A stretch of 32,136 nucleotides of DNA, taken from assembly GCF_020144665.1 (NCBI RefSeq), contig NZ_JAAHBQ010000065.1, forward strand, positions 1-32,136, given 5' to 3'. Origin of the DNA: Oscillatoria salina IIICB1. GTDB taxonomy: Bacteria > Cyanobacteriota > Cyanobacteriia > Cyanobacteriales > SIO1D9. Under the pieces are notes generated by a model, which ran no database searches, was not told the DNA's origin, and saw nothing but the letters and a program-made list of their open reading frames with translations. The position numbers were made by a program, and so were the translations under genes. This document shows, in pieces, positions 1 through 32,136 of this stretch. The first letter of the stretch is position 1, and each line of letters starts with the position of its first letter.

Positions 1-38
1 AAAATGAAACCACCTGGGGAGAAACCATAATCCCCATC

Positions 39-96
39 GCAGAGAACGAGCTAGTTAGGACATCCTCATTTTCAGAAAACTTGGCTATCATAGGCT
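39..96 (+). repeat. Left arm of a ~58-bp inverted repeat flanking nirA
   Basis: This segment matches the reverse complement of 1936-1994. The inner 35 bases (62-96 against 1936-1970) agree at 31 positions with no gap, starting with ATCCTCATTTTC and ending near CATAGGCT. The outer part (39-61) also agrees, starting with GCAGAGAA, with a few transitions and one 1-nt gap. About 49 of 59 aligned positions match by hand count. The two arms enclose only nirA. I do not recognise the repeat family. Confidence 0.75.
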
Positions 97-310
97 CTTA
101 TCGTTGTTTACTGTTCACTGTTTACTGCTCACTGCTATAATCCCCAATCCCTCCTTCTCTAGATAGATTTAGGCAAATTAACACAGCCAAACGACAATTT
201 TGTTAAAAAGCCTACAAAACTTCTCAAGAGATTTGCATAGCCTGAGAGGAACTCCAGTGCTTAAAAGTTTCTTAAAGCTTCGATCGAACCAGCTCAGGAA
301 AAATCAGGTT

Positions 311-1888
311 ATGACAAAAACAGATCCGAAAAAGAAACTCAACAAAATCGAACAAGCCAAAGCGAAAAAACATCCTTTATTGCTCAAACAAGAACTAGAA
401 GAATTCGCCAAAATTGGTTGGGAAGCAATGGATGAATTCGAGCGCGACTACGGATTAAAATGGCTCGGATTTTTCTATCGTCCCGTTACTCCAGGCAAAT
501 TTATGCTGAGGATGCGCGTTCCTAACGGTATTTTAACTAGCACTCAGATGTGCGTTCTCGCAGAAATTATTCAACGTTATTGTCACGGTGCGGGATTTCA
601 AGAACAAGGAAATGCAGACATTACCACCCGCCAAAATTTGCAACTGCGAGGAATGCGAATTGAAGATATTCCCGATATTTTTGAGCGACTTTTAAAAGCC
701 GGTTTAACTAGCGTTCAGTCAGGAATGGATAACGTTCGTAATATCACTGGTTCTCCCGTAGCAGGTATCGATGGAAATGAATTAATCGATACTCGCGGCT
801 TAGTACGTAACCTCCAAGATACGATTACTAACAACGGCGAAGGAAATATGGGTTTAAGTAACCTTCCTCGTAAGTTTAACATTGCCGTTGCTGGCGGTCG
901 AGATAACTCAGTTCATGCCGAAATTAACGACCTTGGTTATCTTCCTGCTTACAAAAATGGTAAATTGGGATTTAACATTATTGTTGGCGGTTATTTTGCT
1001 CCCAAACAATACGTCACAGCCATTCCTCTTGATGCTTGGATACCGCCAGAAGATGTAGTTCCCCTTGCCAAAATTATGTTAACTATTTACAACGAGAATG
1101 GACCAAGGGCGAGTCGGACAAAATGCCGACTTATGCACTTAATTAAAAGTGAAGATTGGGGAAGAGAAAGATTTCGTGATGAAGTCGAAAAGAAACTAGG
1201 ACATCCTTTAGAATCAGCAGCAGCAAAAGATGAAATTGATTGGGAAAAACGAGACCATATTGGTGTTTATCCACAAAAACAACCGGGACTAAATTATGTA
1301 GGTTTGCACGTTCCTGTCGGTCGTTTGTATGCTGAGGAAATGTTTGAATTAGCGAGAATGGCGGAAGTTTATGGTGGTGGAGAAATTCGTTTGACTGTTG
1401 AGCAAAACTTGATTATTCCCTATATTCCTGACTCTCGTTTAGAAGCATTTTTCAACGAACCATTAGTAAAAAAACGCTTAACAATTAATCCAGAAAAGTT
1501 AAATCGAGCCTTAGTTTCTTGTACGGGTAGCGAGTTTTGTGGTTATGCAATTATTGAAACCAAAAACCGTGCTTTAGCGATGATTAAGGAACTCGAAAGC
1601 GAACTAGAAATGCCTAAACCAGTACGCATTCACTGGACTGGCTGTCCCAATTCTTGCGGTCAACCTCAAGTGGCAGATATTGGTTTAATTGGTACGAAAA
1701 CGAAGAAAGATGGGGAAGTAGTCGAAGCCGTAGATATTTGGATGGGTGGTAAAGTAGGTAAAGATGCTTGTTTAGGCGAAGAAGTTAGGAAAAGAGTTCC
1801 TTGCGATGAATTGAAAAATATGTTAAGGAATCTGTTGCTCGAACATTTCGAGGCGAAACCAAAGCAGAAAGAGATGGTTACTGTGTAG
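311..1888 (+). CDS. nirA: Ferredoxin-nitrite reductase
   Basis: This assimilatory enzyme reduces nitrite to ammonium in the cytoplasm with six electrons from reduced ferredoxin. The protein has the nitrite/sulfite reductase ferredoxin-like half-domains and a siroheme/4Fe-4S region. The cluster ligands are visible as SCTGSEFCGY (C-x5-C, residues 404 and 410) and GCPNSCGQ (C-x3-C, residues 445 and 449). I chose the ATG at 311, giving 525 aa, which is near the usual length of cyanobacterial NirA. The frame stays open back to a TTG at 200, but that 37-residue extension looks unlike the family. It stands alone on the plus strand, convergent with the stress-protein gene, and no nitrate transporter or nitrate reductase genes follow. 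I looked for an NtcA site (GTA-N8-TAC) upstream and did not see one. Inverted repeats lie on both sides. Confidence 0.95.
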   Translation: MTKTDPKKKLNKIEQAKAKKHPLLLKQELEEFAKIGWEAMDEFERDYGLKWLGFFYRPVTPGKFMLRMRVPNGILTSTQMCVLAEIIQRYCHGAGFQEQGNADITTRQNLQLRGMRIEDIPDIFERLLKAGLTSVQSGMDNVRNITGSPVAGIDGNELIDTRGLVRNLQDTITNNGEGNMGLSNLPRKFNIAVAGGRDNSVHAEINDLGYLPAYKNGKLGFNIIVGGYFAPKQYVTAIPLDAWIPPEDVVPLAKIMLTIYNENGPRASRTKCRLMHLIKSEDWGRERFRDEVEKKLGHPLESAAAKDEIDWEKRDHIGVYPQKQPGLNYVGLHVPVGRLYAEEMFELARMAEVYGGGEIRLTVEQNLIIPYIPDSRLEAFFNEPLVKKRLTINPEKLNRALVSCTGSEFCGYAIIETKNRALAMIKELESELEMPKPVRIHWTGCPNSCGQPQVADIGLIGTKTKKDGEVVEAVDIWMGGKVGKDACLGEEVRKRVPCDELKNMLRNLLLEHFEAKPKQKEMVTV

Positions 1889-1935
1889 AAACTTTGTTAG
1901 CCGTGGAGAGACATATAACAACGAATAACGATCGA

Positions 1936-1994
1936 AGCCTATGCTAGCAAGGTTTTCCGAAAATGAGGATCTCTTGAGCTAACTCATTCTCTGC
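1936..1994 (-). repeat. Right arm of the inverted repeat flanking nirA
   Basis: Reverse complement of the left arm at 39-96, with about 49 of 59 positions matching. It begins about 48 bp after the nirA stop codon and lies before the convergent stress-protein gene. Beyond this arm the plus strand reads GCTTTTTTTGAC, so a transcript could form a hairpin only if it paired with the distant left arm; there is no local terminator here. Confidence 0.75.
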
Positions 1995-2078
1995 TTTTTT
2001 TGACAACTCTTGATTGTCTGGTATGGAGATGTGACTGCGATCGCCGGATTTGCTGTCATTGTTAACAATTTTCTCTCT

Positions 2079-2549
2079 TCAATCGATTCCTTGAACGACC
2101 AAAACCGAACAAGAAGCGTGATGAACCACATGATTGCTAACACTACCGAGAAACATTTCGCTAAGACCTTGACGACCGCGACGACCAACGACAATTAAAT
2201 CTGCACCCCAGCTACTAGCAAGTTCGCGGATACATCTACCAGCGTCGCCGATACGCCAGTCCCATTCAGTAGCTACACCTTCATTGGTAGCGCGATCGCC
2301 AAATTCACTCAGCCATTGACGGGTTGACTCGCTTTCTTTTTCTAACTGTTGGTGCATCGATTGAGAAAAGTTTGCCAGGTTTTGACCGTAAAGATCGGTA
2401 TAAGATCCTACACTTTGATATTCCAAAGGCAACGAATGAAATAACATTAATTTAGCGTTATCTTTTTTGGCTAAATCCAAAGCTTGCTCAAAAACAAGTT
2501 TACCTGCTGGTGATTTATCGAGGGCGACTAAGATTTTTTGATATGTCAT
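2079..2549 (-). CDS. Universal stress protein (UspA family)
   Basis: A single-domain Usp protein of 156 aa, the normal length for the family. The start MTYQKILVALDKSPAG is the typical first beta strand, with the conserved aspartate following it. The nucleotide-binding signature G-x2-G-x8-GS appears near the C-terminus in VGRRGRQGLSEMFLGSVS, so this is likely an ATP-binding type. Such proteins act as stress-responsive dimers in the cytoplasm; the specific trigger cannot be read from the sequence. The gene lies downstream of and in the same direction as the aminotransferase, with 91 bp between them, so co-transcription is possible but a hairpin lies in the gap. Confidence 0.9.
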   Translation of the reverse strand: MTYQKILVALDKSPAGKLVFEQALDLAKKDNAKLMLFHSLPLEYQSVGSYTDLYGQNLANFSQSMHQQLEKESESTRQWLSEFGDRATNEGVATEWDWRIGDAGRCIRELASSWGADLIVVGRRGRQGLSEMFLGSVSNHVVHHASCSVLVVQGID

Positions 2550-2590
2550 TTTTGCTACCTTGAGTTAAAAATAATTGTTGGTCAATAAAT

Positions 2591-2629
2591 TTTGTCCCTC
2601 CGCGCTTGGTTTGGTAGCAGAGAGACAAA
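2591..2629 (-). terminator. Hairpin after the aminotransferase gene, possible weak terminator
   Basis: On the minus strand TTTGTCTCTC pairs with GAGGGACAAA (10 bp with one U-G pair) around a 19-nt loop, about 12 nt after the stop codon of the aminotransferase. There is no clean run of T after it (AATTTATTG follows), so it may instead protect or partly terminate the transcript before the stress-protein gene. Confidence 0.35.
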
Positions 2630-2640
2630 CAAAACTTTGC

Positions 2641-3804
2641 TTAAAGGGAAGTAACGAATTTTTCCAAACGTTTCATTCCTTTTTCGATCGAAGTCATATC
2701 CGTGGCATAAGACAGACGAATACAATTATCTGCTCCGAATGCTACACCAGGAATGGTCGCAACTTGCTGAGAATCGAGTAAAGCGTTACAAAAATCAAGA
2801 GAAGCCATACCTGTTGTACTGATATCAACAAACAGGTAAAAAGCGCCATTGGGTTTGGGACAACTTAGTCCGGGAATAGCAGAAACTGCTTCTAGCATAA
2901 CTTGACGCCGTTGGGCAAAAGCCAAACGCATTTCTTCCACAGGTTCTTGAGAACCGGATAAAGCCGCGATCGCGCCAAACTGAGCAAAGGTACAAACATT
3001 CGAGGTACTATGTCCTTGAATAATTGTCATGCCTTTAATTAATTCTACAGGTGCGGCAAGATAACCAACTCGCCAACCTGTCATCGAATAACTTTTTGCA
3101 AAGCCGTTACTGGTAATCGTACGGGCAAAAATTTCTGGATTAATTGCACCAATACTGAGATGTTCGGCTCCATCGTAGAGAATTTTTTCATAAATCTCAT
3201 CCGAGACGACGAGTAAATCATTTTCTACCACCACTTCCGCTAAAGCTTTAATTTCATCGGGTGTATACACCGCACCAGTGGGATTTGAGGGAGAATTGAG
3301 AACAAATAACTTAGTTTGGGGAGTTATTGCCGCTTTGAGTTGTTTGGGAGTAATTTTATAATCGTACTCCGCCTTAGTCGGGACAATTACAGGTTCTCCT
3401 CCAGCCAATTTCACCATTTCCGGATAAGACAACCAATAAGGAGAAGGGATAATCACCTCATCTTGTGGTTCAATCAAAGCCAACATCATCCCAAACAAAG
3501 AATGCTTACCACCATTAGTTACAATGATATTTTCCGGTTCGTAAGCGAGATGATTATCAGATTGTAGCTTCGAGGCGATCGCTTCTCTTAATTTTGGTTC
3601 CCCAGCCGCCGGACCGTATTTAGTTTTTCCTTCATCTAAAGCTTGTTTGGCTGCTTCTTTAATATGTGCGGGTGTATCAAAATCCGGTTCCCCAGCGCTA
3701 AAACTACATACATCTACCCCTTCTTCCTTTAGATGCTTCGCTTTAGCCGCGATCGCCAAAGTAATCGAAGGCGGTACTTTACCTACTCTTGCTGTTAATT
3801 TCAT
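2641..3804 (-). CDS. aspC: Pyridoxal-phosphate aminotransferase, aspartate aminotransferase type
   Basis: A fold-type I class I/II aminotransferase of 387 aa that would transfer the amino group between aspartate and 2-oxoglutarate in the cytoplasm. Recognisable parts are the N-terminal [12 protein letters not shown], the [11 protein letters not shown] motif that binds the substrate carboxylate and cofactor, [12 protein letters not shown], the PLP lysine region [17 protein letters not shown] and the C-terminal arginine region NCIRLSYAT. These match the subgroup 1-beta aspartate aminotransferases, some of which also use prephenate; which substrate is used here cannot be decided. The ATG start is preceded by GAGAGG. 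The upstream region (3805-3986) contains diverged CAGTTTTCAG-type repeats and then a heptamer tract. Confidence 0.9.
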
Positions 3805-3986
3805 CCTCTCTAACTACCCCACTAACTTTTTTTAGTTATCACGTACCCGCATTTACCAGTTTTCAGCTACCAGTTTTCAGTTAACAGTGAACAGTTTATT
3901 CTCTAATTCCCCTTATTTTCCAATCTAGCTGCCCTCATAACTCTCTGTGGCAAATCATCTTAGCAAAACTCGGTATCAGCGATCGC

Positions 3987-4138
3987 TTAGGGATTGGGGA
4001 TTGGGGATTGGGGATTAGGGATTGGGGATTGGGGATTAGGGATTGGGGATTGGGGATTGGGGATTAGGGATTGGGGATTAGGGATTGGGGATTGGGGATT
4101 GGGGATTAGGGATTAGGGATTGGGGATTAGGGATTGGG
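3987..4138 (+). repeat. Heptamer tandem repeat (STRR), TTGGGGA/TTAGGGA
   Basis: About 21 uninterrupted 7-bp units, mixing TTGGGGA and TTAGGGA. These short tandemly repeated repetitive sequences are well known in filamentous cyanobacteria. The G-rich strand has runs of four G every seven bases with 3-nt linkers, a classic G-quadruplex-forming arrangement. The tract lies between the aminotransferase promoter region and the 3' end of the alkylsulfatase-type gene. The 3805-3986 stretch before it holds only diverged CAGTTTTCAG/CAGTGAACAG repeats. Confidence 0.95.
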
Positions 4139-4215
4139 AAATCAGTTATCAGTTACCAGTTTATCCTTCCTCCTTGTCCTCCCCCTCTCCCTTGTCCTCC
4201 CCCTCTTCCCAATCA

Positions 4216-4256
4216 CCAGTCCCCAGTCCCCAGTCCCCAGTCCCCAGTCCCCAATC
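4216..4256 (-). repeat. Second heptamer tract, CCCCAGT units (reverse orientation)
   Basis: Five to six units of CCCCAGT end in CCCCAATCA. The units are the reverse complement of the type seen at 3987-4138, so the two tracts face each other across about 80 bp of C/T-rich spacer. The last bases TCA supply the TGA stop codon of the next gene on the minus strand. Confidence 0.85.
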
Positions 4257-6165
4257 ACGGTTCGACAATATTAAACCAAAAATCGAAATCATCCAGCAGT
4301 CCCAACAACTCACTAAATTTCCCTGCGTCACCTTCAATCTGTAACTCAGAAGATTCTCTTTTCTCTTCAATACTCGACAAACCTAAACTAATATCGATTA
4401 AAGCATCCTTTGTCAGCAATACCTTAGCGTCTGCATCTTCCCTTTGCAGATTAGCTTGATGCACCAACACGCCATTTTCTACCGTAACGAAATACTCTTC
4501 CTCCACATCCGTAAACCGAAAATTAAGCTTAATTTCCATTTCGGCGGCTTTCGGTCCATTGACACGTACTGCGAGATAATCAAAGAGCATCCCTGGTGTC
4601 ATCACCTTCATCGTATCTGGATCGTCAGGGCTACCTGACATTTCTCTGTCACCTAAACCGTGTCGCAACTCTTTTGCGCCCATCAAATAAATATTACGCC
4701 ATGTCCCTGCTTCAGCTTGATAAGCTAATTGTTCGTAAGTATCAGCGAGAAGCTGACGGGCTTTGAGGTTCGAGGGTTCAGCAAAAACTAGATGGTTTAA
4801 AACTTGGGCTGTCCAGCGATATTCGCCTTTTTCAAAGCATTTTTGCGCTTTTGCTAAGATTGTTTCCCCACCACCCATAAACTCAACATATTTTTGGCTA
4901 GCTTCTGCGGGTGGTAACGGATGAAGATTTGCTGGGTTAGCATCATACCAACCAAAATAACGCTGATAGATGGCTTTGATATTGTGGTTTAACGTGCCAT
5001 AATAGCCGCGATTGTACCAATACTTACCAATGGATTCGGGTAAATTGAGAATTTCGGCGATTTCAATGCCAGTATAGCCATGATTCATCAAGCGTAAGGT
5101 TTGATCGTGGAGATACTTATAAGCATCGCGATGAGTTTTCAGGTATTTGGTAATTTTATCTTGACCCCACCGGGGCCAAAAGTGACTGGCGAACATTACT
5201 TCGGTTTGATTTGCAAACAAGCGAATTGATTCTGTAAGATATTCTGCCCAACTTTTGGCATCACGGACTAAAGCACCTCGGAGAGTTAAAATATTGTGAA
5301 TCGAAGCATTAGCATTTTCTGCCATGCAAAGAGCTTTAAACTGGGGAAAGTAGAAATTCATTTCTACAGGCGCTTCGGTTCCAGGTGTAAGTTGAAAGAT
5401 GATTTCTACACCGTCGATAGTTAGTTTTTGACCAGTATGAGTAATATCGAGAGTAGGAGCAATTAAGCTAGTATTTCCAGTCGATCGCGCGATACCTAAA
5501 CCTACGGTAGTGTTTCCTTGGGGATTTTTCGGTAAAAAAGGACCTATTTGATAAGTAGCGCGACGCAACATTGCACTTCCAGCGATCGCGTTTTCCCCGA
5601 CAGCGTATTCCATAAAGCCTTCGGGGGCGATAATTTGCACTTTTCCCGCTTCAACGTCAGATTCGCAAACAACCCCTTTAACGCCGCCAAAATGGTCAAG
5701 GTGAGTGTGAGTATAAATCACTGCTACCACTGATTTATCGCCGAGATGAGTTTTCACCAATTGGTAAGCAGCAGCCGCAACTTCCTCAGAAATTAGCGGA
5801 TCGATGACAATGTAACCCGTATCACCGACAATAAAAGTAATGTTCGAGATATCGAAACCGCGAACTTGATAAACGCGATCGCTAACTTGAAAAAGTCCAT
5901 GTTTCGCTAATAACTGTGCTTGTCGCCATAAACTAGGATTTACTGTCGCAGGTTCTGTCTTTTCGGTGAGAAAATCAAAAGCCGTAAAATCCCAAACCTT
6001 TTTTCCCGTCGCTGTTTTAATAATTGGTTCATCCCAAGTAGCAATAAAACCCCGTTCCACAAACTCAAAATCTTCGGTATCTTGGAAAAGAAGTTGCTTA
6101 TAAACTGCTTGATTAGCAGCGACAGTAAAAGGCGTTGCTGGTTTCGGACTTAATTCTCGTTCCAT
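4255..6165 (-). CDS. Metallo-beta-lactamase-fold alkylsulfatase (SdsA1/BDS1 type)
   Basis: A 636-aa protein with the three-part layout of linear alkylsulfatases: a metallo-beta-lactamase domain, an alkylsulfatase dimerisation domain in the middle and an SCP2-like C-terminal domain that holds hydrophobic substrate. The zinc motif THTHLDHFGG gives H153, H155, D157 and H158, and further metal-site residues are in MAENANASIHN and ASHFWPRWG. Family members hydrolyse primary alkyl sulfates such as SDS, but the natural substrate here is unknown. No signal peptide is visible (start MERELSPKPATPF), while several characterised homologues are exported. The stop codon lies inside a heptamer repeat tract, so the last residues may have been changed by repeat insertion. 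The small gene upstream (6231-6689) is in the same direction. Confidence 0.88.
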   Translation of the reverse strand: MERELSPKPATPFTVAANQAVYKQLLFQDTEDFEFVERGFIATWDEPIIKTATGKKVWDFTAFDFLTEKTEPATVNPSLWRQAQLLAKHGLFQVSDRVYQVRGFDISNITFIVGDTGYIVIDPLISEEVAAAAYQLVKTHLGDKSVVAVIYTHTHLDHFGGVKGVVCESDVEAGKVQIIAPEGFMEYAVGENAIAGSAMLRRATYQIGPFLPKNPQGNTTVGLGIARSTGNTSLIAPTLDITHTGQKLTIDGVEIIFQLTPGTEAPVEMNFYFPQFKALCMAENANASIHNILTLRGALVRDAKSWAEYLTESIRLFANQTEVMFASHFWPRWGQDKITKYLKTHRDAYKYLHDQTLRLMNHGYTGIEIAEILNLPESIGKYWYNRGYYGTLNHNIKAIYQRYFGWYDANPANLHPLPPAEASQKYVEFMGGGETILAKAQKCFEKGEYRWTAQVLNHLVFAEPSNLKARQLLADTYEQLAYQAEAGTWRNIYLMGAKELRHGLGDREMSGSPDDPDTMKVMTPGMLFDYLAVRVNGPKAAEMEIKLNFRFTDVEEEYFVTVENGVLVHQANLQREDADAKVLLTKDALIDISLGLSSIEEKRESSELQIEGDAGKFSELLGLLDDFDFWFNIVEP

Positions 6166-6230
6166 ACTCTAATTACTGAAAAATTATTACTAGACAAAGC
6201 ACCACTAAAATATCGACTGGTTAAAGCAAA

Positions 6231-6689
6231 TCATTTACGTACCGGACTATTTAACTCCCGACATTTTTCCAAAGCAGCTTGATAAGCTAACTCGTATTCT
6301 TTCCCACCTAACATAACATCCCCATAATAAGCATAAGGTGTCTCCCCATAAACTGGTAAAGGATCGTCATCCGGATAATCTTCCCCAGCTTCTTCAATCG
6401 CCGCTTTAAGTTGTTTCGCACTCAATTTTTGAGCAGCAAAATAATAAAGTTGGTCAGCACTTTTATGCAAATGTGGTAAATTCGGGTCTACCAAACAATC
6501 TTCTAACTCTATCCAAGCACATTCAAGAGGACGATAAGGTTCACCTTGCCAAACTAAAAACCCTTGCACATAAACCGCACCCTCAATCACCAAAGTAGCC
6601 TGATAAGCCTTTTCAAAAGGATTGCGATTTTTCTTACCAATTTTTTGAGCAATTGCTTCCGAAAGTTCAGTATTTAAAACTTTATCCAT
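6231..6689 (-). CDS. Conserved cyanobacterial protein of unknown function
   Basis: A soluble acidic protein of 152 aa from the ATG at 6689; a GTG two codons earlier (6695) is the alternative. AAGGG lies a few bases before the ATG. The centre is rich in aromatic and acidic residues (LECAWIELEDCLVDPNLPHLH, split by ordinary helices), followed by a helical stretch with AAIEEAGEDYPDDDPLPVYGE. I see no membrane segment, signal peptide or catalytic motif and cannot name a domain. It lies between the Rieske oxidoreductase and the alkylsulfatase-type gene, all on the minus strand, with a 65-bp gap to the latter. Confidence 0.75.
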   Translation of the reverse strand: MDKVLNTELSEAIAQKIGKKNRNPFEKAYQATLVIEGAVYVQGFLVWQGEPYRPLECAWIELEDCLVDPNLPHLHKSADQLYYFAAQKLSAKQLKAAIEEAGEDYPDDDPLPVYGETPYAYYGDVMLGGKEYELAYQAALEKCRELNSPVRK

Positions 6690-6906
6690 AACCACCCTTT
6701 TCCTAGTTGTGCGTAGTTCGTTACCAAGATTTTCTCCACCAATTAATCATCTCTTAGTTTAATTCCTAACTCAACAGCAAAACAATTAATTTTCACAACA
6801 AATCTCTAATAATTCCCAAACAACTTTGCGCCTACTCGAAACGAGAACGGCTAACGCCGAATGCGCCTTTGCGCGAAATAGAAAACCAGCTAGTCCCACA
6901 AACAAT

Positions 6907-8496
6907 CTAACAATTTAAAGCACCAAGCCAATCAAAATTACCCTCGCGTACTCGTTCCACTTCCGGCATTTTCTGTAAACGCATCAACTCAGAAATAACG
7001 GCAATTTCTCGGTCAAAACCATTAGCTGCCACAGCTAAAATCCGCTTATTTTTCACATAAAAAACGATAAATTCTGACTCAGATAAATCTCCTTGAACGA
7101 TCGCCTCATCCCAATCTTTTACATGACCAACATAACGCATTTTAATGTTAAACTGTCCCGTCCAGAAAAAAGGCACGCCTTCATATTTTACCCTATTTCC
7201 TGTCATATTTAGTGCCGCAATACGACCGTGTTGAGCAGCCAAACGCCAATGTTCGATTCGCGTCGATTCTCCGTTATACCAATAAGGAAAAGTAGCCAGA
7301 TCTCCTGCGGCGTATAAACCATCAGTTACTTGCAGATATTCATCAGTATTAATGCTATTATCCTTCTCGTTAAGTTCTACTCCTTCGAGATAGTCTGTAG
7401 CTGGTGTTACGCCAATTCCAACTATCACTAAATCTGCTGCTAATTTCTCGCCATTGTCTAAAATTACTGCTTGTACTTTGCGATCGCCAACGAACTCTGT
7501 AGCTTTAGTTCCTAATTGAAAAGTAACGCCGTTTTTTTCAGGTATCTTTTGGTATATTTTGCCAATTTGTTCGCCAAGTAATTTTTCAAAAGGAACTTTG
7601 TCTGGTGAGACAACAGTTACAGCAACGCCTTGCTTAGTTAGACTAGCAGCAGTTTCCATACCGATAAAGCTAGAACCAATAATTACAGCTTTTTTGCTTT
7701 CGTCAATAGTAGTAACAATTTCGTCAGAATCTTGATAACTACGCAAAGTAAAAACGTTTGCCAAATCCGCACCAGGTACTTTTAAATTGTTAGCTTTAGC
7801 ACCTGTTGCTAAGAGTAAAGTATCGTAATTCATTAGCGAATCATCGGCAAAAGTAATTTGTTTGGTTTTAGCATTTACTCGGACGACAAATTTCCCAGTA
7901 AGTAATTCAATGTTATTTTCTGCATAGAAATCAGCATCTCGTAGGGGAAGCGAATCTTTTGGTACTGTTGAACCTTGTAAATACTGTTTACTCATTACTA
8001 CTCTGTCATAAGGTAGCTTTTCTTCAGAGGTAATCATAATTATTTTTCCGGGGAAACCCTCATGAAGCAAAGTTTCAGCAGCATGGACTCCCGCAGCACC
8101 CGTACCGAGAATAACGAAAACCTTATCACTAACTTCCAGATTCTGTTGTACCATCTTTGGTGGATGTTGCGAAGGAGCATTTTCGGGAATTGTAACGATA
8201 ATATTTTCCCCTTCCAAACGAACTGGAAAATGAGTTAAACAATCTAAACCAGGAGGTTCGTACTGTTCCCCAGATCTGACATTATAACAAGCATTATGCC
8301 ACGGACAAATGAGGCGATTGCCACTTAAAATACCTTTGGCTAATGGTGCAGATTGGTGAGGACAAAAAGCGCCTGTGGCATAATATTTGCCGTCTACTTT
8401 TGCTAATAAAACTTTTTGCTTGCCAACTTCAACTTGCTGCATTTCGCCATTTTGTAAGTTATTAATTTTAGCGACAACAGCACTAAGATCGCTCAT
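6907..8496 (-). CDS. Rieske-domain FAD/NAD(P)H oxidoreductase (AIF-like)
   Basis: A fusion of 529 aa. Residues 1-105 are a Rieske [2Fe-2S] domain with ligands C45, H47, C64 and H67 in FCPHQSAP and LICPWHNAC. Residues 125-400 are a pyridine-nucleotide-disulfide-type reductase: FAD motif VFVILGTGAAGVHAA, NAD(P)H motif KAVIIGSSFIGMETAASL and second FAD motif LYAAGDLATFPYW. The C-terminal domain resembles those of ferredoxin reductases of oxygenase systems and of apoptosis-inducing-factor-like proteins. It should pass electrons from NAD(P)H through FAD to the Rieske cluster or a partner; no oxygenase gene is nearby, so the acceptor is unknown. ATG start with AGGAG at good spacing. A 210-bp gap follows before the next gene. 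Confidence 0.9.
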   Translation of the reverse strand: MSDLSAVVAKINNLQNGEMQQVEVGKQKVLLAKVDGKYYATGAFCPHQSAPLAKGILSGNRLICPWHNACYNVRSGEQYEPPGLDCLTHFPVRLEGENIIVTIPENAPSQHPPKMVQQNLEVSDKVFVILGTGAAGVHAAETLLHEGFPGKIIMITSEEKLPYDRVVMSKQYLQGSTVPKDSLPLRDADFYAENNIELLTGKFVVRVNAKTKQITFADDSLMNYDTLLLATGAKANNLKVPGADLANVFTLRSYQDSDEIVTTIDESKKAVIIGSSFIGMETAASLTKQGVAVTVVSPDKVPFEKLLGEQIGKIYQKIPEKNGVTFQLGTKATEFVGDRKVQAVILDNGEKLAADLVIVGIGVTPATDYLEGVELNEKDNSINTDEYLQVTDGLYAAGDLATFPYWYNGESTRIEHWRLAAQHGRIAALNMTGNRVKYEGVPFFWTGQFNIKMRYVGHVKDWDEAIVQGDLSESEFIVFYVKNKRILAVAANGFDREIAVISELMRLQKMPEVERVREGNFDWLGALNC

Positions 8497-8636
8497 GTCT
8501 TCTCCTGATTTTTTCTCGGATTACGCCAGCATTCTGGCGAAAAAAGATAGAATTTTTCATCTGACTTGAGGTACAAAAGTTACTTTCGTTAGTCAAGGAG
8601 AGTAAGATTCTGTCGTCTGTGGGCAAAGTCTCTAGT

Positions 8637-8780
8637 TTGACTGCTCCCCTCCCTCCGCGTTGCTAAAGGGAGGGGATTCTTAAGCCATCCAAAAATGGAC
8701 TCTTAAAGGCGTAGTCAAAGCGCCCCTACTGACTCCTTTGAGAGAAAATTTCAAAGTCGCCGCTACTTTTTTGAGGATGT
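8637..8780 (-). ncRNA. Candidate omega (guide) RNA region of TnpB
   Basis: In this family the guide RNA is made from the 3' end of tnpB and the right end of the element, and the guide comes from flanking DNA. Here that corresponds to the end of tnpB plus the right-end hairpin (9-bp stem CCCCTCCCT with AGGGAGGGG, 12-nt loop). The exact ends are not visible; this is placement by family knowledge. The guide would be host sequence below 8637. Confidence 0.4.
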
Positions 8781-9924
8781 TAGCCGCACCATTGCAGTCA
8801 GCATTGATCGAACTACCATTTCCCGAACGATATAATCCTCGATTAATTCGCTTTCCTGACGGTTTCCAGCTAATGGGTTTTCCACCATAAGTCGGCAAGA
8901 AATCATCATCTAAAAATGAGGCTTGTGAGGTATACGATTCTTCAGTTTCGACAAACTCAATTCCATATAATTCGCACAACTGCTTGATACGTTCTTTGAG
9001 TTTAGCAGTGGGAACTTGTACAAATGACTGATTATTTTTTGCCCCGATATTCATGCCATCTTTTTGACCTTTATTCCACCCCATAACAAGGCAACCAATC
9101 CCATTTTCTAGGCAATGATTGATCGCCAGTCTTGCGGCTTTATTAATTGCATCCCGCATCCGTCGATTACGCTTTTCGGTGAGGAGAGCTAATCGTTTAG
9201 ACCAAAATCCTTGTGGTTTCCCTTCTTTAATCGTAGCAATCTGCTTATTATAAAATTGGTTGACCGATTTAAGATGTTTTCCATCAACAATGAAACCCGT
9301 TCCTACGTTACTAACACAGGTTAACCAGTTATCCAAACCATGATCGATACCGAGAACTTTGCTTTTATCGAACTTAATTTCTAGATTTTCTAATTGATAA
9401 ACCCATTCGACATAGAAGCAACCATTACGAGGGAGAATCCGAATTTCTCGAATTTTCTTAAAGTCGAGATTGGTTGGAAATGGCAACAGAAACGCATCAA
9501 CTCCGAATGCTGCTTTTACCTTCTTTCCGAGCGGAATTCTCAGTTTATCTCCCTTTAATTTCAAGGCTTGCTTGGGATAGGTTATCGTTGCCAATCCTCC
9601 TTTTTTTCTGTACTTAGGAAGTTGCGGACAATTTCCTAATTCCCCTTCTCTATACTTCTGAGAAAGTTCTTTATAGGATTTGAAAGATTCAGCTACTCCT
9701 CTGAGAGTTTGTTGAGCCGCTTGGGAATGGAGGAATTTATAATTTGTGTTTCCTTTCAAGGCTTTTTCTAAATCATATTTATCCGGGAGATAATGGCATT
9801 TAAAATACCATTGACGAGCTAAATAGATTCCACAGTTAATAAGTTTATTGGCAGTTCGGCAAAGATACTCGATGAATGGCAGTTGTTCTGAGTTTTTAAT
9901 CAGATTTTGTTGACAGCCAAACAA
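8680..9924 (-). CDS. tnpB: TnpB, RNA-guided nuclease of an IS200/IS605 element (variant RuvC site)
   Basis: A 414-aa TnpB, an RNA-guided DNA nuclease related to Cas12. RuvC-I aspartate is D194 in LGIDHGLDN and RuvC-III aspartate is D376 in INADCNGAANIL. The usual RuvC-II glutamate (as in VxEDLxxKG) is absent: the aligned segment reads CLVMGWNKGQKDGMNIG. A glutamate lies instead at E328/E329 in VETEESYTSQ. The zinc-ribbon cysteine pairs found between RuvC-II and III in standard TnpB are also absent. This matches a cyanobacterial TnpB branch with a rearranged active site. The start is TTG at 9924, supported by a full Shine-Dalgarno AAGGAGGTGAT upstream. It is free of frameshifts and looks functional. 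Confidence 0.9.
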   Translation of the reverse strand: MFGCQQNLIKNSEQLPFIEYLCRTANKLINCGIYLARQWYFKCHYLPDKYDLEKALKGNTNYKFLHSQAAQQTLRGVAESFKSYKELSQKYREGELGNCPQLPKYRKKGGLATITYPKQALKLKGDKLRIPLGKKVKAAFGVDAFLLPFPTNLDFKKIREIRILPRNGCFYVEWVYQLENLEIKFDKSKVLGIDHGLDNWLTCVSNVGTGFIVDGKHLKSVNQFYNKQIATIKEGKPQGFWSKRLALLTEKRNRRMRDAINKAARLAINHCLENGIGCLVMGWNKGQKDGMNIGAKNNQSFVQVPTAKLKERIKQLCELYGIEFVETEESYTSQASFLDDDFLPTYGGKPISWKPSGKRINRGLYRSGNGSSINADCNGAANILKKVAATLKFSLKGVSRGALTTPLRVHFWMA

Positions 9925-9994
9925 TTAACATCACCTCCTTCTGTTTGGAGAAATTTTACCACAAATATTTCCTTGGTACTACACTTCTAAAAAG

Positions 9995-10020
9995 TCGCCC
10001 TCCGCTCCGCTAAAGGGCGA
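9995..10020 (-). repeat. Left-end subterminal hairpin of the IS element
   Basis: TCGCCCT pairs with AGGGCGA around a 12-nt loop (TTAGCGGAGCGG on the minus strand). The right-end hairpin loop is TTAGCAACGCGG, so loops are similar while stems differ but keep pairing, as expected for sites read by a Y1 transposase. An almost identical hairpin is at 32097-32122 in the opposite orientation. Confidence 0.8.
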
Positions 10021-10128
10021 GGCTTTAAACCCAGTTTTTCTGGTAAGATAGATTTGGCAAGGTTGGCACAGCCATCCCCAACGTCAATCGCTATAGTGAA
10101 GCTAGTCGAACTATCAACGTCAAATTTA

Positions 10129-10617
10129 ATGACCGACACACAACGTCTCCAAGCCTATCAAACTTTAACTCAACAACTGCTCGATTGTCCTAGAGGTGAG
10201 GAGCTTAAACTCTTGGAAGCAAATCGAGAACTTATCGATCCTCAGTTTATCGCTGTTACTGAAGAAAAAGCAATTGAACTAGAAGAGGCGGGAAATACCG
10301 AACAAGCTCAATTTTTGCAGGCTTTTGCGGCACAATTGAAACAGGCTTTTGCTGAGGTTGCTCAGGTAGTTAACCGAGAAGGAGTGGAAAGCCGCGCTCA
10401 AGCTTATTTAATGCTCATTGATGGAATGCTACAATGTTCTACTGGTGAAGATGTGGCTCAACTGTTGAGCGCTAATCCAGATTTAGTTGATGCTGGTTTG
10501 GTGCAAATGATTGCCAAAGTGGCTCAAGCAATGGCAGCGAAAGGACAAAATAAATCGGCTAGTTTTTTATTACAAGTTGCTACTGATTTAGCGCAAATTA
10601 TTAATTCCGGTTCGTAG
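10129..10617 (+). CDS. Helical two-repeat protein resembling the N-terminal part of cyanobacterial CHAT proteins
   Basis: 162 aa from the ATG at 10129; the frame is open back to a TTG at 10054, which I reject because that extension is compositionally different. The protein has two similar helical units, each with a pattern like LLDCPRGEELKLLEANRELID and then LLQCSTGEDVAQLLSANPDLVD (quoted in part), followed by AExxGNTEQAQFLQ-type or AAKGQNKSASFLLQ-type helices. Such units are common at the front of large cyanobacterial TPR-CHAT proteins, but here no TPR or CHAT protease domain follows. Function unknown; a scaffold role would be a guess. It starts 87 bp from the IS left end, so the insertion may have affected its promoter. 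Confidence 0.75.
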   Translation: MTDTQRLQAYQTLTQQLLDCPRGEELKLLEANRELIDPQFIAVTEEKAIELEEAGNTEQAQFLQAFAAQLKQAFAEVAQVVNREGVESRAQAYLMLIDGMLQCSTGEDVAQLLSANPDLVDAGLVQMIAKVAQAMAAKGQNKSASFLLQVATDLAQIINSGS

Positions 10618-10647
10618 TTATTGGCGATCGCAATTTGGATTTGAATA

Positions 10648-10678
10648 AAACTAGGGCAGTTATTTTCTGCCCTAGTTT
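10648..10678. terminator. Bidirectional terminator hairpin
   Basis: A perfect 12-bp stem, AAACTAGGGCAG with CTGCCCTAGTTT, and a 7-nt loop lies between two convergent genes (ends at 10617 and 10692). The A-rich and T-rich arm ends give a short U tract in both directions. Confidence 0.8.
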
Positions 10679-10691
10679 AACTAAAAAATAA

Positions 10692-11078
10692 CTAGTTGTC
10701 ATTGCTTTTAACTTGATAATTAAGGGGTTCGCAAAATTTATTGACTCCTTGTTTAACGGCGTAAATGACTACAGGGGTGGCTAAAATTGAGGGACAAATT
10801 TTCCCTTGGATGAGATATTTTACGGCTGCTGCGATTTGATTATTTTGTAAATCTTCTTTAAATACATCTTGACAAAGAGCAACTCGACATCTTTTGGCTA
10901 ATCCATCGAGATAGTCGCTAGTATCAGGTTGTTGTCCAACTTGAATAGCGAGGGAGATAGCAGCGTCTTCTAAATCGCCTTCACAATCGGCGATCGCCTC
11001 TAACGCCGATTTCGCCTCAGTCAAGTCTGATAGTTGGGAGCGATATTGAGCAATATCTTCGAGGGTAATAATTGTCAT
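10692..11078 (-). CDS. Conserved cyanobacterial protein of unknown function
   Basis: 128 aa, all helical in appearance, ATG start. Four cysteines are spread through it (ADCEGDL, KRCRVALCQD, GKICPSI, KFCEPL), not in an obvious metal site. I recognise no domain. A mildly hydrophobic stretch near residues 95-110 (SILATPVVIYAVKQG) is too short and interrupted for a sure membrane segment. It lies 70 bp downstream of the CyRepA-like gene in the same direction and may be co-transcribed with it. A terminator hairpin follows. Confidence 0.7.
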   Translation of the reverse strand: MTIITLEDIAQYRSQLSDLTEAKSALEAIADCEGDLEDAAISLAIQVGQQPDTSDYLDGLAKRCRVALCQDVFKEDLQNNQIAAAVKYLIQGKICPSILATPVVIYAVKQGVNKFCEPLNYQVKSNDN

Positions 11079-11148
11079 AAGCTAACTTGAGCAGACTACT
11101 GCAATAGTTACATTTAACATTAAAATACCTTGACAACAAATCAAGATT

Positions 11149-14094
11149 TTATCGGACAAAAGCTTTGGTTTCCATGTCCCGACTCAACCAACAATTAATT
11201 ACTTCTTGACTGACTTTACTTGGTGGAGCAACCTGATAAACTCGAATTGGTTTACCCCATCCACCTTCTCTTCTTTTCACAGTTAGCTTTAAACCCAACT
11301 TTGCGAGTAATTGACGTACTACCTGAATAGGAGAAGCATTACTGTTAATGCTCACACCCAATAAATCTCGCACTTCCACTGCAAAAGCTTTCACTAACTG
11401 GGTCAACTGAATCAAATCCGCATCAGAATTTCTCAGTTCCCGGTTTGGGGCTAATACTGCTGATAAATTAATTTTACGCAAAAACTGCACTTTACCCAAG
11501 AGTAGCCTTTGATTGAAATCTGGAGGAAAAACTTGGATTTCTCCACTCGTTAGCAAGTCATCCAACAAACGCGAGGTGTGAGCGAACAAAAATTGATAAC
11601 CTACTGTGAGATAATAGCGTAGTAGCAGCGCTGCATACAAACCGCGATCGTCTTCTTTTACTAATTCTGGTGTAACCGAAATTTGATAGCGATATTTAAG
11701 TTGAGCTTTGCGATGTTGTTGGCGTTCCCGTTCGCTTTTTTGTCGCTTTTGTTGCAAGATACGATACTTTTTTTCGTCAATATCTTCTGCTTGAACTATG
11801 CGATCGCAATAACTATTATAAATCTTTTCCCGACAGTTATTTACTTCTGTTTTTGTCTGCTTCTCTTCATTTTCTTGCAAGGATTCAGCAGCAATAATTT
11901 GATGTCCTTCTTCAGTTAGCGCTGCTAGCACAGAAGTTCGATAATCCGCCATTTCTGCATTAACTATCGCTGCGCGATTAGCCCAAGCTTTTAAGGCTTT
12001 GGGACAAGAATTTGTCTCTAAACTTTCCGAACCAACTGTTAACAACATTTGGATATTTAGTTTAGTTTGTTTGCGCTGAGAAGCAACTAAACCTTGAGGT
12101 GTAACTTCTCCTCCACCTACTTTTGATAAACCTTTTTTGGCTACCCATAAATGACGCGGGATTGCTTGTCTTATTCTCGATAGTGCTTGTCGGAAAGAAT
12201 CACAAGTTTGTACACCTTGTCCAATTCCCCAAACTGAGTTAAAGTGGTGTTGAAGATCGATACTTACACCAGTTTCAATTGCAGGTGAAGTAATGACAAT
12301 GTCGTACTTGACTAACTCTTTATTCAATTTTGACATAATTCCAAAAGCAGGATTTTGAGGATCGGTCGTACTTTCGGAATCAATCCTCAGAATTGCTCGA
12401 TCGGGAAATTTATCTTTAAGGTAGGCGGCTAAGTTTTGGGTACCCCACTTGCTTTTCTGTTTTTGTGCGGAACAACAGATAAATACTTTTTCACCTCTAG
12501 CTATAGCTTTAACTAAATTATAGACTAATCCGGCTGGAGTTGCTTCTGCGTAGTGGTAAATTTGCCAAGTTTGAGGTTGATAATTGTTGAGGATGACGAA
12601 GGGTGAAATTTCATTACCCAAGGAAGTTAGGTAATCAAGAGAAATATCTGTTAAATCGGCATCGCTAATAACTATTTTTCCTGTTTCTGAAGCTAATACT
12701 CTAGTAATCAAGCTTTCAAAAGATTGAAGGATTGCTACGCGGTTATGCTGACAAGTGGATGAATGTAACATATGCCACAAAACTTGCTCTACTTCATCAA
12801 TGATTACGATTGCATCTTGCCAAGCTTCTGGATTAAAATTCGCTTGGGAATTGGGATGCAGCGAATCTACACATAAACCATAGCCAAAAATTCCTTGAGT
12901 TTCGGAAAGCTTTAATTGAGTGATGTAGTCAACACCAAAGCGAGCGCATAAAGCTTCTCCTAACTGGATTCTGTGAGTCAAAACTAAGGTTTTTTGTCCT
13001 AATTTTTGGGCTTGATAGCAAAGTTGGGCGATTGCTTCGGTTTTTCCGGTTCCTTTCGCTGATTTGATGGCGACAATTTTCGTGTTTGCGGGAATAAAAT
13101 TATGGATATCTTGTAAATAGGGCTGGTTGATTTCTAAGTCAGGAGTGTAAGTTAACTTACGGCGAATAAGTGCATTCCAAAAGTCAAAATCTAACGCGGA
13201 ATTATAAGCGGTAGCGAAAGATTCTTGACCTTGATTGGCGAGGAGATCGTCTACTCCTTTAAAATTATTCGACCAACGAATTATTTTTACCGCGCAGCCG
13301 CGATTAATTAATAATTTAGATGTCTTTTTAAGTGCAATCTGGACATTTTTAATTGCTTGGCGTTTGACATCTTGGTCAAAAGCAAAGTAAATTGTTCTGT
13401 TTGAGACAGCAAATACTCCTAATTGTGGTATAAGACTAGGTAAGCCGATGCGACGATTATCGGAATCTTTAGGTTGACGATAGCCATTGTAAATTCCTGG
13501 TAACGCGATCGCTACATAGCCAGCCGATAATAACGAAGCGGCTTTTTTTGCTCCCTCTGTCACCACAATGGGAATTTCCGGATTTGCTATCACCCAATGC
13601 CAAAAATTTCTGTATCCTAGACGACAAATTTGGTAATGTTTCGCGAAGTCATCCCAAATTTTGTCAGAGACTCTTAAGGCAAAAATCTCTGTAGCAGCTT
13701 GAGGTGGATGTTCGTACTTGAGGGTTTTTTGGCGCGTCCCACTGCCTGTTAATCTAGGTTTCGAGGGTTTAAAGCATCCCCAGAGACTATTTTTATCGAT
13801 TCCAGATGCAGCCGCTAGTACATCAACTGTACCGCACCACCAGCCCCCAGAGTCAGTGTGAGTATACTTTTTTTGCCACTTACTTCTGAGAGTACCATTA
13901 TTTCGTCGCCATTCTCGCTCTGGCAAATTGTAAAGGAGATATTCCTTAGCAGTGTCACCACGGAGGTATTTTACATTGAGAGAGACAATTTGGCGATCGA
14001 CTGCACTTGCTTGCCATTCTTGGGCGATCGCTTGATAATTATTGTCGTAGAAATCCCTGATTTGCAAGATTTTTCCGTCAAAAAAGCCCCTCAC
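11149..14094 (-). CDS. CyRepA1-type plasmid replication protein (DUF3854 plus helicase)
   Basis: 981 aa, close to the size of CyRepA-like replication proteins of cyanobacterial plasmids. Residues ~130-300 look like the DUF3854/TOPRIM-like domain with VVTEGAKKAASLL and YFAFDQDVK, acidic residues that could bind metal. Residues ~335-700 are a helicase-like ATPase: Walker A SAKGTGKTEA (345-354), Walker B IVIIDEVEQ, ISDADLTD and a motif-VI-like QALSRIRQAIPRHLW. The C-terminal part has a charged coiled-coil stretch (KRQKSERERQQHRKAQ). The role would be origin binding and unwinding for plasmid copying. The assigned start is GTG at 14094 with no clear Shine-Dalgarno, so the N-terminus is uncertain. 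The reading frame is intact. Neighbouring tRNA and metabolic genes suggest a chromosome, so this may be an integrated plasmid remnant. Confidence 0.85.
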   Translation of the reverse strand: MRGFFDGKILQIRDFYDNNYQAIAQEWQASAVDRQIVSLNVKYLRGDTAKEYLLYNLPEREWRRNNGTLRSKWQKKYTHTDSGGWWCGTVDVLAAASGIDKNSLWGCFKPSKPRLTGSGTRQKTLKYEHPPQAATEIFALRVSDKIWDDFAKHYQICRLGYRNFWHWVIANPEIPIVVTEGAKKAASLLSAGYVAIALPGIYNGYRQPKDSDNRRIGLPSLIPQLGVFAVSNRTIYFAFDQDVKRQAIKNVQIALKKTSKLLINRGCAVKIIRWSNNFKGVDDLLANQGQESFATAYNSALDFDFWNALIRRKLTYTPDLEINQPYLQDIHNFIPANTKIVAIKSAKGTGKTEAIAQLCYQAQKLGQKTLVLTHRIQLGEALCARFGVDYITQLKLSETQGIFGYGLCVDSLHPNSQANFNPEAWQDAIVIIDEVEQVLWHMLHSSTCQHNRVAILQSFESLITRVLASETGKIVISDADLTDISLDYLTSLGNEISPFVILNNYQPQTWQIYHYAEATPAGLVYNLVKAIARGEKVFICCSAQKQKSKWGTQNLAAYLKDKFPDRAILRIDSESTTDPQNPAFGIMSKLNKELVKYDIVITSPAIETGVSIDLQHHFNSVWGIGQGVQTCDSFRQALSRIRQAIPRHLWVAKKGLSKVGGGEVTPQGLVASQRKQTKLNIQMLLTVGSESLETNSCPKALKAWANRAAIVNAEMADYRTSVLAALTEEGHQIIAAESLQENEEKQTKTEVNNCREKIYNSYCDRIVQAEDIDEKKYRILQQKRQKSERERQQHRKAQLKYRYQISVTPELVKEDDRGLYAALLLRYYLTVGYQFLFAHTSRLLDDLLTSGEIQVFPPDFNQRLLLGKVQFLRKINLSAVLAPNRELRNSDADLIQLTQLVKAFAVEVRDLLGVSINSNASPIQVVRQLLAKLGLKLTVKRREGGWGKPIRVYQVAPPSKVSQEVINCWLSRDMETKAFVR

Positions 14095-14263
14095 CAGCTT
14101 TAGTTAGCAAGTAATTGCTCGATCTTCGATTCCCCTTGTCCACCAAAGCACCTTAAAATAGAGGGATGTGCGTTTTTTGGTGTCTTTTGTTAGGAGAGAA
14201 GATTTCTTCTTGATTCTGGCAAAAGGCTTTTTTTAGCTCCTATCTAGTGTTTACAATTTTAAT

Positions 14264-14281
14264 TACGCTAGGGATAGCGTA
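14264..14281. other. Short perfect hairpin in the region upstream of the CyRepA-like gene
   Basis: TACGCTA, loop GGGA, TAGCGTA. The 14095-14388 gap between the replication gene and the tRNA otherwise shows T-runs (GTTTTTTGG, GGCTTTTTTTAGC) but no iterons or clear origin repeats that I could recognise. Confidence 0.4.
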
Positions 14282-14335
14282 GTTGTTATTTTCACCGATG
14301 AGGGGAATTTTGTATATTGCTGTGGGAGATGTGAC

Positions 14336-14371
14336 AAAAAAACCTGAGTCGGTTTATGTTCAAACTCAGGT
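14336..14371 (-). terminator. Rho-independent terminator of tRNA-Leu
   Basis: On the minus strand ACCTGAGT pairs with ACTCAGGT across a 14-nt loop and is followed by seven T (complement of 14336-14342). It starts 18 nt after the tRNA 3' end. Confidence 0.85.
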
Positions 14372-14388
14372 AGTTTATAGCTTGCTGA

Positions 14389-14470
14389 TGCGGACGAAGA
14401 GACTCGAACTCTTACACCTTGCGGCACTAGAACCTAAATCTAGCGCGTCTACCAATTCCGCCACGTCCGC
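14389..14470 (-). tRNA. trnL-UAG: tRNA-Leu (anticodon UAG)
   Basis: An 82-nt class II tRNA. Acceptor arms GCGGACG and CGTCCGC pair fully, with A as discriminator base. The D arm contains GAATTGGTAGACGCG. The anticodon stem CTAGA/TCTAG frames the loop TTTAGGT, so the anticodon is TAG, reading CUA/CUN leucine codons. The long variable arm (TGCCGCAAGGTG) is typical of leucine tRNAs. The T loop is TTCGAGT. CCA is not encoded. A terminator follows, and a heptamer repeat begins 32 bp upstream. Confidence 0.97.
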
Positions 14471-14501
14471 TTATTAATTGACCGTATACTATCTTAGCAC
14501 G

Positions 14502-14624
14502 AGATTGGGGATTGGGGATTGGGGATTGGGGATTGGTGATTGGGGATTGGGGATTGGGGATTGGGGATTGGTGATTGGGGATTAGGGATTGGTGATTGGG
14601 GATTAGGGATTGGGGATTGGGGAC
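14502..14624 (+). repeat. Heptamer tandem repeat (STRR), TTGGGGA with TTGGTGA and TTAGGGA variants
   Basis: About 17 units of the same 7-bp family as at 3987-4138, ending GGGGACTGAATT. It lies between the 3' end of the glycosyl-hydrolase-like gene and tRNA-Leu. With respect to the tRNA (minus strand) the tract starts just where a -35 box should be, so a core promoter can use only the 31 bp between tract and gene (containing AGTATACG). Confidence 0.95.
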
Positions 14625-14700
14625 TGAATTGTCTGTTTTGCTAAATTTGTTTCACAGAATTGGTAATTTGTCAAGCGTGATTTAGAAAAATTAACTGAAA

Positions 14701-16254
14701 TTACAAACGACAGAATTTGCGATCGCTATCCGACTCCGGCTGTTGCCAAGAATAAGCAAAATGACTCACAGAATCAATTTCTGGAACCTGTCGGCGAATC
14801 GCTTCCATCTGCACCTCTAAAGAAGGACGATTTTGGTAAGCCTTTCCCCAAACACCAGCCAAAGCAGGAATCACCTTAGTTTGATTTGGCGCTCTATTTA
14901 CAACTCGCTGTACCTGTTCGACAATACAATCAGCAGTACCACAAACAGCATAAGACATGGGATGCCATTGTAAAGAAGCAGGAAACTTATCCCAAGGCTG
15001 TAAGCGAGAATCATAGCCTCGTTGTCCCACAGCCTGGTTTCCACCAGGGAAAAATACTGCTCCGGCAGGAATACCTTGGCGTTGTGCAGGTTGCGATGCT
15101 AAAGTCAGAAAATCAATTACCCCTTGGGCTGCATGAGCGACAGTTAAATGCCACAAGTCGAGTTGTAATTTTGCCAAATTCGAGCTAGTAGCGGTACTTA
15201 CAGGAGTTGGGGTAATAATGCGACCTTGCCACATTGGTTCTCCCTCACCAGGATAAAGCTTTTCCACCGCTTCCACATCACTAGCTTTAATATGACCTTG
15301 GGAGAGAAAACGCTCAATCAGCGCTCGTCCGCGTTGATTTTGCGCCCGTTGGTAAAGCGCAGCCCTGGCTGCATCGCCATAAATCCATAAATCTTCAACA
15401 TGACCTGCTACCGACTGAGTACCAGTACCGCGAGGATAGCGAATATAGTCGAATAAAATGCCATCTGGTTTACGTTTGACTACGGCTTGAACGAGGCGAT
15501 AGTAATCTACCTTAGCTTGGCGGTTGTAGGGGTCGATAAAAGCTTCGGAACCGCCTTGAACTACTGATAAACTATTTTCACCTCTACCGTTACGAGCGAG
15601 AACTTGTTGGCGGTCTGGACGTTGAGCGTAGGAGTAACCAAAATTCATGGTAAATAACCAAGCGTAGACTTCTAGCCCTCTTTCGCGTCCTTTTTTAATG
15701 GCTTCAGCTAACAAATCGACATTTTCCGCACCTGGCGATCGCACTGCTGATACCCAAGGTGTAGGATTGTCATTGACAGGTAGTAGCACTTGACCATCGA
15801 AGAATACCTCGACGTAAACTTGGTTATAACCTTGGTTGACAATGCGGTCTAATAAGGCATCAATTTCCCCAGGACGAGCATCACAAGGATAAAGACGCAG
15901 CCAAATTGCTTGATTTTTCAGCCAAGATTGAGAGCGACATTTATCGATTAGTTCAGCGTGTTCTTGCAGTAATCTTTTATAGTCTCTTTCTGCATTCGAG
16001 TTGCCTTTCAACCAAGCTTGTCGCAAAGACTCTTTTTTTTGTTCGGCTTCGGAACTAAGTTGACAGTAGTCTTTTGTTTGTGCGGCTACGGGTTGAGTAA
16101 ACCAGCACTGAGAGAGCAAACTACCAGTGGATAGCGCTCCTGCTACTAAAGCTCGAAACCAATAGTTGTTGTGCTGACGATTTTTGATGAGCCTCATCGA
16201 TCTTAATTTCATGCAACTTTTTTTCATCAAAAAAACAGTTAGTGGAAACTCCAT
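14701..16254 (-). CDS. Secreted glycosyl hydrolase-like protein (GHL10 family)
   Basis: 517 aa from the first ATG; ATGs at 16212 and 16197 are better candidates because the signal peptide then starts properly (MRLIKNRQHNNYWFRALVAG, hydrophobic core, cleavage near PVAAQ). The mature protein has the TIM-barrel features of the family-10-like glycosyl hydrolases (PF02638 type): YVEVFFDGQVLLPV, GLEVYAWLFTMNFGYS, FIDPYNRQAKVDYYRLVQ, GILFDYIRYPRG and WHPMSYAVC. These proteins are periplasmic or outer-envelope and probably act on cell-wall or exopolysaccharide sugars; the substrate is not known. Extra cysteines (DCIVEQ, FCRL, LYPCDARPG) could form disulfides, fitting export. A heptamer repeat lies downstream of it. 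Confidence 0.85.
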   Translation of the reverse strand: MEFPLTVFLMKKSCMKLRSMRLIKNRQHNNYWFRALVAGALSTGSLLSQCWFTQPVAAQTKDYCQLSSEAEQKKESLRQAWLKGNSNAERDYKRLLQEHAELIDKCRSQSWLKNQAIWLRLYPCDARPGEIDALLDRIVNQGYNQVYVEVFFDGQVLLPVNDNPTPWVSAVRSPGAENVDLLAEAIKKGRERGLEVYAWLFTMNFGYSYAQRPDRQQVLARNGRGENSLSVVQGGSEAFIDPYNRQAKVDYYRLVQAVVKRKPDGILFDYIRYPRGTGTQSVAGHVEDLWIYGDAARAALYQRAQNQRGRALIERFLSQGHIKASDVEAVEKLYPGEGEPMWQGRIITPTPVSTATSSNLAKLQLDLWHLTVAHAAQGVIDFLTLASQPAQRQGIPAGAVFFPGGNQAVGQRGYDSRLQPWDKFPASLQWHPMSYAVCGTADCIVEQVQRVVNRAPNQTKVIPALAGVWGKAYQNRPSLEVQMEAIRRQVPEIDSVSHFAYSWQQPESDSDRKFCRL

Positions 16255-16618
16255 GCAAGGGGTAGTCGGTTGAAGTTGTTGTTTTGGCGCAATTCCCTAG
16301 CCTTGTGCCACAACTCAATTGTCCTTAGTTTAGTTAGACTGACTGGAAATGATATCAAAACTTTGTTCAACTGTCTTCAATCTTTCCCAGGAATTTACTG
16401 AAAATTTTGGCTAATCTTGCCTGTTATAGGTGGATTTGCTTTTCTCTTGATTCTAAATCGAGGCGCGATCGAGTTTTTTGACTTTACTTTTCCCCTAAAA
16501 ATAATCTTGACAAATAGACTCTTTTGTGATAATTATGTTCCGATTTGGAAAACTGTAATGTTGGATTGCTACAGCTAGACATTTTTATTTCAATGAGATT
16601 GAAGCGATTAAGAGGTGA
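16255..16618. other. Intergenic region between the secreted hydrolase gene and the CRISPR array
   Basis: No gene seen. It should hold the hydrolase promoter on its left side and the trailer of the array transcript on its right. A small stem TTCAAT-CTC-ATTGAA (minus strand, about 16588-16602) lies 17 nt beyond the last repeat but has no T run, so it is not a clear terminator. One HIP1-like GCGATCGAG is present. Confidence 0.5.
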
Positions 16619-16655
16619 GTTTTAAGCCCTGGGAGGGATTTTAGCTGATTAAAAG
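16619..16655 (-). repeat. Degenerate terminal repeat (leader-distal end)
   Basis: On the minus strand the 5' half is intact (CTTTTAATCAGCTAAA, then ATCCCT) but the 3' part changes to CCCAGGGCTTAAAAC, losing the GATTGAAAC handle. It marks the old end of the array. The changed stem can still pair partly (CCCT with AGGG). Confidence 0.95.
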
Positions 16656-19600
16656 TCGATCATTGTACCGTTAGCATCCCTATCAAAAGCGTTTCAATCC
16701 CTATTAGGGATTTTAGCTGATTAAAAGGCGCTAGGATAACACCGCGAGAGGGGAAACTACCAGTTTCAATCCCTATTAGGGATTTTAGCTGATTAAAAGT
16801 ATTGGTGACGATCTGCAAGCTAGAGAAGTTGCTTCAATTGTTTCAATCCCTATTAGGGATTTTAGCTGATTAAAAGAAGTCTTTAGGAGGTAATTAAAAA
16901 TGCGGAAAGGGTTTCAATCCCTATTAGGGATTTTAGCTGATTAAAAGCTTGAATCGATTGTTTAATTAAATCTAAATCTAAGTTTCAATCCCTATTAGGG
17001 ATTTTAGCTGATTAAAAGAATTTTTTGATCAAGTTTTTGATTTTAAAATATTTGGTTTCAATCCCTATTAGGGATTTTAGCTGATTAAAAGGCGAACTTG
17101 CCGCATAAAGGCGGCGATCGCGCCAACGTTTCAATCCCTATTAGGGATTTTAGCTGATTAAAAGACGAACAGCTAATTTGGCTGTATCACCGATATGCGT
17201 TTCAATCCCTATTAGGGATTTTAGCTGATTAAAAGAGCTGCACAAGTTTGTTTGTACCACCGATGTACTCAGTTTCAATCCCTATTAGGGATTTTAGCTG
17301 ATTAAAAGCTTACCTAGGTAAGTTTCCAACTCCTCACAATAAGTTTCAATCCCTATTAGGGATTTTAGCTGATTAAAAGGCGAAAATCACACCAGTGTTA
17401 GGGAAAGTTCCGTCGTTTCAATCCCTATTAGGGATTTTAGCTGATTAAAAGGTGGAATTGAATTGAGGTTAAAGAGATGAGTTATGTTTCAATCCCTATT
17501 AGGGATTTTAGCTGATTAAAAGTTCTGTAGATATTTCTCGACAGCTATAGCTAAAAGGTTTCAATCCCTATTAGGGATTTTAGCTGATTAAAAGATCTTT
17601 TGGGGTTAGTCGCTCTCAGTGAAATTTTGTTTCAATCCCTATTAGGGATTTTAGCTGATTAAAAGATGGTGAAAGTTTAACTATTGATGATATAGCCAAA
17701 TTAGTTTCAATCCCTATTAGGGATTTTAGCTGATTAAAAGGTTCTACTTACTAATCGTATCCGATCTAAGTTTCTGTTTCAATCCCTATTAGGGATTTTA
17801 GCTGATTAAAAGCTTCTAGGTGGTCTTGGAGGTTGACTGGGCAGCGGTTTCAATCCCTATTAGGGATTTTAGCTGATTAAAAGTTCCAGCAACGACTCCC
17901 CAAGCTGCACCTATAGGTTTCAATCCCTATTAGGGATTTTAGCTGATTAAAAGCATAAAGAGAACCGGGATTTTGAATCAAAGCACTGTTTCAATCCCTA
18001 TTAGGGATTTTAGCTGATTAAAAGGAGAATTTACAATAGATATGTGAGGGAAGCCTGCGTTTCAATCCCTATTAGGGATTTTAGCTGATTAAAAGCAACT
18101 ATTCTAGAAAGAATCGTAGGTATGCGAAAAGTTTCAATCCCTATTAGGGATTTTAGCTGATTAAAAGACTGCTAAATTTTATCAGTATCATTTACTAGAA
18201 TGTTTCAATCCCTATTAGGGATTTTAGCTGATTAAAAGCTTTTGAAAGGCGCTTGTTCTCCACAAGTTAGAAAAGTTTCAATCCCTATTAGGGATTTTAG
18301 CTGATTAAAAGAAAGTAATTAAGGCTTCTCAAGCTAAATTATTGAGTTTCAATCCCTATTAGGGATTTTAGCTGATTAAAAGGATTGTAATGAGTGGTAT
18401 CATCAGCAAGCAAGTCACTTAAGTTTCAATCCCTATTAGGGATTTTAGCTGATTAAAAGGCTCGCTTCACTCGCGCAGATATCGCAGTCAATGTTTTCGT
18501 TTCAATCCCTATTAGGGATTTTAGCTGATTAAAAGATTTCAATTGAACAACTACAAACTCAATTAGAAGCGTTTCAATCCCTATTAGGGATTTTAGCTGA
18601 TTAAAAGCCTTGGATCTTAGCGGCTACTTTGTCATACTCGCTCTTTAAGTTTCAATCCCTATTAGGGATTTTAGCTGATTAAAAGAAGGTATATGATCTC
18701 TTATTAGTTGTTGTGTTATGTTTCAATCCCTATTAGGGATTTTAGCTGATTAAAAGTAGTGTCTATCAGCTTTTGGCTAGGCTCTACAATTTTGTTTCAA
18801 TCCCTATTAGGGATTTTAGCTGATTAAAAGAAAATATGAGTAAAAATAGCGATAATCAAACGGCTGTTTCAATCCCTATTAGGGATTTTAGCTGATTAAA
18901 AGGCGGGGGGGTCTTGTTTTTGTGCCTCACCCTGCTCTGTTTCAATCCCTATTAGGGATTTTAGCTGATTAAAAGGTTAGAACCTTCCGCTAGTGGGGCT
19001 TTCGGACTACACGTTTCAATCCCTATTAGGGATTTTAGCTGATTAAAAGCCTGAAAATCCGGGTATTCTTCTTCGTTTTGGTCGTTATGCGTTTCAATCC
19101 CTATTAGGGATTTTAGCTGATTAAAAGAAAAATGGGTTAGGTTTTGCCAATCTAGTCAATGTTTCAATCCCTATTAGGGATTTTAGCTGATTAAAAGAGG
19201 TCACAGTCTAGAGTTTGCAGTAAGTCAAGTCGTTTCAATCCCTATTAGGGATTTTAGCTGATTAAAAGCAACATGGTCATACTTCCGAAACTTCTGTCTA
19301 AAGTTTCAATCCCTATTAGGGATTTTAGCTGATTAAAAGTTGAGTTGAGATTGTTATAGAGGAAACAGAATTTTAGTTTCAATCCCTATTAGGGATTTTA
19401 GCTGATTAAAAGTCGATTCTGATATCGAAGAAGCAACAGAAGCGGTTTCAATCCCTATTAGGGATTTTAGCTGATTAAAAGCAGTGATCGGTTTGTTGTT
19501 TACAGCGATCGCTTTGTTTCAATCCCTATTAGGGATTTTAGCTGATTAAAAGAGGTCGCAGCACGATGAAAGTTCGTGTCCTTCTTGAATTTGTTTCAAT

Positions 19601-20582
19601 CCCTATTAGGGATTTTAGCTGATTAAAAGCCTTTGCCATCGTAGCAGAGGATATCGGTCCGGTTTCAATCCCTATTAGGGATTTTAGCTGATTAAAAGCC
19701 AGTATTGTCCCTGGCTGTCCTTGATCAAGTATCTTGTTTCAATCCCTATTAGGGATTTTAGCTGATTAAAAGTTGCACTTGGTTACTGTCTTCTAGTAAT
19801 TCCGGTGAAGTTTCAATCCCTATTAGGGATTTTAGCTGATTAAAAGGTAGCAATTACTTGGGCTACTCCCAAGCAAATTGAAAAGTTTCAATCCCTATTA
19901 GGGATTTTAGCTGATTAAAAGTTACAAGAGGAGGCGATAATCTCGAAAATCAATGGTTTCAATCCCTATTAGGGATTTTAGCTGATTAAAAGGGTTGTTG
20001 ATTTTTGGAAAGAAGCAGTTTATTGGGTTTCAATCCCTATTAGGGATTTTAGCTGATTAAAAGCAATTACTAAATAGGTAACAATTCTCGGTTAGAAAAA
20101 CGAATGTTTCAATCCCTATTAGGGATTTTAGCTGATTAAAAGTTGAGTTGATTCAACAAAAAGCAGCAACAGCTTAGTTTCAATCCCTATTAGGGATTTT
20201 AGCTGATTAAAAGGGTGATTATGCGGACAAAAAGGTATTTGCTGACGCGTTTCAATCCCTATTAGGGATTTTAGCTGATTAAAAGAAGGAGTATTTTCAA
20301 AATATCTCAGTTTTGCACAGGCTGTTGTTTCAATCCCTATTAGGGATTTTAGCTGATTAAAAGATTCAGGCGATCGCTCTAGCATCCTTAAATTAGAAGT
20401 GTTTCAATCCCTATTAGGGATTTTAGCTGATTAAAAGGCAGGGGATTTATGCAGTTCCCAGTATAAGTTTAAAGTTTCAATCCCTATTAGGGATTTTAGC
20501 TGATTAAAAGTATTTCATATCTGCTTATGCCTCCATTGTGGCGGAGTTTCAATCCCTATTAGGGATTTTAGCTGATTAAAAG
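16619..20582 (-). CRISPR. Type I-D CRISPR array, 55 repeats and 54 spacers
   Basis: The repeat is 37 bp. On the minus strand it starts CTTTTAATCAGCTAAA, has the stem ATCCCT-AAT-AGGGAT and ends GATTGAAAC, the usual 3' end giving an 8-nt crRNA 5' handle ATTGAAAC. By hand count there are 55 repeats with a mean period of 73 bp and spacers of about 32-41 nt. All repeats that I read are identical except the one at 16619-16655. That degenerate repeat, the position of cas2 and the GAAAC end all put the leader at the right (20583-20794) and transcription on the minus strand, as for the cas genes. The oldest spacers are therefore at the left. Cas6 at 22733-23542 should process the transcript. Small open frames inside the array are artefacts of the repeat. 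Confidence 0.98.
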
Positions 20583-20794
20583 GGCGATCGCCTGAGATCC
20601 AGACGGTATGAAGTTTTCAAGGTTCGATTTTGCGAATCTCCTCTAAATGTATCATGAGTGAGAGAAAAAAACAAGTCAAAATCGCTGAAACCTTTGTGAA
20701 ATAACGGTTGCGGATCGATTTGGCGAATTGGAGCGCTCAAATCCTTACCAGAAGGGGAAATCAGCGATTTTTGACAGTGACTCATTTTCTACAC
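20583..20794 (-). promoter_or_regulatory. CRISPR leader
   Basis: The 212 bp between cas2 and the newest repeat has no gene. It holds a HIP1 site (GGCGATCGCC) directly next to the first repeat, A/T-rich runs, a possible promoter and a 14/15-nt inverted repeat (GTCAAAATCGCTGA at 20675-20688 and TCAGCGATTTTTGAC at 20761-20775). New spacers should enter at 20582/20583. Confidence 0.8.
20649..20679 (-). promoter_or_regulatory. Candidate promoter of the CRISPR array
   Basis: On the minus strand TTGACT (20674-20679) and TGATAC (20649-20654) are 19 bp apart. A start near 20642 would give about 60 nt of leader RNA before the first repeat. The spacing is long, so this is only a candidate. Confidence 0.4.
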
Positions 20795-21082
20795 CTACCC
20801 ATCCGCAGCTTCTGCAAAGAAAATTGTTTCGTCGCGAGGCATTTCGCCACCGATACGTTCGATTTTACCTTGACAGCAGCCGCAGAGGAAGTAAAAGCGG
20901 ATGCTGTCGGTTTCTGGTTGAATCAATTTTCGCAGACGCGATCGCAGTTTGGCATATTGAGTTTTGGTGAGGTCGCACTCGAAGACGCTATACTGCATCC
21001 ATTGTCCGTAGGATTTCAGGATGTTATGAATTTTGGTACGGCGTTTGTCTTCGGAAATGTCGTAGCTGATGACAACAAACAT
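20795..21082 (-). CDS. cas2: CRISPR adaptation protein Cas2
   Basis: 95 aa, the usual size. It starts with the ferredoxin-like first strand MFVVISYDISEDKRRTKI, where D8 is the conserved aspartate, and continues with NILKSYGQWMQYSVFECDL, typical of Cas2. The dimer bridges two Cas1 dimers in the spacer integrase and binds the prespacer. The C-terminus is GGEMPRDETIFFAEAADG. It lies 18 bp after cas1 in the same operon and directly before the leader. ATG start. Confidence 0.95.
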   Translation of the reverse strand: MFVVISYDISEDKRRTKIHNILKSYGQWMQYSVFECDLTKTQYAKLRSRLRKLIQPETDSIRFYFLCGCCQGKIERIGGEMPRDETIFFAEAADG

Positions 21083-21100
21083 GAGTTGGCTAATTTGTGC

Positions 21101-22105
21101 TTAAATTAGGACTAAGGGTGGATATTTGTCGGTTTCGCCCATGAGGTATTTAGCTAAAAGTCGGGCTTGAATTTCAAAGGCTTCTTGATAGGTACATTGA
21201 CGTTTCAAGACTGGATGTTTGAATTTGCTTTGTTTTTTCTGTTCGTAGAGACGGAGAAAGGTTTTCAGTCCGTCTTTGGTTAAGGAAACTGCTTCACTGA
21301 GGGGTTCGCTGGTAAAATCGTCTAAGGTTAGCGATCGCTTATTCAAGGCACTCAAGACGACTGCATCGACAACTAAGGGACGAAATTCTTCCATCAAATC
21401 CAATGCTAGTGAGGGACGACCGTAATGTTCGAGGTGGAGGTATCCTAGATAAGGATCGAAGCCAACGATGTTGACTGCGCTTTGGATATCGTGACGCAAC
21501 AGAGAGTAACCAAAGCTGAGTAAGGAGTTAACAGGATCGGTTGGTGGACGGCGTTTGCGCTTTTTAAATTCAAAATCGGCGTTTTTAATTAGTTGGTTGA
21601 AGCAGCCGAAATAAGCTTTGCTTCCTGCTCCTTCTAAGCCACGGAGGGAGTTAATATTGTTGGTAGTTTCGATTGGGGCTAATGCTTGTTCGATCTGAGT
21701 AATTCCGGTTTGTAGCTTTTGGTGAGAATTTTCGCGATCGCGTCTTCGCAAGCTGTTACGATAGTTTTTGAGTTTCCCTCGAACAAATCCTTGAACGAGA
21801 TGAATGGCTTGGGGTGTTTCTCCGGCTGCGTTCCATTGGGCTTTGCGAAGAAAGATATTTTTGGTAACTTCAGGTTCGAGACGACCGAGGTAGCGTCCGG
21901 TATGAGTAAAATAGCTGAGGGGAATGTTGCGTTGTAGCAATTCGGTGACGACTGCGGGGGAAACGGTGGCGCGTCCTAATAATACTACGCCGTCGATTTT
22001 AATCAGAGGAACGTCTATGAGTTTGGTTTTGTTAGCTTTGACGTGGAGACGTTCGTCAATTTTGCCAACGAAGGCATCTTCTTGAGTCACATATACTGTT
22101 CCCAT
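21101..22105 (-). CDS. cas1: CRISPR integrase Cas1 (type I-D)
   Basis: 334 aa from the ATG at 22105; a TTG two codons earlier (22111) is possible but the ATG has AAGGA upstream. Cas1 inserts new spacers at the leader end of the array by cutting and joining at the repeat edges. The metal-binding catalytic residues are visible: glutamate in SLRGLEGAGSKAYF, histidine in YLGYLHLEHYGRPSLALDL and the acidic residues in LMEEFRPLVVDA. The N-terminal beta domain starts GTVYVTQEDAFVGKIDERL. The gene lies between cas4 and cas2 with short gaps (30 and 18 bp), forming an adaptation module. Confidence 0.97.
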   Translation of the reverse strand: MGTVYVTQEDAFVGKIDERLHVKANKTKLIDVPLIKIDGVVLLGRATVSPAVVTELLQRNIPLSYFTHTGRYLGRLEPEVTKNIFLRKAQWNAAGETPQAIHLVQGFVRGKLKNYRNSLRRRDRENSHQKLQTGITQIEQALAPIETTNNINSLRGLEGAGSKAYFGCFNQLIKNADFEFKKRKRRPPTDPVNSLLSFGYSLLRHDIQSAVNIVGFDPYLGYLHLEHYGRPSLALDLMEEFRPLVVDAVVLSALNKRSLTLDDFTSEPLSEAVSLTKDGLKTFLRLYEQKKQSKFKHPVLKRQCTYQEAFEIQARLLAKYLMGETDKYPPLVLI

Positions 22106-22135
22106 GAGCAATTTTTCCTTAAATTTAGGGTTGAT

Positions 22136-22729
22136 TTACAATGCTTCTTGATAGTGTTCGACTTTCTTCGCTGCTTGGGGTAAGCAGCGTGAATAAAGGC
22201 TACAACCTTGACAGCGTGAACTATAGACGGCTGGCGGAATCGTGCCGGAAGCGAGTAAGGTTTGAATAGCGGTAATTGTGGCTGTTGCTTGTTGTCTCAA
22301 TTCTGCGGAGATTTCGACAAGTTGGCGTTGGTGTGAGTGGGCGTGGTAAATATAGCCGATGTTGACAGGTTTTCCGGTCATTTCTTCTAAGCATAAAGCT
22401 TGGGCGCATAGTTGCAATTCGTCGTTATCCCATTCGCCTTTTTTACCTCGTTTGTATTCTACGGGGTAAAATTGTCCGGAATCGGCTTCAATGAGGTCAG
22501 CTTTGCCAATTAAATGATATTTTTCTGATTTCAGCCAAATCGCGCGAATTTGCCAGGTTTCTTCACGATGTCCGTCGCCGAGAGTGTGGACGCGATCGTG
22601 TAAACTGGTTCCTTCGATGGTATATTCGTTATCGACAAATTCGCCTGTACAAAACATTCGCCAGTAGCGATGGGGACAATAAGAATATTGGTTGAGTGAG
22701 GCTATGGTTAAATAATCGAGGTTGTTCAT
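22136..22729 (-). CDS. cas4: CRISPR adaptation nuclease Cas4
   Basis: 197 aa, a RecB-like nuclease with a 4Fe-4S cluster that trims prespacers and helps select those with a proper PAM. One cluster cysteine is C18 in YSYCPHRYW and three are near the C-terminus (C173, C176, C182 in SRCQGCSLYSRC). Nuclease residues are H44 (TSLHDRV), D78 (GKADLIE), E91 and K93 (PVEYKRG), with Q106 in ELQLCAQ as the usual motif III. The ATG is 3 bp after the cas6 stop codon and its GGAG lies in the end of cas6, so the two are translated from one message. Confidence 0.95.
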   Translation of the reverse strand: MNNLDYLTIASLNQYSYCPHRYWRMFCTGEFVDNEYTIEGTSLHDRVHTLGDGHREETWQIRAIWLKSEKYHLIGKADLIEADSGQFYPVEYKRGKKGEWDNDELQLCAQALCLEEMTGKPVNIGYIYHAHSHQRQLVEISAELRQQATATITAIQTLLASGTIPPAVYSSRCQGCSLYSRCLPQAAKKVEHYQEAL

Positions 22730-22732
22730 AAT

Positions 22733-23542
22733 TTAAATTCTCCTTACCATTCCCATTCCCATTGTGGTTTTGCGCCCAATACCTGAATAAAGGGCAAAAT
22801 CTGCTAAAGTATTAATTTGTTTGATGACAATTGGGTCGAGTTTGCCAAAGATGCGGTAACTAATTTCGCCAACGCAGCCAATAAATTTACTGCGAGAGTC
22901 AGCAACAATTGCGGTATTTATGTTGAAATAACTGGGAAAAATCGTCTCGAAATCGATCTCGGAGAATTCAATTCCGCTATACTTATGCCAACGATTGAGT
23001 AAACTATTAAAGACACTTTCGGAATTTGGCAGTGCATTGTCGTACTTTCCTTGACGAAACGCTACGGGTGTGGCGAAATTCAAGGAAATTTGATTGGTGG
23101 TTTCGCTGGCGCGATCGTACAATTGCTCGTAAGGACAAGAATTCGCCCAAGGCTGCATCGATTGCGGTGTTCCCAGAATACTGGTAATTTTAAGGTCAGC
23201 CGAGCCTAAATGCCAAGCGCGATCGGGATTTAAGTTTAGCCACAGTTCAGTTAATTTGCCGAAAATTGTCTCGTCAAGCAGAGAAATTCGCCACCAACAA
23301 GAAGTTCCGGGGGGGATAGATTTTTGATGTTCCCATTGCAAAGTTTGACGCGATCGCGCTTTAATTTGTAAAGGACTAAGAGTAAATGCTTTACCCGATT
23401 GAGAATCATGTAAATAGTTACCCAACTCTTTGTCAACAGAACTCACTAAAGTTAGAAAAAGAGCGTGTAAATGTCTCCCACTCAAGTAATTTGGAGAAAT
23501 AGGAGATAGAGGGATTAGGTTGAGAACTAAACTGTAAGGCAT
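22733..23542 (-). CDS. cas6: CRISPR RNA endonuclease Cas6 (type I-D)
   Basis: 269 aa. It cuts the array transcript within each repeat, leaving the ATTGAAAC handle. The N-terminus MPYSLVLNLIPLSPISPNYLSG is the Cas6 first strand; the histidines in GRHLHALFL (H24, H26) are the likely catalytic region. The C-terminal glycine-rich loop is clear (ALYSGIGRKTTMGMGMVRRI). The repeat stem ATCCCT-AAT-AGGGAT directly before the cut is the expected substrate. It is in the cas operon between csc1 and cas4. It may also process the two-repeat unit at 29548-29659, which keeps the same stem. Confidence 0.92.
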   Translation of the reverse strand: MPYSLVLNLIPLSPISPNYLSGRHLHALFLTLVSSVDKELGNYLHDSQSGKAFTLSPLQIKARSRQTLQWEHQKSIPPGTSCWWRISLLDETIFGKLTELWLNLNPDRAWHLGSADLKITSILGTPQSMQPWANSCPYEQLYDRASETTNQISLNFATPVAFRQGKYDNALPNSESVFNSLLNRWHKYSGIEFSEIDFETIFPSYFNINTAIVADSRSKFIGCVGEISYRIFGKLDPIVIKQINTLADFALYSGIGRKTTMGMGMVRRI

Positions 23543-23587
23543 GGGATTTTGAGAAGTGAAACTTGTGCAAATTGAAAACTAAAAAAA

Positions 23588-24301
23588 TTATGCTTGCGCG
23601 CTAAAACGATACTCCATACGTGCAGGAATTTTCAGTCCTTTAATTTCGTCCAACTGATAATATTCTCCTCGCATTTTTACGTTACGAATTAAACTCACAG
23701 GCGGCATATTTACTACATCATAGCTGATTACTTGATGAGTAAACATCACATCTAAAGGATTTAAAGGATAAGGATAAGTAAACACACCAGATTTTGTTTG
23801 AGGTTTAGACAGTTCTTTCATGTCCACTTCTGCTTTACTCATCCACTTGCCTAAACGAATCCAACGTGATAATTTTAGTTGATTTTTGCTCAGGAGAAAA
23901 AACTCAAATTTACTTTCCGCAGCTATTTCTTTAGTTCTGCCAAAACTGGGAATATTTTTCTGAGTTTTTTGCATTTCCACGTAGTAGTTATTGTTGGCAT
24001 ACTTCCACGTATTAAGTATAGCAGAATGTGAGAGCGATCGCGCTGGGGTTACATAAATTTTTTGTTCATTGAGTGGGGTTAAATGGGCTTCATACTTAGG
24101 TACTTGTTCGGAGCAAAAATAGCGATAGGAATCTTCTTCAGAAACGTTAGTAGCATAAGTTTCGCTATCAACTAATCCTAGTGCATAACAAAGTGCATAA
24201 TTGTGTAATACAGGTTCAGTTTCGTACAGTCGTCCAATTTCACGAGTTGCAAAGTAGAGGCTATCGTGAAGTTCAATCTGACAGCGATAGATAATTGTCA
24301 T
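23588..24301 (-). CDS. csc1: Type I-D Cascade subunit Csc1 (Cas5)
   Basis: 237 aa. Csc1 is the Cas5-type RAMP protein of type I-D complexes, which binds the 5' handle of the crRNA and contacts Cas10d. The start MTIIYRCQIELHDSLYFATREIGRLYETEPVLHNYALCYA (quoted in pieces here: MTIIYRCQIELHDSLYFA and EPVLHNYALCYALGL) is characteristic of the family, as is the C-terminal NVKMRGEYYQL region. ATG start, no strong Shine-Dalgarno. It lies 70 bp after csc2, with a strong hairpin in the gap that may lower its expression compared with csc2. Confidence 0.93.
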   Translation of the reverse strand: MTIIYRCQIELHDSLYFATREIGRLYETEPVLHNYALCYALGLVDSETYATNVSEEDSYRYFCSEQVPKYEAHLTPLNEQKIYVTPARSLSHSAILNTWKYANNNYYVEMQKTQKNIPSFGRTKEIAAESKFEFFLLSKNQLKLSRWIRLGKWMSKAEVDMKELSKPQTKSGVFTYPYPLNPLDVMFTHQVISYDVVNMPPVSLIRNVKMRGEYYQLDEIKGLKIPARMEYRFSAQA

Positions 24302-24336
24302 AACATCAAAAGAGGTATGAAAGTTTAGTTTTGTTT

Positions 24337-24359
24337 GGGGTAAGGTAACACCTCACCCC
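24337..24359 (-). other. Strong hairpin between csc2 and csc1
   Basis: On the minus strand GGGGTGAGGT pairs with ACCTTACCCC (10 bp including one G-U) with a 3-nt loop. No T run follows, so it is not a standard terminator. It starts 13 nt after the csc2 stop codon. It probably protects the csc2 message end or lowers read-through, fitting the need for several Csc2 but only one Csc1 per complex. Confidence 0.7.
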
Positions 24360-24371
24360 GAAATCACACTG

Positions 24372-25382
24372 TTACTTTGATTTTGCTGTTTTTTTCTTCT
24401 TCTCACCTATATGTTTTTTAGCGTAAGCTTTGGTTTCAGTGTCAGCTTGTTGCAAAATAGAAAGAATACCTTTTTCGGTTGCTGTGAGTGCTTTTACTTC
24501 TGTGATTAGAGGTTGAAATGCTTCGCCAATAAAGTCAGTATAAACGATAAATTCATCTGCCATTAAAGCTTGAATTGCCTCAGTTGCTTTTTCCATTACT
24601 AAATCTTCGTCGAGGGGATCGATTGATGTTAAAATGTCTTTCGGAAGACGATCGTAAATTGCCTGTGTCCAGCGTAAATTACTAACAATTTCACCATCGG
24701 CAAAAACGACACCTAATAACTCATTTCTTACTCGTCCGGTACGAGTTGTTTGTGCGCCATAGTGTCTAGTTCGCAAGATGTTATTAAAAACATACAAAAA
24801 GCTAGCTTCTGTGGGGTCTTTTAAGGTGACAATACTAGGAAAAAACACTTGGGGACGGATATGATCTTGTTGATTGATACGACTGGTAACTTCACCCGGT
24901 TTAGAACCTTTTTCCCCTTTCGATGCCATTGTACCATTTTCATAAGGTGCGTTGAGAGTAAATGTTTCATGAGATTCGTCAAAAGGTGTAATAGAAAATG
25001 CTGTGTCAACAACAACTTTGGACTTTTCGGAACCAGAATCACCAATGGCAAAGCCGTAGATGATACAGTCAGGATTATCCATGCCAAATTCAACGTTATA
25101 TTCGCATTCTTCTGGTTTAACAAGTTCATATTTACGCAGTAATTCGCGACCAACTAAACGTTCTGGTGTTGATTGTTTGCGTTTAAACATTGAGAGACGA
25201 CTAATTGGTTGACGGTTGTCAATTCCGGCGCGAACGCGGGCTTTATTTAGTTCTCCGTCGGTTTGAAATAGGGGATAAGATTCTGTGACTCTGAGAGTTA
25301 GAAAGTGAACGTATTTTCCCATTGGTTTGTAGGGAATTTCGGTGTGGAAAAATTTGCTGTCGATGGTTTTAAGTAATGACAT
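24372..25382 (-). CDS. csc2: Type I-D Cascade backbone subunit Csc2 (Cas7)
   Basis: 336 aa. Csc2 is the Cas7 RAMP protein that lines up along the crRNA spacer in several copies. Family features are GKYVHFLTLRVTESYPLFQTDG at the start (here in part), RAGIDNRQPISRLSMFKRKQ, the region CIIYGFAIGDSGSEKSKVV and the NNILRTRHYGAQTTRTGRV segment. The C-terminus is lysine-rich (KKHIGEKKKKTAKSK). ATG start with AGGAG at good spacing. It is 37 bp after cas10d and followed by a hairpin. Confidence 0.95.
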   Translation of the reverse strand: MSLLKTIDSKFFHTEIPYKPMGKYVHFLTLRVTESYPLFQTDGELNKARVRAGIDNRQPISRLSMFKRKQSTPERLVGRELLRKYELVKPEECEYNVEFGMDNPDCIIYGFAIGDSGSEKSKVVVDTAFSITPFDESHETFTLNAPYENGTMASKGEKGSKPGEVTSRINQQDHIRPQVFFPSIVTLKDPTEASFLYVFNNILRTRHYGAQTTRTGRVRNELLGVVFADGEIVSNLRWTQAIYDRLPKDILTSIDPLDEDLVMEKATEAIQALMADEFIVYTDFIGEAFQPLITEVKALTATEKGILSILQQADTETKAYAKKHIGEKKKKTAKSK

Positions 25383-25419
25383 TTGTTGACTCCTATTAGT
25401 TGATGGTTGTCAGGAAAAT

Positions 25420-28400
25420 TTATGAGTTTTCAGTTTCAGATTCATCCTCAACTGATTCGCCTTTAGCTTTGTTGTCTTGATTTTCTTTATCTTGTTCGAG
25501 ACGATAAATAAATTCGCAAGTATCGCGAATTAGGTTGAGTTGTCGTCCCGCGAGACGGGCGCGATCGCCTTTGAATGCGCCTTCAAACACTTCGACGACA
25601 AAATAACGGGCAAATTCAAGTACCGCTTGGCGTTCGATTTCGCGATCGCTAATTACCCAACGCCCTTCCGCAGTCGAAGCATGAACCCTATCCATTAGTT
25701 TGCAGACTTCCGCCGCTACTGCGGCAATTAAGGTTTCGCCGTGAAAAACACTTGATTCTGCTTTGAGAATTGTCTCAGCCGCGATATCAATGGGTTTGAG
25801 GACAGCATTCGCTTTCGGGTTATAACGCTTGTTAGCGCGGTAAAACTCTCGATAGAGTTCAGTTAAATTTTTGGGATGATTCAAAGGCGATCTTGCTTCC
25901 ACAGTTAATTCCTCCAAATTGCGATTAAATTGAACATAAGGATCGAAGCATGGATAAAAGTCATAAGTGTACAATTTGATGCGATTAATGCTAGGAAGAT
26001 CGGCATCTTTTCCTCGCGTCCATTTATTCAAATAATGGAAAACATACAGAGGACTGGTTTCGAGATTTGTCGCCAATTCCGTTAATTTTCCCCAGTTAGC
26101 ATCGTAACCAGATTTACCTCGTTTAGGATTAACATCGAGATGAATTGAATAAGCGGCAGTGAGGACGTTTAAAGGTGCGGAAAATTGCTTACCATTGTCG
26201 TCTTCCCAACCTTCAAGAATGTAGTCTAGACGAAATCGATCTTGTTTTGTCAAGACTCGAAATGCTGGCGGCGCGCTGTCGAGAAATACTGTTTCTTCAA
26301 ATTCTGCACCGTCGCGATAGGGTGGAATTGGCGACTCGGAAACCACGGTTTTGACATCAAGAATCATGGGGAAGGCAAATGCTAACCATGCAGGCATTAT
26401 CCAAGATGCTGTATCAGTTATTTTTTTCTCTTGCTTTTTTCCTGGAGGCTTTTCTGGTGGGAGTGCCATAAAGTAGAAAGTAAGCGGTTTATCATCAGGG
26501 TAGGAAAGTTTAAATGTACGGTCTTTTTTTTGCTGTAGTTCGGTGTCAATAAGAAAAGCGTCTACAGTTTGATAGCGAGATCGCTCAAAGTTGGCTTTTA
26601 AGTTTTCGCTAACAAAATGTTTACGAATGCTGGTATCAAAGCGAGTTTGAGAAATATTCAGATAAGCTTTTTGTAAGAAGCTATTAGTTTCTGGCGTAAA
26701 GTAATAAGTTGGATAGAAATAAAGATAGCGATATTTTCCATCTTCAAATCGTTTGCCAACTGCTTGAGTTTGATTCATTAAAATCTGCCGCAGCATCATT
26801 TCTACACCCGCAATACTAGAAATATTACGCTTCGCATTCGAGCCGCCTAACATTTGTTTGTTAGTATAAACTTGCGGCGTAAATAATACCGCCGACTCCA
26901 TTTGTTCGGTGACAGTATAAGCAGAATGAGAAAGAGAACAAATCAATTGACGACCGCGACCTGATTTTTTTGCAGTGTTATAATTGTTAAGTTCGTTGAG
27001 AAAAGTTTCTGCTTGTTCTGTTGGAGTTTCTGTTATTTCTTGACCGGGAAGCATGACTACTCGACTTACCCATTCTCTCAAGTCATCCCAACCATCAGCT
27101 AAGTTATATTGTTCGACAATTGGTTGAATTTTTTGAGCTATGAAAGCAATAATATCTTCGCCAATAGTACGAATTTCTTCGGGTGCTATTCCGGGATTAT
27201 TTTCTAAATATTTCGCAGCTAAATAATACCATTCATAAGGTACGCCGCCTGTATTTCCTTTCAGTTTTAGTTCTTTAAGGGTTTCGTTGATGCGCTGAAT
27301 TTCCCGAATTTGTGGGAGATATTTTTCTAGCTGCCAAAAGTTAGCGACTTCGGCTACTAAATCAAGTTCTGGTGGTGCGGGTAACTTTTTATTTTGCTTA
27401 CGAAGAGTTTCAATTTTTGCAAGGCGATCGCCCCAAATTTTTCGACTTATAACATCACCAAATTCTGCGAGTTGGTCAATGCGAATATCATTATCAAAAT
27501 GAAAGTTATAATCGGCAGATAAAACTCCTTTTTCTTGAAATTTAACTAAGTTGTCGCTGCGACTTTTTGCTACTGAAGTTTTTGTAGGTTTGAGAATGCG
27601 TAAAGTAGCATCAAGTGCGACTTGCATTAAGCCAAAATCGTCAAAAAATTGGCTATAATAGTCGGCATACTTCATTCCTTTTCCGTCGCGTCCAAACCCA
27701 GTTTGTCTGCGTTGTAATTCGCCTCTACATAAATTTTTGATCGTGTCAACAACGCGGTTAGGGAGGTCTGCTGGAGAAATTATAGGAGAGTTGCGATCGC
27801 ACAAATAAATGACTCCCGTGGGTAAGTATAATAAGGGTTCGTAGTAGGTTTTTTCGGCGGTATTGAGGGCTGTATGGGCTTCCATGACGGCGTTATTAAC
27901 CACGTTGGTGAGTACGCCGCGATTTTCAGCAATGCTATGGTAAGTTAGCTTTAATTGACCATCGCTGAGTTGGTGAATAAGTTCGCTTAAACTGTTGTTT
28001 TGTGCATCTTGGGGATGTTTTACAATTGAAGCGAGACGATCGGCGAGACAGGTTAGATCGGCTAGACAAGAAAGAGTGCGATCGCGTAATCTTGGATTCA
28101 ATCCATCTTCAGATAAATTTAAGTTAGTATCGTTGCGTTTTTGGGCATTGTATGCTACGAAAAGTAAGTCATCAATATAGTCGCGCCATTGTTCGGGAGA
28201 GTCAGGAAATAAAAAGCGATCGATTCCTAATTCGGGAACCATTACTACAAATATTTCGCGATGTTCTGCAACTGAAAGTTTACGAATATCGCCGTTAGGA
28301 TCTCGCCGAATCAAACGATATTTTTCCGGCATTTCCGGGAAGAGATCGTAATTAAATTTTTCAAAATCATGCAGAATAAAAGCTGCAATTTCTATCCGTC

Positions 28401-28902
28401 TTTCAAATTCTTTGACTACACGACGCGCAGTAGTATTCAGTTTTTCCAAGCGTTTTTCGATTAAATTAGCCGGAAATAAACCATTGAGTAAATGCGTATT
28501 CAAAGATTGATCGCCAGCATTATCGCGACGGACAGGATCTTTTCCTTCTGCAATACGACGACGATCGATTTTGTCGAAAAATTTCCCACCTTTGGCAGTT
28601 ACACCAATTGCAACACGCAATAAATTTGGTAAGACAAATTCAGCAAAATCTACCATTACTGGATCGTCAGGATTTTGTGACTGAATTGCTTCGCGAAGTA
28701 GCCTTAAAGTAAGTAATTCTTGAGTGATAGAAATTGTGCGATCGCTTTCATCAGCATCTATTCCTAAATCTTCATCCGAAAGTTCTTCTAAGTCGATTTC
28801 ATCAAATTCATCAGTTTCATTTTCTGAAGTTACTTCTGGATTTAAGTCGTCAAATAAACTCAGTTGTCGTGGATCGTTGTTCGATTTCTTACGTTTAGCC
28901 AT
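25420..28902 (-). CDS. cas10d: Type I-D large subunit Cas10d (Csc3) with HD nuclease domain
   Basis: 1160 aa from the ATG at 28902; a TTG three codons earlier is possible. Cas10d is the large subunit of the I-D complex, recognises the PAM and carries the HD nuclease that in most other type I systems is on Cas3. The N-terminus is very acidic (residues 20-60). The HD motifs are visible as NTHLLNGLF (H137) and AAFILHDFEKF (H178, D179). I see no GGDD cyclase motif, as expected for I-D. Later segments such as ELQRRQTGFGRDGKGMKYADYY (in part) and CSLSHSAYTVTEQMES are typical. The C-terminal tail is acidic again (ESVEDESETENS). It is the first large gene of the operon that runs to cas2; a 232-bp gap separates it from the winged-helix gene. 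Confidence 0.95.
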   Translation of the reverse strand: MAKRKKSNNDPRQLSLFDDLNPEVTSENETDEFDEIDLEELSDEDLGIDADESDRTISITQELLTLRLLREAIQSQNPDDPVMVDFAEFVLPNLLRVAIGVTAKGGKFFDKIDRRRIAEGKDPVRRDNAGDQSLNTHLLNGLFPANLIEKRLEKLNTTARRVVKEFERRIEIAAFILHDFEKFNYDLFPEMPEKYRLIRRDPNGDIRKLSVAEHREIFVVMVPELGIDRFLFPDSPEQWRDYIDDLLFVAYNAQKRNDTNLNLSEDGLNPRLRDRTLSCLADLTCLADRLASIVKHPQDAQNNSLSELIHQLSDGQLKLTYHSIAENRGVLTNVVNNAVMEAHTALNTAEKTYYEPLLYLPTGVIYLCDRNSPIISPADLPNRVVDTIKNLCRGELQRRQTGFGRDGKGMKYADYYSQFFDDFGLMQVALDATLRILKPTKTSVAKSRSDNLVKFQEKGVLSADYNFHFDNDIRIDQLAEFGDVISRKIWGDRLAKIETLRKQNKKLPAPPELDLVAEVANFWQLEKYLPQIREIQRINETLKELKLKGNTGGVPYEWYYLAAKYLENNPGIAPEEIRTIGEDIIAFIAQKIQPIVEQYNLADGWDDLREWVSRVVMLPGQEITETPTEQAETFLNELNNYNTAKKSGRGRQLICSLSHSAYTVTEQMESAVLFTPQVYTNKQMLGGSNAKRNISSIAGVEMMLRQILMNQTQAVGKRFEDGKYRYLYFYPTYYFTPETNSFLQKAYLNISQTRFDTSIRKHFVSENLKANFERSRYQTVDAFLIDTELQQKKDRTFKLSYPDDKPLTFYFMALPPEKPPGKKQEKKITDTASWIMPAWLAFAFPMILDVKTVVSESPIPPYRDGAEFEETVFLDSAPPAFRVLTKQDRFRLDYILEGWEDDNGKQFSAPLNVLTAAYSIHLDVNPKRGKSGYDANWGKLTELATNLETSPLYVFHYLNKWTRGKDADLPSINRIKLYTYDFYPCFDPYVQFNRNLEELTVEARSPLNHPKNLTELYREFYRANKRYNPKANAVLKPIDIAAETILKAESSVFHGETLIAAVAAEVCKLMDRVHASTAEGRWVISDREIERQAVLEFARYFVVEVFEGAFKGDRARLAGRQLNLIRDTCEFIYRLEQDKENQDNKAKGESVEDESETENS

Positions 28903-29134
28903 TTTTATCAAAGTCTAATATGTTGCAAGAAAAGGAGAGGGAAATAGGAAGGAAGCTGTTGGTTAAGGGCTTGAGATTTAACTGAACCAGCCTTTATCAG
29001 AAGGGGGTTCGAGATTACCTACGCCTGAGCTTAATTCCGCAAGCTAGAAACTAACTTCCCTACTCCTTGGGTGGTGTTAGGAGATTGCTCAAAGAAATAT
29101 AACAATCTCCCAACGAGCTATCGCATTTGCTATG
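28903..29134. other. Gap between the winged-helix gene and cas10d, with a hairpin at 29080-29110
   Basis: No gene is seen. GGAGATTG (29080-29087) and CAATCTCC (29103-29110) form a perfect 8-bp stem with a 15-nt loop about 25 nt after the end of the winged-helix gene. There is no T run in the minus direction, so read-through into cas10d remains likely. No clear promoter directly before cas10d was found. Confidence 0.5.
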
Positions 29135-29326
29135 CTATGGCATCCGATACTCGAATTGATTATGAGCAATCATACGTTTTTCGATGAAATACCCTTTTTT
29201 GCGTGCTTTAAAAACAGTATCGTTAAAACGCCAACTTACTTTCGATGCAAGTTCGTTGCTGGAATGCCATTTTTTATCTTTGAGAACTCTTAGGAGTTTT
29301 TGGAGATTGGTAGGCTTTCGTTTCAA
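29135..29326 (-). CDS. Small winged-helix protein, possible cas regulator
   Basis: 63 aa, basic. The pattern LQKLLRVLKDKKWHSSNELASKVSWRFNDTVFKARKKGYFI (given as LLRVLKDKKWHSSNELASKV and FNDTVFKARKKGYFIEKRM) is helix, helix-turn-helix and a beta wing (AHNQFEYRMP), a compact winged-helix fold. The start is TTG at 29326, supported by GAGGAGGTGATT nine bases before it, which is close to a full anti-16S match. It lies between cas3' and cas10d in the same direction and behind the TTGACA promoter at 29415-29443. A DNA-binding regulator of the cas genes is a reasonable inference; an unrelated small gene cannot be ruled out. Confidence 0.7.
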   Translation of the reverse strand: MKRKPTNLQKLLRVLKDKKWHSSNELASKVSWRFNDTVFKARKKGYFIEKRMIAHNQFEYRMP

Positions 29327-29414
29327 GGTTAATCACCTCCTCAAGTGATCGATATTACGATCGCGTTCGCTCAATTCACCCTATAGGCTGCGCTTCAGCG
29401 ATCTTGATATTTCC

Positions 29415-29443
29415 AAGCTAATGATTGCGATACCTCTTGTCAA
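29415..29443 (-). promoter_or_regulatory. Candidate promoter for the winged-helix gene and cas operon
   Basis: On the minus strand a consensus -35 TTGACA (29438-29443) is followed after 17 bp by TAGCTT (29415-29420), a moderate -10. A start near 29408 would leave about 80 nt before the TTG start codon. It is the best promoter I found upstream of the cas10d operon. Confidence 0.5.
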
Positions 29444-29478
29444 TACTTTTTAAGAAATAAGCATTAGACTTATTCGAC
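29441..29478 (-). promoter_or_regulatory. Candidate target A of the crRNA-like mini-array spacer
   Basis: On the minus strand GTC is followed by GAATAAGTCTAA (29475 downward). The mini-array spacer begins GAATAGGTCTGA, so 10 of 12 agree; mismatches are at positions 6 and 11. GTC fits the I-D PAM (GTN/GTH), and position 6 is normally unpaired in type I complexes. A 35-nt footprint would reach 29441, touching the TTGACA box. Confidence 0.45.
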
Positions 29479-29493
29479 CTAGTAGTTTATAAA
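29464..29493 (+). promoter_or_regulatory. Candidate promoter of the mini-array
   Basis: TTAGAC (29464-29469) and TATAAA (29488-29493) with 18 bp between them. A start near 29500 would transcribe the two-repeat unit at 29548-29659. It overlaps target A and lies next to target B. Confidence 0.3.
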
Positions 29494-29509
29494 CACATAC
29501 TTATTCAAC
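29472..29509 (-). promoter_or_regulatory. Candidate target B of the crRNA-like mini-array spacer
   Basis: On the minus strand GTT is followed by GAATAAGTATGT (29506 downward). Compared with spacer start GAATAGGTCTGA, 9 of 12 agree; mismatches are at 6, 9 and 12, of which 6 and 12 are normally unpaired. Sites A and B share ACTTATTCRACC on the plus strand, 31 bp apart. The same repeats could alternatively be sites for a DNA-binding protein. Confidence 0.35.
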
Positions 29510-29547
29510 CCCCCGATGTGATAGAGTGAAATTATCTTAGGCTCCAG

Positions 29548-29659
29548 TGACTTCATTACATTAATCCCTATCAGGGATTGAAACGAATAGGTCTGAGCTT
29601 ACTGCTGTAAGCTTCTATCCACTGGAGAAAAAACCATAATCCCTATGAGGGATCGAAAC
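29548..29659 (+). CRISPR. Degenerate two-repeat CRISPR unit, candidate crRNA-like regulatory RNA
   Basis: Two elements end in ATCCCTATCAGGGATTGAAAC-like and ATCCCTATGAGGGATCGAAAC-like cores (ends at 29584 and 29659). Each agrees with the 3' 24 nt of the main repeat at 20 positions and keeps the stem ATCCCT/AGGGAT and the GAAAC end, while the 5' parts have diverged. They are 75 bp apart, the same register as the main array. The orientation is plus, opposite to the main array. The single spacer starts GAATAGGTCTGAGC at 29585 and is about 38 nt. The last base of the second repeat overlaps the cas3' stop codon. It lies where CreR/CreA-type RNAs have been found in other CRISPR types, between cas genes. 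Confidence 0.7.
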
Positions 29660-31851
29660 TAACAAATCCATGTTTCACCTCCTTTGCTTTTGAAACGATA
29701 GGCTAAGGTATCGAGGAGTAAGGCTGGTTGACCGATCGCGATCGCGTAAGGTGGTGTCGTCTCGTGAACGCTGGTTGCATCGCTAATCGGGTAAAGTGCG
29801 AAGTGCATCGGAAGTTGCAAACGGTAGCGGATTTCGATGACAGGATAAGGTAAAACGTAACTAACGAGTCCCTGTTTTCGCAGTCGTTGGTTAATTTTGT
29901 CAATCCAAGGGTTATCGGGTTGCCAAACTTCAATCCCCGTTAATACTTGCACTTTCCAAGCTTCGGCAATTTCTTGTAAGTTTCCCGCGTAGGTAAACCG
30001 CCAATTTAACCGTTCTTCGCGATATCCTTTGAGAACCATAAATGCGAGACAATGTTTAAAGTGACCTTTCGCAATGGGTTGTCCGAGACGTTGAGAAGTG
30101 TCTTGTAGCGATCGCATAAATCCGGCTTCTGTCCACATTCCAATCTCTAAATTGCTTAAAATTCCTGGTAGATCGTAAGTTTTAAACCGAGATTCTTCGT
30201 CTTCCTCAGTTTGGTCATATAAACCACATTGCAAAGGACTCGATCCCCGAAAACTTGACGCATCATCAAAGATCGGATTTCCTTTTTTACCTGACATTTT
30301 TTGCCACTCTTTTGACCAACCGATGACACAACCTGCAACTCGTTTCAGATTAGTACCAAATACTTCTTCGCAGTCCTGTTGGAACTTTTCTCGACTAATC
30401 CTGTAGTTTTGTTGAATCTTTGGATTACCTAAGCTATACCAAAGTTTAAAAGATTGCACTGCACCCCACCGTTTATAATACCCAGCAAAGTCGTTAATCT
30501 TACGATAATTGTCAATAATTGCGTTATTAAAATCGGGTCGATTGTAATGATTGCCAATTTCTAGGGGTGCATTATCTTTTGCAAATAAACGTTCGACAAG
30601 AAACTTGGGAACCAGTGCATAAGCAGTAAAATTATTAAATTGAATATCTTGACCATTTTTTTGATAGCCATCATGACGACCTAAGCGTCCTAATCTTTGA
30701 ATAAAATTACCTGTATCTGAGGATTCAAAAATCAAAAAATTAATCTTAAAATCAACCCCAACGTCAATTGTACTTGTCCCCAAAACTAAGTCGCAATCGA
30801 GAGATTGTAATTTAGTTTGACGACCAGATAAACCTGTATTTTCACCGACTGTTAAGTTATGAGGTTCAAAAATTTCGCGGAAAATTGGTACGAGTCGCTT
30901 AACTGAAGCAATAGAATTAAGAATAATTGCGCCTTTACTTCCTGGGTAAGCTTGAAAGTATTGTAAAACGAGTTCTTTATTTTCTTTTAACCAGGTTTCT
31001 GATGCGGAAAATGTTGATTCTAGAGGTATAAAGTTGAGTTTGATTTCTCGTGCAACTTGTCGCCATTTTTGTGCTTGTAATTGCTTTGCTAAATCGCTGG
31101 TGTCAGGAAATTTATATTTATCAGCCTGAGTAGGATCGATTACCTGATAATGAAATCCGGCTTTGTCTAGCTTTTCTAATAACTGATTGTCTGGAGTTGC
31201 GGAAAGAAACAAAAACTTTTTCTCTCGATTTGTCCGCCGAATTAATAGCATTGTATTAATAACGCTAGCAATTTGCGGTGCAGCAAAAACATGAAATTCA
31301 TCAAAAATAAACAGGTTAAAGTTTTTATCAATTCGATTCCATAATTTATCTGGATTCTCTTTGGGATTGAGATATGCACCTCGGTGTAGATAATGGAAAA
31401 TATCGGGGTTAGTTAAGAGGATTTCGGAATTGTCGGTGCGAGAGGCGATCGCGGCGGCTTTTCTCAGTTTTTCTTGTTCTGAATACAATTCTAATTCTGC
31501 ACCACTTAACCGATGAATTCTTGGCTCATGTTCGGGTTGAAATATCTCTATATATTCACTTATTTGACGTTCTTGATCTCTGGCTAGTTCGTTCGTTGGA
31601 TATAAGCCAATTACAACAAAGTATGTTAGTAAAGTTTCCAAATATGCAGCTAAACTTTTCCCATCTCCAGTCATTGCGACATTAATAATTACATCAATAT
31701 TTGGATTGCGTAAAGCTTTTAAAGTTTCCACTTGATGCCAAACTAATGACCATTTCGGCGGCAGTTTAACATCTTCTGGGACTTCTGATGCCGGACAAGA
31801 ATAAATAGGTTTGAGCGTAATTCCGTATCTATCTAAGGTTGGAGTATTCAT
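29659..31851 (-). CDS. cas3: Type I-D helicase Cas3' (no HD domain)
   Basis: 730 aa SF2 DNA helicase that unwinds the target after recognition by the complex. Motifs: Q-like WHQVETLKAL, Walker A VAMTGDGKS (residues 58-66), LYPTNELARDQ (Ia), FDEFHVF (DEFH at 184-187), FLSATP (III), STIDVGVDF (V) and FIQRLGRLGRHDG (VI). There is no HD domain, which fits I-D where the nuclease is on Cas10d. ATG start with GAGGA upstream. It is the most upstream cas gene but is cut off from cas10d by about 750 bp that hold the winged-helix gene and the mini-array, so it probably has its own promoter in 31852-32070. Confidence 0.95.
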   Translation of the reverse strand: MNTPTLDRYGITLKPIYSCPASEVPEDVKLPPKWSLVWHQVETLKALRNPNIDVIINVAMTGDGKSLAAYLETLLTYFVVIGLYPTNELARDQERQISEYIEIFQPEHEPRIHRLSGAELELYSEQEKLRKAAAIASRTDNSEILLTNPDIFHYLHRGAYLNPKENPDKLWNRIDKNFNLFIFDEFHVFAAPQIASVINTMLLIRRTNREKKFLFLSATPDNQLLEKLDKAGFHYQVIDPTQADKYKFPDTSDLAKQLQAQKWRQVAREIKLNFIPLESTFSASETWLKENKELVLQYFQAYPGSKGAIILNSIASVKRLVPIFREIFEPHNLTVGENTGLSGRQTKLQSLDCDLVLGTSTIDVGVDFKINFLIFESSDTGNFIQRLGRLGRHDGYQKNGQDIQFNNFTAYALVPKFLVERLFAKDNAPLEIGNHYNRPDFNNAIIDNYRKINDFAGYYKRWGAVQSFKLWYSLGNPKIQQNYRISREKFQQDCEEVFGTNLKRVAGCVIGWSKEWQKMSGKKGNPIFDDASSFRGSSPLQCGLYDQTEEDEESRFKTYDLPGILSNLEIGMWTEAGFMRSLQDTSQRLGQPIAKGHFKHCLAFMVLKGYREERLNWRFTYAGNLQEIAEAWKVQVLTGIEVWQPDNPWIDKINQRLRKQGLVSYVLPYPVIEIRYRLQLPMHFALYPISDATSVHETTPPYAIAIGQPALLLDTLAYRFKSKGGETWIC

Positions 31852-32070
31852 TTATTTATCCTCTTATTTCTTAGCTAACAAAAATCCGTGACAGTATTTT
31901 TTGTACTGCTCACTTCCTAATTAGATTTGCTTGTAGAATTTGTGTCTTTTTTGCCTAATTTTCTGTCCGTAACTTGTTGCTTGTTTTCATCTTGGCACGG
32001 AAAATAGAGATATGCAAGGATAAATTAAGAAAAAGTGTCCGTATAAATATGAGTCGCAAAGGTCAATCGA
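31852..32070 (-). promoter_or_regulatory. Upstream region of cas3' with a palindrome at 31888-31913
   Basis: No gene is seen. GTGACAGTA (31888-31896) and TACTGCTCAC (31904-31913) are inverted copies with one bulged base around TTTTTTG; this could be an operator or a 5' UTR hairpin, 37 bp before the cas3' start. TGTCCGTA occurs twice (31964-31971 and 32036-32043). No confident -35/-10 pair was identified. Confidence 0.4.
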
Positions 32071-32074
32071 TTAC

Positions 32075-32136
32075 CAGAAAAACTGGGTTTAAAGCCTCGC
32101 CCTTTAGCGGAGCGGAGGGCGACTTTTTAAAAGTGC
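32075..32136 (+). mobile_element. Left end of a second IS200/IS605-type element (cut by window end)
   Basis: From TTAC (32071-32074) to the window end, 64 of 66 bases match the reverse complement of 9981-10046, including the hairpin TCGCCCT/AGGGCGA at 32097-32122. The element extends to the right beyond the window, in the opposite orientation to the copy at 8637-10042. Whether it carries tnpB cannot be seen. Confidence 0.85.

Follow-up and report, generated by a model that had tools for sequence, protein, structure and literature searches.

A candidate guide-RNA unit in the type I-D CRISPR locus of Oscillatoria salina IIICB1, linked to exchangeable small genes

Inside a type I-D cas locus of Oscillatoria salina IIICB1 lie two CRISPR-like repeats separated by a single spacer, on the strand opposite to the cas genes. 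Is this unit debris from an old array, or does it encode a guide with a function of its own? The window analysed here is the whole 32,136-nt stretch (C65:1-32136) of a draft genome of 5.96 Mb. Its locus was assigned to type I-D by the PADLOC best models (Cas3d, Cas10d, Cas7d, Cas5d, Cas6d and Cas4d, with Cas1 and Cas2 adjoining). The features discussed below are listed in Table 1.

The two-repeat unit and its conservation

A first-pass annotation of the sequence had described a two-repeat remnant on the opposite strand, and its description of the layout holds. The unit occupies 29548-29659 on the + strand within the cas locus; the cas genes and the main array are on the - strand. The two pseudo-repeats, psiR1 (TGACTTCATTACATTAATCCCTATCAGGGATTGAAAC) and psiR2 (TGGAGAAAAAACCATAATCCCTATGAGGGATCGAAAC), begin at 29548 and 29623, which confirms the reported period of 75 bp, and the final base of psiR2 (29659) is, as had been noted, the final base of the cas3' stop codon. 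Both fold as the stem of the array repeat (-9.8 kcal/mol for psiR1, equalled by 0/200 shuffles, and -6.5 kcal/mol for psiR2, equalled by 7/200), and the sequence upstream of the stem differs from the array repeat, in line with the claimed divergence of the 5' halves. It had further been claimed that both copies keep the parts needed by Cas6 and the effector. This is correct for the folding stems and the GAAAC ends, but the handle of psiR2 (ATCGAAAC) has a single change within its 8 nt, immediately before GAAAC.

The unit is beyond chance: at up to 3 mismatches the whole genome contains 2 forward and 123 reverse matches to the stem-and-handle pattern, and 0 to the same pattern reversed as a control. 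The two forward matches are psiR1 and psiR2 themselves, and the reverse matches, among those listed, lie within arrays on contigs C44, C56 and C65. The C44 and C56 arrays are additional to that of the window and have almost identical repeat stems and handles. Passages of PMC10212523 give the products of I-D crRNA processing a 5' handle of 8 nt and a 3' handle of 29 nt, and on this basis a guide is predicted at 29577-29651. Folding of the whole predicted guide was no better than that of shuffles (z -1.3; 17/200), and Rfam at gathering threshold returned no match over 28700-29800. The spacer has an internal hairpin at 29596-29618 (GAGCUUAC UGCU GUAAGCUU), and a similar inverted repeat is present at 29017-29046.

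An ordinary array has identical repeats and spacers that are not aimed at its own locus; here the two repeats are diverged and the spacer is self-matching. Pseudo-repeats that have diverged, yet retain the stem and the 5' handle, are instead the form taken by creA/creR-type guides. We also agree with the earlier view that the unit would hardly gain spacers, as it is not a spacer-gaining array.

Table 1. Features of the I-D locus in the window, ordered by descending position.
Feature	Position	Strand	Basis or match
cas3'	29659..31851	-	PADLOC model match
psiR2, pseudo-repeat giving 3' stem	29623..29659	+	stem and handle match, fold
guide spacer, 38 nt	29585..29622	+	self-matching seed and full-length sites
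psiR1, pseudo-repeat giving 8-nt 5' handle (29577-29584)	29548..29584	+	stem and handle match, fold, same place in relatives
DNA target 1: PAM GTT (29509-29507), protospacer from 29506, reads GTT.GAATAAGTATGTG	29489..29509	-	13/17 matched
DNA target 2: PAM GTC (29478-29476), protospacer from 29475, reads GTC.GAATAAGTCTAATG	29458..29478	-	11/17 matched
TTGACA, candidate -35 box of cargo gene	29438..29443	-	sequence
cargo ORF, 63 aa, type A, TTG start behind GGAGGTG	29135..29326	-	winged-helix fold
second, PAM-less site	29017..29046	guide-sense +	19/25 non-flipped positions
cas10d (listed start TTG 28911; ATG at 28902)	25420..28911	-	PADLOC model match
csc2, csc1, cas6, cas4, cas1, cas2	20795..25382	-	PADLOC model matches, adaptation genes beside
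main CRISPR array, 55 copies with degenerate end copy; 54 perfect repeats	16619..20582	-	

A search with cas10d gave matches in 172/388 genomes of the order. From the 171 other matching genomes 120 were taken, those left out being mostly broken or weak matches, which with the window gave 121 loci; in all of them (121/121) cas10d is preceded, on its own strand, by a cas3' match. A repeat-like copy was defined as a score of at least 16 over 19 fixed repeat-core positions. Such scores occurred 137 times on the unit strand and 19 times on the other strand in 176 kb of gap, and no repeat-core score above 15 was found in 351 kb of cas10d sequence used as a comparison. Copies were present in the cas3'-cas10d gap on the unit strand in 88/121 loci and on the opposite strand in 17/121, with psiR1 and psiR2 both at the cas3' end in 69/121. 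The first-pass annotation had judged plain decay inadequate to explain the spared stem and handle, and we agree that these parts are kept under selection. It had named absence from every close relative as a refuting outcome, which the 88 loci with copies on the unit strand, at 16/19 or better, contradict.

The label of remnant fares worse. The terminus of psiR1 is GAAA plus C, T or A in 84/85 units, whereas that of psiR2 is GAAAC in just 31/69. A strict psiR1 end and a lax psiR2 end are what a single guide RNA requires from each side; the unit is not a remnant. The psiR1 endings (n=85) were ATTGAAAC in 44 units, ATTGAAAT in 21, ATTGAAAA in 17, ACTGAAAT in 2 and ATTGTATT in 1. Counted by its last base alone, the handle ends in C in 44 units, T in 24 and A in 17; array repeats end in C, a few truncated consensus calls aside. 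A non-standard array core was found in 30 loci, of which 22 have a unit match. Judged by eye, the array's own stem variant is clear in the units of L099, L112, L117, L125 and L139, and not in most others.

Promoter-side targets and the cargo genes behind them

GTN is the PAM published for type I-D in passages of PMC10212523. The spacer starts, directly after psiR1, with GAATAGGTCTGAGC, and its positions 1-5, 7 and 8 are matched at two GTN-flanked sites, targets 1 and 2. Position 6, which type I Cascade does not read, is mismatched at both, and position 9 at one and position 11 at the other. These are the sole sites in the 32-kb window with all seven seed positions matched beside the PAM (7/7+GTN), and both are upstream of the 63-aa ORF and cas10d. 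None of the 54 array spacers has a 7/7+GTN site in the gap (0/54). Shuffling the window spacer (n=2000) gave at least one site in 13 cases and two sites in 0. The sequence 3' of psiR2 was also considered as a second spacer and was ruled out, having no 7/7+GTN site in the gap. Among genome-wide PAM-bearing matches to the guide pattern, target 1 has the fewest mismatches. The number of guide-like sites in the genome showed no excess (8, against 13 for the reversed control), which leaves the small number of mismatches in target 1 as the one informative result here. A TTGAC[AT] motif like the candidate -35 box was found within 90 bp after the last + site in 21/68 loci (shuffles, 4.3%); a sigma-70 promoter scan of the gap returned no site by the scan's rule.

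Target matching could be assessed in the 85/121 loci with a readable psiR1. A 7/7+GTN site was present in the unit's own gap in 59/85, compared with a mean of 3.6% and a maximum of 9.8% for swapped spacers, and was absent in 26/85, including most type C units (cargo types are described below). A held-out set was drawn from 80 loci of named genomes; removal of 38 that share DNA with the first set and 3 without an upstream cas3' left 39. Own-gap 7/7+GTN sites were found in 24/32 of its units (swapped spacers, mean 3.1%, maximum 14%), although, the loci being mutually related, these counts are not of independent events. Over both sets 34/117 units have no perfect site, many of them of type C. For type C a perfect site was found in 3/18, and most of the others show 12-14/15 matched positions at a GTC site that has mismatches in the seed.

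When seed matches were collected blind to the PAM, GT stood at positions -3 and -2 in 75/112 (background 4.8%). The third PAM base at these 75 sites was T in 48, C in 25, A in 1 and G in 1, and 31 different seeds lie behind them. Matching at positions 6, 12 and 18 was 0.21, 0.25 and 0.21, i.e. chance (background 0.24-0.27), while it reached 0.99 at position 9 and 0.59-0.80 at positions 13-16 and was near background beyond about position 21. The skipping of positions 6, 12 and 18 is a Cascade signature. The sites are found 75-251 bp beyond psiR1 (median 109). According to passages of PMC8501985, CreA has a seed that comprises positions 1-5 and 7-11 and leaves 6 and 12 free, and it requires a PAM; over the loci the same seed (1-5, 7-11) finds its match beside a PAM in the DNA upstream of a linked gene.

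The targets mostly lie upstream of a small ORF, here called the cargo. The cargo families could not be aligned to one another: A (~65 aa, winged helix; 33 of the 121 loci), B (about 80-118 aa, coiled-coil-like by eye; 24), C (~63 aa, with two QLxLF/QLELxLF motifs seen by alignment; 14), D (~79 aa; 6), E (~105 aa; 4) and F (~165 aa, RAMA domain, Pfam 2e-11; 10), where D is at times found behind E and so may not be an independent class. The motifs of type C presumably resemble sliding-clamp-binding motifs. Unit and cargo occur together in 80 of the 121 loci, neither in 26, the unit alone in 8 and the cargo alone in 7 (Fisher p 2e-13), a co-occurrence favoured by the definition of the cargo families from unit-bearing loci. 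The corresponding held-out counts are 28, 6, 4 and 1. A weaker unit is present in 4 of the 7 cargo-alone loci, and L108, L120 and L140 stay exceptions. Going by these sequence comparisons, the data suggest that a dedicated regulatory guide, linked to small accessory genes, is very common in cyanobacterial I-D loci.

Two further observations were made in the gaps. In L105 the type A frame (G037 C1:4077499-4077678) has two TGA stops, yet the unit and two matching sites are present. In L033-L152 the gap often also contains nucleotidyltransferase/HEPN-like pairs and DUF433-like or DUF1016-like ORFs (names given by eye).

Type C cargo is found in 10/291 genomes of the order, adjoining cas10d by coordinates in 10/10, and in 3/339 of a phylum sample, also beside cas10d, two of these being genomes of the order set. 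Type A is found in 49/291 genomes, in 25 of them within 5 kb upstream of cas10d. The other 24 are away from I-D cas10d, and 20 of them were examined; 13 are beside another effector operon, 6 are away from cas genes and 1 was not recovered. The neighbours are I-B Cas8b (L249, L257) and Cas10d of other clades (L251, L252, L253), with eight judged by size and neighbours. Beside these other effector operons a unit was found by the strict hairpin rule in 1/13 (L256), where the spacer of the repeat-like unit has a GTC-flanked seed match; L252 and L259 have repeat-like matches close upstream of the type A ORF. Upstream of such operons (L249, L251, L252, L256, L257, L267 and others) type A is often accompanied by a divergent ~290-aa ORF, which in L252 has a WYL match.

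AlphaFold2, run with 24 sequences, modelled the window ORF with helices at 7-15, 23-29 and 34-44 and strands at 49-54 and 57-61 (pLDDT 86). A Foldseek search of the PDB with this model returned nothing at E 0.001 or better; among the matches listed, the best were mostly winged-helix regulators (best E 0.064). Pfam gave a single chance-level match for the window ORF, and HTH_91/HTH_39 matched one relative alone, below the cut-off. NCBIfam gave no match for types A-E, and neither Pfam nor NCBIfam gave a toxin match for the cargo families. On the strength of the model, the type A cargo looks like a DNA-binding regulator.

A second site without a PAM

A further match of ~30 nt to the spacer, on the guide-sense strand and without a PAM, recurs in the gaps of these loci. 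In the window it is the best match after the spacer itself (19/25, the next being 16), a score reached in the gap by 0/5000 shuffled spacers. It lies 106 nt before cas10d, and here the guide is complementary to the - strand transcript of the cargo and cas10d. Second sites at 18/25 or better were found in 68/117 loci, compared with 1.3% for spacers from other cargo families and 8.8% for all swaps; the held-out set alone gave 19/32. By cargo the counts are A 39/43, C 16/18, B+C 1/1, D 3/3, D+E 2/3, E 0/1, B 3/32, F 3/9 and no cargo 1/7, so types B and F lack the second site. Two of the three type F sites (L146, L152) were discounted, being the PAM-bearing promoter sites themselves.

A profile was built from 60/117 loci (at least 19/30; cargo A, C, D or E), or 53 pairs after removal of identical ones. 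Positions 4-29 that are not multiples of six match at 0.87, and positions 6, 12, 18, 24 and 30 at 0.25 (0.89 vs 0.24 in the held-out set alone). Selection bias was controlled by choosing sites without one of the six phases and then scoring that phase. Phase 6 scored 0.22 (68/117 loci) and the other phases 0.66-0.96 (19-42 loci). GTN was found at 0/60 second sites. The 3' half of the spacer, hardly used by the promoter site, covaries by eye with the second site. For type A the second site is 3' of the cargo ORF in 39/39; of 17 in type C, 14 are before the cargo ORF, 2 overlap the open frame and 1 is after it. Mismatches at paired positions (n=205) comprise 61 G-U-tolerant changes and 34 reverse changes.

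The six-base mismatch phase points to Cascade at the second site, and an RNA target is indicated by the missing PAM, the weak match at positions 1-3 and the strand. According to passages of PMC9123187, I-D Cascade binds ssRNA at 11 nM regardless of the flank. From the observed match and 6-nt phase, we infer that the second site is an RNA target of I-D Cascade.

Proposed function, rival readings and known systems

The unit is probably a guide-RNA gene of the creA/creR kind, by which the I-D effector would silence a small cargo gene at its promoter and often also on its transcript. Anatomy and conservation suggest that Cas6d would cut the unit transcript within both pseudo-repeats, giving one crRNA-like guide made of the 8-nt handle of psiR1, the spacer and the stem of psiR2. 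Cascade loaded with it would bind, via the seed matches observed, PAM-flanked DNA upstream of the cargo ORF that precedes cas10d. Because matching fades past about position 21, transcription would be blocked with no cutting expected, as published CreA work leads one to assume. Where the cargo is of type A, C or D, its transcript usually has the second site, complementary to spacer positions 4-29, at which the same complex could silence it further; the transcript may also act as a sponge for the guide. Loss or inhibition of Cascade, or its engagement with other crRNAs, would release the cargo and probably also cas10d. We lean, with rather less assurance than for the guide gene itself, to the fuller reading that I-D Cascade has an RNA target which is natural and conserved, and in which one guide serves promoter DNA and transcript, with silencing or sponging, while unrelated cargo is swapped. 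Since the unit is tied to exchangeable small genes, a guard function of the cargo (toxin-like or abortive) appears somewhat more likely than regulation of the cas operon; the adjacency of type A to cas10d lends some weight to CreR-like autorepression.

That last option was our initial reading in its simple form: the guide would autorepress the cas effector operon, the targeted promoter would drive the small ORF together with cas10d, and the ORF would be a regulator or leader. It was demoted because small ORFs of several families separate the targets from cas10d, and is now the less probable account, if one with substantial weight. In the window the 63-aa ORF is all that separates the targets from cas10d, the second site is close before cas10d, type A ORFs also precede large-subunit genes of other effector operons (13/20 further regions) and their fold is a winged helix, all of which would suit autorepression. 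However, other genes intervene between the targets and cas10d in many loci, the unit is retained as unrelated cargo families replace one another, and the second site of type C is mostly before the cargo ORF (14/17). That the second site is not an RNA target but a DNA site lacking a PAM, or else a unit copy that has decayed, is possible and somewhat doubtful. Its 5' flank in types A and C (GAGACT, GAGATT, CGAAT) is similar to the repeat handle GAAAC/GAAAT at a one-base offset, which would fit this reading, but a decayed copy would not mismatch at 6, 12, 18, 24 and 30, and the lack of GTN and the surplus of G-U-tolerant over reverse changes both speak against DNA.

An operator reading, in which a DNA-binding protein such as the winged-helix cargo would recognise a motif repeated in the unit, in the promoter and behind the ORF, is very improbable. 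The commonest cargo, type A, is indeed a winged helix and the spacer does contain an inverted repeat; nevertheless, an operator would account neither for the PAM at 75/112 seed matches nor for a mismatch phase of exactly six, and the same logic is found with cargo types B, C, D and F. Least credible of all, to the point of being negligible, is a decaying fragment of an old array. Divergence of both 5' repeat halves from the main array is what such a fragment might show, but place and strand are the same in 88/121 loci, and spacers that covary with sites in their own gap (59/85 and 24/32) contradict it. The remnant reading had overlooked both promoter sites with their PAMs, the small ORF that follows these and the second full-length site.

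Guides of this general kind are already known, as CreTA, CreR, CrePA and mini-arrays. In 2023 Shmakov et al. reportedly described conserved mini-arrays of two repeats that lie in cas loci and target the promoters of cas or cargo genes. CreTA of I-B haloarchaea, as presented in passages of PMC8501985 and PMC9458426, is alike in its two degenerate pseudo-repeats, its spacer partly matching the promoter of a neighbouring small gene, its seed (1-5/7-11), its need for a PAM and its link to its own cas locus. The unit differs in being type I-D with PAM GTN, in its cargo ORFs of 60-190 aa from several families, and in its second, PAM-less full-length site on the transcript; the term I-D occurs in neither paper. 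CreR (I-B, I-E, V-A; available parts of PMC12737573 and PMC13131331) shares a crRNA-like guide with a partial match upstream of a cas gene and expression that is likely released when Cascade is occupied. In contrast, the first gene behind the targets of the unit is an exchangeable small ORF and the transcript has a second site. In CreR the repressed promoter drives cas effector genes; as to this point, the cargo ORF of the window is followed by cas10d, and elsewhere other genes are often between them. CrePA, in which CreA represses a KilA-N protein toxin (passages of PMC12737573), likewise has a guide-repressed protein-coding gene beside a CRISPR locus, but no tested cargo family matches KilA-N in Pfam. 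What looks new is the two-target, cargo-swapping I-D form of such a guide gene. The available parts of PMC12737573, PMC8501985, PMC9458426, PMC13131331, PMC10212523, PMC9123187 and PMC10651486 contain no such I-D guide, cargo families or PAM-less second site, and an earlier mention of the I-D unit may exist, for example in the 2023 survey by Shmakov or the CreR paper.

The comparison names new candidate guard or regulator proteins, namely the winged-helix, coiled-coil-like, double QLxLF peptide and RAMA-domain cargoes. If true, the two-level lock would supply a physiological role for the ssRNA binding seen with I-D Cascade in vitro. The findings also suggest that a two-repeat 'remnant' within a cas locus deserves a test for regulatory function before it is written off as debris.

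Two minor observations concern other repeats of the window. Positions 1-37, at the contig edge, resemble the end of the spacer together with the 5' half of psiR2 (family D18; 79% over 28 nt). Two related tandem-repeat blocks with 14-bp steps (D3) are found 10 kb apart, at 3943-4196 and 14461-14686.
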